Shown piece by piece: positions 1 to 64,000 of a stretch of 64,000 nucleotides of DNA. How positions within the stretch are numbered: the stretch's first letter is position 1; each line of letters starts with the position of its first letter. Made by a program: the position numbers and the translations under genes. The stretch lies in the NCBI RefSeq assembly GCF_004349065.1, contig NZ_SMKZ01000012.1, positions 62,001-126,000 on the forward strand. The letters run 5' to 3'. This stretch comes from Jiangella asiatica (GTDB lineage: Bacteria; Actinomycetota; Actinomycetes; Jiangellales; Jiangellaceae). Below the pieces are notes generated by a model. It was not told where the DNA came from, did not search any database, and saw only the letters and a list, made by a program, of their open reading frames with translations.

Positions 1-1070
1 CGGACGACGTCCAGCCGCTCGACGTCGACGGTGTTCGCACCGTCGCTGTCCTGACCATTCTCTGGGCGGTCGCCTTCGTCCTGCTCGCGCTGCGCATGGA
101 TTCCCTGGAGGCCGAGAGCCGCGGCTGGTGGCTGTGGACCTGCCTGGCCGGCGTCGGCCTGGGGCTGCTCGGCCTGGAGTACACGCGCAAGCGGCGTGAC
201 GCCATCGAGGAGGCGCGCGAAGAGGCTCTGCTGAACGCTGAGCCGGCTGGCGCCGAGGACGGTGACGTGCCGGTCGAGGCGCCCGAGGAACGGCCGGCGT
301 CCATCCCCGCCGAAGCAGCCGGCCCTGCCATGCCGCCGGAGGCCGACGACACCGGCCGGTCCCGTTCGCGCCGGCGCTCCCGGCCCGACGCCGTGACGCG
401 CCCCATCGACACCGACGGGAACCTGCCCCCGATCCGCGACGCCGGGCCTGGGCCCGCGGGGACCAGGGTCGACGCCCCACCGGTCCGGGACGCTGGACCT
501 GGACCTGGACCTGGGCCTGGACCTGGGCCTGGGCCTGCTGTGACGCGAGCCGACCTCCCGCGTCTGCCGGGTGAAGGACCGGCAGCCGCGCCGGGCGAGC
601 AGCCGACCAGCCGACCCGGTCCGCTACGGCCGCCCGTCGAGCGGGCGACCGGGCCGAACCGGGTCGCGCCGGCCGATCCCGCGTCGAGCGGGGAGCGGTC
701 CACCGCCCCGGGCCGCACTCGTGGTGCTGAGCGCGCGACCGGGCCGAACCGGGTCGCGCCGGCCGATCCCGCGTCGAGCGGGGAGCGGTCCACCGCCCCG
801 GGCCGCACTCGTGGTGCTGAGCGCCCGTCCCGGCAGAATCGGCGCACGCAGCCCTCCGAGCTCTTCGGCGACCTGGGAGCGGACTCCGCCTCGTCGAGGT
901 CGCCGGGTCGCCAGCCAGCGCCCGCGTCCGACGACGAGCCGCTGCTCGACACGACCATGGGTGGTCGCCGGGCGCGCGACTACGACACCGCCGACGAGGT
1001 CGAAGAGGTAACCGAGGGTGGCGGCACGCAGTACCGCGGCCGCCGAGCCCGGCGCTCCGACACTGCCTGA
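1..1070 (+). CDS. DUF2530 membrane protein with long disordered repeat tail (5' end outside window)
   Basis: The reading frame is open from base 3, so the true start lies upstream. The first ~75 residues match my memory of DUF2530: a DDVQPLDVDGVRTVAV opening, a membrane segment (LTILWAVAFVLLAL), then WWLWTCLAGVGLGLLGLEY as a second helix and a basic RKRRDAIEEA end. Everything after is low-complexity and probably disordered: acidic/proline-rich, then a Gly-Pro run from hexamer repeats (about 497-540), then a 30-residue unit repeated twice (639-728 and 729-818). Family members usually stop soon after the second helix, so the ~280-residue tail is unusual. Function is unknown; an inner-membrane protein with a cytoplasmic tail is the simplest reading. 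Confidence 0.8.
   Translation, partial: DDVQPLDVDGVRTVAVLTILWAVAFVLLALRMDSLEAESRGWWLWTCLAGVGLGLLGLEYTRKRRDAIEEAREEALLNAEPAGAEDGDVPVEAPEERPASIPAEAAGPAMPPEADDTGRSRSRRRSRPDAVTRPIDTDGNLPPIRDAGPGPAGTRVDAPPVRDAGPGPGPGPGPGPGPAVTRADLPRLPGEGPAAAPGEQPTSRPGPLRPPVERATGPNRVAPADPASSGERSTAPGRTRGAERATGPNRVAPADPASSGERSTAPGRTRGAERPSRQNRRTQPSELFGDLGADSASSRSPGRQPAPASDDEPLLDTTMGGRRARDYDTADEVEEVTEGGGTQYRGRRARRSDTA
639..818 (+). repeat. Two tandem 90-bp direct repeats inside the DUF2530 gene
   Basis: Copies at 639-728 and 729-818 differ at one synonymous base (CGG versus CGC arginine codon). Each encodes the same 30 residues, starting ERATGPNRVAPAD. The near-identity implies a recent in-frame duplication. A second simple repeat (CCTGGA/CCTGGG hexamers) lies just upstream near 497-540. 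Confidence 0.95.
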
Positions 1071-1138
1071 CATCGCCGTGACACCACGAGGATCTCTCGT
1101 GGGTCACCATGCGCGTAGCTGCTGTGGCATCACGAGGC

Positions 1139-1184
1139 CTTCTGGTGCGTCACGAGGCTTGCAGGCCTGGTGACGCACCAGAAG
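1139..1184. terminator. 15-bp perfect hairpin between DUF2530 and marR genes
   Basis: Arms CTTCTGGTGCGTCAC (1139-1153) and its exact complement (1170-1184) enclose a 16-base loop. It lies after the DUF2530 stop and before the next gene, so it may end transcription, although no T-run follows. The surrounding bases (1080-1200) share CACGAGGA and CACCATGC words with the dispersed intergenic repeats described elsewhere. Confidence 0.45.
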
Positions 1185-1245
1185 TACTGGCCATGGTCAC
1201 CGCTTCCACCCGAGGCCAGGAGCGTCGGCTACGTATACGCCTGGC

Positions 1246-1276
1246 ATTTAGCAAGGGTAATGAGTTAAACTAAGCA
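1246..1276. promoter_or_regulatory. A+T-rich promoter/operator patch of the marR-MFS operon
   Basis: This short A+T-rich island directly before the GTG start contains TTTAG (1247-1251) and CTAAG (1270-1274) as weak inverted arms around GGTAATGAGTTAAA. It is the natural place for an autoregulatory MarR site and a -10 element. The assignment rests on position and composition only. Confidence 0.35.
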
Positions 1277-1278
1277 AA

Positions 1279-1758
1279 GTGTCAACCTCGAAGATCTCAT
1301 CCACCTCGTCGCCGGCCCGGTCCGGGTCGGCGCAGCCTCGCACCCAGGCCGGCCTCGCCAGCTCCCTCCGCATCGCCATCGGCCGGTTGAGCCGGCGCAT
1401 CCGCAACGAGCGCGAGGACGACTCGCTGACCCTCAACCAGCTGTCCGCGCTGGGCGTGCTGGTGCGCAAGGGCCCCATGCCGGTCGGCGAGCTCGCCGCC
1501 TGCGAGCGGGTGCGTCCGCCGTCCATGACCCGCACCGTCAGCGGGCTCGAGGAGCTCGGCCTCGTGGTCCGCGAGCCCGAGCCGGGCGATCGCAGGATCG
1601 CCGTCGTCCGTATCACCGAAGCCGGGCTCGCGCGTACCGCGGCCGATCGCAAGCGCCGCGACGCCTGGATGAACCATCGGCTGCGCGAGCTCTCGCCGGA
1701 CGAGCGGGAGCGGCTGCGCGCCGCCCTGCCCGTGCTCGAGAAGTTGGCCGGACTGTGA
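1279..1758 (+). CDS. MarR-family transcriptional regulator
   Basis: 159 residues with a MarR winged helix-turn-helix: a helix around LNQLSALGVLVRKGPMPVGE, recognition region RPPSMTRTVSGLEELGLV and wing EPGDRRIAVVRITEAG. The GTG start at 1279 is chosen because it opens the frame just after an A+T-rich patch (1246-1276). No clear ribosome site precedes it, so it may be leaderless. Its stop overlaps the GTG start of the downstream MFS gene (GTGA), so the two are translationally coupled. This is the usual layout of a repressor with the efflux pump it controls. The effector is unknown. Confidence 0.88.
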   Translation: MSTSKISSTSSPARSGSAQPRTQAGLASSLRIAIGRLSRRIRNEREDDSLTLNQLSALGVLVRKGPMPVGELAACERVRPPSMTRTVSGLEELGLVVREPEPGDRRIAVVRITEAGLARTAADRKRRDAWMNHRLRELSPDERERLRAALPVLEKLAGL

Positions 1759-3236
1759 GCCCTACCTTCAGCTCCCTCCGACACCGTGATTATCGTTTGT
1801 ACTGGTCAGGCATGTTCCTGTCCAATGTCGGCACCTGGATGCAGCGCATCGCGCAGGACTGGCTGGTGCTGGTCGTGCTCGGTGGTGGCGCGCAGGCGGT
1901 CGGCATCACGACGGGGCTGCAGTTCCTACCGTTCCTGCTGGTAGCGCCGTTCGGTGGACTCCTCGCCGACCGGTTCTCCAAGCGCAAGCTGCTGATCTTC
2001 ACCAACGCGTTCATGGGCACGGTCGGGCTGGCGCTCGGCGTGCTCACGCTGACCGGCCTGGCCGAGATCTGGCACGTCTACGTGCTGGCCTTCCTGTTGG
2101 GCGTCGGCACAGCGCTGGACAACCCGGCGCGGCAGGCGTTCGTCTCCGAGCTGGTGCAGAAGGACGATCTCACCAACGCCGTCGCGCTCAACAGCGCGTC
2201 GTTCAATGCCGCGCGCCTTGTCGGCCCGGCGGTGGCGGGTGTGCTGATCGGCCTGATCGGCACCGGCTGGGTGTTCGTCCTCAACGCGGCGTCGTTCCTC
2301 TCGCCGATCCTCGTGCTGGTCCTGCTGCGGCGGCGGATCGCCCGGACTACGCGCAAACGCGAGAAGGCTGGCACGTTCTCGCAGCTGCGCGAGGGGGTGC
2401 GTTACGTCCGGTCCCGGCCTGACCTGATCATGGTCATGACCATCATGTTCGGGCTCGGCACGTTCGGCATGAACTTCCAGATGACCATGGCGCTGATGGC
2501 CACCGACGTCTACGGCAAGGGCCCCAGCGAGTACGGCCTGCTGGGTTCGGTGATGGCGGTCGGCACGCTGTCCGGCGCGCTGGTCGCGGCGCGCCGGCGG
2601 GTGCCGCGGCGCCGGCTGATCGTCGGCGGCGCGGTGCTGTTCGGTGCGTTCGAGATCATCGCCGGCCTGATGCCTACATACGTGCTGTTCGCGGTCGCGC
2701 TGGTGCCGGTCGGTGTCATCGCGATGACGGTGCTGACGGCGGCCAACGCGTACGTCCAGACCACAGTGCCGCAGTACGTCCGTGGGCGGGTCATGTCGCT
2801 GTACATGATGATCTTCATGGGCGGGACGCCAGCCGGTGCGCCGGTCATCGGGCTGGTCGCCGACGCGTTCGGCGCGCGCTGGTCGCTGCTCGGCGGAGGC
2901 ATCCTGACCATGGTGTTCGCGATCGGGGCGCTGGTCGTGCTCGCGCCGAAGAGTGGCGTGGTCGTGCGCACCCGGCTGCGGCCGCGGCCCGGCCTCGTCG
3001 TTGTGGCCAGGCCGGTCGAGGACGCTGCCGCGGTGGCCAGGCCGGTCGAGGACGCCGTCGTTGTGGCCAGGCCGGTCGAGGACGCCGCCGTGGTCACATC
3101 CGCTCCGGAGCCTCGATCCCCAGCAGGCCGAGTCCCTGCTGGAGCGTCGCCGCGGTCAGCCGGCACAGTGCGAGCCGATTGCCGTGCGCCGGTGGTGGCG
3201 CGGTCAGTACCGGGCACGCCTCGTAGAAGTCGGTGA
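1755..3236 (+). CDS. MFS transporter (drug/siderophore efflux type) with repetitive C-terminal tail
   Basis: 493 residues. The first ~400 form a typical 12-helix major facilitator of the EntS/DHA3 kind: an RDYRLYWSGMFLSNVGTWMQ opening, then GLLADRFSKRKLL as the loop 2-3 signature. It starts with GTG overlapping the marR stop. After the last helix the frame runs through three 30-bp repeats (3003-3092; VARPVEDA units) and then antisense through the last 143 bases of argS. The tail has no transporter character and probably arose by loss of the original stop or by a frameshift. The core pump looks intact; its substrate is unknown, probably a toxic compound sensed by the coupled MarR. Confidence 0.85.
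   Translation: MSPTFSSLRHRDYRLYWSGMFLSNVGTWMQRIAQDWLVLVVLGGGAQAVGITTGLQFLPFLLVAPFGGLLADRFSKRKLLIFTNAFMGTVGLALGVLTLTGLAEIWHVYVLAFLLGVGTALDNPARQAFVSELVQKDDLTNAVALNSASFNAARLVGPAVAGVLIGLIGTGWVFVLNAASFLSPILVLVLLRRRIARTTRKREKAGTFSQLREGVRYVRSRPDLIMVMTIMFGLGTFGMNFQMTMALMATDVYGKGPSEYGLLGSVMAVGTLSGALVAARRRVPRRRLIVGGAVLFGAFEIIAGLMPTYVLFAVALVPVGVIAMTVLTAANAYVQTTVPQYVRGRVMSLYMMIFMGGTPAGAPVIGLVADAFGARWSLLGGGILTMVFAIGALVVLAPKSGVVVRTRLRPRPGLVVVARPVEDAAAVARPVEDAVVVARPVEDAAVVTSAPEPRSPAGRVPAGASPRSAGTVRADCRAPVVARSVPGTPRRSR
3003..3092 (+). repeat. Three tandem 30-bp repeats at the 3' end of the MFS gene
   Basis: The core GTGGCCAGGCCGGTCGAGGA begins at 3003, 3033 and 3063, each followed by CGC and a slightly variable 7-base end. 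Translated in the MFS frame it gives repeated VARPVEDA. The array ends at the argS stop codon, at the junction of two convergent genes. Confidence 0.92.
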
Positions 3237-4866
3237 ACGCCCTCGCGGTGTCGTAGAGGTACGTGCACAGCCGGTGCGGCTCCAATGTCGCGGCGACCTC
3301 GGTGAGCGCGTCACCGAACCCGTCCAACGCGATCGCCAGCGCGCGTTCGGCCGGGTGCATGCCGGCCGCGGCGTCGACGCTGACTCCGTCGTCGCCGGCT
3401 CCGCGCAGGATCGACCGGATGCGCGTGTGCGCGTACTGCAGGTACACCCCGGTGTCGCCGGAGAAGGAGACCATCCGGTCGACGTCGAAGGCGTAGTCCT
3501 TGACGCGCGACGTGGACAGCTCGGCGTACTTCACAGCGCCGACGCCGGCGGTCTCGGCGATCCGGTCCAGCTCCGCGGTGTCCAGCTCGGGGTTCTTCTC
3601 GCCGACGACGGTCCGTGCGCGCTCGACCGCGGCGTCGAGCAGGGCGGTGAGCCCGACGGTGTCGCCGGCGCGGGTCCGGAACGGCCGGCCGTCGGCGTCG
3701 AGGACGGTGCCGAACGCGACGTGTTCGACGTCGACGGTGTCGGCGAGCCAGCTCGCGCGGCGCGCGGTCTCGAACACAAGCCGGAAGTGCAGTGCCTGCC
3801 GCGCGTCGACGACGTAGAGGATGCGGCCAGCGCGCAGCTCCTCCAGCCGGTAGCGGATCGTGGCCAGGTCGGTGGTGTCGTAGCCATAGCCGCCGTCGCG
3901 TTTGCGCAGGATCAGTGGGATCGGCCGGCCGTCCGGCCCGGTAGCGGACGCGGAGAAGACCACGACCGCGCCGTCGCTGTCCTCCGCGAGGCCGGCGTCG
4001 CGCAGATCGCGCACCACCGCGTCGAGCCGCGAGTTGTAGAACGACTCGCCGGCTGAGTCGGCCGGCGTCAGGAGGATGCCCAGCCGGGCGTAGATCTCCC
4101 CGAACCCGCGCTCGGACTCCGCGACGATGTCGCGCCAGGCCGCGACGGTGGCGTCGTCGCCGGACTGCAGCGCCACCACCCTGGTGCGGGAACGGTCGGC
4201 GAACTCGGGGTCGGCGTCGAACGCCGCCCGCGCGTCCCGGTAGAGCTGGTTCGGCGCGGACACCGCCGAGGCACCGTCGGCCAGCTCGGCGCGGTGCCAG
4301 GTCGCGTCCGGATGCTCGTCGAGGTACTGGATGAGCATGCCGAACGGCGTGCCCCAGTCGCCCAGATGGTTCTGCCGGATGACGTCGGCGCCGAGATGGG
4401 CGAGCACCCGGGCGAGGCTGTCGCCGATCACTGTCGAGCGCAGGTGCCCGACGTGCAGGTCCTTCGCGATGTTGGGCGCCGAGTAGTCGATGACGGTTCG
4501 CCGGCCGGCCTCGCCGCGCGGTACGCCGAGCCGCGGAGCGGCCAGCCGAGCCGCCACCTGCTCCCACAGCACATGATCGGTCACGCTCAGGTTGAGGAAC
4601 CCCGGCCCGCTGACCTGGACGTCGCGGAGCAGCTCGGTCTCGGTGCCGCCGCCCGGACCGAGGTGGCCGGCGAGCTCGGCGGCGAACTCGGCCGGCCGGG
4701 CGGCGACGTGGCGGCTCAGCGCGAGCGCGCCGTTGGACTGGAAGTCGGCGTGCTCGCTACGTCGCACGACGGGGTCCGCGTCGGTCAGCTCCGGCCAGGC
4801 CGAGCCGATCGCGGACGACACCGCCGCCGCGACTCGGTCTCTCAGCGACTCGACGTGCTCGGACAC
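3094..4866 (-). CDS. argS: Arginyl-tRNA synthetase
   Basis: 590 residues. This class I synthetase charges tRNA-Arg in the cytoplasm. The N-terminal domain is followed by YSAPNIAKDLHVGHLRSTVI, whose HVGH is the HIGH-type ATP site normal in ArgRS. FRTRAGDTVGL occupies the region where most ArgRS enzymes lack a KMSKS motif. The C-terminal anticodon-binding helical domain ends in LLGIEAPERM, a typical family ending. The GTG start at 4866 has a GAGGAG ribosome site seven bases upstream and matches family length; a longer in-frame extension upstream looks non-coding. The 3' end overlaps the tail of the convergent MFS gene by 143 bases. Confidence 0.97.
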   Translation of the reverse strand: MSEHVESLRDRVAAAVSSAIGSAWPELTDADPVVRRSEHADFQSNGALALSRHVAARPAEFAAELAGHLGPGGGTETELLRDVQVSGPGFLNLSVTDHVLWEQVAARLAAPRLGVPRGEAGRRTVIDYSAPNIAKDLHVGHLRSTVIGDSLARVLAHLGADVIRQNHLGDWGTPFGMLIQYLDEHPDATWHRAELADGASAVSAPNQLYRDARAAFDADPEFADRSRTRVVALQSGDDATVAAWRDIVAESERGFGEIYARLGILLTPADSAGESFYNSRLDAVVRDLRDAGLAEDSDGAVVVFSASATGPDGRPIPLILRKRDGGYGYDTTDLATIRYRLEELRAGRILYVVDARQALHFRLVFETARRASWLADTVDVEHVAFGTVLDADGRPFRTRAGDTVGLTALLDAAVERARTVVGEKNPELDTAELDRIAETAGVGAVKYAELSTSRVKDYAFDVDRMVSFSGDTGVYLQYAHTRIRSILRGAGDDGVSVDAAAGMHPAERALAIALDGFGDALTEVAATLEPHRLCTYLYDTARAFTDFYEACPVLTAPPPAHGNRLALCRLTAATLQQGLGLLGIEAPERM

Positions 4867-4969
4867 CGTGGGACTCCTCCTCAGGTCGATGGCCGGCCAT
4901 TCTCCCAACCCGCCGTCGGCGTCGGCCATGGAATATTGGGCGCATGCGCCAGCAGCGGAACGCCGTCCG

Positions 4970-5572
4970 GTGAGGCTGTTCGTCGCCGCGGTGCCGTCGC
5001 CGGACGCCGTCGCACACCTGGACCGAGCCGTCACCCCGATCCGGGACGGTGACCACGACCGGCGGTTGCGCTGGTCCGACCCCGCCGGCTGGCACGTCAC
5101 GCTGGCGTTCTACGGCGACCTGGACCAGGCGCGGCTGCCCGACCTGACCGAGCGAGTGCGGCGCGCGGCCGGGCGGTACCAGCGAGCCCGGGTGCGGCTG
5201 TCCGGCGCCGGGCGGTTCGGCGCCGCGGTGCTGTGGGTAGGCGTCGACGGCGACACCGAGGTGCTCCGGCGGCTGGCCCGGTCGACGGTAGCCGCGGGCC
5301 GGCGCGCGGGCACCACTCACCGGGAGCAACAGCGGTTCCGGCCGCACGTCACCCTGGCACGGTCACGACAGCCCGCTGACCTTCGGCGATACGTCGAAAT
5401 CCTGGCCGACTACGCTGGGCCGTCGTGGACGGTGGAGGAGCTGACCCTGCTGAGCTCGCATCCGGGACCGCCCGGTGCCGGTCCGCGCTACGAGGCGCTC
5501 GCGACCTTCCCCGTCGGTGCCGAGCCGAACACCGTCAGAGCAGTGCGGCCACGGCGACGACGACCAGCATGA
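4970..5572 (+). CDS. thpR: RNA 2',3'-cyclic phosphodiesterase (2H family, LigT/ThpR)
   Basis: 200 residues with the two hallmark HxTx motifs of the 2H phosphoesterases, HVTLAF near residue 40 and HVTLAR near residue 125, plus an MRLFVAA-like opening. Family members open 2',3'-cyclic phosphates at RNA ends. The GTG start at 4970 aligns with the family start. An in-frame ATG at 4928 would add 14 residues with no family character. The gene is divergent from argS across about 100 bases. Confidence 0.9.
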   Translation: MRLFVAAVPSPDAVAHLDRAVTPIRDGDHDRRLRWSDPAGWHVTLAFYGDLDQARLPDLTERVRRAAGRYQRARVRLSGAGRFGAAVLWVGVDGDTEVLRRLARSTVAAGRRAGTTHREQQRFRPHVTLARSRQPADLRRYVEILADYAGPSWTVEELTLLSSHPGPPGAGPRYEALATFPVGAEPNTVRAVRPRRRRPA

Positions 5573-5621
5573 CGATCAGCGTCACCGACACCAGCTGCCG
5601 CGTGGTCTTCGGCCGCACCAC
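5535..5621 (-). CDS. Possible 28-residue single-pass membrane peptide
   Basis: GTG at 5621 with a GGAGAGG ribosome site about seven bases upstream opens a 28-codon frame. A short basic head (RPKTTRQ) is followed by a strongly hydrophobic helix (LVSVTLIVMLVVVAVAALL) and a stop. The clean positive-inside pattern is unlikely by chance, and the start context is good. It overlaps the 3' end of thpR on the opposite strand by 38 bases. No function is known to me; such peptides are often missed in annotation. Confidence 0.45.
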   Translation of the reverse strand: MVRPKTTRQLVSVTLIVMLVVVAVAALL

Positions 5622-6000
5622 CGTCCCCCTCTCCACCTTCCGGCTGCCAGCGTACGCGCCTGCTCGGCCCCGTTGATCGACAGGACGCGACCACCGTTCG
5701 GGCGAGAGCGCAGTCGATTCGAACAGCGAGGGTTGACCAAAGAGGTGACTCCGCATCACCGCCAATTTCATTCGTCTCTGACCTGCGGCGATGCGTTTTG
5801 CCGCGCCGAATCCCGGCCACGCGGCCCATGCTCAGATGACCGAACGGATGATCCACAGCCTGCCGGGTCACACTCTATGGTTGTCACCAGGAACACGACG
5901 GGGGAATGGGTTCCAGCCGATGGCGGAACCGAACGACGCGCCCGGCCGCTGACACGAAATCGCGGCCGGGCGTTGTTTCGTGCCAGGGGTGCTTCGCCCC
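5622..6000. other. Intergenic region thpR/serC
   Basis: 379 bases without a convincing gene. It holds the upstream region of the 28-residue peptide, a small GGTGA/TCACC inverted pair near 5743-5759, and the strong GC hairpin at 5939-5972. Open frames crossing it have no recognisable protein features. Confidence 0.6.
5939..5972. terminator. Bidirectional GC-rich terminator hairpin
   Basis: Arms CGCCCGGCCGC (5939-5949) and GCGGCCGGGCG (5962-5972) pair perfectly around a 12-base loop, followed on the + strand by TTGTTT. It lies between the 3' ends of thpR (+) and serC (-), where a shared terminator is expected. Confidence 0.75.
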
Positions 6001-7161
<1,161 letters not shown>

Positions 7162-7227
7162 TCAAAGTGACGACACTGTCAGAGCGGCTATTGTGCCGCA
7201 TCGACCGAGCGGCTGCGAAACCGGGTG

Positions 7228-8334
7228 TCAGGCGGCCCAGTCGGGGTTCCAGCCGGGGACGGTGTCAGGTGTGCGGGCCCCCGGACCGGTGTACTTGGCC
7301 GACGGGCGCACCAGCCGGCCGGTCTTCTTCTGCTCGAGGATGTGCGCGCACCAGCCGGCGGTGCGGGCACAGGTGAACATCGACGTGAACATGGACGCCG
7401 GCACCTCGGCGAAGTCGAGGACGATGGCGGCCCAGAACTCCACGTTGGTGGCCAGCACCCGGTCGGGCTTTCGCTCGTGCAGCTCCGACAGCGCGGCCTT
7501 CTCGAACGCCTCGGCCACCTCGTAGCGAGGCGCGCCCAGCTCGCGGGCGACCCGGCGCAGCGTACGGGCCCGCGGGTCCTCGGCGCGGTAGACGCGGTGA
7601 CCGAAACCCATGAGCCGCTCGCCGCGGTCGAGGACGCCCTTGACGTAGCCCAGGGGGTCGCCGGTGCGCTCGATCTCCTCGATCATGGCCAGCACCCGCG
7701 ACGGCGCGCCGCCGTGCAGCGGGCCGCTCATGGCACCGACCGCCGCGGACAGCGCCGCGGCGACGTCGGCGCCGGTGGAGGAGACCACCCGGGCGGTGAA
7801 CGTCGAGGCGTTCATGCCGTGCTCGGCCGCCGAGGTCAGGTAGGCGTCGACGGCGGCGGTGTGCCGCGGATCGGGCTCGCCGCGCCATCGGGTCATGAAC
7901 TGCTCGACGATGCTGCCGGCCCCGGCGACGACGGCGTCGGGCACCTGCGCCTGCCCCGTCGCCTCACGGGCGGACTGAGCGACGAACGACAGCGCGGTTG
8001 ACGCGGTGCGCGCCAGTTGGTCGCGAGCGTCGTCGTCACTGGTGTCGAGCAGTGGCTTGAAACCCCACAGAGGTGCCAGCGTGGCCACGGCACTCTGCAC
8101 GTCGACGCGCACGTCGCCGGTGTGGACCGGCAGCTCCAGCGGCTCGGCCGGCGGCAGGCCGGGGTAGAAGCCGCCGTCGACCAGCAGCCCCCAGACGTTG
8201 CCGAACGGCACTCGCCCGACGAGGTCGTCGATGTCGACGCCGCGGTATCGCAGCGCGCTGCCTTCCTTGTCAGGTTCGGCGATGTGCGTCTCGAAAGCTA
8301 CGACACCCTCAAGGCCATGCATGACCTCGGACAT
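7228..8334 (-). CDS. citA: Citrate synthase 2 (short actinobacterial type)
   Basis: 368 residues. Condenses acetyl-CoA with oxaloacetate to citrate. It has the short N-terminus of the second citrate synthase of actinobacteria, beginning MSEVMHGLEGVVAFETHIAE. Visible family motifs are GPLHGGAPSRV, the catalytic-histidine block LMGFGHRVYRAEDPRA, and the aspartate/arginine end region SMFTCARTAGWCAHILEQ. The ATG at 8334 has GGAGA upstream; further upstream in-frame codons are not family-like. It is divergent from pdxH. Confidence 0.95.
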   Translation of the reverse strand: MSEVMHGLEGVVAFETHIAEPDKEGSALRYRGVDIDDLVGRVPFGNVWGLLVDGGFYPGLPPAEPLELPVHTGDVRVDVQSAVATLAPLWGFKPLLDTSDDDARDQLARTASTALSFVAQSAREATGQAQVPDAVVAGAGSIVEQFMTRWRGEPDPRHTAAVDAYLTSAAEHGMNASTFTARVVSSTGADVAAALSAAVGAMSGPLHGGAPSRVLAMIEEIERTGDPLGYVKGVLDRGERLMGFGHRVYRAEDPRARTLRRVARELGAPRYEVAEAFEKAALSELHERKPDRVLATNVEFWAAIVLDFAEVPASMFTSMFTCARTAGWCAHILEQKKTGRLVRPSAKYTGPGARTPDTVPGWNPDWAA

Positions 8335-8420
8335 TCGGTCTCCATTCGTGGTGCGCTCGCGGCCCTTCTCCATCATGCCCCGCACCTGGTGGGTCTGGAC
8401 AAGTTGCGACAATGTGAATG

Positions 8421-8434
8421 TGTGGTTTCCCACA
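8421..8434. promoter_or_regulatory. Inverted repeat in the citA/pdxH divergent promoter region
   Basis: TGTGG-TTTC-CCACA forms a 5-bp-arm palindrome inside a longer region of opposing GTG/CAC words (about 8412-8445). On the minus strand the loop reads GAAA, a stable tetraloop. The position between two divergent metabolic genes suits an operator. No regulator can be named. Confidence 0.35.
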
Positions 8435-8540
8435 GTGTGATACGCCACGTCGACGGATTTTCGGCCCAGTCCGAACCGATCCGGCTCAACTGTCCGGGAC
8501 GGGTGACACAGTGGTTGCCGTGGAGGAAGGGCTGCCCCGG

Positions 8541-9158
8541 ATGCGCCGCCGGTACACGGCCGGACGGCTGCTCGAACGTGATCTCGCCGCGGACCCGTTC
8601 GATGAGTTCCGGGCCTGGTTGCACGACGCCGTCGCGGCCGGTCTGGCCGAGCCGAACGCCATGGTCCTGTCCACCGTCGGCGCGGATGGCCAGCCGAGCA
8701 GCCGCACGGTGCTGTTGAAGGGCATCGACGACGGCGGCTTCGTGTTCTTCACCAACCGCGGCTCGCGCAAGGCGTTGGAGATCGAGGCGAACGCGCTGGT
8801 GTCCCTGTGCTTCCCCTGGATCGCGATGGAGCGGCAAGTATTGGTCTGCGGTGCCGCGGCGACGGTCCCGCGCGCGGCGAGCCAGGCCTACTGGGTGACC
8901 CGTCCGCGCGAGTCGCAGGTGGGCGCCTGGGCGAGCCGGCAGTCCACGGTCATCGGCGGCCGCGACGAGCTGGAAGCGGCGGCGGCCGACGTGGCGCGGC
9001 GGTACCCGGGCGACGTGCCGCTGCCGGAGTTCTGGGGCGGTTACCGTGTCGAGCCGTCCTCCATCGAGTTCTGGCAGGGCGGCCTGGCCCGCCTGCACGA
9101 TCGGCTGCGCTACCGCCGCGAGGACGCCGGCTGGGTGGTCGAGCGGCTCTCCCCCTGA
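8541..9158 (+). CDS. pdxH: Pyridoxamine 5'-phosphate oxidase
   Basis: 205 residues. FMN-dependent oxidation of pyridoxine/pyridoxamine phosphate to pyridoxal phosphate. Family blocks are visible: DPFDEFRAWLHDAV, PNAMVLSTVGADGQPSSRTV, LLKGIDDGGFVFFTNRGSRK (FMN/substrate site), ESQVGAWASRQS, and the C-terminal WGGYRVEP...EFWQGG...LHDRLRY. The start ATG at 8541 follows GGAGGAAGG with ten bases between; an in-frame GTG at 8511 would add ten residues. It shares its upstream region with the divergent citA gene. Confidence 0.95.
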   Translation: MRRRYTAGRLLERDLAADPFDEFRAWLHDAVAAGLAEPNAMVLSTVGADGQPSSRTVLLKGIDDGGFVFFTNRGSRKALEIEANALVSLCFPWIAMERQVLVCGAAATVPRAASQAYWVTRPRESQVGAWASRQSTVIGGRDELEAAAADVARRYPGDVPLPEFWGGYRVEPSSIEFWQGGLARLHDRLRYRREDAGWVVERLSP

Positions 9159-9234
9159 GAAGCCGGCCCCGTGCCACGAGCAAGGGCTCGGCGACGGCGG
9201 GGTGTCGGCACAGGCTCGCGTTCGCTGTGCCTCG

Positions 9235-9340
9235 TGATCATCAACGATCGGGTCCGTCACGAGGATGGTGTGTGCTTCACCATGCTTGTAGGCCTGGTGG
9301 AGCGCGGGAACGCCTGGTGAGGTCGCGGATCGTTGGTGCA
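9235..9340. repeat. Dispersed intergenic repeat, copy A
   Basis: About 106 bases bounded by TGATCATCAACGATC on the left and GGATCGTTGGTGCA on the right, so the ends are imperfect inverted repeats. The interior contains TGCTTCACCATGCTTGTAGG and GGAACGCCTGGTGA. Related copies occur at 16324-16425 and 63833-63922 with the same internal words. It lies downstream of pdxH in non-coding sequence. Size and ends resemble a REP/MITE-like element, but no transposase is visible. Confidence 0.8.
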
Positions 9341-9375
9341 GCCGGCCCTAAACGACGACCGGCCAGAAATGGAAC

Positions 9376-9444
9376 GACCCGTGGGCTGCTTCCACGTCCA
9401 TGCGGACGCGGCCCGGACGGACCAACGCCGGGAGCCCACGGGTC
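9376..9444 (-). terminator. Hairpin ending the minus-strand micro-transcript
   Basis: GACCCGTGGGCT (9376-9387) pairs exactly with AGCCCACGGGTC (9433-9444) across a 45-base loop that itself can form a small CGTCC/GGACG hairpin. It lies 3' of the micro-ORF on the minus strand. It could be a terminator or an RNA structural element. Confidence 0.5.
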
Positions 9445-9522
9445 GGGTGACTGCTCGGTACTGCCAGCCACCAGGCCGGCGAACACGGGGGTCACCCCCA
9501 AGTCCTGCGTCGAGCAGGGCGG

Positions 9523-9561
9523 CTAGCGAGCAGCCACCTCACGAGTCCGATAGCTATTCAC
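9523..9561 (-). CDS. 12-codon micro-ORF with very strong Shine-Dalgarno
   Basis: GTG at 9561 begins VNSYRTREVAAR and ends at TAG (9523-9525). AAAGGAGGTGG (9569-9579), almost fully complementary to the 16S rRNA 3' end, lies seven bases upstream, and a good promoter precedes it. So strong a signal before only 12 codons suggests a translated leader peptide or a regulatory transcript. No structural gene follows on the same strand before the hairpin and the convergent pdxH. I do not recognise a named family with certainty. Confidence 0.5.
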   Translation of the reverse strand: MNSYRTREVAAR

Positions 9562-9591
9562 CGTTGGACCACCTCCTTTCCGTGTCCCTCA

Positions 9592-9620
9592 AAAATATGC
9601 GGCCACGGCTCCCGCGGCAA
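9592..9620 (-). promoter_or_regulatory. Sigma-70-like promoter of the micro-ORF
   Basis: On the minus strand TTGCCG (9615-9620) and TATTTT (9592-9597) are separated by 17 bases. The predicted transcript would start near 9585, just before the AAAGGAGGTGG ribosome site. Confidence 0.55.
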
Positions 9621-9657
9621 TGGGTTATTCATGTGGTGAACGTCCGCCGGTGCGGCC

Positions 9658-10353
9658 TCACGACGACGGCAGGGCGATCCAGGTGGCGTGGGCGCGGCCG
9701 AGCTGCCGGCCGTCGGCGCCGTAGACGGTCGAGGCGGTCCAGGTCTTGCGGCCCTCGGTTTCCAGGAAACGGCCCATGACCAAGCACGGCTCGCCAGGCT
9801 CCGGCACGCCGGCGATGTCCGCGGTCATCCGGCCCAGCACCATCGGCCGGCCCTCGATGGGTGCGGACCAGCCGCCGGGGCAGTCCAGCGCCGCCCAGAC
9901 CAGCTCGCGGCGCCCAGCCAGCTCCGACGTGACGTCCCACACGCAGGCCGTGCGGCCGTCGCCAAGCCGTCCGGGAAACAGCCGCAGCCCGTCGCCGGGC
10001 TCTCGCTCCGGGCCACAGACGAAGCACTGCGGGAACGGGTGCGTGGCGAAGCCCGGATACCGGCTGGCGGCGGCCGTCGCCTCGTCCGGCCCGACGGGGT
10101 CGACGGCGACCAAGTCACCGTCGTCCGCGGACACGGCTTCGGCGACCAGGGTTTCGCGGTCGACGAGCCGTAGCCCGGCGCCATCGGCGACGACGTCCAG
10201 CGGCGCCTCCAGCGGCGGAGGGGTGCGTAGCGTGACGCTCACCGGACCGCCGGCCAGCCGTCCGGCGAGCAGCCCGGCGAGCAGCCCGGCGACGTAGCCG
10301 CCGTTGCCGGAGGTAGTGGGTCCGCGGAAGCGTCGCGGCACCGTCAGCGTCAT
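9658..10353 (-). CDS. Hotdog-fold thioesterase-like protein
   Basis: 231 residues. The layout resembles acyl-CoA thioesterase-family hotdog proteins: an N-terminal NGGYVAGLLAG helix, a beta-rich middle, a CFVCGPER segment followed by GDGLRLFPG (typical of a family of actinobacterial hotdog proteins), then WAALDCPGGWS and a C-terminal strand pair. The ATG at 10353 has no clear ribosome site, so it may be leaderless. It is divergent from nagA with 60 bases between. The substrate is unknown and the catalytic assignment uncertain. Confidence 0.7.
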   Translation of the reverse strand: MTLTVPRRFRGPTTSGNGGYVAGLLAGLLAGRLAGGPVSVTLRTPPPLEAPLDVVADGAGLRLVDRETLVAEAVSADDGDLVAVDPVGPDEATAAASRYPGFATHPFPQCFVCGPEREPGDGLRLFPGRLGDGRTACVWDVTSELAGRRELVWAALDCPGGWSAPIEGRPMVLGRMTADIAGVPEPGEPCLVMGRFLETEGRKTWTASTVYGADGRQLGRAHATWIALPSS

Positions 10354-10413
10354 GCCGACGACGGTAGCGGTACCGTGCCGCTCGCACCCTTCGACCCATG
10401 GGAGGCGCAGGAG

Positions 10414-11559
10414 ATGACGGTGATCGGCGGCGCGCGGATGGTCACGCCCGATGGTGTGGTCGAGGACGGGTGGCTGGAGGTGTCAGGGCGGCGGATCGCC
10501 GCGCTGGGCGTCGGTGCGCCACCGCGGCCGGCCGAGCGCGACCTGGGGGGACGCTGGCTGGTGCCCGGGTTCGTCGACATCCACTCGCACGGCGGCGGCG
10601 GTGGCAGCGTCGTCGGCGCCGACCCGGAGCAGGTGCGCACGTTCGCCGCCACCCACCGCCGGCACGGGACGACGTCGCTGATGGCGAGCCTGGTCAGCGG
10701 CGGCTACGACGACCTGGAGCGCGACGTGCGCGCGCTGGCCGAGCTCGTCGACGACGGGCTCGTGCTCGGCGTGCACCTGGAAGGGCCGTGGATCTCGCCG
10801 ACCCGCAAGGGTGCGCACGACGAGTCCGCGCTGCGGGCGCCGGAGCCGGCCGCGGTGCGCCGGCTGCTCGAGGCCGGCCGCGGGACGGTGCGCATGGTGA
10901 CGCTGGCGCCGGAGCTGGAGCATGGCTTGGACGCGGTGCGGACGGTGGTCGACGCCGGCGCCGTCGCCGCCGTCGGGCACACCGACGCCTCCTACGAGGT
11001 CACGACCCGGGCGATCGACGCCGGCGCGACCGTCGCGACGCACCTGTTCAACGCGATGGCGCCGGTGCATCACCGGCAGCCGGGCCCGATCGTCGCCCTG
11101 CTGGAGGACGAGCGGGTCACGATCGAGCTCATCCTCGACGGTGTACACCTGCACCCGGCGATCGCGCGGCTCGTTCGGGGCGCGGCCGGCGCCGGCCGGG
11201 TGGCGCTGGTGACCGACGCCATCGACGCTACCGACATCGGCGACGGCGACTACGTCCTCGGCGGGCTCGCGGTGCGGGTCACGAACGGCGAGGCGCGGCT
11301 GGTCGAGGGCGGGTCCATCGCCGGCAGCACGCTGACGATGGACCGGGCGTTCCGGTTCGCCGTCGAGCAGGGCGGGTTCACCGTGCTGGAGGCGGTCGCG
11401 GCGACGTCGGCCAACCCGGCCGGGGCGCTCGGCATCGCCGACCGCGTCGGCGCGCTCGCCGCCGGCCGGGACGCCGACCTCGTCGTGCTCGACGAGTCGC
11501 TGCGGGTCGAGGCTGTGATGTCGCGCGGGTCCTGGCTGCCGGAGCCCGCCTCGCCGTAG
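10414..11559 (+). CDS. nagA: N-acetylglucosamine-6-phosphate deacetylase
   Basis: 381 residues of the amidohydrolase superfamily. Removes acetate from GlcNAc-6-phosphate in amino-sugar and cell-wall recycling. Metal and active-site motifs are visible: GFVDIHSHGGGG, HLEGPWISPTRKGAHD (metal glutamate), VGHTDASYE, THLFNAMAPVHHRQPG, and the catalytic aspartate in LVTDAIDATDIGDGDY. The ATG at 10414 follows GGGAGGCGCAGGAG; an upstream GTG is in frame but not family-like. Confidence 0.94.
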   Translation: MTVIGGARMVTPDGVVEDGWLEVSGRRIAALGVGAPPRPAERDLGGRWLVPGFVDIHSHGGGGGSVVGADPEQVRTFAATHRRHGTTSLMASLVSGGYDDLERDVRALAELVDDGLVLGVHLEGPWISPTRKGAHDESALRAPEPAAVRRLLEAGRGTVRMVTLAPELEHGLDAVRTVVDAGAVAAVGHTDASYEVTTRAIDAGATVATHLFNAMAPVHHRQPGPIVALLEDERVTIELILDGVHLHPAIARLVRGAAGAGRVALVTDAIDATDIGDGDYVLGGLAVRVTNGEARLVEGGSIAGSTLTMDRAFRFAVEQGGFTVLEAVAATSANPAGALGIADRVGALAAGRDADLVVLDESLRVEAVMSRGSWLPEPASP

Positions 11560-11585
11560 CGCCGCGCCGCGGTGCGGGTCGCGGC

Positions 11586-11870
11586 CTAGCTGTCCGACCA
11601 GACGCGCAGGACATGTGCGGCCGCCTGCTCGGCCGTCCAGCCGTAGGTCTCGGCCTTGCGCCGCAGCCGCTTGCGGTCGCGCTTGGACAGGTGGACCAGC
11701 AGCTCGGCGTCGTCGTCGGCGGGATGGCCCTTCTTCTTGTGCTTCTTCGCCGCCTTGGCGACTGCGGCCTCGTCGACAGCGAGTGAGGACAGGTGCGCGG
11801 CGGCGGGCCGGACGGTGCCGTCGGCGGCCCGCAGCAGAGCCGGCCGCGGCGCCGGCATGGACGAGCTCAT
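11586..11870 (-). CDS. Small basic protein coupled to orphan ParA
   Basis: 94 residues, starting ATG at 11870 and overlapping the parA-like stop (ATGA), so the two are translationally coupled. The middle is very lysine-rich (AKKHKKKGH), then DDDAELLVHLSKRDRKRLRR and a C-terminal helix AEQAAAHVLRVW. I recall similar small proteins next to this ParA in other actinomycetes but know no function. It could bind DNA, RNA or the ATPase. Confidence 0.75.
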   Translation of the reverse strand: MSSSMPAPRPALLRAADGTVRPAAAHLSSLAVDEAAVAKAAKKHKKKGHPADDDAELLVHLSKRDRKRLRRKAETYGWTAEQAAAHVLRVWSDS

Positions 11871-12667
11871 CTGGCGGCTCCCTTCGCGAACGGGCCGGCA
11901 TCGGACCTGGCCGCGGTGAGCAGCAGCTCGAGGTAGCCGGCGAAGATGCGGCCGACCTCGCGCGCACCCGGTGACGGCCACCGCTGGATGGGCAGGCACG
12001 CACCCTGCGCGCGGGAGACGGCCGACCGCTCCGGCACGACGGGGTCGAGGACCAGGTCGCGGTAGACGGCGATGAGCTCGTCGAGCCGATACCGGTGCTC
12101 GGCCGACCCGGTGCGGTAGCGGTTGACGACGATGCCCGCGGGCCGCAGCCGCAGGTTGTGGCCGCGGCGGACAGTGTCGACGGCGGCCAGCGCCTGCTGG
12201 GCGCCGGTGAGTGCGAACGCCGTCGGCTCGGCCACGACCACCGCGACGTCGCTGGCCGCGAGCGCGCTGCTGGTCAGCTCGGCCAGGCTGGGCGGGCAGT
12301 CGAGCAGGACCAGATCGACGTCGCGCAGGCCGCCCAGGGCCGTGCGCAGCCGGTGCCGCGCGGCCACGCCGTCGGCCGGGTGGTTGCGCCGTTCCAGAGC
12401 CGGCTCGCTGGCCAGCAGCCGGACGGTGTCGCCCCAACCGCTGGCGGTCAGGGCGTCGCCGATCGGCACTGCTCCGTCGGCGGCGAGCACGTCGTTGGCG
12501 GTGAAACGCACCTCGGCCGGGTCGAGCGCGGTGGTCGCGTTGCCCTGCGGGTCGAGGTCGGCGACCACGCACGGCAGCCCTGCGGCGCGGGCTGCGCCGG
12601 CCAGGCCGAGCGTGACGGACGTCTTTCCGACGCCACCCTTCAGACTCAGTACGCTGACGGTCGGCAC
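11867..12667 (-). CDS. Orphan ParA/MinD-family ATPase
   Basis: 266 residues. Deviant Walker A KGGVGKTS at residues 10-17, switch I region DLDPQGNATTA, Walker B DLVLLDCPPSL, and the characteristic VVVAEPTAFALTGAQ segment. Chromosome-partition ParA normally lies beside parB and the replication origin. Here there is no parB, only the coupled 94-residue basic protein, so a role in positioning some other cargo is likelier. The GTG at 12667 is chosen because the P-loop must lie near the N-terminus; the longer open frame upstream is non-coding. Confidence 0.88.
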   Translation of the reverse strand: MPTVSVLSLKGGVGKTSVTLGLAGAARAAGLPCVVADLDPQGNATTALDPAEVRFTANDVLAADGAVPIGDALTASGWGDTVRLLASEPALERRNHPADGVAARHRLRTALGGLRDVDLVLLDCPPSLAELTSSALAASDVAVVVAEPTAFALTGAQQALAAVDTVRRGHNLRLRPAGIVVNRYRTGSAEHRYRLDELIAVYRDLVLDPVVPERSAVSRAQGACLPIQRWPSPGAREVGRIFAGYLELLLTAARSDAGPFAKGAAR

Positions 12668-12877
12668 CCATGTGAGTGTGCCACGCCGCCGGCCCCGCGT
12701 CTGCACTGTGTCCCGTTGCGAGCAGCGCCGTTCCGCGCGATCGGCACCGGAAAACGAGACGCGGTCGCGATAAGCTCGTGACATCAGCCCGCGCCAGCAG
12801 GGTTGGTCACGATCGACGGTGCCCCCGCGGCCCGAGGTCGTCCGGTCTTTGTGAGCAGATGCTAGGAGAGCCGTCCG

Positions 12878-13561
12878 GTGAGCGACCTCATCGATACGAC
12901 AGAGATGTACCTCAAGACGATCTTCGAGCTCGAGGAGGAGGGCATCGTCCCCCTTCGAGCGCGCATCGCCGAGCGTCTGCACCAGTCCGGGCCCACCGTG
13001 AGCCAGACGGTGGCGCGCATGGAGCGCGACGGCCTGCTGCACGTCGACGAGGACCGCCACCTCGAGCTGTCGGAGAAGGGTCAGCTCCTGGCCATGCGGG
13101 TCATGCGCAAGCACCGCCTGGTCGAGCGGCTGCTCGTCGACGTCATCGGCCTGGACTGGGAGCTGGTCCACAACGAGGCCTGCCGCTGGGAGCACGTCGT
13201 CTCCGAAGCCGTCGAGCGACGGCTGGTCGACCTGCTGCACGAGCCGGCGGCCGACCCATACGGCAACCCGATCCCCGGCCTGGGCGAGCTGGGCAGTCAG
13301 ATCCAGGTCGAGGAGTTCCGCGCCGGCGTCCGGCAGCTCAAGCACGTCAGCACCATCGACGGTGCCGAGGTCACCGTCCGGCACATCGGCGAGCCGCTGC
13401 AGGTGGACGAGAAGCTGCTCGCCAACCTGCGCGTGGCCGAGATCGTGCCGGGCCGCACGGTGCGCGCTGTCACCACCGACGGCGGCATCCAGATTCGCAG
13501 CGCCGAGACCGTGGAGCTGTCGGTCGCCGACGCCTCCCATATCTTCGTGAGCGTCCCGTGA
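12878..13561 (+). CDS. DtxR/IdeR-family metal-dependent regulator
   Basis: 227 residues: N-terminal winged helix (TTEMYLKTIFELEEEG, RIAERLHQSGPTVSQTVARM), a metal-binding dimerisation domain with CRWEHVVSEAVERRL, and a C-terminal SH3-like domain from about residue 150. Met10, the Cys of CRWEH, its Glu-His pair and an upstream MRKHRLVERLL histidine match the DtxR metal ligands, so iron is the likely co-repressor. GTG at 12878 with AGGAG upstream. Its stop overlaps the rhodanese start (GTGA). Confidence 0.92.
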   Translation: MSDLIDTTEMYLKTIFELEEEGIVPLRARIAERLHQSGPTVSQTVARMERDGLLHVDEDRHLELSEKGQLLAMRVMRKHRLVERLLVDVIGLDWELVHNEACRWEHVVSEAVERRLVDLLHEPAADPYGNPIPGLGELGSQIQVEEFRAGVRQLKHVSTIDGAEVTVRHIGEPLQVDEKLLANLRVAEIVPGRTVRAVTTDGGIQIRSAETVELSVADASHIFVSVP

Positions 13562-13878
13562 GCGGCGCGGAGATCACCGTCGACGACCTCGCGCCGGTGT
13601 GGCGCGAGGGCGCGCACATCATCGACGTGCGCGAGCCGGGGGAGTACGTCGAGGCGCACATCCCGGGCGCGCAGCTGCTGCCGATGGGCTCGGTCATCGC
13701 CGAACTGGCGCAGATCCCGCGCGACCGGCCGGTATACGTCGTGTGCGCGGTCGGCGGGCGCAGCGCCCAGGTGGCCGACTACCTCGGCGCCCAAGGCGTC
13801 GACGCCCGTAACGTCGCCGGCGGCACCCACGCGTGGATCCGCGCCGGGCACCCGATCGAGACCGGACTGCCCGAGTAG
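13558..13878 (+). CDS. Rhodanese-domain sulfurtransferase
   Basis: 106 residues, a single rhodanese domain. Opening REGAHIIDVREPGEYVEAHI, then GAQLLPMGSV, and the active-site loop VVCAVGGRSAQV with the catalytic cysteine. It ends with GGTHAWIRAGHP, typical of the small single-domain type. Translation is coupled to the DtxR-like gene through a GTGA overlap, which suggests a link to iron or sulfur handling. The physiological sulfur donor is unknown. Confidence 0.9.
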   Translation: MSGAEITVDDLAPVWREGAHIIDVREPGEYVEAHIPGAQLLPMGSVIAELAQIPRDRPVYVVCAVGGRSAQVADYLGAQGVDARNVAGGTHAWIRAGHPIETGLPE

Positions 13879-13905
13879 AAGCGTTTGGCTGCGGCTTCGC
13901 CGGGG

Positions 13906-14172
13906 TCAGATGCGGCGGACGTGGCGCACGAGCATCGCCGGCGCGGTGCGCGCCGTGCGGCTCTGCGGCGCCACCACGCCGGTGATCTCGACGTCGTCGC
14001 CGGGCTGGGCCGCGTTGTCGAACGGGCCGAGAAGCTCGAACCGCTCGCCGGCGGCGTCGAGCTCGAGGAAGCCTTCGCGCTTGGCGTGCACGAGCTTGCC
14101 GCGGCGGGTGACCGCGGTCAGCGGATCGGTGAAGTCCGTGATGCCACGGGTATCGAACTGACTCCTCGTCAT
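13906..14172 (-). CDS. Conserved hypothetical protein, small beta-rich
   Basis: 88 residues starting MTRSQFDTRGITDFTDPLTA. Predicted mostly beta (VTRRGKLVHA, GFLELDAAGERFELLG, DVEITGVV), suggesting an OB-like or small barrel domain, with no catalytic motif. The ATG at 14172 lacks a Shine-Dalgarno; CATACT about 12 bases upstream may be a -10 giving a leaderless mRNA. It is convergent with the rhodanese gene. Function unknown. Confidence 0.65.
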   Translation of the reverse strand: MTRSQFDTRGITDFTDPLTAVTRRGKLVHAKREGFLELDAAGERFELLGPFDNAAQPGDDVEITGVVAPQSRTARTAPAMLVRHVRRI

Positions 14173-14248
14173 GAGGCACGAGTATGGATGGTTCGCGAGG
14201 CTCGCGCCTGGGAAATGCCCGGATTGGTCGGGGTAGGTGAGCGACGTC

Positions 14249-15193
14249 TCACGTGTCGTGGAACAGCGCGCTGACCGACTCCCCGTTGTGGATGCGCCGG
14301 ATCGCCTCAGCCAGCAGCGGAGCGACCGACAGCACCGTCAGTTTGGGGTGAGCTTCGGCGGCGGCCAGGGGGACGGTGTTGGTGCAGACGATCTCCTCGA
14401 CATCGGGCTGCTCGCCGAGCCGCTGGAGCGCTTTGTCGGCGAACAGCCCGTGCGTGCAGGCGATCCGGATGGACCGGGCGTCGCGCTCCCGCAGCCGGTC
14501 GATGAGCTCGATCAGCGTGCTGCCCTTGGCGATCTCGTCGTCGAGCACGATGATGTCGCGGCCCTCGACCTCGCCGATGATCGCGGTGATGGTGACCTTG
14601 TCGTCGGCGAACCGCTGCTTCGCCCCGGCGGCCACCGGCACGCCCAGCATGCGGGCGAAGGCCGAGGCGGGTTTGGCGTTGCCGAGGTCGGGGGAGACGA
14701 CGACGGAGTTCGACAGGTCGTGGCCGCGGAAGTGGGCGGCGAGCTCGCGCAGGGCGTGCAGCTGGTCGACCGGAACGCTGAAGAACCCGTGCACCTGCGG
14801 CGAGTGCAGCGTCATCGCCAGCACCCGGTTGGCACCGGCGCTGACCAGCAGGTCGGCCATCAGCCGGCCGCCGATGGAGATGCGCGGCGCGTCCTTCTTG
14901 TCCGACCGGGCGTAGGCGTAGTGCGGCATGACGACGGTGATGCGTGCGGCCGAGGCGCCCCGGGCGGCATCGAGCATCAGGAACAGCTCGACCAGGTGCT
15001 CCTGGACCGGCGGGACGATCGGCTGGATCAGGAAGACGTCGTGTTCGCGGCAGTTGGCCTGGAGCTGCACCTCGAGGCAGTCGTTGGCGAACCGCTGGAT
15101 GCGGACGGGGCTGAGGGTGGCGTCGAGCTGGGCGCAGATCTCCGCGGCCAGCTCCGGGTGCGCGCTGCCACTGAACACAGCGATGTCTCGCAT
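14249..15193 (-). CDS. prs: Ribose-phosphate pyrophosphokinase (PRPP synthetase)
   Basis: 314 residues. Makes 5-phosphoribosyl diphosphate for nucleotide, His and Trp synthesis. Recognisable blocks: FSGSAHPELAAEIC opening, NDCLEVQLQANCREHDVFLI, HYAYARSDKKDAPRISIGG (catalytic flexible loop), TLHSPQVHGFFSVPVD, SPDLGNAKPA, and the PRPP loop IIVLDDEIAKGSTL. The ATG at 15193 has GAGAGG upstream. It follows a MarR gene by 13 bases. Given that partner and its divergence from the glmU-linked type, it may be a second, regulated PRPP synthetase. Confidence 0.9.
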   Translation of the reverse strand: MRDIAVFSGSAHPELAAEICAQLDATLSPVRIQRFANDCLEVQLQANCREHDVFLIQPIVPPVQEHLVELFLMLDAARGASAARITVVMPHYAYARSDKKDAPRISIGGRLMADLLVSAGANRVLAMTLHSPQVHGFFSVPVDQLHALRELAAHFRGHDLSNSVVVSPDLGNAKPASAFARMLGVPVAAGAKQRFADDKVTITAIIGEVEGRDIIVLDDEIAKGSTLIELIDRLRERDARSIRIACTHGLFADKALQRLGEQPDVEEIVCTNTVPLAAAEAHPKLTVLSVAPLLAEAIRRIHNGESVSALFHDT

Positions 15194-15206
15194 GGTCGTG
15201 AGCCTC

Positions 15207-15680
15207 TCAGGAAGGGGGGCCGGGCCGGTCGTCGTGCGGAGCGAGCACCGCGGTGAAGATCTCACCGAGCTGACGCACCTGTTCCGGGGTGAGCGGGTCG
15301 AACAGGACGCTGCGGACCTCCTCGACGTGGCCCGGCGCGGCCTCGGCGAGCACGTCGAACCCGTCGTCGGTGAGTGTGGCGATGGTGGCCCTGCCGTCGG
15401 TCTCGTGCCGGCGCCGCCGCACCCAGCCGGCCCGCTCGAGCTTGGCGACCGCGTGCGACAGCCGGCTCGGTGACGAGCTGACCGTCCGGGCCAGCTGGGA
15501 CATGGTCATGGAGCGTCCCGGCGCCTCGGACAGCATCGCCAGGATGATGTAGTACCCGTGCGGCATGCCGGCGTCGCGTTGCAGCTGGCGGTCCAGCGCG
15601 TCGCGGAGAAGCTGGTTGGCCTGCAGATACGTCCGCCAGATCCGCTGTTCGTCCGCACTGAGCCACCGAGTCCCGCGCAC
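15207..15680 (-). CDS. MarR-family regulator upstream of prs
   Basis: 157 residues from GTG at 15680. Winged helix: MTMSQLARTVSSSPSRLSHA recognition region, VAKLERAGWVRRRRHETDGR wing, then a long dimerisation helix near the C-terminus. The GTG at 15680 is chosen because a TATGCT -10 (15687-15692) lies only a few bases upstream, leaving a very short leader. A longer in-frame GTG at 15713 would overlap the promoter. The gene reads directly into prs with 13 bases between, so the two probably share a transcript. Confidence 0.85.
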   Translation of the reverse strand: MRGTRWLSADEQRIWRTYLQANQLLRDALDRQLQRDAGMPHGYYIILAMLSEAPGRSMTMSQLARTVSSSPSRLSHAVAKLERAGWVRRRRHETDGRATIATLTDDGFDVLAEAAPGHVEEVRSVLFDPLTPEQVRQLGEIFTAVLAPHDDRPGPPS

Positions 15681-15701
15681 GGGGCCAGCATAGGTAGATG
15701 G

Positions 15702-15713
15702 TTGAGGGCTCAA
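15702..15713. promoter_or_regulatory. TTGAG-GG-CTCAA operator candidate at the marR-prs promoter
   Basis: A 12-base palindrome with 5-bp arms lies immediately upstream of the TATGCT -10 and overlaps the expected -35 (TTGAGC on the minus strand). This fits autoregulation by the downstream MarR protein. The spacing to the -10 is short (15-16 bases), so the promoter call is tentative. Confidence 0.45.
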
Positions 15714-15762
15714 GTGTGCGGCCCTATGATCACCTCGGCGGAGGGCACGAGGCGTGCCGTCG

Positions 15763-16302
15763 TCAGCCGGCCAGCGTCAGTGTGGCGCGCCGGACCGGCG
15801 GCTCGCCCGCCCACGTCGTCCGGTTGCCCGCGCCGGTGGTCTCCGGGCCGATGTCGAAGCCGAGCGCGGCCAGGAACCGGTCGCCGGCCGGCCAGGCGGT
15901 GCTCGACGTGGCGGTGACCTCGTCCAGCCCGGCCTCCCGCGCCTCGTCCAGCAGCACCTTCGCCACCGCTCGGGCGAGTCCGCGGCCGCGATGCGTAGGC
16001 GCGACCAGGAACAGCCCGACGGCGGCGGCGCGCCGGTGCGGGTGGCCGAGGACCGCGTCCACCAGGCCCACGATCTTCTCGCCGTCGCGGATGGTGAACA
16101 GCCGCTTGTCCTCGAACGACGCACCCTCGGGCAGGGAGTAGAACAGGCCCTGCACGTCTCCGGGGCCGGACGGCCCCCCGGTCACCGCCTCGAACCAGTC
16201 GTCGCAGGCGGTGAAGAGCTCCAGCAGGCCAGGCTCGTCGTCCGGCTCGATCTGCTCCCTCACGACGACGGGCCCGAAGTCGGTGGCGACGGTCCAGATC
16301 AT
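15763..16302 (-). CDS. GNAT-family N-acetyltransferase
   Basis: 179 residues. The acetyl-CoA-binding motif A is visible as VGLFLVAPTHRGRGLARAVA, with the usual R-G-x-G-L-A core, preceded by GEKIVGLVDAVLGHPHR and followed by LDEAREAGLDEVTAT and AALGFDIGPET. The N-terminal half is of the kind found in stand-alone actinomycete acetyltransferases. The ATG at 16302 is the family-like start. The substrate cannot be inferred; the neighbours give no pathway clue. Confidence 0.85.
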   Translation of the reverse strand: MIWTVATDFGPVVVREQIEPDDEPGLLELFTACDDWFEAVTGGPSGPGDVQGLFYSLPEGASFEDKRLFTIRDGEKIVGLVDAVLGHPHRRAAAVGLFLVAPTHRGRGLARAVAKVLLDEAREAGLDEVTATSSTAWPAGDRFLAALGFDIGPETTGAGNRTTWAGEPPVRRATLTLAG

Positions 16303-16323
16303 GCCGTCACCATAACCGCCAGC

Positions 16324-16425
16324 GTCATCAACCTGTTGCCTCACGAGGATCGTGTGTGCTTCACCATGCTTGTGAGCCTGGTGGAGCGCGAGGACGCCTG
16401 GTGATGTGGCGGACCGTTGACGATC
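16324..16425. repeat. Dispersed intergenic repeat, copy B
   Basis: It starts GTCATCAACC and ends GGACCGTTGACGATC, again with inverted ends, and contains TCACGAGGATCGTGTGTGCT, TCACCATGCTTGTGAGCCTG and ACGCCTGGTGATG as in copy A (9235-9340). It lies between the divergent GNAT and lipoprotein genes, so it may supply or disturb their promoters. Confidence 0.8.
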
Positions 16426-16488
16426 GAGCGGTACCAGGTGCTCGTCGCAACGGCGGAACTCACGCCGTGTTCGGGGCGTCGAAGTGAT

Positions 16489-16911
16489 GTGAGGATCGGT
16501 CGGGCCGGGTTGGTCGCCGTCGCAGCGGCGGCGGTGCTTCTCGCCGGGTGCGCAGACGACTCCCGCACGTCCGGCGACGACCCGACCACGACGGTCTCCC
16601 CCACGGCTGAGATCCCGACGGCCACGCCCACGCCGACAGTGACGCCCACTCCCACGCCGACGCTGGAACCGACCGAGCCGGTGCCGCAGCCCACCACGCT
16701 TCCCGACGTCGGTGAGCTGACGGGCGTGCCGGAGCGGGGAGTCGAGTCGGGCTGCTGGCTGCTCGATGGGTATCTGCTGCTCGGCGCGGACGAGACGTTG
16801 CTCGCGTCGGGGCAGCCGCTGCGCATCACCGGACACGTGGAGCACGATGTCCTCACGACCTGTCAGCAAGGCACGCCGTTCCGGGTCGAGAACGCGGTGC
16901 CCATCCAGTGA
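16489..16911 (+). CDS. Secreted lipoprotein with Thr/Pro-rich linker
   Basis: 140 residues from GTG at 16489. Signal peptide IGRAGLVAVAAAAVLLAGC with a lipobox (LAGC) and Cys about residue 21, so it is probably anchored to the outer face of the membrane. A Thr/Pro-rich spacer of about 45 residues (TPTPTVTPTPTPT) precedes a small C-terminal domain of about 55 residues with two cysteines (SGCWLL, TTCQQGTPF) that looks like a disulfide-linked beta barrel. No function known. A terminator follows at 16938-16975. Confidence 0.72.
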   Translation: MRIGRAGLVAVAAAAVLLAGCADDSRTSGDDPTTTVSPTAEIPTATPTPTVTPTPTPTLEPTEPVPQPTTLPDVGELTGVPERGVESGCWLLDGYLLLGADETLLASGQPLRITGHVEHDVLTTCQQGTPFRVENAVPIQ

Positions 16912-16937
16912 CCCGCCACCCGAACCACGGGCATGGA

Positions 16938-16975
16938 AAAGGGGGCAGGCCCTGGCTGCGGGACCTGCCCCCTTT
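16938..16975. terminator. Bidirectional rho-independent terminator
   Basis: AAAGGGGGCAGG (16938-16949) pairs perfectly with CCTGCCCCCTTT (16964-16975) across a 14-base loop. It serves the convergent lipoprotein (+) and Hsp20 (-) genes. Confidence 0.88.
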
Positions 16976-16999
16976 CTCGTGCGATGGAGCCTCGAGCGG

Positions 17000-17422
17000 T
17001 CAGGCCGCGCGCGACACCTCGATGCGGGTCGGCGACGTGCCGGCGTAGGCGCCGGTCACCCGCACCGTCAGCACGCCGGCGTCGTAGCTGGCGCTGACGG
17101 CGCTCGGGTCGACCGGAGCGCCGAGCGAGACCACCCGGCGGAATCCGCCGTAGCGGACCTCGCGGACGCGACGGCCGTTGCCTTCCTTTTCGCGGGTGTC
17201 GCGACGCTCACCGCGCACGACGAGCCGGCGTCCCTCGACCTCGACCGTGACGTCGTTGTCCGGGTCGACGCCGGGCAGGTCGAACCGGGCCACCAGGTCG
17301 TCGCCCTCGCGAGCGACGTCGGCGGCCGGCGCGAACCCCGTCGCGGTGCGGGTCGCCGGGGCGTCCCAGAACGAACGGAACAGTCGGTCGACGTCGGGGA
17401 ACGGGACGAGTGTGGTGCTCAT
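17000..17422 (-). CDS. Hsp20-family small heat shock protein
   Basis: 140 residues. A short N-terminal arm (VDRLFRSFW) is followed by the alpha-crystallin domain: ADVAREGDDLVARFDLPGVD, VTVEVEGRRLVVRGERR, REVRYGGFRRVVSLG, and YDAGVLTVRV (the GxLxV signature). It holds unfolding proteins in a refoldable state. The ATG at 17422 has GGAGACACC upstream. A HAIR-type inverted repeat at 17475-17495 overlaps the promoter, so repression by HspR and heat induction are expected. Confidence 0.94.
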   Translation of the reverse strand: MSTTLVPFPDVDRLFRSFWDAPATRTATGFAPAADVAREGDDLVARFDLPGVDPDNDVTVEVEGRRLVVRGERRDTREKEGNGRRVREVRYGGFRRVVSLGAPVDPSAVSASYDAGVLTVRVTGAYAGTSPTRIEVSRAA

Positions 17423-17474
17423 GGTGTCTCCTTCGGTGTCGTATTCCTGGTACGACCAGGTCTGACACGTATAA

Positions 17475-17495
17475 CTTGAGTCGACCAGACTCAAT
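17475..17495. promoter_or_regulatory. HAIR operator (HspR binding site) of hsp20
   Basis: CTTGAGT-N7-ACTCAAT matches the HspR-associated inverted repeat consensus CTTGAGT-N7-ACTCAAG in 13 of 14 positions. It lies 53 bases upstream of the hsp20 start and overlaps the minus-strand TTGAGT/TATACG promoter region. Confidence 0.85.
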
Positions 17496-17545
17496 TCCCA
17501 GGAGGCGTTCGCCGACGGCGATCAGGCGCTCAGGCGGCCGCCGTC

Positions 17546-18424
17546 TCAGTCGGCGCGGTACCCGAGGTGGACGCTGCGGGCGCTGAGCGAGTACACGTCG
17601 TCGCGATCACCGAGCCATGCGTCGTCGTCCGGGTCGAGCAGCAGCGACCAGGCGCGGACGTCGTCGGCGTCGAGCTCACCGTCGGCCTCGGCCCGGTGCA
17701 CCCGGTGCGCCAGCCCGTCGATGACCGAACGCAGGTCGCCCCGCCCGAGCGGAGTGGGCCGCTCGAACGTGAACGTGCGGGTCGTGACGTCGATCAGTCC
17801 CGTTCGGCGCAGCGCGGTCGGCCAGCCGTACGGCATCGCGACGCTGCCGGGCAGGCACTCGCGCATCCGGGCGAACCATCGATCCTCCGCGGCCAGGAGC
17901 CTGGCCTCCAGGCCGGGCACCCCGACGCCGACGTCCCAGGGCAGGTGCCGTGGCGGCAGGCCGCCCTCGGCCAGGGCCAGCCGGCCGCCGGGCGCGAGCA
18001 GGGCGGCGAGCGCGTCGATGGCGGCCTGCTGATCGGCGAGGTGATGGATCGACGACGACGCCCAGATGATGTCCGCGCCGCGGACCACCTCGGGCAGCAG
18101 CGCGAGATCGGTGTCGAGGTCGGCGCGGAGGAGCCTGAGGTGCCCGTCGTCGAACCCTGACTCCACGATCCGGCGCCGTGCCGTGTCGAGAACGGTACCG
18201 TCAGCGTCGACGCCGACGACGAACGCGGCCGGCGGCAGCTCGGCGCCGAGCGCCACGGCCATGCCGGCGCCGCCGCAGCCGATGTCGACCGCCAGGCGGT
18301 CGGCCGGCTGCACCAGCTCGTGCGCGATGGTCCGGTACCAGGCGGCGTCGTCGGCGACTGCGGCGCTGAGCCGGTCCGCCTCCTCCGCCCAATTGATCAC
18401 GACGGATGTCTGTTTGCCGTTCAT
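17546..18424 (-). CDS. SAM-dependent class I methyltransferase
   Basis: 292 residues. SAM site motif I LAVDIGCGGAGMAVALGAE, acidic motif II GVDADGTVLD, then RLLRADLDTD and ADIIWASSSIHHLADQQAAI (post-I and motif III), and LLAPGGRLALAEGG. The C-terminal third resembles methyltransferases that act on small molecules. The ATG at 18424 has GGGGGGC upstream. It is divergent from the metal-uptake operon, with about 260 bases and a metal-regulator-like box between. A role in modifying a metallophore is possible but not shown. Confidence 0.82.
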   Translation of the reverse strand: MNGKQTSVVINWAEEADRLSAAVADDAAWYRTIAHELVQPADRLAVDIGCGGAGMAVALGAELPPAAFVVGVDADGTVLDTARRRIVESGFDDGHLRLLRADLDTDLALLPEVVRGADIIWASSSIHHLADQQAAIDALAALLAPGGRLALAEGGLPPRHLPWDVGVGVPGLEARLLAAEDRWFARMRECLPGSVAMPYGWPTALRRTGLIDVTTRTFTFERPTPLGRGDLRSVIDGLAHRVHRAEADGELDADDVRAWSLLLDPDDDAWLGDRDDVYSLSARSVHLGYRAD

Positions 18425-18608
18425 GCTGCCCCCCGTGGCGTCGACTCCGGCCGACCGGCAACCAGCCCACGGACCGTCACCCTCGTCGGCCAGCACCCAT
18501 TGTGCGCCGTCGCGGCGCGTGTGGGTACCGCTGCCGGCGGTCCAGTTGCCGTGTCGAGCCTTTCTGGGAACGAGTCTCATTGAAGCACGAGCCGCGGCAT
18601 GATAAAAG

Positions 18609-18625
18609 TGAGAATCGTTTTTAAT
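18609..18625. promoter_or_regulatory. Zur/Fur-like A+T-rich operator candidate
   Basis: TGAGAATCGTTTTTAAT stands out in a G+C-rich background and resembles Zur-type boxes such as TGAAAATCATTTTCA. It precedes the metal-chelate ABC operon. If it is an operator, the ATG at 18599 cannot be the permease start, which supports an internal GTG. Direct evidence for the regulator is lacking. Confidence 0.4.
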
Positions 18626-18688
18626 GTCGGATTCACCTCGAACCCTCCGAACCGCACGGGAGTGCCGTATGCAGCAACCGGTGACCCG

Positions 18689-19792
18689 GTGAGCGTCGCC
18701 GCACCATCGTTGGATCGCAATGGCGCCATCGGCCCGGACGGCAACGGCGCGGCCAAGCGCCGGGCACCGGTCGCGGGCCTCGTTGCCGTGCTCGTGCCGG
18801 TGCTCGCCGTCTCGGCCGTCCTGGCCATCGGGCTGGGGCCGACGGTGATCGCGCCCGGCGACACGGCCCGTCTCCTCTGGGCAGCCGTCAGCGGTGGCCG
18901 GGTCGGCGCCGACGAGGCGACGACGTACCAGATCATCTGGCAGGTGCGCACGCCGCGCGTGCTGCTGGCGGGCGTCGTCGGGGCTGGGCTCAGCGTGGTC
19001 GGCGTCGGCGTGCAGGCGCTCGTGCGCAACGCGCTGGCCGACCCGTTCGTACTCGGGGTGTCGTCGGGCGCCTCCGTCGGCGCCGTCGCGGTCACCGTCG
19101 TCGGCGGTCTCGCGTCACTGGGCGTCTACGCGGTGTCCGCGGGCGCGTTCGCCGGTGCGCTGGCGGCGACCGCCCTGGTGTACCTCGCCTCGGCCGGCCG
19201 GACCGGGATGAGCCCGCTGCGGCTGGTGCTGACCGGCGTCGCGATGTCGTTCGGGTTCCAGGCGGTGATGAGCGTCGTCGTCTACTTCGCACCGAACAGC
19301 GAGGCGACCAGCACCGTGCTGTTCTGGACGATGGGCAGCTTCGGCGCGGCCACCTGGGGATCGCTCCCCGCCGTGGCGGTCGCCGTCGTCGTCGCCGTCG
19401 TCGTGCTGCGTCGGCTGGCCCGGCCGCTCGACGTGCTGGCCCTGGGCGACGAGACCGCAGCCAGCCTCGGCGTCGACGCCGGCCGGCTGCGGACCGGCCT
19501 GTTCGTGCTGACGGCGCTGACCACCGGTGCGATGGTGGCGGTCAGCGGCGCCATCGGCTTCGTCGGCCTGGTCATGCCGCATCTCGTGCGCATCATGGCC
19601 GGCGCCGGGCACGCCCGCGTGCTGGCCGTCGCGCCGCTGGCCGGCGCCGTGTTCATGGTGTGGGCCGACCTGGTGTCGCGGACCCTGGTCGCACCCCGCG
19701 AGCTGCCACTGGGTGTCATCACGGCCCTGGTGGGCGTGCCGGTGTTCATCGCGCTGATGCGCCGGCGCGGCTACCTGTTCGGGGGTCGGTGA
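18689..19792 (+). CDS. FecCD-family metal-chelate ABC transporter permease
   Basis: About 367 residues from GTG at 18689 (start uncertain: GTG 18662 and ATG 18599 are in frame). A poorly conserved N-terminal stretch leads to about ten membrane helices. Family signatures: RTPRVLLAGVVGAGLSVVGV, ALVRNALADPFVLGVSSGAS, ATSTVLFWTMGSF, GAIGFVGLVMPHLVRIMAGA and PRELPLGVITALVGVPVFI. It probably forms a homodimeric channel for ferric-siderophore, heme or cobalamin-type substrates. It is first gene of a four-gene operon; one base separates it from the ATPase gene. Confidence 0.9.
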   Translation: MSVAAPSLDRNGAIGPDGNGAAKRRAPVAGLVAVLVPVLAVSAVLAIGLGPTVIAPGDTARLLWAAVSGGRVGADEATTYQIIWQVRTPRVLLAGVVGAGLSVVGVGVQALVRNALADPFVLGVSSGASVGAVAVTVVGGLASLGVYAVSAGAFAGALAATALVYLASAGRTGMSPLRLVLTGVAMSFGFQAVMSVVVYFAPNSEATSTVLFWTMGSFGAATWGSLPAVAVAVVVAVVVLRRLARPLDVLALGDETAASLGVDAGRLRTGLFVLTALTTGAMVAVSGAIGFVGLVMPHLVRIMAGAGHARVLAVAPLAGAVFMVWADLVSRTLVAPRELPLGVITALVGVPVFIALMRRRGYLFGGR

Positions 19793-19793
19793 C

Positions 19794-20582
19794 GTGGACC
19801 TGCGGCTCGACGCGGTCAGCGTCGCCGTCGACGGCGCGAGCCTCGTGCGCGACCTCTCCCTCCACGTGGCGCGCGGCCGGGTCGTCGGGCTGATCGGCCC
19901 GAACGGCAGCGGCAAGTCCACCGCGCTGCGCTGCGTCTACCGAGCGCTGCGGCCGACCCGCGGCACTGTCCGGATCGGCGGCGACGACCTGTCCGCCCTG
20001 ACCCTGCGGCAGAGCGCCAGGCGCGTCGCCGCGCTCACCCAGCAGGGCGGCAGCGACCTGGACTTCACCGTCGAGGAGGTCGTGGCCCTCGGCCGGGCGC
20101 CGCACAAGCGCGGCAACGAGCCGCTGACCGGCGCGGAGCGGGAGCTGTGCCGCCGTGTCATGGACCGGCTGGACCTGCTGCGCCTGGCCGCGCGCGGGGT
20201 GCTGTCGCTGTCCGGGGGCGAGCGGCAGCGGGTCCTGGTGGCCCGGGCACTGGTGCAGGAGCCGGAGGTGCTCGTCCTCGACGAGCCCACCAACCACCTG
20301 GACATCCGGCACCAGGTCGAGGTGCTCTCGATGCTCCGCGACGACGAGCTCACCGTGCTCGTCGTCCTGCACGACCTCAACCTCGCCGCGGCCGCGTGCG
20401 ACCGGATCGGTGTCCTGCACCAGGGCCGGATCGTCGCCGAGGGCTCACCCGGCGAGGTGCTCACCGCCCAGCTGGTCCGCGACGTGTTCGGGGTGGAAGC
20501 CTGCGTGGTCGCCCACCCCGTCACCGGCTCGCCACAGGTGCTCTATTCGCTCGTCAGCACACCGGAAGGACGTTGGACATGA
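19794..20582 (+). CDS. Metal-chelate ABC transporter ATP-binding protein
   Basis: 262 residues. Walker A GLIGPNGSGKSTALR near residue 40, Q-loop AALTQQGGSD, signature LSGGERQRVLVARAL, Walker B EVLVLDEPTNHLDIRHQ, and H-loop LVVLHDLNLAA. The order and sequence are those of the FhuC/FecE group. GTG start at 19794; the last codons overlap the binding-protein ATG (ATGA). It energises the FecCD permease. Confidence 0.93.
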   Translation: MDLRLDAVSVAVDGASLVRDLSLHVARGRVVGLIGPNGSGKSTALRCVYRALRPTRGTVRIGGDDLSALTLRQSARRVAALTQQGGSDLDFTVEEVVALGRAPHKRGNEPLTGAERELCRRVMDRLDLLRLAARGVLSLSGGERQRVLVARALVQEPEVLVLDEPTNHLDIRHQVEVLSMLRDDELTVLVVLHDLNLAAAACDRIGVLHQGRIVAEGSPGEVLTAQLVRDVFGVEACVVAHPVTGSPQVLYSLVSTPEGRWT

Positions 20583-21565
20583 CCCGTCACCGAGGTACCG
20601 CACTCGTCGTCGCGGCGATCACGGCATCGGTTGCCGCCGGCTGCGGCGCGGAGGTGGAGTCCGCCGGCGAGGCCGGCACGGTCACCGTCGACCGGTGTGG
20701 CGAACCGGTCGAGTACACGACGCCCCAGCGCGCCGTCGCCTACGAGGGCGGCAGCGCCGACAAGCTGTTCGCGCTCGGCCTCACCGACCATGTGCACGGC
20801 TACGTGATGCCGCCGGCCAACCCGCCGGTCGAGGAGTCGCCGTGGGCGTCGGAGTACGCCGAGGTCGAGTTCCTCAGCGACGACCTGCTCAACCGGGAGC
20901 TCGTCGTCGACGCCGACGCGGACCTCGTCGTGGCCGGCTGGAACTCCGGCTTCAGCGACCAGCGCGGCATCACCCCGGAGATCCTCGACGAGCTGGGCAT
21001 CCAGAGCTTCATGCACACCGAGTCCTGTTTCAACTACCCCGGCCACCCCGAGCAGGTCACGCCGTTCGACGGCCTCTACACCGACCTGGAGCGGCTGGGC
21101 CGCATCTTCGGGGTGGAGGATCGTGCCGCAGAGGTGATCGCCGAGTTGCGGGAACGGGTCGACGCGGTCCGCTCGCAGGTGCCAGCGGGCGACCCCGTCC
21201 CCGTCTTCCTCTACGACTCCGGCACCGACCAGCCCTTCACAGCGGGCAACCAGGTGCCGCCGAACGACATCATCGAGTTCGCCGGCGGCCGGAACGTCTT
21301 CGCCGACCTCGACGAGCGCTGGACGCAGGTCGGCTGGGAGGCCGTGGTCCAGGCCGAGCCCGAGGTGATCATCATCCTGGACTACGGCGACCAGCCCGCC
21401 GAGGACAAGATCGAGTTCCTCCGCACCTCGCCGATCACCCGTGAGCTGCCGGCGGTCCGGGCCGGCAACTTCTACGTCATGAACTACAACGAGGGCATCA
21501 GCGGGCCCCGCAACGTCGACGGTCTGGAGGGGTTCGCGGAGTACCTGCGGACGCTGCGAGGTTGA
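20579..21565 (+). CDS. Metal-chelate substrate-binding lipoprotein
   Basis: 328 residues. A lipoprotein signal (LVVAAITASVAAGC, Cys about residue 22) anchors it outside the membrane. Two-lobed periplasmic-binding-protein-2 fold: QRAVAYEGGSADKLFALGL, DADLVVAGWNSGF, then a long connecting helix near ERLGRIFGVEDRAAEVIAEL, and QAEPEVIIILDYG in lobe two. The ligand is probably an iron or other metal complex. The ATG overlaps the ATPase stop, and its own stop overlaps the MFS TTG start. Confidence 0.88.
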   Translation: MTRHRGTALVVAAITASVAAGCGAEVESAGEAGTVTVDRCGEPVEYTTPQRAVAYEGGSADKLFALGLTDHVHGYVMPPANPPVEESPWASEYAEVEFLSDDLLNRELVVDADADLVVAGWNSGFSDQRGITPEILDELGIQSFMHTESCFNYPGHPEQVTPFDGLYTDLERLGRIFGVEDRAAEVIAELRERVDAVRSQVPAGDPVPVFLYDSGTDQPFTAGNQVPPNDIIEFAGGRNVFADLDERWTQVGWEAVVQAEPEVIIILDYGDQPAEDKIEFLRTSPITRELPAVRAGNFYVMNYNEGISGPRNVDGLEGFAEYLRTLRG

Positions 21566-22728
21566 GCCAGGCCAGGGCACTGTGGCCGGTCCTGCTGGCC
21601 GCCGCGGTCAGCCTGTTCCCGTTCACGGTCTACTCGACGTTCCTGGTGCCGATCGCTGCCGCCGCCGGCGCGGACACCGCCGCTGTCGGCGCACTGCGCG
21701 GGCTCGGCGGGGTCGCGGCGCTGGTGACCGGGGTGGCGCTCGCGCCGGTCGTCGACCTTGTGTCGAAGCACCGCAGCGGTGCCGCGGCCCTGGTGGTGCT
21801 GGCGGCGTCGTCGCTGCTGGCGACCGAGGGCAGCTATCCGGCACTGCTGGCGTTCTGTCTCGGCGTCGGGACGGCGACGGCGGTGCTGACTCCGTCGTTG
21901 CTGGCTGCCGCGTCCGAGGCCGCCGGTCCAGCCGAGGCCGCCGGCCGGGCGGCGACGCTCGTCACGGCGGTCGGCTCACTCGCCGCGGTGCTCGCTGGCC
22001 CGGCCATCGGCGTGATGGCGGGCTGGCGGGGCTGGCAGGGAGCGCTGGTCATCACCGCCGGGCTGGCGCTCGCGGTGGCCGCGGTGCTGGCTGCTCGGCC
22101 GGTGGCCCGCGGCGCGGTGCCGGCGTCGCGTGGGTCGTATCGGGGTGCGCTGCGGTCGGTGCTGACGCGGCCGCTGCTGGCCGCGCTGGTGCTATGCGCG
22201 ACGCTGCGCACGGCCGCCTTCATGGGCCACCTCGCCTACCTGGCGGCGGTGTACGACGAGCGCTTCGGCCTCGACGCCCGGACCTTCACACTGGTGTGGA
22301 CGCTCAGCGGCGCGTCCTTCTTCGCCGGCAACCTGGCCGGCGGCCGGTGGGCCAACGACGCGCGCGCGCCCGCCGCGCGGCCCCACCGGATGCTGGTGGC
22401 CGGCCTGATCGGCGCCACCGTCGCAGTCGTCGCCGTCTTCCAGGTGACGGTTTTCGGCTTGGCGCTCCTGGCCACGGCCGTGCTGGCGGCGAGCCACGCC
22501 GTCGTGGCGGCCGCCGTGACGACGCTGATCGTCCGCGGCGACCCGACGATCCGGGGCGCGGCGCTGAGCGTCAACGCCGCCGGCATGAGTCTCGGGGTGT
22601 TCCTCGGAGCCGCGCTCGGCGGTGCCGGCCTGGCCCTGGCCGGTTACGCGGGCATCGCCGCCGTACTCGGCGGTCTGACCCTGGTAGCCCTGGTGATCGC
22701 GGTGGCCGTCGGCCGGCGACCGCACTGA
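21562..22728 (+). CDS. MFS transporter coupled to the metal-chelate operon
   Basis: 388 residues, about 12 membrane helices, with the fold of the NimT/CynX-like branch of the major facilitators. The only sensible start is TTG at 21562, overlapping the binding-protein stop (TTGA), which continues the coupled pattern of this operon. Family blocks such as GVMAGWRGWQGALVITAGLA and GAALSVNAAGMSLGVFLGAA are visible. Position suggests export of a metallophore or uptake of its precursor; this is inference from context. Confidence 0.82.
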   Translation: MSQARALWPVLLAAAVSLFPFTVYSTFLVPIAAAAGADTAAVGALRGLGGVAALVTGVALAPVVDLVSKHRSGAAALVVLAASSLLATEGSYPALLAFCLGVGTATAVLTPSLLAAASEAAGPAEAAGRAATLVTAVGSLAAVLAGPAIGVMAGWRGWQGALVITAGLALAVAAVLAARPVARGAVPASRGSYRGALRSVLTRPLLAALVLCATLRTAAFMGHLAYLAAVYDERFGLDARTFTLVWTLSGASFFAGNLAGGRWANDARAPAARPHRMLVAGLIGATVAVVAVFQVTVFGLALLATAVLAASHAVVAAAVTTLIVRGDPTIRGAALSVNAAGMSLGVFLGAALGGAGLALAGYAGIAAVLGGLTLVALVIAVAVGRRPH

Positions 22729-22808
22729 TCCCGAACGGGGCTCACGTCACTCCTCCGGCAACGTGTTGTCCCACGTGGAACAACGGGAACGACGACGTGA
22801 GGAGAGCG

Positions 22809-23014
22809 ATGAGCAGCTTTGACGCAGCCCGTGCGGCAGGCGGCCTCTTCCTCGTCGGCGGTGCGGCCATGGCGTTGGCGTATGACGCACGGCGTGCGAC
22901 GCGCGATCTCGATGCGGACTTCGCCCGACCGAGGTCGTGCGAAAAGCCGCGGCCACTGTCGTCGAGAAACACGAGTTGGAAGAAGACTCGCTGAACGACG
23001 CGGTGAAGGGCTGA
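22809..23014 (+). pseudogene. Remnant of a nucleotidyltransferase-fold protein (DUF6036-like)
   Basis: ATG at 22809 with GAGGAG upstream begins MSSFDAARAAGGLFLVGGAA and continues MALAYDARRATRDLDADFA, a typical nucleotidyltransferase-fold opening. After codon 39 or so a -1 shift breaks the frame. The next frame continues TEVVRKAAATVVEKHELEED and SLNDAVKG to TGA at 23012, the normal continuation. One C appears to be missing at GCCCGACC (about 22929). It is also much shorter than family members, which are often antitoxin- or AbiEii-related, so both ends are eroded. Confidence 0.7.
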
Positions 23015-23031
23015 GGGCTCAGCCGTGGTGC

Positions 23032-23238
23032 TCAGCCGCAGCCGCAGGCTCCGCCGCAGCAGCCGCCTCCGCCGCCGGCGGGCTGGCTGGAGCCGCCGGT
23101 CAGGCCGACGGTGGTGAGCAGCTTGACGGTGTCGTCGTGGCCGGCCGGGCACGACGCGGGCGCGGCCGCGTCGGCCATCGGGCGGACGACGTCGAACGTC
23201 GAGCCGCAGGCGCGGCAGCGGTACTCGTAGGTCGGCAC
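23032..23238 (-). CDS. FmdB-family zinc-ribbon protein
   Basis: 68 residues. The opening MPTYEYRCRACGSTFDVVRP is the FmdB zinc ribbon; the second half of the ribbon (CPAGHDD) supplies further ligands. The tail is glycine/cysteine-rich (GGGGGCCGGACGCG), as is common in this family and possibly metal-binding. Often called a regulatory protein, but the biochemical role is not established. It lies between two decayed genes. Confidence 0.88.
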   Translation of the reverse strand: MPTYEYRCRACGSTFDVVRPMADAAAPASCPAGHDDTVKLLTTVGLTGGSSQPAGGGGGCCGGACGCG

Positions 23239-23243
23239 GTCAG

Positions 23244-23592
23244 TCAGCGTAGCCGATTGCTGTCCTCGGCCCGGTTGAGCAGGAACGCGCGCTCCACGTC
23301 GTTCGCGGTGAGTTCGGCCGCGCGCCGGTACGCGGCGGCGGCCTCGTCGGTCCGGCCCTCCTTCAGCTCGACGTCGGGCCCGTCGGTGACGAGCAGGTCG
23401 TCAAGACCTGGTGGCGGCCGCAGCGTCGTCGCCGTCGTCGACGGACGCAGCGCCGCGCCCGAGTGCTCGATGCCGCGCTTCTCCAGGTAGGCGATGAACT
23501 CTCCGTGCGCGCTCAAGGCCCCCGGTGCGGACCTCGCCCGGCGCCGAGTCCCAGTCGGTGTCGGGTTCGAAGAGCAGGAGCATGTACTTCAT
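23244..23592 (-). pseudogene. Chimeric remnant of a DGPF/YCII gene fused to an ECF sigma-factor tail
   Basis: Reading from ATG at 23592, the first frame gives MKYMLLLFEPDTDWDSAPGE, the start of a YCII/DGPF protein. Near 23520 the frame shifts and continues HGEFIAYLEKRGIEHSGAAL and LLVTDGPDVELKEGRTDEAA. From ELKEGRTDEAAAAYRRAAEL to ANDVERAFLLNRAE it looks like the TPR-type C-terminus of an ECF sigma factor. DGPF genes often neighbour ECF42 sigma genes, so a deletion joining the two is the simplest history. No functional product is expected. Confidence 0.68.
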
Positions 23593-23691
23593 GACGGCTC
23601 GTCCTTCCGTGTGGTGGCTGCCTACCACCCATGACGAACGGGGTACGGCGGAATCGACAGTAGGCTCGGCGAGGGACGAGTGGAGGGGTGC

Positions 23692-25050
23692 ATGAGCGAG
23701 CAAGTCGATGTCGTCGTCCTCGGCCTGGGCGTGGGCGGCGAGGCCGTCGCGGGCGCGCTGGCCGAGACGGGGTTGAACGTCGTCGGTATCGAGGGCCGGC
23801 TGGTCGGCGGCGAGTGTCCCTACTGGGGCTGCGTCCCGAGCAAGATGGCCATCCGCGCGGCCGACCTGCTGGCCGAGGCAGGCCGCGTCGACGGCATGGC
23901 CGGGCACGCGGAGGTGACGCCGAACTGGGAGCCGGTCGCCACGCGCATCCGCGACGAGGCCACCGACGACTGGAACGACCAGGTCGCGGTGGACCGCTTC
24001 ACCGGCAAGGGCGGCCGGTTCGTTCGCGGCTGGGGTCGCCTGGCCGGGCCCGGCCGCGTCGAGGTGGACGGCACGACGTACGAGGCCCGCCGCGCCGTCG
24101 TCATCGGCACTGGGGCCGCGCCGGCCAAACCGCCCATCGACGGGCTGGCCGACACCCCGTACTGGACCAACCGCGAGGCGCTGGAGGCCAAGGAGCTACC
24201 CGGCTCGCTGCTGGTGATCGGCGGCGGGGCCGTCGGGATCGAGCTGGCGCAGGCGTTCGCGCGGTTCGGCGCACAGGTGGGCATCGTGGAGTCTTCGGGT
24301 GGGCTGCTCTCGCGCGAGGAGCCGGAGGCATCGGAGCTGGCGGCAGCCGCCCTGCGCGCCGACGGCATCGACGTGCGGCTCGGCGCCCACGCCGTCGCGG
24401 TCCGCCACGATGGCGAGCGGTTCACCGTCACCCTCGACGACGGGGTGGACCTCGGCGCCGAGCGGTTGCTGGTGGCGGTCGGACGGCACAGCGATCTCTC
24501 CGCGCTGGGCGTCGACACCGTCGGCCTGGACCCGACGGCGCGGCAGGTCGAGGTCGACGAGCACCTGCGCGCCGGCGAGCGGCTCTGGGCCGTCGGCGAC
24601 GTCACGGGCCACGGCGCGTTCACCCACGTGGCCACCTACCAGGCCGACATCGTCGTGCGTGACATCCTCGGCGAGGACGGGCCGCCAGCGGACTACCGCG
24701 CGCTGCCGCGGGTGACGTTCACCGACCCCGAGATCGGTGCGGTCGGCCTGACCGAGGCACAGGCGCGCGACGCGGGCGTCCGGGTCGAGACGGGCCTGGC
24801 CCAGGTTCGGTCCACCGCGCGCGGCTGGATTCACAAGGCCGGCAACGACGGCGTCATCAAGCTGGTCGCCGATGCCGACGCCGGCATCCTGGTCGGCGCG
24901 ACGTCGGCGGGGCCGACCGGCGGTGAGGTGCTCGGTGCGCTCGCGGTGGCCGTGCACGGACGGGTCCCGGTGGAGACGCTGCGGCACATGATCTACGCCT
25001 ATCCCACGATCCACCGCGGCATCCAGGACGCACTGCGCGACCTCGGCTGA
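23692..25050 (+). CDS. Class I pyridine nucleotide-disulfide oxidoreductase
   Basis: 452 residues, dihydrolipoamide dehydrogenase/mercuric reductase-like. FAD site VVLGLGVGGEAVAGALAETG, redox-active disulfide GGECPYWGCVPSK (residues ~40-52, CxxxxC), NAD(P) site LLVIGGGAVGIELAQAFARF, second FAD motif ERLWAVGDVTGHGAFTHVA, and C-terminal dimer interface HMIYAYPTIHRG. Neither a lipoyl nor a heavy-metal domain is present, so the substrate is open. ATG at 23692 follows GGAGGGG. It is convergent with the M23 gene, only three bases apart. Confidence 0.9.
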   Translation: MSEQVDVVVLGLGVGGEAVAGALAETGLNVVGIEGRLVGGECPYWGCVPSKMAIRAADLLAEAGRVDGMAGHAEVTPNWEPVATRIRDEATDDWNDQVAVDRFTGKGGRFVRGWGRLAGPGRVEVDGTTYEARRAVVIGTGAAPAKPPIDGLADTPYWTNREALEAKELPGSLLVIGGGAVGIELAQAFARFGAQVGIVESSGGLLSREEPEASELAAAALRADGIDVRLGAHAVAVRHDGERFTVTLDDGVDLGAERLLVAVGRHSDLSALGVDTVGLDPTARQVEVDEHLRAGERLWAVGDVTGHGAFTHVATYQADIVVRDILGEDGPPADYRALPRVTFTDPEIGAVGLTEAQARDAGVRVETGLAQVRSTARGWIHKAGNDGVIKLVADADAGILVGATSAGPTGGEVLGALAVAVHGRVPVETLRHMIYAYPTIHRGIQDALRDLG

Positions 25051-25053
25051 GGC

Positions 25054-26277
25054 TTACGAGAGCCAGCCCATCGGGTCGGTGAACTCGCCGTTGACCAGCA
25101 CCTCGAAGTGCAGGTGGCAACCGGTGGAGGAGCCCGTGGTGCCGACCCGGCCGATCAGCTCGCCGGCGGCGACCGTCTGGCCGGGGCTGGAGCTGAACGC
25201 GGACAGGTGGTTGTAGGTGGTCGTGACCTCCATCCCGCCGATGGTGCCGTGCGAGATGGTGATCTGGTTGCCGTAGGCGCCCTCGTAGCCGGTGGACTCG
25301 ATGGTGCCCGGATAGGCCGCGTGGACGCCGGAGCCGCAGGAGGCGCCGAAGTCGGTGCCGCTGTGCAGCTTGTAGACGCCGGTCACTGGGTGGACCCGCA
25401 TGCCGTACGGCGACGTGATCGGGCCGGTGGAGGGCCGGGCGAAGGTGCCGTCGCCGGTGGGCGGCGGGGTGTCGGTGCCGCCGTCGTCGCCGTCGCCGCG
25501 GTCGGGCTGGTTCTCGGCCTCGGCCCGCTCCTCGGCGGCGCGCTGGGCAGCCTCGTGGATGTCGCGGACCTCGCGCAACACCTCGCTGGCCTGCTGGGTC
25601 GCGGACTCCGCCTCGGCGAGCGCAGCGTCGGCCTGCTCGGAGAGCTCCGCCGCGGCCGCGGCGGCCTCGTCGGCGGCCTTCACGTGGCCGTTGGCGCGGT
25701 CAGCGGCGTTGGTGGCCTCGGCCTGGGACTCCGCCGCCTGGCGGATCATCGTCTCCTGGACCCGCATCAGCTCGTTGATGCCCGTCGACTGCGACTGGAA
25801 CTCCGTTGGGTCCGCAGCACCCAGCTGGACCAGCGACCCCAGCTCGGAGTTGTTCATGTAGGCGTTGGCGGCGAGCTGGCCGAGCGACCGCCGGGCCTGC
25901 TCCGCCGCCTGCTCGGCGTCGGTGACCTGGCCGCGGGCGCGCTCAGCGCGGGCAACGGCCTCACGGGCCGCGGTCGCCGCGTCGAGGGATGCCTGGCTGG
26001 CCGCTTCGGCCCGTTGCTGAGCTTCCTGCTCGGTCTGCTGCGCGGCCTCGAACTCGGCCTGCGCCGCCTCGAGATCGGTGGCTGCCTCCTCGACGGAGGG
26101 GACTTGCCCATCGGCGGGGAGCAAGGATGCCTGACCACGGATGTCGCTGGCGTCGGTGCCGATGCTGGTGGTGCCGGTCGACGCGGCCGGCGTGGCCACC
26201 GTCGACGACGGCACCCCCCATGTCACACACCCGACGGCCGCGGCCGTCATGATCGCCCCCAGAGATCGTTTCCTCAC
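25054..26277 (-). CDS. Secreted coiled-coil M23 (LytM) peptidase
   Basis: 407 residues. Signal peptide (VRKRSLGAIMTAAAVGCVTW), then a long Ala/Glu/Gln-rich coiled coil (about residues 65-260), an acidic Gly-rich linker, and a C-terminal LytM domain with the zinc-site motifs HSGTDFGASCGSGVHA and TGCHLHFEVLVNG. Such proteins cut, or regulate cutting of, peptidoglycan cross-links during division. The zinc residues look intact, so it may be active. GTG at 26277 with AGGAAGAG upstream. It is divergent from the HTH protein gene. Confidence 0.9.
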   Translation of the reverse strand: MRKRSLGAIMTAAAVGCVTWGVPSSTVATPAASTGTTSIGTDASDIRGQASLLPADGQVPSVEEAATDLEAAQAEFEAAQQTEQEAQQRAEAASQASLDAATAAREAVARAERARGQVTDAEQAAEQARRSLGQLAANAYMNNSELGSLVQLGAADPTEFQSQSTGINELMRVQETMIRQAAESQAEATNAADRANGHVKAADEAAAAAAELSEQADAALAEAESATQQASEVLREVRDIHEAAQRAAEERAEAENQPDRGDGDDGGTDTPPPTGDGTFARPSTGPITSPYGMRVHPVTGVYKLHSGTDFGASCGSGVHAAYPGTIESTGYEGAYGNQITISHGTIGGMEVTTTYNHLSAFSSSPGQTVAAGELIGRVGTTGSSTGCHLHFEVLVNGEFTDPMGWLS

Positions 26278-26334
26278 TCGGGGCTCTTCCTGTCCTGGGT
26301 CATCGGCGGCTACTGTAAGCGACGTTTGCCCGGT

Positions 26335-26353
26335 ATACAACCAATGGCTGTAT
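26335..26353. promoter_or_regulatory. ATACA-N9-TGTAT inverted repeat upstream of the HTH gene
   Basis: 5-bp arms at 26335-26339 and 26349-26353, inside the region between the divergent M23 and HTH genes. It ends 15 bases before the HTH-protein ATG. Position suggests an operator, perhaps for autoregulation; the regulator is not established. Confidence 0.35.
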
Positions 26354-26368
26354 CGACAGGGAGCCCTC

Positions 26369-26947
26369 ATGCTCGACGCCGGCGCGGAGCTCGAGGCCTC
26401 GCTGCGCCCGCTGACCTGGCCTGATGTCGAGTTGTTCGCCGGTGGCGGAAACTTCCTCCGCAGCAGCGGAACGTGGCTCTACACGGCCACCCGTCGGCCG
26501 GTGCCGGGCGCCGTCGACGTCACCCTCGCGCGCCGCTACGCAGGGGTCGGCCGGGCGACGCGCGACGGTGTCGAGGTCGCCCTGCTGAACCGGTCATGGG
26601 TGGACGGGCCGCAGGCGCGCCCGGAACTCGCGTGGTGCGCCCCGTTCGGTACGCCGCCCGAGGGCCAGGGCGATGACCCGATCGCGGTCCCCGTCGCCGA
26701 GCTGGAGGCTCGCGGCCCGGTGGTCGTGGGCATGTCGGCACCGGAGTTGGAGCCGGCCGAGCTGCTGACGGCGTCGGCGATCGCGCGTCTGCTCGGGGTC
26801 AGCCGCGGCACCGTCAACGCCTATCACTCGCGCGGGCAGATGCCGCCGCCGGTCGCGACCCTCAACCACCGGCTGCCGCTGTGGACCCGCCCGATCATCG
26901 ACCATTGGACCGCGAGCCAGACCCGCCGGCGCCGCCCGCTGCGCTAG
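26369..26947 (+). CDS. Hypothetical protein with C-terminal helix-turn-helix
   Basis: 192 residues from ATG at 26369 (GGGAG upstream). The first ~130 residues form an unrecognised alpha/beta domain. The last ~55 contain a MerR/excisionase-like HTH: LLTASAIARLLGVSRGTVNA followed by YHSRGQMPPPVATLNHRLPL and W-T-RPIIDHW. This resembles HTH_17-type DNA-binding modules at the end of small actinobacterial proteins. It may regulate its own gene or the divergent peptidase gene. A long palindrome follows the stop. Confidence 0.7.
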   Translation: MLDAGAELEASLRPLTWPDVELFAGGGNFLRSSGTWLYTATRRPVPGAVDVTLARRYAGVGRATRDGVEVALLNRSWVDGPQARPELAWCAPFGTPPEGQGDDPIAVPVAELEARGPVVVGMSAPELEPAELLTASAIARLLGVSRGTVNAYHSRGQMPPPVATLNHRLPLWTRPIIDHWTASQTRRRRPLR

Positions 26948-26958
26948 TAGTTGCCCAC

Positions 26959-27012
26959 CATGATCATCAACGGGTGGCGACGCCATGACGTCGCCACCCG
27001 TTGATGATCATG
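26959..27012. repeat. Perfect 24-bp-arm palindrome downstream of the HTH gene
   Basis: Arms 26959-26982 and 26989-27012 are exact inverse complements around a six-base loop (CCATGA). The outer sequence is CATGATCATCAACGGGTGG. It lies between the convergent HTH and secreted-protein genes, so it can act as a terminator for both. A sister palindrome with the same TGATCATCAAC ends lies on the other side of the secreted-protein gene (27518-27570). Confidence 0.9.
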
Positions 27013-27043
27013 TGAGAGCCCCGCGCCGTCGGCTCCCTGCACG

Positions 27044-27499
27044 TCAGACGCTTTTGGTGCGCCCAGTGCACCGGGGGTCTGAATCGTTCGCGCGGTCGAA
27101 GACGAACTCATACGCGCCGTACATGCTGGATCCCCGGGACACCCGGACGTTGGAAATCTGCCGACTCGAGCTCCCGGCTGGGACATTGTCGCCGGAGATG
27201 TAGGTGTGCTTGACCGAGTCCGTGCCGCCGGTGTTGACGGTCTTGACGCGCGCCACGACGTTGTTCTTGTTGCCAAGACCAGTACCTAGCAGTCTCCACC
27301 GGTACGTGTCCGGATAATCGAATGAGCCGGAGGTGTGGTAGTCCAGCCAGAAGAACGCTGTGTATTGGTCATGGCCGACGTAGACATCGCACGCACCCTC
27401 CGTCGAGGCAGCGAGTGCATTGCTGGCCGTCAGCGCTAGTCCGGCGCCGACGACTGCCGAGGTGACCGCCCGAACGAGTCGCTTCGTCCATCGTTTCAT
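27044..27499 (-). CDS. Small secreted protein of unknown function
   Basis: 151 residues. Signal peptide MKRWTKRLVRAVTSAVVGAG with cleavage probably after ASNALA. The mature part (~120 residues) is rich in aromatic and small residues, with two cysteines (EGACDVYVG and SDPRCTGR) that could pair, and looks beta-rich. Codon usage is less G+C-biased than its neighbours (for example TGTATTGGTCATGG stretches), and it is flanked by two related palindromes, so it may be horizontally acquired. No family recognised. Confidence 0.68.
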   Translation of the reverse strand: MKRWTKRLVRAVTSAVVGAGLALTASNALAASTEGACDVYVGHDQYTAFFWLDYHTSGSFDYPDTYRWRLLGTGLGNKNNVVARVKTVNTGGTDSVKHTYISGDNVPAGSSSRQISNVRVSRGSSMYGAYEFVFDRANDSDPRCTGRTKSV

Positions 27500-27517
27500 G
27501 CGCAAATCCCATCTTTC

Positions 27518-27570
27518 GTGATCATCAACCGGTGGGGACGCCCATGACGTCGCCAACCGTTGATGATCAC
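27518..27570. repeat. Sister palindrome upstream of the secreted-protein gene
   Basis: 23-base arms at 27518-27540 and 27548-27570 with three mismatched pairs, loop CCCATGA. The ends GTGATCATCAAC / GTTGATGATCAC and inner GACG...CGTC match the palindrome at 26959-27012. TGATCATCAAC also marks an end of the intergenic repeats at 9235 and (inverted) 63922. Confidence 0.85.
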
Positions 27571-27717
27571 CGGATGTTTAGACTGGCGGGTCCCACCGCA
27601 CAGTGCCGTCGATGTCCACCGTCACCAGCTCGCCGGCCGCGGTGAACATCGCCGCGTCGACGTCTCCGCGGCTACTGGTCGTGGTGCCCGACGCGTGATA
27701 TCCCTCTGATCTGTGGA
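27571..27717 (-). other. Short coding-like remnant downstream of the subtilase gene
   Basis: Between the palindrome and the subtilase stop, a minus-strand frame reads AMFTAAGELVTVDIDGTVRW and then DPPV and a TAA stop at 27578-27580. This resembles the last strands of a larger protein but has no start of its own. It may be the eroded end of a lost gene. Low certainty. Confidence 0.25.
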
Positions 27718-31614
<3,897 letters not shown>

Positions 31615-31724
31615 CACGACTCCTTCGCCCCATTCCGACCAGATCGACCACCAGTTTTCAGAGGGTGAACCGGTCGACGCCAGGTCCGGAGCATGGCGAG
31701 GTTTGGTCATGGCATCATCTGGCC

Positions 31725-32678
31725 ATGCTGGAAGCGCTCGGGGTGATGCCGCAGGACGAGGAGCTCTACCGGGCGCTGCTGCGTCATCCCGGCGCCACCC
31801 TCGACGACCTCGCCGACGCCGGCGGGCTCGCGGTCACGACGGTGCGCCGGTCCGTCCGGCGCCTGGAGGACCTCGGCCTCGTGACCCGCTTGGCCGGCGC
31901 GCCGGTGCGGCTGATGCCGGCGCGGCCGGACGTGGCGGTCGAGGTGCTGGTCGCGCAGCGGCGGCAGGAGCTCGTCCAGGCCCAGCAGGGCGCGCGTGGC
32001 CTGCTACAGGAGATGTCGACCGAGCAGATGCCCGAGTCCGACGGGCTCATCGAGATCGTCCAGGGCCGGCAGGCGGTGGCGCACCGGTTCATGCAGATGG
32101 AGCAGACGGTGTCGCGCGAGCTGCTGGTGCTGGACCGGCCGCCGTACGCGCAGCCCGTCGAAGTGCCGAACCAGCGGGAGTACGAGCTGCTCGCCCGCGG
32201 CGTGCGCTGCCGGGGCATCTACGCGCCGGAAGGGCTGGAGCAGCCCGGCCGGCTGGCCGAGCTGCGGCGGCTCATCGAGGCCGGCGAGGAGGCTCGCACG
32301 TCGTCGGCGGTACCGCTCAAGATGGCCATCGCCGACGGCTCGGTCGCGATCCTGCCGCTCAACTTCGAGCAGATCACCGAGCAGGCGCTGGTCGTGCACG
32401 CCTCTACGCTGGTGGATGCGCTGGTGTCGCTGTTCGAGGTGCTGTGGGAGCTGGCGGTGCCGCTGGCGGGCTTCCAGTCGGTGCCGGACGGCGGGGTGGG
32501 CGGCGGGCTGCTGCAGCTGCTCGCGGCCGGCCTCGGCGACCAGGCGATCGCCCGGCAGCTGGGCGTCAGCCAGCGCACCTTGAGCCGTCAGCTGGCGACC
32601 CTGATGGAGCACCTCGGGGCCCGCACGCGGTTCCAGGCCGGCGTGCTCGCGGCCCGCCGGGGCCTCGATCGCGGGTGA
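31725..32678 (+). CDS. TrmB-like regulator with C-terminal LuxR-type HTH
   Basis: 317 residues. N-terminal winged helix (EELYRALLRHPGATLDDLAD, GGLAVTTVRRSVRRLEDLGL), a central PLD/TrmB-like domain (IEIVQGRQAVAHRFMQMEQT, LLVLDRPPYAQP), and a C-terminal LuxR HTH (AAGLGDQAIARQLGVSQRTL, SRQLATLMEHLGARTRFQAG). The two DNA-binding ends and sensor middle are a known actinobacterial design. The gene lies head-to-head with the subtilase gene and 182 bases upstream of the caspase-helicase gene on the same strand. It probably regulates the protease; control of the caspase-helicase gene is possible. Confidence 0.88.
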   Translation: MLEALGVMPQDEELYRALLRHPGATLDDLADAGGLAVTTVRRSVRRLEDLGLVTRLAGAPVRLMPARPDVAVEVLVAQRRQELVQAQQGARGLLQEMSTEQMPESDGLIEIVQGRQAVAHRFMQMEQTVSRELLVLDRPPYAQPVEVPNQREYELLARGVRCRGIYAPEGLEQPGRLAELRRLIEAGEEARTSSAVPLKMAIADGSVAILPLNFEQITEQALVVHASTLVDALVSLFEVLWELAVPLAGFQSVPDGGVGGGLLQLLAAGLGDQAIARQLGVSQRTLSRQLATLMEHLGARTRFQAGVLAARRGLDRG

Positions 32679-32860
32679 GTCGCGCGGGTTATACGCGAAG
32701 CCCTCCTAGATCACCACGAGCCCCTCGCCCGAGGCACCCATCGGGTGTTCGGACCATTTCCGCGCCAGATCCGACATAGGCCGCGTTGCGTACCTAGTCT
32801 CCAAGACAACCGCAGGTGAACGGAGCGTCGCCGGCGGCAGGCCAGACGCGAGGGAGCCTG

Positions 32861-35800
32861 ATGAGCGAGCTGTCGATCCATGTGCGGACCGAGCCGGTCC
32901 GCGAACGTTTCGTTGCCGTTCGCCCGCCCGTCGCTGCCGTGCCGACGCCTGCGACGGTGGTCGCCCGCCGGCCCCTGACGGCAGCGAGCGCTCTCGAGAT
33001 CGCCGACCGGGCCGACCGCCGCCGGCTGCCCGCCGGCGAGCGCGCGGCCCTGCTCGTCGGCACCGCGGTATACGACCACGTCGACTACCCGCGGTTGTCG
33101 ACGGCGGCCGCGGGGCTCCGGCATATGCAGCAGGTACTGGAGCGGCCGGACGTCGGCATGGCCGACGTCGTCCGCGTCGTCGCCGACGCCACCCGCACCG
33201 ACATGATGCGTGCCATCGAGACGTTCCTCGACGAGCGTGAGCTCAGCGACACCGTGCTGGTGTACCTCGCGGGCTACGCGGGCGTTTCCACCCGCGACGG
33301 CCGGCTGTTCCTGGTCGCATCCGACACCGACCCCGCCGACCTCGAGGGCACCGCCGTCGCCGCGGACTTCCTGCGCCAGCGGCTGCAGGAATGCCGGGCG
33401 GCCAGCAAGGTCGTCCTGCTCGACCACTGCGCCGCCGGCGACGAGCCGGACCGGCTCTCGGTGCGTGGCCGTGAGGTGATGCCGGAACCCGCCGGGGTCT
33501 ACGTCATCTCCGCCTCGCGCACACTGCGGCCGGCCGCGGACCTGGCCGATTCCGCGTCGACCCTGGGCACCACCAGGTTCACCGAAGAGATCGTCGAGGG
33601 TCTGCTCACCGGGCGGGTGAAGTCCGGCCTCGGCGCGTGGGTGACCGCCGACGACCTCGCCGCCTACGTCGTCGACCGGCTTACCGAACGCGGCGTCCCC
33701 GCCGACCGGCTCCCGGCGACGTCGACGCTGGCGGTCTCCGGCAACCACGTCATCGCCCGGTCCGCCGTCCGGGCGCTCAGCCTGCTCGACGGGGACCGCG
33801 CGGCCGAGCGCCCGGTCACGGCCCAGCCACGGGCCGAGAACCGCCACGAGGAGCTGGCCGATCCAGGCTGGCGCGACGTGATCGCGTACTACCGCGCCTG
33901 CCTGACCGAGCCACGCGCGCCCGAGGTGCTGCCGTCGCGCGACGAGGAGTCCGCCGACTGGTTCGCCATCGGTTCCGGCCCGGAGGTGCTGCTCAGCGGC
34001 ACCGAGGCGATCGCGCGGGCACCGCAGGGGGTCGACACGTTCGACTGGAAGGAGCGTGACGTCTGGTACGGCTACCCGTTCGTCACGCTGGCCGGCGGGG
34101 GCCGCCGGCACTCCGCCAACCCGCTGGCCCCGCCGAGCGTGGCGCCGCTGCTGGTGCGGCGGGTCGAGGTGACGGTCGACGCTCGCGGCGCCGCGGCGCT
34201 GCGGCCCACCGGCCCCGTCGTGCCGCATGCGGGCGTGCTGCAGGCCTGCCTGGACGACCAGGAGGCGGCGAGTGTGCTCGCGACCTGGCGGCAGAGCTGG
34301 AAGCCCGGCGACCGCGAGCAGATGCTGGCCGCGATCCGGCAGCTCATGGGCCGCCTCGGCCTGACCGAGCTGGACGAGCTGGAGCCCGCCGAGCTGTCGG
34401 CCGACGACCTGCGCACCGCGACCCGCACCGGCATCCACAACGCCGCCTGCGTCCTCTACGTCGAGTCCGACCGGCCGACCGCCTTGGCCGTCAGTGCCGA
34501 GCTCGGCTCGGTCGCTGACCACCGGACCCAGATCCCGGGCACGGCCCTGGAGTACCTGGGCAAGCCGGTCGGCCTGCGCCGGGTGACCGGCACCGTCCCA
34601 CCACCTGTGCTCCCCGCGGAGCTGGACGAGAGCCAGCAGGCGGTGCTGACCGCCGCGATGACCCGGCCGCTCACCGTCGCCGCCGCGCCGCCCGGCACCG
34701 GCAAGGAGCGGTTGATCGTCGACGTCGTCGCGACCGCGGTCGCCGCCGGGCAGAAGGTCCTGGTCACCTCGACCGACGACGCCGCGTTGCACGAGCTGGC
34801 GCGGCGCTGCGGCGCGCTGGCGCCGGGGCTGCTGATCAAGACCGGCGACGCTCAGGCCCGAGCGGAGGAGAAGCAGCTGGTCCGCGAGCTGCTCAGGTCG
34901 ACGAAGGGCGAGCCGCGGGGTCGCCGCCGTAGCACCGTCGAGGCCGAGCTGGCCGCCGTCCGCGACGACCTGCACGAGTGGCGGCGGCTGCTGCGCGAGC
35001 GCAACGCCGTGGAGACCCGGCTGCGCAAGACGACCGCCGCCCGCGCCGCGGCGGCCGGTCGGCTGGGCCTGTCCGTCGGCGTCCTCGGCCAGGCGTGGCG
35101 CGAGCACGACGCCGCCATGCGGGAGTGGATCGACCGGGCCCGCGAGCTGACCGACGTGAAGTTCCTCGGCGGGTTCCGGCGCCGCAGCCTGGTCGTCGCC
35201 TACCTGCGGGCCCTGGGCGAAGGCGGCATCGACGCGGGCTCGCTGCGCCGGCAGCTGCTGGAGCCGGCCGCGTTCGACTCGCTGCTGCTCTTCGCCCGCG
35301 CGGAGCAGCGGCTGCGCGAGGACCGGTGGACCGTCGAGCAGCTGGGCGACGACCTCCTGGACGCCCAGGGCCGCGTGCTCACCGAGCGGTTCGGTGAGCT
35401 CTCCGCCGAACTGATGGCCGTCGTCGTCGCCGAGCAGGCGGCGGCCGCCCGCGACGAGCTGACGGCGCGGCGGCGGGCGCTGGAGCCCGGCGGCAAGGAC
35501 CGCCCGGCCAGCCAGCGGCACCTACTGGACCACCTGGGCGGGTGGGCCGTCACCGTCGACGCCGCGCAGCAGCTCGCGCTGGAGCCGGGCATGTTCGACC
35601 TCGTCGTCCTGGACGACGCGCACCGGTGCTCGGTGGCCGAGGCACTGCCGGTGCTGTTCCGGGCCCGCCGGGCCCTGGTGATCGGCGACCCGCGGCTCCG
35701 GCCGCAGCAGCCGCCACTGAGCGACCACCGCATCCGCAAGGCCCGCGAGAACGCGGGCCTCAGCGCGGCCTGGCTGGAGCACCGCCGGCTGTCGTTCGGC

Positions 35801-36787
35801 GCCCACTCCGCCTACGACGCCGCGCTGGGCAACGTCGACCGGCCGATCCTGCTCGACCAGCACGACGGCTCGCACCCGGGTATCGCCCGCATCGTCGACG
35901 AGCACTTCTACGACGCGCGGCTCACCGTCGTCACCGACGTCAGCGGGCTGCGGCGGGCCACCGATGCCGAGAGCGGCGAGGCCACGCTGCTGCTGTGGGA
36001 GGACGTCAACGGCGCGCCGGAGCGCGGCCTGAACGGCGGCTCGTGGCGCAACCAGGCCGAGATCGACCGGGTCGTGTGGGCCGTCAACGAGCTGCGCGAC
36101 CAACTGCCCAAGGACGCCGCCATCGCCGTCGTCACCCCGTTCCGGGCACAGGCGGAGGAGCTGCGCTCGCTGTTCCGGTTCGAGCCGGTGCGGGTGGTCT
36201 CCGTCGACGATGCCGAGCTGGCCGCCTGCGACGCGGTCGTCCTCTCGCTGGTGGCCGGCGAGGACATGCCGGAGCAGACCGTGCGCTGGGTCCAGGCGCA
36301 GGCGGACCTCTGGAATGCCGCCCTCGGTGCCGCCAGGTCGCACGTCGTGACGGTCGGCCAGCACGGGTTCTGGTCACGGCGCTCCGGCCTGCCGGAGCTG
36401 CTGGCCCGGCGGTCGTCGGTGCGCTCGTTCCACGTCCACCCGATCCCGCCGGCCTTCGCCGAGTCCGGTGGTGACGTCGACCCGCTGGTCGATCTGCTCT
36501 GCGAGCGGCTGACCGCCGCCGGACACGACGTCACGCCCAACGCCGTCGTCGACGGGTACCGGTGCGACGCGCTGGTGCGCACGCCGGACGAGACCGTCGC
36601 GGTGCTGCTCGACCGGGGCTGGCCGGCCGATCAGGACGCGTCGCGGCACGCACGCCTGCTGCTGCTCCGGCGCCGGCTACTGCTGGGCCTGTCCGCCTCG
36701 CCGGAGGGTCCTTCGGTGACGCGGGTGTTGCGGGTGCCGACCTGGCAGGTGCGCTCCGGCGAGCCGATCGAGGGCCTGATGGCCTGA
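32861..36787 (+). CDS. Caspase-like / SF1 helicase / nuclease-like fusion protein
   Basis: 1308 residues. Residues ~60-300 are a caspase (C14) fold: ALLVGTAVYDHVDYPRLSTA, TVLVYLAGYAGVSTRDG and SKVVLLDHCAAG, with the nucleophile Cys190 kept but the usual SGHG histidine replaced by Tyr139. A linker (~300-585) leads to an SF1/Upf1-like helicase: Walker A AAPPGTGKER (Lys615), a coiled-coil insert (~665-880), motif II LDDAH (918-921), motif III VIGDPRLRPQQPP, and late motifs VVTPFRAQAEELR and NAALGAARS. Residues ~1205-1275 resemble a Vsr/MTES_1575-type nuclease domain but keep only DGYRCDALV. ATG at 32861 with AGGGAG upstream. This architecture suggests a biological-conflict (defence/cell-death) protein; the degenerate motifs suggest altered or regulatory activity. 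Confidence 0.85.
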   Translation: MSELSIHVRTEPVRERFVAVRPPVAAVPTPATVVARRPLTAASALEIADRADRRRLPAGERAALLVGTAVYDHVDYPRLSTAAAGLRHMQQVLERPDVGMADVVRVVADATRTDMMRAIETFLDERELSDTVLVYLAGYAGVSTRDGRLFLVASDTDPADLEGTAVAADFLRQRLQECRAASKVVLLDHCAAGDEPDRLSVRGREVMPEPAGVYVISASRTLRPAADLADSASTLGTTRFTEEIVEGLLTGRVKSGLGAWVTADDLAAYVVDRLTERGVPADRLPATSTLAVSGNHVIARSAVRALSLLDGDRAAERPVTAQPRAENRHEELADPGWRDVIAYYRACLTEPRAPEVLPSRDEESADWFAIGSGPEVLLSGTEAIARAPQGVDTFDWKERDVWYGYPFVTLAGGGRRHSANPLAPPSVAPLLVRRVEVTVDARGAAALRPTGPVVPHAGVLQACLDDQEAASVLATWRQSWKPGDREQMLAAIRQLMGRLGLTELDELEPAELSADDLRTATRTGIHNAACVLYVESDRPTALAVSAELGSVADHRTQIPGTALEYLGKPVGLRRVTGTVPPPVLPAELDESQQAVLTAAMTRPLTVAAAPPGTGKERLIVDVVATAVAAGQKVLVTSTDDAALHELARRCGALAPGLLIKTGDAQARAEEKQLVRELLRSTKGEPRGRRRSTVEAELAAVRDDLHEWRRLLRERNAVETRLRKTTAARAAAAGRLGLSVGVLGQAWREHDAAMREWIDRARELTDVKFLGGFRRRSLVVAYLRALGEGGIDAGSLRRQLLEPAAFDSLLLFARAEQRLREDRWTVEQLGDDLLDAQGRVLTERFGELSAELMAVVVAEQAAAARDELTARRRALEPGGKDRPASQRHLLDHLGGWAVTVDAAQQLALEPGMFDLVVLDDAHRCSVAEALPVLFRARRALVIGDPRLRPQQPPLSDHRIRKARENAGLSAAWLEHRRLSFGAHSAYDAALGNVDRPILLDQHDGSHPGIARIVDEHFYDARLTVVTDVSGLRRATDAESGEATLLLWEDVNGAPERGLNGGSWRNQAEIDRVVWAVNELRDQLPKDAAIAVVTPFRAQAEELRSLFRFEPVRVVSVDDAELAACDAVVLSLVAGEDMPEQTVRWVQAQADLWNAALGAARSHVVTVGQHGFWSRRSGLPELLARRSSVRSFHVHPIPPAFAESGGDVDPLVDLLCERLTAAGHDVTPNAVVDGYRCDALVRTPDETVAVLLDRGWPADQDASRHARLLLLRRRLLLGLSASPEGPSVTRVLRVPTWQVRSGEPIEGLMA

Positions 36788-36873
36788 GTCCGTTTTCGCC
36801 GAGTTTGACCAATTGTCATCGCGTATGGGCAAGATCGGCGTCACACGTGCCGTGACGTCGAGAGGACACGACC

Positions 36874-37749
36874 ATGCGCATCCTTCGCCTCGCGCTACCC
36901 GCACTTCTGGCAGTCTTGGCCTTGATGGCAGGGGCAGTGGTACCAGCGGCCTCGACCGACGTCGCGCGGTCGGCCGCTGGTGAGCCGTCGCCGCGTGACC
37001 GGCCGCTCACCGTCATGAGCTTCAACATCCACCACGGCGTCGGCCTGGACGGCATCCTCGACCTGCAGCGGGTCGCCGACGTCATCAAGACCGAGGGCGT
37101 CGACGTCGTCGGTCTGCAGGAGGTCGACCGGCACTGGGGCGAGCGCAGCGACTTCGTCGACCAGGCCGCCTGGCTCGCCAGCGAGCTCGACATGCACGTG
37201 GTCTACGGCGCCAACCTCGACCTGGACCCGCTCGAGCCGGGCGCGCCGCGCCGGCAGTACGGCACCGCGATCCTCAGCGAGCGCCCCATCCGCGAGTGGA
37301 GCAACACCTTCCTGCCCAGGTACGAAGGCCACGAGCAGCGCGGGCTGCTGAGCGCCCGGATCAACGTCCGCGGCGTCTGGGTGACCGTCTACAACACCCA
37401 CCTACAGCACAACGACGCCAACGAGCGGCTGGAGCAGGTGGCCGCGATCCAGGAGCTGATCGGCACCCCGGACCACTCCGTGGTTCTGCTCGGCGACCTC
37501 AACGCCACGCCGCAGTCCCCGGAGATCCAGGAGTTGGTCGACGACCTGGTCGACACCTGGGAGGCCGCCGGAGTCGGCGACGGCGACACCTACCCGGCCG
37601 AGGACCCCAACGCCCGCATCGACTACGTCCTCACCTCCGGCGGCGTCATCGCGCGCACAGCCGCCGTGGTGGCCACCGACGCGTCGGACCACCTCCCGGT
37701 GCGTGCCGACATCCTGCTCCCCGGTGACCGCGTCGGCCTCGGCAGCTGA
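36874..37749 (+). CDS. Secreted endonuclease/exonuclease/phosphatase-family hydrolase
   Basis: 291 residues. Signal peptide LRLALPALLAVLALMAGAVV, then an EEP domain: VMSFNIHHGVG (metal Asn), VVGLQEVDRHWGER (metal Glu), VYNTHLQH (catalytic His), VVLLGDLNATPQSPE (Asp/Asn), and TDASDHLPVRADI at the end. All key metal and catalytic residues are present. The family cuts phosphodiesters in nucleic acids, sphingolipids or inositol phosphates; with a signal peptide it acts outside the cell. ATG at 36874 after GAGAGG. It lies 86 bases downstream of the caspase-helicase gene. Confidence 0.9.
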   Translation: MRILRLALPALLAVLALMAGAVVPAASTDVARSAAGEPSPRDRPLTVMSFNIHHGVGLDGILDLQRVADVIKTEGVDVVGLQEVDRHWGERSDFVDQAAWLASELDMHVVYGANLDLDPLEPGAPRRQYGTAILSERPIREWSNTFLPRYEGHEQRGLLSARINVRGVWVTVYNTHLQHNDANERLEQVAAIQELIGTPDHSVVLLGDLNATPQSPEIQELVDDLVDTWEAAGVGDGDTYPAEDPNARIDYVLTSGGVIARTAAVVATDASDHLPVRADILLPGDRVGLGS

Positions 37750-37786
37750 GGGTCCGGTTTCGGGCCAACCGCCGCGCTGTCGGTCC

Positions 37787-37809
37787 GCCGGCCGGACAAC
37801 CGGGCCGGC
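37787..37809. terminator. Possible GC hairpin after the EEP gene
   Basis: GCCGGCC (37787-37793) and GGCCGGC (37803-37809) pair around a nine-base loop 40 bases past the stop codon. No T-run follows, so terminator activity is uncertain. Confidence 0.4.
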
Positions 37810-37898
37810 GAATTCGAGCAACCGCGGGATGGTTCCGGTCCGCGTATCGTGGCGGTATGACTCGACGGTCAGAAGAACATCGAGCCGAGGAGGAACCG

Positions 37899-38345
37899 AT
37901 GACGACGGTCACGGTGCCCGACGAGCTCCTGACCATCGAGGATTGGGATGCACTCGAGGAGACTGACGCCAATCGGCGCTGGCAGCTCGCCGACGGTCTG
38001 GTCGCCGTGGCGCCGTTTCCGTCGCTCGACCACCAGGAGATCGTCACCAACCTCACCATCTGGTTGCGTGAGCACCTACCTGCGGATGTGCGCGCCATCC
38101 CCGGTGTCGCGGTCACCATCGAGGCGGGCTTTCCACCGACGGTTCGCGGGCCGGACGTCACGGTTCTCGTGCGGGCTCGGCCGAGAACGAATGTGCTGCG
38201 AGTCGACCCTGCGGACGTGCGGCTGGTCGCCGAGTTCGTCTCACCGGGGTCGCGCCGGCTCGATCGGGTGACGAAGGTGTCCGAGTACCAAGACGTCGGC
38301 ATCCCGCTGACCCTCGACGTCGGTGCGCTGCTGACGCTCGACTGA
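37899..38345 (+). CDS. Uma2-family (DUF820) nuclease-like protein, internally shortened
   Basis: 148 residues against about 185-200 for the family. The PD-(D/E)XK core is present: [20 protein letters not shown], the [10 protein letters not shown] aspartate and [18 protein letters not shown] with the E-x-K-like acid and lysine. After [11 protein letters not shown] the usual HYWVVD strand is missing and the frame jumps to [13 protein letters not shown], which resembles the normal C-terminal end. An in-frame deletion of ~40 codons is the likely cause. ATG at 37899 follows GAGGAGG. Uma2 genes are common in multicellular bacteria; function is unproven. Confidence 0.72.
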
Positions 38346-38349
38346 CGCG

Positions 38350-39339
38350 ATGCGCGCCTGGCGGGTGACGTCGCCGGGGCCGATGGCGTCCCGGCCGCTG
38401 ACCCTCGTCGACACACCAGTACCCGAGCCCGGGCCGGGTGAAGTGCTGGTCCGGGTGCTCGCCTGCGGCGTGTGCCGTACCGACCTGCACGTCGCCGAAG
38501 GAGATCTCCCGATGCACCGGGAGGGCGTCGTGCCCGGGCACGAGGTGGTCGGCGAGGTGATCAGCGCGGGCGACGGCCTCGCGGCCGGTGACCGGGTCGG
38601 TATCGCCTGGCTGCGGGGCACCTGCGGTACCTGCCGGTACTGCCTGCGCGGCACCGAGAACCTCTGCCCGAGCTCCGTCTACACCGGGTGGGACGCCGAC
38701 GGCGGGTATGCGGAGTTCGCCATCGTGCCGGCGGCATACGCGCTGCGCCTGCCCGGCGGTTACGGCGACGCCCAGCTGGCGCCACTGCTGTGCGCGGGCA
38801 TCATCGGCTACCGGGCACTACTGCGCGCCGAGCTGCCGCCTGGCGGGCGGCTGGGCGTCTACGGCTTCGGCGCCAGCGCCCACCTGGCCACTCAGGTGGC
38901 CATCGCGCAGGGCGCGACGGTGCACGTCATGACCCGCAGCCCGGCCGCTCGCGCGCTCGCCCTCGACCTGGGCGCCGCCTCGGCCGGCGACGCCGCGGTG
39001 CCGCCGCCCGAGCCGCTGGACTCCGCCATCCTGTTCGCGCCGGCCGGCGGCCTCGTGCCCCCGGCACTGGCCGCCCTGGACCGCGGCGGCACGCTCGCCG
39101 TCGCCGGCATCCACCTGACCGACCTGCCGCCGCTGAACTACCAGCATCACCTGTTCCAGGAGCGGCAGCTGCGCAGCGTCACCGCGAACACCCGGGCCGA
39201 CTCGCGGGCGTTCCTGCGCTTCGCCGGCGAGCACCGGCTCGAGGTGACCACGACGCCGTACCCGCTCGGCCGGGCCGACCAGGCGCTGGCCGACCTCGCC
39301 GCCGACCGCGTCACCGGTGCGGCCGTCCTCCTCCCGTAG
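38350..39339 (+). CDS. Zinc-dependent alcohol dehydrogenase family protein
   Basis: 329 residues of the medium-chain dehydrogenase family. Catalytic zinc region [20 protein letters not shown] and [10 protein letters not shown], structural zinc cysteines in [17 protein letters not shown], then a cofactor domain around [20 protein letters not shown]. The catalytic Cys and His are present. It resembles actinobacterial AdhA-type dehydrogenases that act on aldehydes or alcohols. ATG at 38350, four bases after the Uma2 stop, with no clear ribosome site. Confidence 0.9.
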
Positions 39340-39345
39340 CCGCCG

Positions 39346-39723
39346 TCAGTCCGCGTCCAGCGCCTTGATCATGCGCTTGAGCGCCACCTGACGGTACGAG
39401 GCGTCCAGCAGCTCGCCGACCTCGGTCCAGTCGACGTCGGCGACGGTGAAGTCCAGTGCCAGCCAGCCGCTCGGACCCCAGTAGGCCGGTGAGTAGAAGC
39501 GCGGGTCCTGCAGCAGGGCGGGCCGGTCGTCCGGCTCGGGCTTGAAGATCACCGCGAACGGGTGGGCGGCGTCGCCCTCGAACACGGCGAAGATCTTCTT
39601 CCCGGCCCGGAACGTCGGCCGGCCCCATGCCTCGACTTCGACGGCTTCGGGGAAGCCCAGGCAGGCCGCTCGCAGCTCGGCCAGGTGCGGGTCGTCGTCG
39701 CTGTACATCCGCGGGTGCGCCAT
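39346..39723 (-). CDS. MmcQ/YjbR-family DNA-binding-like protein
   Basis: 125 residues. Typical opening LAELRAACLGFPEAVEVEAW, then GRPTFRAGKKIFAVFEGD and the C-terminal WLALDFTVADVDWTEVGELL and SYRQVALKRMIKALDAD. The double-wing fold of this family suggests nucleic-acid or ligand binding; the role is unknown. ATG at 39723 has no ribosome site and may be leaderless. It is convergent with the dehydrogenase gene and divergent from the catabolic operon. Confidence 0.85.
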   Translation of the reverse strand: MAHPRMYSDDDPHLAELRAACLGFPEAVEVEAWGRPTFRAGKKIFAVFEGDAAHPFAVIFKPEPDDRPALLQDPRFYSPAYWGPSGWLALDFTVADVDWTEVGELLDASYRQVALKRMIKALDAD

Positions 39724-39766
39724 GGGCGACACGCTAGCCTCGGCGGATCTCGCCGGTGGACACCCG

Positions 39767-39794
39767 TTGACAACGGCGCGTCCTCCTATATTCT
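39767..39794 (+). promoter_or_regulatory. Promoter of the sugar-catabolic operon
   Basis: TTGACA (39767-39772), 16 bases, TATTCT (39789-39794): close to the sigma-70 consensus and exceptional for this G+C-rich DNA. It is directly followed and overlapped by the TTCTTCG/CGAAGAA palindrome, so it is probably strong but repressed. Confidence 0.7.
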
Positions 39795-39807
39795 TCGTGT
39801 CGAAGAA
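39791..39807. promoter_or_regulatory. TTCTTCG-TGT-CGAAGAA operator candidate
   Basis: Perfect 7-bp arms spaced by three bases overlap the -10 of the operon promoter. The right half with its flank, CGAAGAAATT, resembles the AGAAGATAATT half of the palindrome before the GH5 gene (49463-49487). The ROK protein encoded at the end of the operon is the obvious binding candidate. Confidence 0.6.
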
Positions 39808-39866
39808 ATTCACCTCTGCCCGTCCCGGACCATCCGGGGTGCGCCTCCGACGAAGTGGGTGGTGAA

Positions 39867-41453
39867 GTGAGAGTCATCCGTCAGCAGCCGACAACCTCGG
39901 CTACCGCGCTGTCGCTCCCGTCGCGACGAGACCTGTTGAAGTGGGGTGTCGCGGCCGGGGCCGCGCTCGGGCTCGTCGGGTGTGGCTCCGACGAGACCGG
40001 CTCCCAGGGGCAAGGGGGCTCGGCGACGCCTCGGCGCGGTGGCACGCTCACCATCGCCCAGCCGACCGAAGCGAACCCCGCCCAGGCCCTGAACCAGAAC
40101 ATCGCCAACCAGAGTTGGCGCCGGGCCGTCTACGACTGTCTGGTCGACTTCGACCCCGAACGGCGCGAGGTGGTCGAGGGCCTGGCAACGGCCTGGGAGA
40201 CCAGCGCCGACGGCAAGCAGGTCGTGCTGACCCTCCGCGACGGCGTCACCTGGCACTCCGGGCGGCCGTTCGGCGCGGACGACGTCGAGTTCGCGATCGA
40301 CAACGCGATCAACTCGACCCCGTCGTTCCAACTCGCCTGGGCCTTCCAGAATCTCCAGGGCATCGACAAGGCCGGGAACACCGTCACCCTCGCCTTCTCC
40401 GAACCGGCGACATCGATCTACGACGCCTTGAGCCTCCTGACGATCATCGACCGGGAGTCACACGACGCCTTCGTCGACGGCACCGCGCACGTGGGTACCG
40501 GACCCTTCGTCTGGGGCGATTTCGCCCCCGGCACCAACATCACGCTGCGGCGCAACGAGAACTACTGGCTCCCTGACCGCCCGTACCTCGATGGCATGGA
40601 GGTGCGGTTCATCACCAGGTCCGAGGCCCTCGTCTCGGCGGTCCGCTCGGAACAGGTCGACATGGGGCTCAACCTCCTGCCGCTGGACCGGGGCACGGTC
40701 GAGCAGGACGGCCGCTTCGACGTCGTCGCCTACAACACCTACGGCGCGGCGCTGTACGTCGGCGCCAACGTCGAGGTCGAGCCGCTCAACCGCAAAGAGG
40801 TCCGCCAGGCCATCAACTACGCCATCGATCGGCAGCGGATCAACGACGAGCTGTACCAGGGACAGGGCAAGGTCAGCGCCGCACCATGGTCGCCGACGAG
40901 CCCGGCCTACGACGAGGGCTGGGCCGAGGCCTACTCCCGCGACCTGGACCGGGCCCGGAGCCTGCTGGCCAGCGCCGGGGCCATCGACCAGGTGATCGCC
41001 GTCGAGGCCAACGCCGCGCAGTCGAGGGCGGCCGAGATCGTCGCGTTCAACCTCAGCGAGATCGGCCTGGAGACCGACATCCAGATCCTGGAGCCGGCGG
41101 TGATCACCGAGCGGTTCCAGAACCGCAGCTTCGCCGGGCTCTACCTCGCCTTCCACGGCTGGAACACGTTGTCGCCGGTCAACGTGGTCTACAGCGCCGC
41201 GCCGTTGCGGGTCGACAACAACCTGTTCCGGTTCGCCTCCGACGAGTACGCGCGACTGGCCGGCGAGCTGGCGACCGCTGTCGAGGACGACCAGCACGCC
41301 GCGATCGAGGCGCTGACGGAGTTCATCCTCGACGAGGCGTTCTGCCTCGACGCGGTCCACACGTCGAACAATGTCGTCACCCAGCAGGACGTGCACGGCT
41401 GGGCCTACAACGTCTGGGACGAGATGCTCTTCGCCGACGCGTGGAAGAGCTGA
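39867..41453 (+). CDS. Peptide/oligosaccharide-type ABC substrate-binding lipoprotein
   Basis: About 528 residues from GTG at 39867. The N-terminus combines a twin-arginine motif (SRRDLLKWG) with a lipobox (LGLVGC), so it is probably a Tat-exported lipoprotein. The rest is a family-5 (DppA/OppA-like) binding protein: WRRAVYDCLVDFDPERREVV, GLATAWETSADGKQVVLTLR, GVTWHSGRPFGADDVEFAID and NRKEVRQAINYAIDRQRIN. Family-5 proteins bind peptides but also sugars; the neighbouring sugar enzymes favour an oligosaccharide. First gene of an eight-gene coupled operon. Confidence 0.9.
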   Translation: MRVIRQQPTTSATALSLPSRRDLLKWGVAAGAALGLVGCGSDETGSQGQGGSATPRRGGTLTIAQPTEANPAQALNQNIANQSWRRAVYDCLVDFDPERREVVEGLATAWETSADGKQVVLTLRDGVTWHSGRPFGADDVEFAIDNAINSTPSFQLAWAFQNLQGIDKAGNTVTLAFSEPATSIYDALSLLTIIDRESHDAFVDGTAHVGTGPFVWGDFAPGTNITLRRNENYWLPDRPYLDGMEVRFITRSEALVSAVRSEQVDMGLNLLPLDRGTVEQDGRFDVVAYNTYGAALYVGANVEVEPLNRKEVRQAINYAIDRQRINDELYQGQGKVSAAPWSPTSPAYDEGWAEAYSRDLDRARSLLASAGAIDQVIAVEANAAQSRAAEIVAFNLSEIGLETDIQILEPAVITERFQNRSFAGLYLAFHGWNTLSPVNVVYSAAPLRVDNNLFRFASDEYARLAGELATAVEDDQHAAIEALTEFILDEAFCLDAVHTSNNVVTQQDVHGWAYNVWDEMLFADAWKS

Positions 41454-41457
41454 GCCC

Positions 41458-42405
41458 ATGCTGCGGTACACCCTGAGCCGGCTCCCCACGGCGGTCCTGA
41501 CGTGCCTCGTGGCGTCGCTGGGGATCTTCTGGCTGGTCCAGCTGCTCCCGGGAAGTCCGGTGGCGATGGTGCTGGGCGAGCAGGCCACGCCCGAGGCGGT
41601 CGCGGCGCTGGAGGCCGAGGCTGGCCTGGACCGGCCGCTGGTCGTGCAGTACTTCGACTGGATCGGTGGCCTGCTCACCGGCGACCTGGGCGTCTCGTAC
41701 GTCTCCCGGGTTCCCATCGGTGATCTCATCGGGCCCGCCGTTGGCGCGACGCTGGAGCTCGCCCTGGCGAGCCTGCTGCTGACGATCCTCATGGGGTTCG
41801 CCCTGGGCATCACCGGCGTCGTCGCCCGCCGTCGGCCGGCGGCCGTGGCCTACCGGCTGTTCTCGGCCCTGGGGTTCGGCGTCCCGGAGTACGTAGTCGG
41901 GGTGATGCTGGTCTTCGTCTTCGCGGTGACGCTGCGCGTGCTGCCGGCCGGCGGGCGGACGCCGATCCTGGAGGACCCGGGCGCCGGCTTCCAGCAGCTC
42001 CTGCTGCCCGCCATCGCGCTGTCCGTCCATTCCGCGGTGGTCGTCGGGCGGTTTCTCGAGACCGCCCTGAACCAGCAGCTGGACGAGGAGTACCTCGACA
42101 CCGCGCGGGCCAAGGGCGCGTCGCGGCGGCGAGTGCTGTGGCGGCACGCGCTGCCGAACGCGCTGCCGTCGGTGGTGACCGTGATCGGCCTGCGGATCGG
42201 TCACCTGCTCGGCGGTGTCGTCGTGATCGAGACGATCTTCGCCTGGCCAGGGTTGGGCACAGTACTGGTCAACGCGGTCTCCGCCCGCGACTACCTGCTG
42301 GTCCAGGACCTCGTGCTGATCTCCGTCGTGGTCTTCATCGCAGTCCAGGTGGCCAGTGACCTGGCGCACGCCGCCCTCGACCCGCGCGTCCGGCTGGAGG
42401 TCTGA
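41458..42405 (+). CDS. ABC transporter permease (DppB-like)
   Basis: 315 residues, about six membrane helices. Opening MLRYTLSRLPTAVLTCLVAS, then PLVVQYFDWIGGLLTGDLGVS and the EAA-type cytoplasmic loop TARAKGASRRRVLWRHALPN followed by IETIFAWPGLGTVLVNAV. These are the DppB/OppB signatures. ATG at 41458, four bases after the binding-protein stop. Pairs with the next permease to form the channel. Confidence 0.94.
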   Translation: MLRYTLSRLPTAVLTCLVASLGIFWLVQLLPGSPVAMVLGEQATPEAVAALEAEAGLDRPLVVQYFDWIGGLLTGDLGVSYVSRVPIGDLIGPAVGATLELALASLLLTILMGFALGITGVVARRRPAAVAYRLFSALGFGVPEYVVGVMLVFVFAVTLRVLPAGGRTPILEDPGAGFQQLLLPAIALSVHSAVVVGRFLETALNQQLDEEYLDTARAKGASRRRVLWRHALPNALPSVVTVIGLRIGHLLGGVVVIETIFAWPGLGTVLVNAVSARDYLLVQDLVLISVVVFIAVQVASDLAHAALDPRVRLEV

Positions 42406-42407
42406 TC

Positions 42408-43274
42408 ATGAGCACGGTCGTCGAGACCACAGAGGTCGCGGCCCAGGCCCCGCGTAGCCGCGGGCGGATCCGGTCGGCTCTACGGACCCCCGCCGGAATG
42501 GTCGGCGCGGTCGTCGTGGTCGCGATCAGCTGCCTCGGGCTGCTCGCCCCGCTGCTGGCGTCGTCGGATCCGGCCGCGCAGCAGGCCGGCGCGTCCTTGC
42601 TCGGTCCAAGTACTGACCATCTCCTCGGAACCGACGAGATCGGCCGCGACATCTTCTCCCGGTTGCTGTACGGCATCCGGCAGAACGTCATCGTCGTCAT
42701 CCTCGCGGTGCCGGTGAGCAAGGCGATCGGTGTCGTCATCGGCCTGCTCTCCACCATGCACCGCCGCATCGACACCGCGGTGCAACGGATACTCGACGTC
42801 CTCATCGCGTTCCCCAACCTCATCCTGGGCGCCTGCCTCGTGGCCTTCCTCGGCGCGGGATTCGGCACGGTCGTCGTCGTGATCGTCGTCATCGGCATCC
42901 CGATGGCGGCTCGGCTCACCCGCACGGCGGTCCTGACACAGCGCGAACGCGAGTACGTCCTCGGCGCTCGGGCCGTCGGCGCGTCCCGTCTTGGGGTGCT
43001 GTTCCGGCACGTGCTGCCGAACTCGCTGGACGCCCTCATCGTGAACTTCGTGCTCTCCGCCGCGACGGCGATCTTCGTCGAGGGCGGGCTGAGCCTGCTG
43101 GGCTTCGGCATCCAGCCGCCGAACCCGTCGCTGGGCAGCATGGTGGACGCCGGCCTGCCCTACCTGGCCGACCAGCCGTTCTACGCGCTCGCACCGGTCA
43201 CGGTGATCACCGCTCTTGTCATCGGGTTGAACCTGTTCGCCGACGCGCTCAACCGCGCACTGCGGCGAGGGTGA
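42408..43274 (+). CDS. ABC transporter permease (DppC-like)
   Basis: 288 residues, about six helices. The N-terminal cytoplasmic stretch leads to GTDEIGRDIFSRLLYGIRQN, a DppC hallmark, and the EAA loop LGARAVGASRLGVLFRHVLP with EGGLSLLGFGIQPPNPSLG. ATG two bases after the preceding stop; nine bases separate it from the ATPase gene. Second half of the membrane channel. Confidence 0.94.
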   Translation: MSTVVETTEVAAQAPRSRGRIRSALRTPAGMVGAVVVVAISCLGLLAPLLASSDPAAQQAGASLLGPSTDHLLGTDEIGRDIFSRLLYGIRQNVIVVILAVPVSKAIGVVIGLLSTMHRRIDTAVQRILDVLIAFPNLILGACLVAFLGAGFGTVVVVIVVIGIPMAARLTRTAVLTQREREYVLGARAVGASRLGVLFRHVLPNSLDALIVNFVLSAATAIFVEGGLSLLGFGIQPPNPSLGSMVDAGLPYLADQPFYALAPVTVITALVIGLNLFADALNRALRRG

Positions 43275-43283
43275 GGGGTCGGC

Positions 43284-45365
43284 ATGAACGCTGCACATGA
43301 CACCGTGCTCCAGGTACGCGGGCTGCGCGTGGAGTTCCCGGGCTCGGCCGGGACGGTCCAGGCGGTGCGCGGCATCGACCTCGACGTCCGCGCCGGCGAG
43401 CGGCTGGCCATCGTGGGCGAGAGCGGGTCGGGCAAGACGGTCACGGCTCGCACGATGCTGAGGCTGCTGCCGCCTACCGCCACCATGACCGGCCAGGTGC
43501 TCTTCAGGGGCCAGGACGTCCTGTCCATGGACGACGATGCGCTGCGCCGGTACCGCGGCGGTGACGCCGCCATGGTGTTCCAGGACTCGCTGGCGGCGCT
43601 GAACCCCGTGATGCGCATCGGTGAGCAGGTGGCCGAGGCGATGCGCGTCCACGGCGTGCCCAAGGAAGCCGCCCGCCGCCGCGCCGTGGACATGCTGGAG
43701 CTGGTGGGCGTGCCCGATCCGCACCGGCGCGTCGACGAGTACCCGCACCAGTTCTCCGGCGGCATGCGCCAGCGGGTCGTGATCGCGATGGCGTTGGTGA
43801 ACGACCCGGACGTGTTGATCTGCGACGAGCCGACCACGGCGCTGGACGTCACGGTGCAGGCCCAGATCCTCGACGTGTTCGCCCGACTCAACGAGCAGCT
43901 CGGCACCGCTGTCGTCCTCATCACACACAACCTCGGTGTCGTCGCCAGCCTCTGTGAGCGCACCGTCGTGATGTACGGCGGCCGGCTCGCCGAGGTCGGC
44001 AGCACGGAGCAGCTGCTCACCGGGCCCTCCCATCCGTACACCGCGCAACTGCTGAAGGCGGTGCCGCGGCTGGGCGTCGACTCCGCGCTACGGATGCATG
44101 CCATCCCCGGCCAGCCGCCGGACCCGCAGCATCCCCTTCCGGGCTGCCCGTTCACGCCTCGCTGCCCGCTGGCCGAGGACCGCTGCTCGGAAGGGGCGCC
44201 GCCGCTGACCGGCCGGGGCGACGACCACGTCGCCGCGTGCTGGGTGACGCAGGACCGGCCGGACCGGCTCGACGTGCTCGTCGCCGACGAGGTCGCCGTC
44301 GCCGCGCCGCGGCCGGCACCCTCGACCGAGAAGCCGGTCATGGTGCTGGACGGAGCCGAGAAGACGTTCCATGCGCGGCAGCGTCTGCTCCGCCGGCACC
44401 GGGAGAGCGGAGTCCGGGCGCTCGACGGCGTCAGCCTGGAGATCCGGCCCGCGGAGACCCTCGGCCTCGTCGGCGAGTCCGGCTGCGGCAAGTCGACGCT
44501 GGGCCGGGCCGTCCTCGGGCTGCAGGATCTCGACGCCGGGCAGGTCCTGGTCGCCGGCGGCGACCTGCAAACGGCGCGCGGCGACGAGCTGCGCCGGTTG
44601 CGTCGTCGCGCCCAGATCGTCTTCCAGGACCCCTACGCCTCGTTGAACCCGCGTCACACCGTGGGCGCCCTCGTGGCCGAGCCGCTCAGGATCCATCGGA
44701 TCGTCCCGTCCGCGGAGATCCCCGCGCGGGTCGGTCAGCTCCTGGAGCTGGTCGGTCTCGATCCCGGCCACGCCACGCGGCTGCCCCGGGAGTTCTCCGG
44801 CGGACAACGGCAACGGGTCGCGATCGCCCGCGCACTTTCCACGGAGCCGGACGTGGTGGTGCTCGACGAACCGGTCTCGGCCCTCGACGTCTCGCTCCAG
44901 GCCCAGGTCGTCAACCTCCTGCGCGACCTGCAGGACCGGCTCGGCGTGGCGTACCTGTTCATCGCGCACGACATCGCGCTCGTGCGGTACATGAGCGACC
45001 GGATCGCCGTCATGTACCTCGGGCAGGTGGTCGAGCAGGGCGACGCCGACGAGGTCTGCGCCGATCCGCTCCACCCGTATACGGCGAGTCTCCTCTCCGC
45101 GGTGCCGGACCCCGAGCCGAGGGCACGGCGGGAGCGGATCATCCTCTCCGGCGACGTGCCCAGCCCGGCGGACCCACCGCCGGGGTGCCGGTTTCACACC
45201 CGCTGCCCGATCGGCCCCATCGCGCGGCCCGACCGCGAGATCTGCGCGACGACCCCGCCGCCCTTGGCAGAGGTGCGACCGGGCCGCTTCACCGCCTGCC
45301 ACTTCGCCAACGACGTACCGGACCTCGTGATGAGCAGGGAGAACACACATGTCCAACGGGGGTGA
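43284..45365 (+). CDS. Fused double ABC ATPase (DppD-DppF type)
   Basis: 693 residues carrying two complete ATPase domains. The first has Walker A IVGESGSGKTVTARTM, signature FSGGMRQRVVIAMAL and DVLICDEPTTALDVTVQAQI. The second (from about residue 350) has Walker A LVGESGCGKSTLGRAVLG, signature FSGGQRQRVAIARAL and VVLDEPVSALDVSLQAQVVN. Each ends with the oligopeptide-transporter C-terminal motif with clustered cysteines (GCPFTPRCPLAEDRC; GCRFHTRCPIG), which can bind an Fe-S cluster in this family. DppD and DppF are usually separate proteins; fusion fixes their ratio. Confidence 0.93.
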   Translation: MNAAHDTVLQVRGLRVEFPGSAGTVQAVRGIDLDVRAGERLAIVGESGSGKTVTARTMLRLLPPTATMTGQVLFRGQDVLSMDDDALRRYRGGDAAMVFQDSLAALNPVMRIGEQVAEAMRVHGVPKEAARRRAVDMLELVGVPDPHRRVDEYPHQFSGGMRQRVVIAMALVNDPDVLICDEPTTALDVTVQAQILDVFARLNEQLGTAVVLITHNLGVVASLCERTVVMYGGRLAEVGSTEQLLTGPSHPYTAQLLKAVPRLGVDSALRMHAIPGQPPDPQHPLPGCPFTPRCPLAEDRCSEGAPPLTGRGDDHVAACWVTQDRPDRLDVLVADEVAVAAPRPAPSTEKPVMVLDGAEKTFHARQRLLRRHRESGVRALDGVSLEIRPAETLGLVGESGCGKSTLGRAVLGLQDLDAGQVLVAGGDLQTARGDELRRLRRRAQIVFQDPYASLNPRHTVGALVAEPLRIHRIVPSAEIPARVGQLLELVGLDPGHATRLPREFSGGQRQRVAIARALSTEPDVVVLDEPVSALDVSLQAQVVNLLRDLQDRLGVAYLFIAHDIALVRYMSDRIAVMYLGQVVEQGDADEVCADPLHPYTASLLSAVPDPEPRARRERIILSGDVPSPADPPPGCRFHTRCPIGPIARPDREICATTPPPLAEVRPGRFTACHFANDVPDLVMSRENTHVQRG

Positions 45366-46272
45366 TGCCGTGGAACGGATCGGTGGCGTGTCGCCGGTGC
45401 TCGCCACGCCGTTCGAGTCGGACGGGGCGATCGACCGGGTGTCGTTCCGGCGATCGGTGACCAGGCTCGCCGGTGCCGGTGTCACGTCGATGATGTTCCC
45501 GGGCTACGCGTCGGAGTTCTACCAGCTCGACGACGACGAGAAGTCGCTGCTCCTGGCGGACGCGCTGCGAGCCACGGAGGGCTCGGAGATCGCCGTCATC
45601 GGATCGGTGGCCGACAACTCGACGCACGCGGCGTGCCGCCGAGCGGTCGAGATGGTCGAGCTGGGCGTCGACGCGGTCAACGTGCTGCCGCCACGCCACC
45701 ACGCGCCGCCGGGTCCGGCGCTGCTGGAACACCCGGGCGCCGTCGTCGACGCGGTGGCCCCGGTTCCGGTGGTTTTGCAGTACGTGCCCCAGGAGACCGA
45801 GACGCGGCTGGCCGTCGACGACGTCCAGCGCCTCGCGACCAAGCACCCGAACCTGACCTTCGTCAAGGCGGAGCAGCGAGCGCCGGCGGACTACATCAGA
45901 AGCCTCCTCGACGCGGACCCGCCGATCAGGAGCCTGATCGGGAACGGCGGCATCGACCTGCTGGCCGCCCTGCGGGCCGGCGCCGCGGGCGTCCAGCCCG
46001 GCGGCGGCTTCGTCGAGGTGTACCTGGCGATCTGGCGCGCCTGGACGTCCGGCGACACCGCCGCCGCGGAGCAGCTGTACCGGCGGCTGTTGCCGTACCT
46101 GACGTGCTGGCTCGGCGCCGGTGTGCTCACTCAGGCCGGCAAGCTGATCGCCAGTCGCCGCGGCGAGATCGACACGCCCGTCTGCCGCCGGCCGGTGGCG
46201 GACCTCGGCGGCTACGCCGCGGAGCTGGTCGACCGGTTCCTCGAGGAGTTCACCGAGGAGCTGGCGGCGTGA
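45349..46272 (+). CDS. DapA/NanA-superfamily aldolase or dehydratase
   Basis: 307 residues of the dihydrodipicolinate-synthase family TIM barrel. Opening GGVSPVLATPFESDGAIDRV, then a GYASEFYQLDDDEK loop where classical members have GTTGE, the tyrosine region VLQYVPQETE, the Schiff-base lysine in LTFVKAEQRAPADYI, and GNGGIDLLAALRAGAAGVQP. In the same operon as a mandelate-racemase-like enzyme, it may split or dehydrate a 2-keto-3-deoxy sugar acid. It starts inside the ATPase gene (17-base overlap) with AGGGAG upstream. Confidence 0.88.
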   Translation: MSNGGDAVERIGGVSPVLATPFESDGAIDRVSFRRSVTRLAGAGVTSMMFPGYASEFYQLDDDEKSLLLADALRATEGSEIAVIGSVADNSTHAACRRAVEMVELGVDAVNVLPPRHHAPPGPALLEHPGAVVDAVAPVPVVLQYVPQETETRLAVDDVQRLATKHPNLTFVKAEQRAPADYIRSLLDADPPIRSLIGNGGIDLLAALRAGAAGVQPGGGFVEVYLAIWRAWTSGDTAAAEQLYRRLLPYLTCWLGAGVLTQAGKLIASRRGEIDTPVCRRPVADLGGYAAELVDRFLEEFTEELAA

Positions 46273-47417
46273 GCGACCCGCGACTCGTCGAGGTCCGCCG
46301 ATGCTCCCGCGACGTGTCCTGGCGGACCACCTGGGACTTCATCGAGATCGTCACGTCCGACGGCTCCGTCGGGGTCGGGGAGTGGTCCGACGCGGGACCC
46401 TGGCAGCTGGCACACCCGTTCATGGACGCGCAGGCCAGCCGGTTCGTCGGCCTGCCGCTGGAGTCCGCAATGGCCCAGGTGGCCGCGGACGCCGAGGAGG
46501 CCGGCCGCCGCGACCCGCGCTTCGCCGGGCGCCGCCGGCTCGAGCTCACCGTGCTGGGCGCGCTCGACGCCGCACTGTGCGACCTCGCCGCTCAGCGGGC
46601 CGGCGTATCGGTCGCGGGTTGGCTGGCGCCGGAGGAGCACCGCGGAGCGGGCGACGGGCGGTGGAACGGTGGCGTACCCTGCTACGGCAACATCAACAGG
46701 GCGGTCCACGACCGAACGATCGACACGGTGGTGCAGGTCGCCAAGGAAGCGCTCGCCGCGGGCTTCACCCGGCTCAAGTTCGCGCCGTTCGACTTCCTCG
46801 TCGGCGCTCGCCGCGTCTCGGCCGGCCTCGAGCTCGCGGCCGCGGTCAGGGACGCCGTCGGTGCCGAGGCCGAGCTCATGCTCGACCTGCACAACCAGCT
46901 GAGCGTCGAGGAGATACTCACGGTGGGGGACGCGCTCGGAGGGCTCGGCCTGCGGTGGCTTGAGGACGTCGGGCACCTGCACGACGTCGAGGCACATCGA
47001 CGCGTGCGCGACGAGCTGGGCATACCGCTGGCCGCCGGCGAGTTCGCCGCCTCGCCGGAGGAGCTGCGGCCGCTGCTGGACGCCGGTGCGGTCGACGTGG
47101 TGATGCCCGACGTGAAGCACGCCGGCGGTCCCCGTCGCGCGCTCGAGCTGGCCCGCTTCGCCGAGGGTTTCGGCGTCGAGGTGTCGCCGCACAACCCGAC
47201 CGGCCCGGTGTCATCGGCGCACACGGCGGCACTGTGCGAGGCGGTGTCGTCACCCGGCCTGCTCGAGCTGGCCGTGCTGGAGAGCGACGGCCGTCCGGCG
47301 CTCGTCGAGCCGCGGGAGGCGACGACCGGTGGCGCCTACGTCACTCGGCCCGGCCCCGGGCTCGGCGTCGGCCTGGACCCGTCGGCGGTGTGGTCGAACG
47401 TCCACAGGATCCGGTGA
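46269..47417 (+). CDS. Mandelate racemase/enolase-superfamily sugar-acid dehydratase
   Basis: 382 residues. The enolase-superfamily barrel is recognisable: substrate-lysine region FTRLKFAPFDFL, metal ligands in AELMLDLHNQLS, LRWLEDVGHLHD and PLAAGEFAAS, then VVMPDVKHAGGPRRALELAR and the histidine in VSPHNPTGPVSSAH. The pattern fits acid-sugar dehydratases. GTG at 46269 overlaps the aldolase stop, and its own stop overlaps the SDR ATG. Exact substrate unknown. Confidence 0.88.
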   Translation: MSDPRLVEVRRCSRDVSWRTTWDFIEIVTSDGSVGVGEWSDAGPWQLAHPFMDAQASRFVGLPLESAMAQVAADAEEAGRRDPRFAGRRRLELTVLGALDAALCDLAAQRAGVSVAGWLAPEEHRGAGDGRWNGGVPCYGNINRAVHDRTIDTVVQVAKEALAAGFTRLKFAPFDFLVGARRVSAGLELAAAVRDAVGAEAELMLDLHNQLSVEEILTVGDALGGLGLRWLEDVGHLHDVEAHRRVRDELGIPLAAGEFAASPEELRPLLDAGAVDVVMPDVKHAGGPRRALELARFAEGFGVEVSPHNPTGPVSSAHTAALCEAVSSPGLLELAVLESDGRPALVEPREATTGGAYVTRPGPGLGVGLDPSAVWSNVHRIR

Positions 47418-48208
47418 TGGCCCGCTTCGACGGCGAGGCCGTGGTCGTGGTGGGTGCCGGCGGCGGCATCGGCGCTGCGGTGGTGTCCGCCTTCGCCGCC
47501 GGCGGCGCGGCGGTCGTCCTCGTCGACCAGCGCTCCGACGTGGCGGCACGAGCGGCCGACCTCGGGGGGACCTCGGCCGCCGTGGTCGGCGACGGCTCGG
47601 ACCCTGAGGTCCTGGAGCGGGCGGTCGACTCCGCGGCCGGAGCCGGGCGCCTGACCACGCTGGTGTACGCCGTCGCCTATCAGCGGCCGGCGTCGGTGCT
47701 CGACCTGACGTCGCAGGAGTGGGACCGGGCCCACGACGTCGCCGTGAAAGGAGCCTGGCTCGCCGCCGGCCGGTTCGCGTCGGCCGTCCGGCAGCAGCGC
47801 GGCGGGCCCGCGTCGATCGTGATGATCGCGTCGATCCACGCCTACCAGGCCTATCCGCGCGACGCCGCCTACGGGACCGCGAAGGCCGCGCTGGTGGGCC
47901 TGACCCGCTCGCTCGCGGTCGAGCTCGGGCCGCTGGGCATCCGGTGCAACGCGGTGGCACCCGGGTTCATCGCGGTCGAGCGCAACCGCGAGGCGTGGCG
48001 CCGGCCGGAGCAGGCGGCGCGGCACGCCGCCCGCAACCCGCTGCGCCGGCTGGGGCGCCCCGAGGACGTCGCAGGCGTCGTCACGTTCCTCGCATCCGAT
48101 GACGCGGCCCATGTGAACGGTGTATGCCTGCTGGTGGACGGCGGCGAGCTCGCCGCCGGGCCGGGCGACTTCGATCGGGATCACGACGTGCTCACGGAGG
48201 ACCAATGA
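47417..48208 (+). CDS. SDR-family dehydrogenase of the catabolic operon
   Basis: 263 residues, short-chain dehydrogenase. Cofactor motif VVVVGAGGGIGAAVVSAFAA with Asp38-type NAD preference (VVLVDQRSDV), a catalytic Ser in SIVMIASIHAYQAY and the YxxxK pair in AAYGTAKAALVGLTRSLAVE. C-terminal GRPEDVAGVVTFLASDDAAH is standard. Probably oxidises a sugar, lactone or keto-acid intermediate. It overlaps the dehydratase stop and the ROK start. Confidence 0.92.
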   Translation: MARFDGEAVVVVGAGGGIGAAVVSAFAAGGAAVVLVDQRSDVAARAADLGGTSAAVVGDGSDPEVLERAVDSAAGAGRLTTLVYAVAYQRPASVLDLTSQEWDRAHDVAVKGAWLAAGRFASAVRQQRGGPASIVMIASIHAYQAYPRDAAYGTAKAALVGLTRSLAVELGPLGIRCNAVAPGFIAVERNREAWRRPEQAARHAARNPLRRLGRPEDVAGVVTFLASDDAAHVNGVCLLVDGGELAAGPGDFDRDHDVLTEDQ

Positions 48209-49407
48209 CCTGGCGCACCACCTCCAGCCTCCATCCGGTGACGATGCGTCAGCAGAACCTCGCCACCGTGTTGAAGGTGATCCTCGCCCACGGCCCGATC
48301 CCACGCGCCGAGATCACCGAGATCGCCGGGACGTCCTCGGGCACGACGACCAAGCTCACGGCCGCACTGATCGACGCGGGCGTGGTCAGGGAGCTGACGG
48401 CGTCCGGGCCGGCCGCCGGCGCGGGACGACCGCGCGTGCCGCTCGACCTCGACACGACCAGCCGCGCCGTCCTGACGTTGCACATCGGCGTGCACTACTC
48501 GCTGGTCGCCGCTGTCGACCTGCGGGCCGAGCAGATCCTGCAACGGCAGGTGGCACACAGCTCTGCCGAAGCCGAGTCGGTGATACGTGGGGCCGCCGAG
48601 GCTCTCGCCGAGCTCCGCGACCAGCTCAGCGGGCGGCACGTGGTGGGCGTGGGCATCACCTCCGGTGGCTCCGTCGACCACACGGCCGGCAGGCTGATGC
48701 ACCACGCCGAGCTCGGCTGGACCGAGGTCCCGGTCCGAGATCTCGTCGCCGAGCAGCTCGGGCTGGAGGTCGTCTACGACAACGAGGCCCGCGGTGAGGC
48801 TCTGGCCGAGTTGACGTTCGGTGTGGGGTCCAGCGCGGACAACGTGATCGCGCTGTTCGTCGGGAGCGTGGTGGAGGCCGCGCTCGTCGTCAACCGGCAG
48901 ATCCACCGCGGCGCCCGCGGCATCGCGGGCACGGTCGCCCACCTTCCCGTCGGGGCAGCGCAAGGGCCCCGCTGCGAGTGCGGCCGGACCAACTGCCTGC
49001 GCATGGTGGCGAGCAACACCGGGCTGCTCGCGCTCGCCCGGGAACGGGGCCTCGCCACGGAGTCGACCACCTACGAGGAGCTGGTGAACCGCGGTGCCGA
49101 CGCCGCCGTCAGCGACCTGCTGGCGCTGCGCGGGCGCTGGGTGGGCGAGGCGGTCGGAACCCTCACGGACCTGCTGGACCCGGACGCGGTCACCCTGTCC
49201 GGCAACGCGACCCATGCCGACGGTTTCCTCGACGCGGTCCGCGACGGCATGCGTGCGGCCGACCCGAGCCGGCCCGACGGCATCGTGCAGCTGGCGACGT
49301 TCGGCGAGCGGTCGACCGCTGCCGCGGCGGCGGCGCTGCTCCTGGACCGCTACTTCACCGACCCGGTCGCGTTCGAGCCGGGCCTCGACACCCACCAGGC
49401 CGGCTGA
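48205..49407 (+). CDS. ROK-family transcriptional regulator
   Basis: 400 residues. N-terminal winged helix (RQQNLATVLKVILAHGPIPR, AEITEIAGTSSGTTTKLTAA) and a C-terminal ROK domain with VVGVGITSGGSVDHTAG, VVYDNEARGEALAELTFG and the zinc motif CECGRTNCLR. ROK repressors bind sugars or sugar phosphates through the kinase-like domain and release their operator. It closes the operon (ATGA overlap with the SDR gene), so the operon encodes its own regulator. Palindromes at 39791 and 49463 are candidate sites. Confidence 0.93.
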   Translation: MTWRTTSSLHPVTMRQQNLATVLKVILAHGPIPRAEITEIAGTSSGTTTKLTAALIDAGVVRELTASGPAAGAGRPRVPLDLDTTSRAVLTLHIGVHYSLVAAVDLRAEQILQRQVAHSSAEAESVIRGAAEALAELRDQLSGRHVVGVGITSGGSVDHTAGRLMHHAELGWTEVPVRDLVAEQLGLEVVYDNEARGEALAELTFGVGSSADNVIALFVGSVVEAALVVNRQIHRGARGIAGTVAHLPVGAAQGPRCECGRTNCLRMVASNTGLLALARERGLATESTTYEELVNRGADAAVSDLLALRGRWVGEAVGTLTDLLDPDAVTLSGNATHADGFLDAVRDGMRAADPSRPDGIVQLATFGERSTAAAAAALLLDRYFTDPVAFEPGLDTHQAG

Positions 49408-49422
49408 CTCCCGGACCGCCCA

Positions 49423-49452
49423 TTGACGACCTCGGGACCTGCCCGGTAGATT
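49423..49452 (+). promoter_or_regulatory. Promoter of the GH5 gene
   Basis: TTGACG (49423-49428), 18 bases, TAGATT (49447-49452). A predicted start near 49459 places the palindrome 49463-49487 immediately downstream, where a repressor would block transcription. Confidence 0.6.
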
Positions 49453-49462
49453 CCTGACCACT

Positions 49463-49487
49463 AATTATCTTTGCTAAGAAGATAATT
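49463..49487. promoter_or_regulatory. AATTATCTT-N7-AAGATAATT operator candidate
   Basis: Perfect 9-bp A+T-rich arms around TGCTAAG, striking in this G+C-rich DNA. It is placed just after the GH5 promoter. Its half-site resembles the CGAAGAAATT half at 39801, suggesting one regulator for both promoters. ROK-family repressors use A+T-rich palindromes of this kind. Confidence 0.65.
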
Positions 49488-49524
49488 CAGCGGAGAACCA
49501 ATCCCAACGTCGCAGGAGGTTCCC

Positions 49525-51054
49525 ATGCGTGTGCTGTCCCATCGGTTACCCGTGGCGTCGGCGGTGCTCATCGCCGGTTCCGTGCTGGCGGCTGTGCCGG
49601 CCGGTGCCGAGGAGGCGACCGCGGATCCCGGTGTCGCCGGCGTAGCCGCCGGTTCCGGTTCCTTGGTCGTTGCCGGTACGTCGACACCGTACGTGCCGCA
49701 GGGCTTCAACTCCGTCGGCATCCTCTACCCCGAGGAGTACCCGCAGCTGTGCGACTCGATCGGGATGAACCAGGAGACCAGGGACGAACTGTCCGATGTC
49801 CGTGCCGCGATGGTCAACGACACGGCCGAGCAGATCCTCGCCATGAAGACGTACTGGAACGCCGACGCGGTGCGGTTCCAGGTGAGCCAGGGTGCCCTCG
49901 CGTTGGAGGCCACCGACCCGGGGCCGGACCCGTACACCGACACCGTCCTCGACGTGGTGGCGCAGGCCCGGGCGCTGGGCATGGTCGTCATCGTGTCCGT
50001 GCAGACGCAGACCTACGGGTGCACGCCGCGCGTCGACGGCGACCAGGTCAAGCTGCCCAACGAGGACACGCTCGCCGCGTGGACGCAGCTCGCCCCATCG
50101 TGGGGCGATGACAAGGGCATCGTCCTGGAGATCTTCAACGAGCCGCAGAGCAAGCGGCCCTGCCCGACCGGGGTCGACTGGTCGTGGCCGGAATGGGCGT
50201 ACGGTTGCGACACCGATCCCGACACGGGAATCGACGGCATGGTGCCGCTCGGCCTGGCCGTGCGAGAGCTCGCCCCGGACAACGTGCTGCTGTTCGACGG
50301 TGACAACAACGCCGGCAAGTTCAACGACTTCGTGCCCCCGCCGGAGATGCCCGACAACTCCGCCTACGCCGTCCACCCGTACTTCTACGCCGACGGCCCC
50401 ACCGGCGACGGCCCCGCCGGAGGCGAGGGCTGGGACGACCGCTTCGGCCACCTGCAGGACAGCGGTGAGGCCCTCGTGGCCACCGAGTGGAACGGGTCGG
50501 CGTCGTGCCGGGAGCCGGAGCTGGCGGCCGAGCTCGTCCAGGACTACCTGCCCGCCCACGACATCGGCCTGTTCGTGCACTCGTGGGACGCGCCGGCGGC
50601 GAGGCTGGTGAGCGCGACCTACGAGCCGGTCGACTCCGTGACGAAATGCCCGGAGTTCACCGGGGCCAGCCTGGCCTACGACCAGTTCTGGTCGCAGGCC
50701 GCCGGCGGCGACCCGGCGCCTGAGGTGCACGTCGCCTCGGTCGGCATGTCGGGCGGCTCGGTCGACGCGGTGACCGTGGCGATGGCCGACACCGGCAGCG
50801 ACGACGGCGCGAGCGGGCCGCTGGAGGTGCGCTCCGTGCTGCTCCTCGTGCAGCAGGCCGGCACCGGCAGGACGACGGCGGTGACGAGCATGAGCCTGGA
50901 CACGACCGAGCCGTGGGCGAACGGTAGCTTGACGCTCGCAACCGCGTCCGGCCTGGCCGACCGGCGGATCGCCGCCTCGTCCGGCGACGTGTTGATCGTC
51001 CGGGTGCGGTACTCCGGCGGTGAGAGCCGGGAGATCGCCTACCCGGTCGGCTGA
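49525..51054 (+). CDS. Secreted GH5-type glycoside hydrolase
   Basis: 509 residues. Signal peptide (VLSHRLPVASAVLIAGSVLA, cut near GAEEA). The TIM-barrel catalytic domain has the acid/base Glu206 in IVLEIFNEPQ and the nucleophile Glu321 in ALVATEWNGSASC, the GH5 layout. DAVRFQVSQGALALEATD and AVHPYFYADG are other family-like strands. A C-terminal beta domain (~395-509) may bind carbohydrate. It presumably releases oligosaccharides for the adjacent transporter. ATG at 49525 with AGGAGG upstream. Its stop overlaps an ATG (TGATG) ahead of the sulfatase genes. Confidence 0.85.
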   Translation: MRVLSHRLPVASAVLIAGSVLAAVPAGAEEATADPGVAGVAAGSGSLVVAGTSTPYVPQGFNSVGILYPEEYPQLCDSIGMNQETRDELSDVRAAMVNDTAEQILAMKTYWNADAVRFQVSQGALALEATDPGPDPYTDTVLDVVAQARALGMVVIVSVQTQTYGCTPRVDGDQVKLPNEDTLAAWTQLAPSWGDDKGIVLEIFNEPQSKRPCPTGVDWSWPEWAYGCDTDPDTGIDGMVPLGLAVRELAPDNVLLFDGDNNAGKFNDFVPPPEMPDNSAYAVHPYFYADGPTGDGPAGGEGWDDRFGHLQDSGEALVATEWNGSASCREPELAAELVQDYLPAHDIGLFVHSWDAPAARLVSATYEPVDSVTKCPEFTGASLAYDQFWSQAAGGDPAPEVHVASVGMSGGSVDAVTVAMADTGSDDGASGPLEVRSVLLLVQQAGTGRTTAVTSMSLDTTEPWANGSLTLATASGLADRRIAASSGDVLIVRVRYSGGESREIAYPVG

Positions 51055-51071
51055 TGGAAGGGTCGCTGGCC

Positions 51072-52903
51072 ATGAGCGGTACCGACCTGGCGCGCCAGCG
51101 TGCGATCTTCGTGTTCTTCGACACGCTCAACCGCCGGTACCTGCCGCCCTACGGCAACTCCTGGGTTCACGCACCGAACTTCACCCGGCTCGCGCAGCGC
51201 GCGGTGACGTTCGACAACTGCTACGCCGGCAGCATGCCGTGCATGCCGGCACGACGAGAGCTGCACACCGGGCGATACGGGTTCCTGCACCGTGGCTGGG
51301 GGCCGCTGGAGCCGTACGACGACTCCATGCCGCAGCTGCTCGCCGAGGACGGCGTGTACACCCATCTGGCCAGCGACCATCAGCACTACTGGGAGGACGG
51401 CGGCGGGACGTATCACACGCGGTACCGCTCATGGGAGTTCTTCCGCGGGCAGGAGGGCGATCCATGGAAGGGCCAGGTAGCCGAGCCGGACATGCCCGAC
51501 GCGGTCCGGCTGGTCCGCAACCAGCTCTGGCGGCAGGACTGGGTGAACCGGTCGCATCTCCAGCGTGAGGAGGAGCACCCACAGACGCTCACCGTCGACG
51601 CCGGGTTGGAGTTCATCGCCACCAACCATGACCAGGACAGGTGGCTGGTCCAGATCGAGACCTTCGACCCGCACGAGCCGTTCTTCACGTACAAGAACTA
51701 TCGCGACCGGTATCCGCACGACTACGACGGCCCGCACTTCGACTGGCCCGAGTACAAGCGGCTCACCGAGCGGCCGGTCGCCGTGGACCACGTCCGCTAC
51801 GAGTACGCGGCACTCTTGAGCATGTGCGACCACTCGCTGGGCCGCGTGCTCGACGCGATGGACCGGTACGGCCTGTGGGCCGACACCATGCTGGTCGTCG
51901 GCACCGACCACGGCTTCCTGCTCGGCGAGCACGGCTGGTGGGGCAAGAACGCCCAACCGTGGTACGACGAGACCATCCACACGCCGCTGTTCATCTGGGA
52001 CCCGCGGTCCGGTCACGGTGGGCAGCGCCGGTCCAGCCTGGTGCAGACCGTCGACCTCGCACCGACGCTGCTGGAGTACTTCGGCGTCCAGCGGCCGCCG
52101 GACATGCAGGGCGTGCCCCTGAAGGACACCATCGCGTCCGACCGGCCGGTGCGGGCCGCGGGCCTCTTCGGATCGTTCGGCGGCCACGTCAACGTCACGG
52201 ACGGCCGGTACGTGTACATGCGCGCGTGCTCCACGCCGCGGAACGGGCCTTTGTACGAGTACACCCTGATGCCCACCCACATGCGGGCCCGGTTCGCGAC
52301 GGACGAGCTCGCCGGTGCGGAGCTGGTGGACCCGTTCGCGTTCACCAGGGGCTGCCCGACGCTGCGCGTGCCCGCGCCGGGCCAGGTGAACACCCACGTC
52401 TTCGGGACCCTGCTCTTCGACCTCGAGACCGATCCGGCGCAGGAGCGCCTGCTCGTCGACGACGAGCTGGAGCGCCGGATGGCCACCCTCATGGTCGAGC
52501 TCATGCGCTCCGCCGATGCCCCGCACGAGCAGTACGAGCGCCTGGGCCTGCCGGCGGACGGCGACGTCGAAGATCGTCACCTGCTCGTTCGGCGGCAGCG
52601 TGAACACAGCGAGCGCGCCGCGGCCGCGCTGCCACGGCCGGAGGACCTGCCTGCGGGCCCGATCGACCTGAGCACGCCGATCGGCGCACTGCTCGCCGAA
52701 CCAGACGTGGCCGACGTCATCCACGCGACGGTGCCCGGGTTGCTCGACAATCCACGGGTGCCACGCTTGGGCACGTGTCGTTGCTGGACCTGGCGGCGCT
52801 GGCACCCAGCGTGCTGGACGCGCCGCGGTTGCGGGCGCTTGCCCAGGCACTCGCCGAACTCCGGCCCGTCCATGAACTACCGAGGAAGGACCCCGATGGA
52901 TAG
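51072..52903 (+). CDS. Sulfatase 1 (frameshifted near its 3' end)
   Basis: About 610 residues if the frame is restored. Formylglycine site Cys57 in SMPCMPARRELHTGR (CxPxR), metal site IFVFFDTLNRRYLPPYGN, and TMLVVGTDHGFLLGEHGWWG with its Asp-His. ATG at 51072 has GGAAGGG nine bases upstream. The expected protein end (GHVSLLDLAALAPSVLDAPR, then LRALAQALAELRPVHELP) is read only after a -1 shift near 52755-52765 and stops at TAG 52901, eight bases into sulfatase 2. Without the shift, translation would run on into sulfatase 2. A one-base deletion or a sequencing error explains this. Confidence 0.85.
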
Positions 52904-54329
52904 TCCACGGAACGTGGTGCTGATCTGCGTGGACCAGTGGCGCGGCGACTGCTTGTCGGCCGACGGCCACCCGGTCGTACACACGCCGCACCTGGACGCG
53001 CTGGCCGCACGCGGCGCGCGCTTCCGCCGGGCCTACTCGGCGACCCCGACGTGCATCCCCGCACGTGCGGCGCTGATGACCGGACTGTCCCAGCGGTCGC
53101 ATCGGCGGGTCGGCTACGAGAACGCTCGTCCGTGGGACTACCAGCTCACCATGGCCGGGGAGTTCCGACGGGCCGGCTATCAGACCCAGGCCATCGGCAA
53201 GATGCACGTCTACCCCGAACGCTCCCGGCTCGGGTTCGACGACGTCGTGCTGCACGACGGTTACCTGCACTTCGCCCGGCGCCGCCACCGGCCCTACGAG
53301 GAGTTCGACGACTACCTCCCGTGGTTGCGCATGCAGGCCGGTGCCAGCGCGGTCGAGGACTACTACGACAACGGACTCAACGGCAACTCCATGGTCGCCA
53401 GGCCCTGGGACAAGCCGGAGGCCTGGCACCCCACGGCCTGGACGGTGACCCAGGCGACCTCCTGGCTCTACCGCCGGGACCGTCGCGACCCGTTCTTCCT
53501 CTACCTGTCGTTCCACCGGCCACATCCTCCGTTCGACCCGCCGGAGTGGGCGTTCGAGCAGTACCTCCAGGCGCCGTGGTACGCACCTGTCGTCGGCGAC
53601 TGGGTCGGCGCGCTGGAGCCGTATCACGAGGACTGGCGGCACAACCCGGTCGCCGCCCGGATGGCGCCGAACGTGCTGCACCGGGCCCGCGCCGGCTACT
53701 ACGGGCATCTCGCGCACATCGATCTGCAGATCAACCGGTTCCTCGAGACCCTCGGCGAGTTCGGGTTGGCCGAGGACACCGTGATCTGCTTCGTCTCCGA
53801 CCACGGCGAGATGCTCGGTGAGCACCACCTGTTCCAGAAGGGCCTCCCGTACGAAGGTGCCGCGCGCATCCCGTTCCTGCTGGCCGGGCCAGGCGTGCCG
53901 GCAGGGATGGTCCAGGACGAGGTCGTCGAGCTCCGCGACGTGATGCCGACGCTGCTCGACGCCGCGGGCGTCCCGGTGCCGGGCGGCATCGACGGTCGCA
54001 GCGTCCTGCCGCTGCTCCACGGGTCCGGCGCCACCTGGCGGGACCACCTGCACGGCGAGCATCCGAACCTCGGTCAGAAGCTCCACTGGGTCACCGACCA
54101 TCGCTGGAAGTACGTCTGGTGGTCCGCGGACGGCCGCGAGCAGCTGTTCGACCTGTCCACCGATCCGCAGGAGTGCCGGGACCTGGCCGGCGACGTGTCG
54201 GCGAGGCCGGTGCTGGACCGGCTCAGAGGCTTGCTGATCGAGGACCTGTGGGACCGCGAGGAGAAATACGTCGACGCCGGCCGGCTGGTCACCGGCGTGC
54301 CCTCCCAGACCTGGCTGGAGAAGGGGTGA
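52896..54329 (+). CDS. Sulfatase 2
   Basis: 477 residues. Formylglycine site Cys53 in SATPTCIPARAALMTGLSQR, metal site NVVLICVDQWRGDCLSADGH, the substrate-lysine region GKMHVYPERSRLGF, and VICFVSDHGEMLGEHHLFQK. The shape is that of choline-sulfatase/heparan-type S1 sulfatases. Requires formylglycine maturation by FGE, not encoded here. ATG at 52896 with GGAAGGA upstream; it overlaps the restored end of sulfatase 1 by eight bases and sulfatase 3 by four. Confidence 0.93.
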   Translation: MDSPRNVVLICVDQWRGDCLSADGHPVVHTPHLDALAARGARFRRAYSATPTCIPARAALMTGLSQRSHRRVGYENARPWDYQLTMAGEFRRAGYQTQAIGKMHVYPERSRLGFDDVVLHDGYLHFARRRHRPYEEFDDYLPWLRMQAGASAVEDYYDNGLNGNSMVARPWDKPEAWHPTAWTVTQATSWLYRRDRRDPFFLYLSFHRPHPPFDPPEWAFEQYLQAPWYAPVVGDWVGALEPYHEDWRHNPVAARMAPNVLHRARAGYYGHLAHIDLQINRFLETLGEFGLAEDTVICFVSDHGEMLGEHHLFQKGLPYEGAARIPFLLAGPGVPAGMVQDEVVELRDVMPTLLDAAGVPVPGGIDGRSVLPLLHGSGATWRDHLHGEHPNLGQKLHWVTDHRWKYVWWSADGREQLFDLSTDPQECRDLAGDVSARPVLDRLRGLLIEDLWDREEKYVDAGRLVTGVPSQTWLEKG

Positions 54330-55738
54330 CCGCACCGGTGGCCCGGCCGAACATCGTGGTGATCGTCTCCGACGATCACGGCTACGCCGACTTCGGCCGG
54401 TTGGGCATCCACGACGGGGTACGCACGCCGGGGCTGGACCGCCTCGCCGCGCAGAGCGTCGCGTGCACCGACGCCTATGTCACGGCGCCGATCTGTAGCC
54501 CGTCGCGGGCCGCCCTGATCTCGGGGGCGTATCAGCAGCGGTGGGGGGCCACCTGGTTCGGTGACTCAAGATTTCCCGATCACCTGCCCACGATCGCCGA
54601 GCGGCTGTCCGCGCTCGGCTACGCGACCGGCTACTTCGGAAAGGTGCACTACGGGCAGGAGCGCGCGGGCGATGTCGCCTGCCCGCCGCGGCACGGGTTC
54701 GCCGAGTCGTTCTACGGGTTGGCCGGTACCCAGCAGGGCCGGTTGAACTACCTGCGCCACTCCGAGGCGGCGGTCGCCGAGTACGGCCCGGAGGCGGCGC
54801 GGCGGATGGCGGTACTGCCGCTGTTCGACGGGGACGACGAGGTCGAGTACGAGGGTTTCCTGACCGCCGAGCTGGGGCGCCGGGCCGTCGACTTCGTCGC
54901 CCGCCACGAGGACGAGCCGTTCTTCGCGATGGTGGCGTTCAACGCGGTGCACAACTTCTGCTTCCAGCTCCCGCGGGCAGAGCTGGACCGACGCGGCCTG
55001 CCCGAGTACGGCGACTGGAACGAGGCCACGTCGGCCTACGACGAGTGGTACGAAGAGGTGATCTGGCCGAGCCTCCCACACGGGCGGGAGTACTACCTGG
55101 CGCAGCTCGAGCTGATGGACGCCGAGATCGGCCGGCTGCTCGACGAGCTCGACCGGCGCGGGCTCGCGGACGACACGATCGTGGTGTACCTGACCGACAA
55201 CGGCGGCTCCACCTGCAACTTCGGTGACAACGCACCGCTGCGCGGCGGCAAGTACAGCCTCTACGAGGGCGGCATCCGGGTGCCGATGTTCGTCCGGTGG
55301 CCGGCGGGCGGCATCCCCGCCGGCGTCGAGCGATCCGGGCTGGTCAGCGCGATGGACCTCGTCCCGACCCTCGTCGCGGCCGCGGGTGGCGCGGGTCCGG
55401 CGGCCGGCATCGACGGGGTGAACCAGCTGGCGTTCCTGCGCGGCGAGGCCGAGTCAGCGCACGAGGCGTTGCACTGGGACTGCCGGTTCCAGTGGGCCGT
55501 GCGATCGGGCCGCTGGAAACTGCGCTGGACCGACGGCCAGGACCCACGCGTAGAGTCCCTGCTGCGCGGCGAGCACGTCGACGTCGGCTCCGGCCTCGCG
55601 CTCTACGACCTGCACGACGACATCGGGGAGACGCGTGACCTCGCCGGCGACCACGCCGATGTCGTCGCGCGGCTGGCCGCCCGGCACGCCGCATGGCGGC
55701 GCGAGGTGCGGCTCGAATCCGGGAGCGACGAGGTCTAG
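54326..55738 (+). CDS. Sulfatase 3
   Basis: 470 residues from GTG at 54326. Formylglycine site Cys57 in VTAPICSPSRAALISGAYQQ, metal site PNIVVIVSDDHGYADFGRLG, Lys-containing YFGKVHYGQERAGD and TIVVYLTDNGGSTCNFGDNA. C-terminal RFQWAVRSGRWKLRW and ALYDLHDDIGETRDLAGDHA are typical of arylsulfatase-A-like S1 enzymes. Coupled to sulfatase 2 (GTGA). It has the same CxPxR maturation site as the others but is otherwise divergent, so the three probably remove different sulfate esters. Confidence 0.93.
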   Translation: MTAPVARPNIVVIVSDDHGYADFGRLGIHDGVRTPGLDRLAAQSVACTDAYVTAPICSPSRAALISGAYQQRWGATWFGDSRFPDHLPTIAERLSALGYATGYFGKVHYGQERAGDVACPPRHGFAESFYGLAGTQQGRLNYLRHSEAAVAEYGPEAARRMAVLPLFDGDDEVEYEGFLTAELGRRAVDFVARHEDEPFFAMVAFNAVHNFCFQLPRAELDRRGLPEYGDWNEATSAYDEWYEEVIWPSLPHGREYYLAQLELMDAEIGRLLDELDRRGLADDTIVVYLTDNGGSTCNFGDNAPLRGGKYSLYEGGIRVPMFVRWPAGGIPAGVERSGLVSAMDLVPTLVAAAGGAGPAAGIDGVNQLAFLRGEAESAHEALHWDCRFQWAVRSGRWKLRWTDGQDPRVESLLRGEHVDVGSGLALYDLHDDIGETRDLAGDHADVVARLAARHAAWRREVRLESGSDEV

Positions 55739-56268
55739 GCCAGGATCGGGAACCGCCGCACCAACGGGGTCGAGCGCCACGGCCGGCCCAGGCCGAGCAC
55801 GTCGCCGGCATCGGTGACCGCCAGCCCGACCAGGCTGAGCGCGTAGACGAGGTGCTCGTCCATGAACGGGTTGTTCTCCTGCGGCAGGTTGGTCGCCCAC
55901 AGCATCAGCAGCAGCGGCACGCCCGTGATGGCCGCGACGCGGACCCCGATGCCGAGCACCAGGGCCAGGCCGAGGCCCAGCTGCCCGATCATGAACGACC
56001 AGTCGGCCCACACGGTGCCGGCCATCGCCTGGAACGCGGCACCGAACGGTCCGTCGACGCCGCCGAGGTAACCACCGGTCGGGCTGCCGCCATCGAGCCA
56101 CGAGCGCTCCGCGGGTGTGGAGTAGCCGAGGCCGAACAGCTTGTCGAGGAAGGACCAGAGGAACAGCCAGCCCAGGGCGATGCGGACCAGGCCGAGAACC
56201 GGATGTGCCGTGCGGTCCGAAGGACGGTGGCTGGACTGGCGGGCCAGGCGGGGGGAGAGCTCGCTCAT
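55735..56268 (-). CDS. DoxX-family membrane protein
   Basis: 177 residues, four predicted helices: VLGLVRIALGWLFLWSFLDK, FMIGQLGLGLALVLGIGVRV, TGVPLLLMLWATNL and HLVYALSLVGLAVTD. Fits DoxX/thiosulfate-quinone-oxidoreductase-small-subunit-like membrane proteins; redox role not proven. ATG at 56268 with GAAAGGA upstream. The stop shares four bases with the convergent sulfatase 3 stop (CTAG). Proximity to sulfatases may be chance. Confidence 0.85.
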   Translation of the reverse strand: MSELSPRLARQSSHRPSDRTAHPVLGLVRIALGWLFLWSFLDKLFGLGYSTPAERSWLDGGSPTGGYLGGVDGPFGAAFQAMAGTVWADWSFMIGQLGLGLALVLGIGVRVAAITGVPLLLMLWATNLPQENNPFMDEHLVYALSLVGLAVTDAGDVLGLGRPWRSTPLVRRFPILA

Positions 56269-56451
56269 CGCAGTCCTTTCGTCACGGGTGCGTCGGCCGT
56301 GATACGGCAGGACGGCCCGGGTGGATTGCCCGAATCCTGTCCATCACCGAATTGACGACTACAGGTCGCGCCGCAGTCATCGGTGCCTCGCGGCCCGGCG
56401 TCGTCCGAATCCTTCAAGACGCCGGCGTGCCACCGGCCCTAGCTTGGGGTC

Positions 56452-56847
56452 ATGACACAGCAACGCTTCGCCGCCATCGAGTTCCCAGTGGCCGACATGG
56501 CCCGCTCGGTGGAGTTCTACCGCGCACTGGGGCTGCCGGTTCCCGACGGCGCCGAGACCGCCCCGCACGTGGAGATCCCGCTCGCTCCAGGCGTGAACTT
56601 GCTGCTGGACTCGCACGAGACCATCGCGTCGTTCGACCCGGACTTCACGCCGTCGAAGGGCGGGGCCAGCCTCGCCTTCGACTGCGGCGACCCGGCCGGC
56701 GTGGACGAGGCCTACGCCCGGATCACCGCCGCCGGTTACAAGGGGCACTTGGAGCCCTGGAACGCACCGTGGGGTCAGCGCTACGCCGTCGTGCACGACC
56801 CGGACGGCTACGGCATCGACTTCTTCGCGGCCCTGCCGGCTACGTGA
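56452..56847 (+). CDS. VOC (glyoxalase/dioxygenase-fold) protein
   Basis: 131 residues. Opening AAIEFPVADMARSVEFYRAL and closing WGQRYAVVHDPDGYGIDFFA are the two halves of a vicinal-oxygen-chelate fold. Metal-ligand candidates are the Glu of AAIEFP and the Asp/His region HDPDGYGID. Function not inferable; members include glyoxalases, antibiotic-resistance proteins and carotenoid-like binders. It ends in an eight-base overlap with the convergent AraC-family gene. Confidence 0.88.
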   Translation: MTQQRFAAIEFPVADMARSVEFYRALGLPVPDGAETAPHVEIPLAPGVNLLLDSHETIASFDPDFTPSKGGASLAFDCGDPAGVDEAYARITAAGYKGHLEPWNAPWGQRYAVVHDPDGYGIDFFAALPAT

Positions 56848-57523
56848 CCAGCGCCGTCAGCGTGACGCCGGCCAGCGACCGGACGTCGCGCGAGAGGTGC
56901 GCCTGGTCGGCGTAGCCCGCGGCGAACGCCACCTCGGCCGCCGGGGTGCCGGATCGGCTGAGGGCAACGGCCCGGTTCATGCGCAGGATGCGCGCCAGCG
57001 TCTTCGGCCCGTAGCCGAACGCGTCGAGGCTGCGCCGGTGCAGCTGGCGAGCGCTGAGCCCGACTTCGTCGGCGACGGCGTCGATGCGGGCGCCCTGCCC
57101 CAGCCGCCGGGCCACCTGGGCGGCGACGCCGTCGGCGGCCGGGTTCGCGGCCAGCCGCTTTGTGGCGACCTCCTCGAGCACGATCGACGGGTCGGGCGCC
57201 GCGGCGAGTCGCTCGGACAGCCGGCGCACCTCGGCGCCGGGCCACAGCTGCTCCAGCGGCACCCGTTGGTCGCGCAGCAGGTGGGCCGGCACGCCCAGCA
57301 CCCGCGGGCCGAGGCCGGAACCGAGCCGCAGCCCGACGAACGGCGTGCCCGGCTTCCACGCCGCGAGGTACGCGACGGTGTCGGGCCCAGCCACCCTCAG
57401 CTGGCCGTCGGTCCAGAGCAGGTCGAGACATCCGTCGGGCAGCACCCGATGCTGCTCGGCGTTCGTGACCATGGACGACCACGCCACCGCGTCGCGGATG
57501 GCGGTCGCCCGCTCGGTGTACAC
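56840..57523 (-). CDS. AraC-family regulator (DUF6597-type sensor)
   Basis: 227 residues. N-terminal sensor of the VLPDGCLDLLWTDGQLRVAG type, followed by a C-terminal AraC HTH: DAVADEVGLSARQLHRRSLD, GYGPKTLARILRMNRAVALS and AAGYADQAHLSRDVRSLAGV. GTG at 57523 with CCGGAG upstream. It is convergent with the VOC gene, so they are probably not co-transcribed. Target unknown. Confidence 0.87.
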   Translation of the reverse strand: MYTERATAIRDAVAWSSMVTNAEQHRVLPDGCLDLLWTDGQLRVAGPDTVAYLAAWKPGTPFVGLRLGSGLGPRVLGVPAHLLRDQRVPLEQLWPGAEVRRLSERLAAAPDPSIVLEEVATKRLAANPAADGVAAQVARRLGQGARIDAVADEVGLSARQLHRRSLDAFGYGPKTLARILRMNRAVALSRSGTPAAEVAFAAGYADQAHLSRDVRSLAGVTLTALVT

Positions 57524-57593
57524 ATCTCCGGTCTACCACCGCGCACCGACAGGCAAACCCGTCGCCGTGGTGCCCAAGCCGTCCCAGACATGA

Positions 57594-58460
57594 TCAATGG
57601 GAGAAGCGGGCTCGGTACTCGCGCGGCGTCATGGACTTCAGCTCACGGAAGCGCCGGTTGAAGTTCGACAGGTTGCCGAAGCCGCAGCCAGCGGCGATGT
57701 CGGAGATCGCGCGATCGGTGTCGGCGAGCAGCCGGCAGGCCGCACCGACACGCAGCTCGGTGAGATACGCGGTGAAGGTCCGGCCGGTCGCACGGCGGAA
57801 GAACCGGCTGAAGGCGGCGGGTGACAGGTGCGCGACGGCCGCGACGTCGTCAAGGCCGATCGGGTCCGCGTAGCGCTCGTGCAGGTAGCCGAACACGCGG
57901 TCCATGCGCCGGCTGCTGTCCGGCCGCAGCCGGGCCCGATACCCGGCGCTGGCCAGGGGCCGGCCACACCCGACACCGTCGCCGTCGCCGTGCGGCACCG
58001 CTCCGGCGAGGTCGACCAGCGCGTCGAGCAGACCGAGGGTCGCACGGGCGCCGTCCCACGAGGTCAGCTCGACCAGCCGCCGCCATTGCGCCGCCGTCGC
58101 GGTGAGCCGCAGCCCGCGGTCGGCGGCGGCGAGCAGCCCGCCGGCGGCGGCGAACTCCGGCGCCTGGAAGAGGCCGGCGCCGAGGAAGTCGGGCCGGAAG
58201 TGGATCACCACGGCTTCGTGCACGCCGGGAGCACCGGACACGTAGGCGTGCGGAAGGCCGGAGCCCAGGAGCGTGAGATCGCCCGGCTCGTACGCCTCGA
58301 TGCTGTCGCCGACGTAACGGGTGCCGGCACCCGCGGTGATCAACGTCAGCTCGACCTCGGGGTGGACGTGCCAGCTGAACAGGAACGCCCGGCTGCGCTG
58401 CAGGTGCCGCTCCCACGAGAGACCACCCGTGGTGCCGACGTGCTCGAGCGCGGCGTGCAT
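57594..58460 (-). CDS. AraC-family regulator with cupin sensor
   Basis: 288 residues. N-terminal cupin-like sensor (FSWHVHPEVELTLITAGAGT, YEPGDLTLLGSGLPHAYVSG) and a C-terminal AraC domain (LDDVAAVAHLSPAAFSRFFR, TGRTFTAYLTELRVGAACRL, and GFGNLSNFNRRFRELKSMTP). ATG at 58460. Divergent from the PhyH gene, 163 bases between, which makes it the likely activator of that gene. Such regulators usually respond to sugars or small carbon sources. Confidence 0.9.
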   Translation of the reverse strand: MHAALEHVGTTGGLSWERHLQRSRAFLFSWHVHPEVELTLITAGAGTRYVGDSIEAYEPGDLTLLGSGLPHAYVSGAPGVHEAVVIHFRPDFLGAGLFQAPEFAAAGGLLAAADRGLRLTATAAQWRRLVELTSWDGARATLGLLDALVDLAGAVPHGDGDGVGCGRPLASAGYRARLRPDSSRRMDRVFGYLHERYADPIGLDDVAAVAHLSPAAFSRFFRRATGRTFTAYLTELRVGAACRLLADTDRAISDIAAGCGFGNLSNFNRRFRELKSMTPREYRARFSH

Positions 58461-58623
58461 GCGACGACGATACTTTCCGTCCCGACACCAGCCCGAGCTG
58501 GTGAGGAGACGGGCATGAAAGTACCGGGAGTCGTCATCCACGAGGTGGTGTCCGGTGGAGGGCGGATCGGACGATGTGGTGGGCGCCCGTTCCGAGACCC
58601 GCACTAGTCCCTGGAGGACCTCG

Positions 58624-59442
58624 ATGACAATCGCCTCGCCGTCCGCGCGCGACACCCCCTACGACCTCGGCCCGGAGCAGGTCGCCCGCTTCGCCCGCGA
58701 CGGGTTCGTCCACCTCTCCGGTGTGCTGGACCCGCAGGTCGTGAGGGACTACGAACCGGAGATCACCGAGAAGGTGATCGAGCTGAACACCATGCATCTT
58801 CCGATGGAGGAGCGCTCCACCTACAACAAGGCGTTCCTTCAGGTCGGCAACCTGTGGCGGCACAGCGAGCAGGTGCGCGAGCTGGTGTTCTCCAGCCGGC
58901 TGGCCAGGATCGCCGCGGAGCTGCTCGGCGTCGACGGCGTCCGGCTCTACCACGACCAGGCGCTGTACAAGGAGCCCGGCGGCGGCATCACGCCCTGGCA
59001 TGCAGACCAGTACTACTGGCCGCTCTCCAGCGACCGGTGCTGCACGATCTGGCTGCCGCTGCAGGAGACACCGCTGGAAATGGGTCCGCTGTCGTTCGCC
59101 GCGGAGAGTCACCACTTCGAGTTCGGACGCGACCTGCCGATCAGCGACGAGTCCGAGGCCCAGCTGCAGAAGGCCCTCGCCGAGCAGGAGTTCGCGGTGG
59201 TCACCGAGCCGTTCGCACTCGGCGACGCCAGCTACCACCTCGGCTGGACGTTCCACCACGCCGGCGGCAACGTCGCGGCCGACCCGCGCCGCGTGATGAC
59301 CGTCATCTACATCGACGCCGACATGGTGGTGGCCGAGCCGGTCAACGAGAACCAGGAAAGCGACCTGGCCGCGTCGTTCCCGGGCCTGCGCCCAGGTGAC
59401 CTGGCCGCCAGCCCGCTCAACCCGGTGCTCTACCGCCCCTGA
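58624..59442 (+). CDS. PhyH-family Fe(II)/2-oxoglutarate dioxygenase
   Basis: 272 residues. Iron site HADQYY (His-x-Asp) near residue 126 and the distal His in WTFHHAGGN near 215. The 2-oxoglutarate-binding arginine is expected at ADPRRVMTVIY. Opening GPEQVARFARDGFVHLSGVL is typical of phytanoyl-CoA dioxygenase-like hydroxylases of small molecules. ATG at 58624 with GGAGG upstream. Probably controlled by the divergent AraC protein. Convergent with the PEP-mutase-like gene. Confidence 0.9.
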   Translation: MTIASPSARDTPYDLGPEQVARFARDGFVHLSGVLDPQVVRDYEPEITEKVIELNTMHLPMEERSTYNKAFLQVGNLWRHSEQVRELVFSSRLARIAAELLGVDGVRLYHDQALYKEPGGGITPWHADQYYWPLSSDRCCTIWLPLQETPLEMGPLSFAAESHHFEFGRDLPISDESEAQLQKALAEQEFAVVTEPFALGDASYHLGWTFHHAGGNVAADPRRVMTVIYIDADMVVAEPVNENQESDLAASFPGLRPGDLAASPLNPVLYRP

Positions 59443-59445
59443 CGG

Positions 59446-60273
59446 TCACCGCATGAGCGCGTTGAGCTCGCCGTAGTCCAGGCGCGCCTCCACCGCCGTG
59501 TATGTGCCGGACTCGAACAGCTCGCGGGCGACCGCGCGGACCACGGCATAGGCCGCACCGGCCACCGACGACCCGAGGCTGACCCGGGCGACGCCCAGCT
59601 CCGCCAGCTCGGCCACGCTGGGCGCGCCCGGTCCGGCCAGGATGTTCAGCGGCGCGCCGACGTCCGCGGCCAGCCGCGACACCGTCGGCGCGTCGACCAC
59701 GCCGGGCACGAAGATGCCGTCGGCACCGGCGGCGACGTAGGCCCGGGCTCGCTGGACCGTCTCGTCGAAGCGGCCGGCCGGGTCGCCGACCGCCCGCAGG
59801 TAGGTGTCGACCCGGGCGTTGACATACAACGGCACGCCGGCCGCGTCCGCCGCGGACCGGGCGGCGGCGAGCCGGTCGGCCTGCTCGGCCACGGGCCGCA
59901 GCCCGGCAGGGTCGCCCGGGTGGACGTCCTCGATGTTGACGCCGACGGCGTGGGCGGCGAGGACGCCCTCGACGGTGACCGCCACCTCGTCCGGGGTAGC
60001 GCCGAACCCGCTCTCGACGTCCGCGGTGACCGGCACGCCGACAGCGGCAGTGATGCGGGCGACCAGCGCGAGCACGTTGTCGCGGTCGATCTGGTCGCCG
60101 TCGGCCGCGCCGAGGCTCCACGCCACCCCGGCGCTGGTGGTGGCCACCGCCGGCGCGCCGGCGTCCTCGACGATGCGAGCGCTGAGCGGATCCCACGCGT
60201 TGGGCAGCAGAAGCGGCGAGCCCGACCGGTGCATGGCGGCGAACCGGGCGGCGGCGTCGCGGAGGGTCGTCAT
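59446..60273 (-). CDS. Isocitrate lyase/PEP mutase-family protein
   Basis: 275 residues. Opening SPLLLPNAWDPLSARIVEDA, metal/acid region TADVESGFGATPDEVAVTVE, VGVNIEDVHPGDPAG, VNARVDTYLRAVGD and ADGIFVPGVVDAPTV place it in the ICL/PEPM superfamily. The KKCGH catalytic motif of true isocitrate lyases is absent, so it is a phosphonomutase/oxaloacetate-hydrolase-like enzyme. The reaction is undetermined. ATG at 60273. Confidence 0.88.
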   Translation of the reverse strand: MTTLRDAAARFAAMHRSGSPLLLPNAWDPLSARIVEDAGAPAVATTSAGVAWSLGAADGDQIDRDNVLALVARITAAVGVPVTADVESGFGATPDEVAVTVEGVLAAHAVGVNIEDVHPGDPAGLRPVAEQADRLAAARSAADAAGVPLYVNARVDTYLRAVGDPAGRFDETVQRARAYVAAGADGIFVPGVVDAPTVSRLAADVGAPLNILAGPGAPSVAELAELGVARVSLGSSVAGAAYAVVRAVARELFESGTYTAVEARLDYGELNALMR

Positions 60274-60417
60274 GCCGGGCAGTACATCACCCGCCACCGA
60301 CAGCCGCGGCCTGGCGGCGCGCGGCGCTGAGACGGGTGGTGTCCCCGAGCACGTGATCGCGGCCTCGTCGCGCCGGTGGCATGGGGCGACCGGTATCTCG
60401 GCGGGTAGCGTGTCACC

Positions 60418-61650
60418 GTGACCGAGCAGCCATTCGTCATCGTCGGCGCCGGCCTGGCTGGCGCCAAGGCGGCAGAAGCACTCCGTGACCAGGGCTTCAC
60501 CGGCCGGGTCATGCTCATCGGCGACGAGGAGGACCGCCCGTACGAGCGGCCACCGCTGTCCAAGGACTACCTCGGCGGCCGGGCCGAGCGGGACTCCGCG
60601 TTCGTCCACGACGCCGGCTGGTATGCCGAGCACGAGGTCGACCTGCGGCTCGGCACCGCAGTGGTCGAGGTCGACCCGGACCGGCGCAAGGTCGTGCTTG
60701 CCGACGACACCACCGTTCCGTACGCGCGTCTCCTGCTGGCCACCGGCTCCAGCCCGCGGCCGCTGCGGGTGCCCGGCGCGGACGCCGACGGCGTGCACTA
60801 CCTGCGCCGCCTCGGCGACTCCGACCGGATCAAGGCGGCCATCGCGGCGGCCGAGCGGATGGTCGTGGTCGGCGGCGGCTGGATCGGCCTCGAGGTCACG
60901 GCCGCGGCCCGCGAGGCCGGCGTCGAGGTCACCGTCGTCGAGTCCGCCGAGCTGCCGCTCATCGGGCCGCTGGGCCCGGAGCTGGCGCGGGTCTTCGCCG
61001 ATCTGCACACCGAGCACGGCGTGACGCTGCGCACGAACGCCCAGGTGGAGCGGTTCACCGTCGACGGATCCGGCGTCAGCGGTGCGGTGCTCGCCGACGG
61101 CACCCAGCTGCCGGCCGACGCCGTCGTCGTCGGGATCGGCGCCGCGCCCAACCTCCAGCTCGCCGCGGCCGCCGGCCTGCGGGTGCGCAGCGGCGTGGTC
61201 ACCGACTCCTCGCTGCGCAGCAGCAACCCCGACATCATGGCGGCCGGCGACATCGCCGAGGCCGACCACCCGGTGCTCGGGCCGGGCATCCGGGTGGAGC
61301 ACTGGGCCAACGCGCTGAACCAGCCGGCGGTCGCCGCTGCCACGATGCTCGGCCGCGACGCCGTGTACGACGAGCTCCCGTACTTCTTCACCGACCAGTA
61401 CGACCTGGGCATGGAGTTCCACGGACTGGTGACGCCCGGCGGCTACAACCGCGTCGTCTACCGCGGCGACGTCGCCGGCCGCGAGTTCATCGCGTTCTGG
61501 CTGTTGGACGGCCGGGTCGTCGCGGGCATGAACGTGAACGTGTGGGACGTCGGCGAGCCGATCAAGGCGCTGATCCGCTCCGGCCAGGCGGTCGACGAGG
61601 TGGAGCTCATCCACCCCGACGTCGCCCTGGAACACGTGCTGGAGGCCTAG
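60418..61650 (+). CDS. NAD(P)/FAD-dependent ferredoxin/rubredoxin reductase-type protein
   Basis: 410 residues. FAD site FVIVGAGLAGAKAAEALRDQ, YERPPLSKDYLGG motif typical of oxygenase-coupled ferredoxin reductases, NAD site RMVVVGGGWIGLEVTAAARE, second FAD motif SSNPDIMAAGDIAEADHPVL, and EHWANALNQPAVAA. It passes electrons from NAD(P)H to a ferredoxin or similar partner, not encoded beside it. GTG at 60418. The next gene starts six bases after its stop, so they are probably co-transcribed. Confidence 0.93.
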   Translation: MTEQPFVIVGAGLAGAKAAEALRDQGFTGRVMLIGDEEDRPYERPPLSKDYLGGRAERDSAFVHDAGWYAEHEVDLRLGTAVVEVDPDRRKVVLADDTTVPYARLLLATGSSPRPLRVPGADADGVHYLRRLGDSDRIKAAIAAAERMVVVGGGWIGLEVTAAAREAGVEVTVVESAELPLIGPLGPELARVFADLHTEHGVTLRTNAQVERFTVDGSGVSGAVLADGTQLPADAVVVGIGAAPNLQLAAAAGLRVRSGVVTDSSLRSSNPDIMAAGDIAEADHPVLGPGIRVEHWANALNQPAVAAATMLGRDAVYDELPYFFTDQYDLGMEFHGLVTPGGYNRVVYRGDVAGREFIAFWLLDGRVVAGMNVNVWDVGEPIKALIRSGQAVDEVELIHPDVALEHVLEA

Positions 61651-61656
61651 CCCGTC

Positions 61657-62082
61657 GTGCGCGACGCGACCGCCCGGCGCCTGTCTCGTCTGCACATCGC
61701 GGTGTATCGCGCGACCCGTGGCGTGCTGGGACGTCGGTTGGTGCGCAACGACATGCTGCTCCTCACGACGACGGGGTCGCGCACCGGCCGCGCGCACACC
61801 GTCCCCCTGCTCTACCTGCACGACGAGGAGAAGCTGGTGGTCATCGCGTCGTGGGGCGGCCGGCCGCGGCACCCGCAGTGGTACACGAACCTGGTCGCGC
61901 ATCCCGAGGTTACGGTGCAGGTGCGCGGCCGGCGCTGGCCGGCCCGGGCCCGCACGGCGAACCCGGACGAGCGGGCCGTCTGGTGGCCCCGGGTGCTCGC
62001 GGCGTACAAGGGTTACCGTCTCTACGAGTCGAACACCGACCGCGTCATCCCGGTGGTGTTCCTCGAACCCCCGTTTCCATGA
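61657..62082 (+). CDS. Deazaflavin (F420)-type nitroreductase-family protein
   Basis: 141 residues. The split-barrel Ddn family: LLLTTTGSRTGRAHTVPLLY, VVIASWGGRPRHPQWYTNLV and AHPEVTVQVRGRRW, ending in VIPVVFLEPPFP. Members use F420H2, which points to an F420-producing actinomycete. Starts GTG at 61657, just after the reductase gene; a soluble redox partner role is unproven. Confidence 0.9.
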   Translation: MRDATARRLSRLHIAVYRATRGVLGRRLVRNDMLLLTTTGSRTGRAHTVPLLYLHDEEKLVVIASWGGRPRHPQWYTNLVAHPEVTVQVRGRRWPARARTANPDERAVWWPRVLAAYKGYRLYESNTDRVIPVVFLEPPFP

Positions 62083-62100
62083 TCATGGGAGGGTGGCGCC

Positions 62101-62877
62101 ATGGAGCGTTCCTACGTGGTGACCGGAGGCGGCCGCGGCGTCGGCCGGGCTGTCGTGGAGCGGCTGCTCGCTGACGACGGTGCCGTGGTCGCCGTCGAGC
62201 TGGACCCGCGGGCGCTGGAGTGGGTCGACGGCCACCCGGCGGCATCGCGGGTGATGGCCGTGACCGGCAGCGCCGCCGACCCGGCCGCCGCGGAGAGGGC
62301 CGCCGACCTGGCCGAGGCCGCGGCGCCGCTGGCCGGGTGGGTCAACAACGCGGCGGTGTTCCGCGACGCGTCGGTGCACACGACCGACGCCACCGAGATC
62401 TCCCGGTTGATCGCGCTGAACCTGGACCCGGCCGTGGTCGGTTGCACCACGGCGGTGCGGCGGTTCCTCGCCGCAGGCCGCGGCGGCGCCATCGTCAACG
62501 TGTCGTCGCATCAGGCGCAGCGGGCGGTGCCCGGCTGCACCCCGTACGTCACGGCGAAGGCGGCCATCGAAGGGCTGACCCGGGCGCTGGCGGTGGAGTA
62601 CGGCCCGCGCGGCGTGCGGACGAACGCGGTGGCGCTGGGCTCGATCTCGACGGAGCGCTACGGCGCGTTCCTCGCCGGGCTCGACGACGCGGCCGCTGCG
62701 AGCATCGAGGACCAGATGGGCCGGCTGCACCCGCTCGGCCGGGTGGGGCGCGGTGAGGAGGTGGCCGCCGTCGTGGCGCACCTGCTGTCCGACGACGCCA
62801 GCTTCGTCAACGGCGCGACGGTTCCGGTGGACGGCGGCCGCGCGGTGCTGGCCCAGGACCCGGAGACCCGCGGCTAG
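62101..62877 (+). CDS. SDR-family oxidoreductase
   Basis: 258 residues. Cofactor loop YVVTGGGRGVGRAVVERLLA, then GWVNNAAVFRDASVHTTD (the NNAA motif), Ser in VNVSSHQAQRAVPG, YVTAKAAIEGLTRALAVE with YxxxK, and the usual C-terminal HLLSDDASFVNGATVPVDGG. ATG at 62101 after GGGAGGG. Possibly co-transcribed with the two upstream redox genes. Substrate unknown. Confidence 0.92.
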   Translation: MERSYVVTGGGRGVGRAVVERLLADDGAVVAVELDPRALEWVDGHPAASRVMAVTGSAADPAAAERAADLAEAAAPLAGWVNNAAVFRDASVHTTDATEISRLIALNLDPAVVGCTTAVRRFLAAGRGGAIVNVSSHQAQRAVPGCTPYVTAKAAIEGLTRALAVEYGPRGVRTNAVALGSISTERYGAFLAGLDDAAAASIEDQMGRLHPLGRVGRGEEVAAVVAHLLSDDASFVNGATVPVDGGRAVLAQDPETRG

Positions 62878-62892
62878 CCGCACGCGGCGGCG

Positions 62893-63246
62893 TCACATGT
62901 CGGCCGGATCCATCACCCGCCGCACCTCGACGAGGTCGAGGGCGGCCTCCGGGACCATGGCCGCGATCTCGGTGGCCCGCTCGACGGAGTCGCACTCGAC
63001 CAGGTAGAAGCCGGCCAGCACCTCCTTGGCCTCGGTGAACGGGCCGTCGGTGACCGCGGGCGAGCCGTCGCGCACCCGCACCGTCCGCGCGTCGGTGGTG
63101 GTGAGGCCGTTGCTGGCGACGAACTCGCCGGAGGCCTGGAGCGCCGCGGTGAGGTCGCGGTGGACCCGCATGTGGGCGTCGTACGCGTCGTCGTAGACCT
63201 GCTTCCAGGTGTCGTCGTTGCCGTAGATCAGCAGCATGTACTTCAC
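62893..63246 (-). CDS. YCII/DGPF-family protein
   Basis: 117 residues from GTG at 63246. Opening KYMLLIYGNDDTWKQVYDDA and the signature VTDGPFTEAKEVLAGFYLVE (DGPF motif), ending AALDLVEVRRVMDPADM. A small ferredoxin-like dimer; many such genes adjoin ECF sigma-factor genes, but none is present here. It shows what the intact version of the remnant at 23244-23592 looks like. Confidence 0.88.
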   Translation of the reverse strand: MKYMLLIYGNDDTWKQVYDDAYDAHMRVHRDLTAALQASGEFVASNGLTTTDARTVRVRDGSPAVTDGPFTEAKEVLAGFYLVECDSVERATEIAAMVPEAALDLVEVRRVMDPADM

Positions 63247-63294
63247 GAGTCGCAGCCTAGGTGCTGGCGCCGACAGCATCCATAGAATGGGCGG

Positions 63295-63810
63295 GTGGCC
63301 CGACCCAACAGCACCGTGGTGGTCGTCGTGGGCGAGAGTGCCGGCGGCGTCGTCGCCGGGCTCGACGGGCTGGCCAACGTCCGCGCCGTCACCGACGCCG
63401 ATACCGTCGGCCTCGCCGTCGGTCGGTCGCACTCGGCGTACGTCGTGCACCACGCCGACCCGCTCGCCGAGGTCGGCGCCGCCTGGGCCGGCTTCTTCGA
63501 CGGCACCGCGCCCACCGGCACGCTGGAGGTGGCGGTCGAAGCCGCGCTCGCCCGGCTGCGCACCGACGCGGTCACGCTGCCCGACTACTACGTCGTCCTC
63601 GACCCCGACGGGCTGGCCGACACCGCCAAGCACTGGTGGTTCGGGGTACTGGCCGGCGCCTCGCCGAACCGCGTCGTCCCATCCGCTGCGTCCGTCGGCG
63701 CCGTCCGCGACGTGCTGTCCGCGCTGGCACCCGGGCGCTGGTGGCCAGACCCGCCGGACGAGTGGTTGCACGGCCTCGCCCGGGTCGTCCCCGACCGCGC
63801 CTTGCACTGA
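63295..63810 (+). CDS. Hypothetical actinobacterial protein
   Basis: 171 residues from GTG at 63295. Alpha/beta pattern with VVVVVGESAGGVVAGLDGLA at the start and conserved-looking blocks (PDYYVVLDPDGLADTAKHWW, RWWPDPPDEWLHGLARVVPD). No catalytic motif recognised and no signal peptide. Divergent from the YCII gene across 48 bases. Function unknown. Confidence 0.7.
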   Translation: MARPNSTVVVVVGESAGGVVAGLDGLANVRAVTDADTVGLAVGRSHSAYVVHHADPLAEVGAAWAGFFDGTAPTGTLEVAVEAALARLRTDAVTLPDYYVVLDPDGLADTAKHWWFGVLAGASPNRVVPSAASVGAVRDVLSALAPGRWWPDPPDEWLHGLARVVPDRALH

Positions 63811-63832
63811 GCGCATCTACGCACCGGACCGG

Positions 63833-63922
63833 TACACCACCAGGATGCTGGGTGCTCCACCATGGTTGTAGGCATGGTGGGGCGCAGGAACGCCTGGTGA
63901 TGTCACCGATCGTTGATGATCA
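63833..63922. repeat. Dispersed intergenic repeat, copy C
   Basis: Contains CACCACCAGGATG, CTCCACCATGGTTGTAGG, GGAACGCCTGGTGATG and ends GATCGTTGATGATCA, the exact inverse of the TGATCATCAACGATC left end of copy A (9235). The left terminal arm is not evident, so this copy may be truncated on that side. Lies just after the 171-residue protein gene. Confidence 0.8.
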
Positions 63923-63944
63923 TGGCGGGACGAGGAGGGCGGTC

Positions 63945-64000
63945 CTGAGCACCTACGGCCTGGACGACGCCAGGTACGCGGTGCACGCCGAGCGCTGGAC
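63945..64000 (+). CDS. Possible 5' end of a gene cut by the window edge
   Basis: GAGGAGG (63932-63938) precedes an open frame reading STYGLDDARYAVHAERW to the end of the window. The only nearby in-frame start is CTG at 63945, so either a rare start is used or this is chance. Only about 18 codons are visible. Confidence 0.25.
   Translation, partial: MSTYGLDDARYAVHAERW

What the first reader, a model, noticed from the sequence alone, without database searches (positions are those of the whole stretch)
32861..36787. Caspase-like/SF1-helicase/nuclease-like fusion with a substituted catalytic histidine
Seen: a 1308-residue protein with a C14 caspase fold that keeps Cys190 (LLDHCAAG) but has Tyr139 where caspases have His (YLAGYAG instead of SGHG). 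It continues into an SF1/Upf1-like helicase with intact Walker A (Lys615) and altered motif II (DDAH), then a Vsr-like nuclease-like end keeping only one expected acid. Known: bacterial caspases fused to NTPase modules occur in actinobacterial conflict systems that may trigger cell death. Inference: this is such a defence protein whose protease centre is inactive, or uses another residue. A helicase-gated pseudo-caspase would be a distinctive variant.
Basis: partly seen in the sequence, partly recalled or inferred. Interest (0 to 1): 0.82.

Follow-up and report, generated by a model that had tools for sequence, protein, structure and literature searches.

The report
Dead caspase–helicase protein kept for life
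A large protein that appears to descend from a bacterial self-destruct or defence enzyme has lost key residues of its protease part and its helicase part, yet related soil bacteria keep it intact as an ordinary resident gene, which suggests that evolution turned a weapon into a non-enzymatic part with a new job.

Summary
Window 32861-36787 encodes a 1308-residue protein with a caspase fold (closest solved structure MALT1) whose catalytic His is Tyr139, then a complete UPF1-like SF1 helicase fold. The C-terminal "Vsr-like nuclease" is unproven. The genus is Jiangella. This is no decayed allele: all 12 genomes held of the genus and 2 relatives have the gene, all 14 with Tyr; the site is conserved in the 8 loci tested; dN/dS lies within the range of five neighbouring genes. 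The helicase is also disabled: Walker A Ser/Thr in 0 of 14, motif II Glu in 1 of 14, motif V QGxE in 0 of 14. Four intact relatives (three Nocardiopsis loci, one other genus) keep these residues; the Nocardiopsis ones follow a small gene, probably EACC1-type. A separate inactivation occurred in Nocardiopsidaceae (Marinitenerispora: His to Tyr, Cys lost; Nocardiopsis: caspase gone); one common dead clade is rejected (AU p 0.0007), though one Nocardiopsis copy is frame-broken. Best reading: an EACC1-type caspase-helicase effector became, at least twice, catalytically dead; in Jiangella it is a resident scaffold or sensor. Its role is unknown. Bacterial pseudo-caspases are known, so this is a new variant of a known kind.

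The parts
32861..36787 (+). gene for the 1308-aa pseudo-caspase / pseudo-helicase protein (start ATG 32861, stop TGA)
   Evidence: start supported by the conserved N-terminus in the clade
33026..33760 (+). caspase-fold domain, residues 56-300
33275..33277 (+). Tyr139 in the place of the catalytic His; Tyr in 13 of 13 clade sequences that hold the region in one frame, and in the separate piece of G002 (L096)
33422..33430 (+). Asp188 (invariant in the 21 caspase domains aligned) to Cys190 (catalytic Cys position; kept in 12 of 13 clade sequences and in L096, Gly in L011)
33077..33079 (+). His73, clade-specific invariant His in the loop after strand 1; possible but untested replacement base
33854..36451 (+). 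UPF1/IGHMBP2-like SF1 helicase fold, residues 332-1197
34685..34708 (+). Walker A, residues 609-616, APPGTGKE: Lys kept (12 of 14 in clade), Ser/Thr lost (0 of 14 keep it)
35612..35623 (+). motif II DDAH, residues 918-921; catalytic Glu kept in 1 of 14
36209..36232 (+). remnant of motif V, residues 1117-1124; Gln and Glu of QGxE absent in 14 of 14
36314..36337 (+). remnant of motif VI, residues 1152-1159; first Arg is Ala in the window, Arg in 12 of 14 clade members
36473..36760 (+). C-terminal alpha-beta-beta-beta-alpha-beta domain, residues 1205-1300; nuclease (MTES_1575/Vsr) identity unproven
36874..37749 (+). adjacent gene for an endonuclease/exonuclease/phosphatase-family protein with a signal-peptide-like start (my reading); next to the gene in 8 of 8 Jiangellaceae loci with long flanks

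Best explanation
The gene encodes a resident, non-catalytic descendant of an EACC1-type caspase-helicase effector. Shown by computation: both folds are intact; the protease His is replaced throughout the clade; the ATPase lost the Walker A Ser/Thr, the motif II Glu (13 of 14) and the QGxE of motif V; the gene is kept under ordinary purifying selection at one chromosomal site; a separate lineage lost the same functions. Inferred: the protein neither cleaves peptides nor translocates on nucleic acid. It acts by binding: the pseudo-caspase domain as a peptide or partner docking surface (the pocket acid Asp188 is retained), the UPF1-like module as a nucleic-acid clamp or sensor without ATP-driven movement. 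Its target and physiological role are unknown.
For: Gene in 12 of 12 genus genomes and 2 of 10 other Jiangellaceae genomes, 60-82% identity. Tyr139 in 13 of 13, plus the separate G002 piece. The 17 other EACC1-type caspases over the family cut-off that I could align (of 19) keep His and Cys. Helicase motif losses in 14 members against 4 intact relatives. dN/dS 0.16-0.25 in six close pairs, caspase domain 0.07-0.23; median 0.26 against 0.19-0.32 for five neighbouring genes. Conserved gene order. No active caspase found beside it: NF047832 matches once in each of 4 Jiangella genomes searched; PF00656 in 0 of 12 (that model does not ring on this protein either). Separate inactivation in Nocardiopsidaceae.
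Against: Cys190 and Lys615 are kept in most members (12 of 13 and 12 of 14), which a wholly free pseudoenzyme need not do. His73 is a new clade-invariant His after strand 1 and might replace the base. Lack of activity is read from sequence only. 527 of 1308 positions are invariant in the clade, so invariance of Tyr139 alone is unremarkable. In three more distant pairs dN/dS is 0.33-0.47. In the parallel Nocardiopsidaceae lineage one copy (N. eucommiae, L052) is split over several reading frames, so decay rather than a kept role may explain part of that lineage.
Confidence: 0.68

Rival explanations
1. An active defence protein whose cysteine protease works with another base (Tyr139 itself or the new His73), still triggered by the nucleic-acid-binding module.
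For: Cys190 kept in 12 of 13 members; Asp188 invariant; His73 invariant in the clade but not found at that position in the four intact relatives; caspase domain under strong constraint.
Against: L011 has Gly at 190 with Tyr139 and His73 kept; in Marinitenerispora the same His-to-Tyr change goes with loss of Cys; the ATPase motifs decay as well; no EACC1 partner found at the locus.
Confidence: 0.13
2. A still functional anti-phage sensor or decoy: the dead domains imitate targets of phage inhibitors or bind phage nucleic acid, and another cell component carries out the response.
For: Profile similarity of the helicase to Mokosh MkoA (E 1.4e-28), Hhe and ProA defence helicases; kinship with a conflict system; a variable Uma2 gene (Pfam: putative restriction endonuclease) lies two genes downstream.
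Against: Conserved chromosomal site among genes of ordinary enzyme families and constraint like that of neighbours, with faster change in the N-terminus and linker only. Neighbours were not scanned against the defence library.
Confidence: 0.15
3. A gene in slow decay after loss of selection.
For: Walker A Lys lost in 2 of 14 and Cys190 in 1 of 13 members; several motif V positions vary inside the clade; one Nocardiopsis copy of the other dead lineage is frame-broken.
Against: The 13 clade copies that lie on one contig each have one open frame; dN/dS inside the range of neighbouring genes; 208 derived positions fixed across the clade.
Confidence: 0.03
4. A cFLIP-like partner that regulates an active caspase.
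For: Precedent of pseudo-caspases as partners (passages of PMC6426788 name cFLIP and TbMC4).
Against: NF047832 matches once in each of the 4 Jiangella genomes searched with it; PF00656 in 0 of 12, one control genome positive, though this model is blind to EACC1-type members such as this one.
Confidence: 0.02

Closest known systems
EACC1-caspase two-gene conflict system (System 4 of Kaur et al. 2020, PMC7159879; section 33 and passages read, source data not seen)
   Same: N-terminal caspase of the EACC1-associated type fused to a variable C-terminal module; intact Nocardiopsis relatives follow a small gene that is probably EACC1-type
   Different: Dyad His replaced, EACC1 partner not found, conserved chromosomal site, ATPase motifs lost
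Bacterial pseudo-orthocaspases (Klemencic et al. 2019, PMC6426788; abstract and passages read)
   Same: Caspase p20 fold with His replaced by Tyr; in most unicellular cyanobacteria also the only orthocaspase of the genome
   Different: There the commonest variant is Tyr-Ser; YN and a trypsin-fused QC variant also occur. Here Tyr-Cys, fused to a UPF1-like helicase that is also disabled; only 3 of 636 actinobacterial sequences were pseudo in that survey
UPF1/IGHMBP2/Senataxin-type SF1 helicases
   Same: Complete fold over residues 332-1197, Z about 27
   Different: Walker A Ser/Thr, motif II Glu and motif V QGxE missing
Mokosh helicase MkoA (PADLOC)
   Same: Best PADLOC match, to the helicase part, E 1.4e-28
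   Different: No Mokosh partner looked for; caspase N-terminus; ATPase motifs lost

Membership tests
EACC1-associated caspase (NF047832) | score over the curated cut-off of 140 bits | tested here: not met
   Window protein 127.9 bits, 133.5 as genome frame; orthologues in G001, G002, G011 do pass with 142.8-145.8
EACC1-associated caspase (NF047832) | His-Cys catalytic dyad | tested here: not met
   Tyr139 / Cys190; 17 of 17 other over-cut-off loci aligned keep both; 2 further over-cut-off places had no locus and were not examined
EACC1-caspase two-gene system | EACC1 gene directly upstream | tested here: not met
   8 EACC1-type queries give no hit at E<=0.01 in the window or in 22 Jiangellaceae loci; PF19953 in 0 of 12 genus genomes, no control rang; the model does detect EACC1 upstream of other caspases but misses divergent ones
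Caspase fold (C14 clan) | caspase fold | tested here: met
   pLDDT 81.6; MALT1 Z 23, caspases-4/-7/-9/-11 Z about 20-22
Pseudo-orthocaspase | p20 fold lacking the His-Cys dyad | tested here: met
   absence of proteolysis itself not testable here
UPF1-like SF1 helicase | UPF1-like fold | tested here: met
UPF1-like SF1 helicase | intact ATPase motifs I, II, V, VI | tested here: not met
MTES_1575 / Vsr-like nuclease | significant profile match and PD-(D/E)XK residues | tested here: inconclusive
   E 0.047-0.062, under cut-off; secondary structure order fits; Asp1236 and Asp1251 invariant among 11 aligned
Mokosh defence system | complete system with partner gene | not tested
   only the helicase profile match was seen

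The most novel reading that the evidence does not exclude
A catalytically complete, probably accessory conflict effector (EACC1-type caspase fused to a UPF1-like helicase) was converted at least twice, in Jiangellaceae and in Nocardiopsidaceae, into a catalytically dead resident gene with a new binding-only cellular role, protease and ATPase both being lost while the fold was kept.
Probability: 0.4. Interest if true: 0.76.

Novelty: new variant of a known kind. Interest (0 to 1): 0.58.

Why it matters
Bacterial pseudo-caspases are known, best in Cyanobacteria and Alphaproteobacteria. Here a genus keeps, as the only caspase homologue that my searches found, a giant protein in which protease and helicase have both lost catalytic residues while the folds and the gene's chromosomal site are conserved, and intact relatives exist for comparison. 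The parallel losses in Nocardiopsidaceae make the question of how defence effectors become resident cell components testable by deletion, pull-down and reconstitution in culturable actinomycetes.

Tried and rejected
Decayed allele: rejected for the Jiangella clade by distribution and dN/dS. Regulator of an active paralogous caspase: no such paralogue found. Plasmid- or phage-borne: no plasmid record covers 80% of the protein (7 partial hits), one partial phage hit. One single loss of His shared by Jiangella and Marinitenerispora: AU test p 0.0007; I had seen the quick tree before naming the group, so the p value is optimistic, but long-branch attraction would pull the two dead groups together, not apart; the test used 19 of the 29 rows (9 of 14 clade members). 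Nuclease identity: not settled. EACC1 homology of the Nocardiopsis upstream gene: no Pfam EACC1 hit; profile comparison with seven EACC1-type genes gave probability 10%, E 0.003 over 34 columns, and with a three-row set of which two pass Pfam EACC1 57%, E 1e-4 over 97 columns; likely, not proven. The upstream gene of L015 gave no Pfam hit, and that of L043 did not resemble them. Neighbourhoods of intact Nocardiopsis copies: not wholly different; L040 and L042 share one downstream gene, L040 and L041 share two genes on opposite sides, so 'accessory' rests mainly on patchy presence (NF047832 in G057 but not in G089 of the same genus) and I lowered the novel case from 0.45 to 0.40. Below-cut-off NF047832 rows: L098, L099, L109, L110 keep His and Cys; L100, a partial match, shows neither. 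Gene absence in the g5 genomes: around the orthologue of the 36874 gene no other window gene was found, so loss versus gain there is open. A literature search with 'pseudocaspase' listed only unrelated papers. Rows: one search left out L006, L007, L009, L013, L018, L019, L022; L012 lacks the caspase part because of a contig edge. In one search two genes gave 6 of 10 pairs, because not all five loci held them.
Full report
WHAT IS THERE. The window is part of a 7.03 Mb genome. The ORF 32861-36787 encodes 1308 residues with no stop. A GTG start 45 bases upstream is possible, but the conserved N-terminus supports ATG 32861. NCBIfam caspase_w_EACC1 covers residues 62-276 at E 3.7e-37, 127.9 bits, below its cut-off of 140; three orthologues exceed that cut-off. 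Pfam AAA_11 and AAA_12 pass their cut-offs; MTES_1575 does not.

FOLDS. Residues 50-330 give a confident caspase model (pLDDT 81.6, pTM 0.82). MALT1 paracaspase leads both structure comparisons (Foldseek E 9.6e-13; VIA Z 23.0, rmsd 2.0, 194 aligned). Residues 330-1308 give pLDDT 84, pTM 0.82 and match UPF1 and IGHMBP2 at Z 26.6-27.0 with rmsd 3.8-4.2 over 457-460 residues, spanning protein residues 332-1197. The C-terminal 110 residues have an alpha-beta-beta-beta-alpha-beta order that would suit a PD-(D/E)XK or Vsr-like fold (recalled), but only 1 of 21 family members matches MTES_1575 at E<=0.1, so I leave it open.

TYR139 IS FIXED. Elsewhere in the class sample (77 genomes) only G057 and G058 hold near-full-length relatives (34% identity). 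Tyr stands at 139 in 13 of 13 clade sequences that hold the region in one frame and in the separate piece of G002 (L096). Cys190 is kept in 12 of these 13 and in L096; L011 has Gly. Baseline: of 22 places over the NF047832 cut-off in 98 class genomes, 3 are Jiangella; 17 of the other 19 had loci that I aligned, and these 17 keep His and Cys.

THE HELICASE IS DISABLED TOO. Against four intact relatives (L015, L016, L040, L041), which carry GKS, DEAS, FQGGE and NVA[IV]TRAR, the 14 clade members show: Walker A Lys 12 of 14, but the following Ser/Thr 0 of 14 (Asp or Glu in 12); motif II Glu 1 of 14; motif V Gln and Glu 0 of 14; motif VI first Arg 12 of 14 (the window has Ala), second Arg 13 of 14. 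Motif IV TPFRAQ and the GD of motif III are invariant. That these residues serve Mg-ATP binding and hydrolysis in SF1 helicases is recalled knowledge.

IT IS UNDER SELECTION. Nei-Gojobori dN/dS over the whole gene is 0.16-0.25 in the six closer of nine pairs computed and 0.33-0.47 in the three more distant ones. In the six, the caspase domain is 0.07-0.23, while the linker 301-333 reaches 1.10 in one pair. For five Jiangella loci the gene's median is 0.26, against 0.32, 0.21, 0.19, 0.29 and 0.28 for five neighbouring genes. In the 8 Jiangellaceae loci with long flanks, the endonuclease/exonuclease/phosphatase gene and the alcohol dehydrogenase follow in 8 of 8; of the 7 with a 5' flank, the M23 peptidase gene precedes in 7 and the pyridine nucleotide-disulphide oxidoreductase in 6 (in the seventh, L034, the flank ends inside the peptidase gene). 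The next gene starts 84-87 bases downstream in 9 of 14 by first long frame; no terminator-like site was found around the gap. The regulator 31725-32678 and the subtilase 27718-31710 vary among loci.

INTACT RELATIVES LOOK LIKE AN EACC1 SYSTEM. In Nocardiopsis L040, L041 and L042 (L042 is the contig of L016) the intact gene follows a small gene, those of L041 and L042 being 66% and 75% identical to that of L040. Its profile aligns over 97 columns, 30% identity, E 1e-4, probability 57%, with a three-row set of which two pass Pfam EACC1; against seven other EACC1-type genes the match is poor (probability 10%, 34 columns), and Pfam EACC1 itself does not hit it. The wider neighbourhoods are only partly shared (one gene between L040 and L042, two between L040 and L041). 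Presence is patchy: G057 has an NF047832 match, G089 of the same genus has none. None of eight EACC1-type proteins hits the window or 22 Jiangellaceae loci at E<=0.01, and the Pfam model finds none in 12 genus genomes, in a search where no control rang.

A SEPARATE INACTIVATION. Marinitenerispora (L043) has GYG for SGHG, LLDCR for LLDCC, and no Walker Lys; Nocardiopsis prasina (L045) and G089 (L017) lack the caspase domain and the Walker Lys. L045, L052 and G089 share a site next to a PucR-type regulator and a Fapy/H2TH DNA glycosylase; in L043 the same two genes lie about 8 kb upstream and 6 kb downstream. N. prasina has both an intact copy (L040) and a degenerate one (L045). Against a kept role: the N. 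eucommiae copy (L052) is split over several reading frames, and L045 against L017 gives dN/dS 0.44 at dS 0.71, much like the distant Jiangellaceae pair of the same dS (0.44). In the tree (19 rows, 9 of 14 clade members) the dead Nocardiopsidaceae sequences sit beside the intact Nocardiopsis copies with 100/100 support, apart from the Jiangellaceae clade; holding all degenerate sequences together costs 37 log-likelihood units, AU p 0.0007. L015 is the nearest intact sequence to Jiangellaceae in the quick tree (82% SH-aLRT), unresolved in the careful one. That the losses were independent also assumes that lost residues were not regained.

MECHANISM. Shown: folds, missing residues, selection, site, separate losses. 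Inferred: no proteolysis, no translocation, action by binding. Asp188, invariant in 21 caspase domains, corresponds by position two before the Cys to an acid of the substrate pocket in metacaspases (recalled), which suits a peptide-binding pseudo-protease. This echoes Kaur et al. (PMC7159879, passages read), who report about 70% inactive caspase domains in the effector position of vWA systems and propose dominant-negative or peptide-binding roles. A cFLIP-like role on an active partner is unlikely, since no second caspase was found.

NOVELTY. Pseudo-orthocaspases with Tyr for His are in print (PMC6426788, abstract and passages: 8.6% of bacterial caspase homologues, 3 of 636 in Actinobacteria). 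EACC1-caspase fusions to up to 50 domains are in print (PMC7159879, section 33; its text names neither Jiangella nor Upf1; its source data were not seen). In the searches 'EACC1 + caspase' (2 papers), 'Jiangella + caspase' (3 papers, none about this by title and start of abstract), 'caspase-like, helicase, anti-phage, bacterial caspase' (8 papers listed) and 'catalytically inactive, caspase domain, helicase and others' (4 papers listed) I saw in the listings no description of a caspase-helicase in which both are dead and the gene is resident; of these papers I opened only PMC7159879. Many subscription papers are not held. Hence: new variant of a known kind.

Noticed in passing
L043 9992-13768: Marinitenerispora sediminis caspase-helicase protein with Tyr for His, Arg for Cys and no Walker A Lys: a separate pseudoenzyme.
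   Followed up: yes
L045 9833-12973, L052, L146: Nocardiopsidaceae carry a caspase-less, degenerate helicase protein between a PucR-type regulator and a Fapy/H2TH DNA glycosylase; N. prasina also holds an intact caspase-helicase (L040); the N. eucommiae copy (L052) is frame-broken.
   Followed up: partly
window 31725-32678: Regulator with a winged helix-turn-helix (TrmB/MarR-like) N-terminus and a LuxR-like C-terminus between the subtilase and the pseudo-caspase gene; found full-length in only some Jiangella loci.
   Followed up: partly
window 27718-31710 (-): 1330-aa subtilase with a PA domain, present in some Jiangella loci and absent in others.
   Followed up: no
window 32906-32926 (residues 16-22): Short N-terminal motif RFVAV[RK]P, conserved in the clade ahead of a variable stretch; possible partner-binding motif. 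A genome search for other copies could not be run.
   Followed up: no
L044, L046, L048: Relatives in proteobacterial metagenome-assembled genomes whose match begins at residue 312-337; two caspase-domain queries found nothing in these loci. Possible caspase-free branch of the helicase module.
   Followed up: partly
window 37857-38345: Uma2-family putative endonuclease gene, 46-61% identical in five of eight loci with long flanks and not found in the other three.
   Followed up: no
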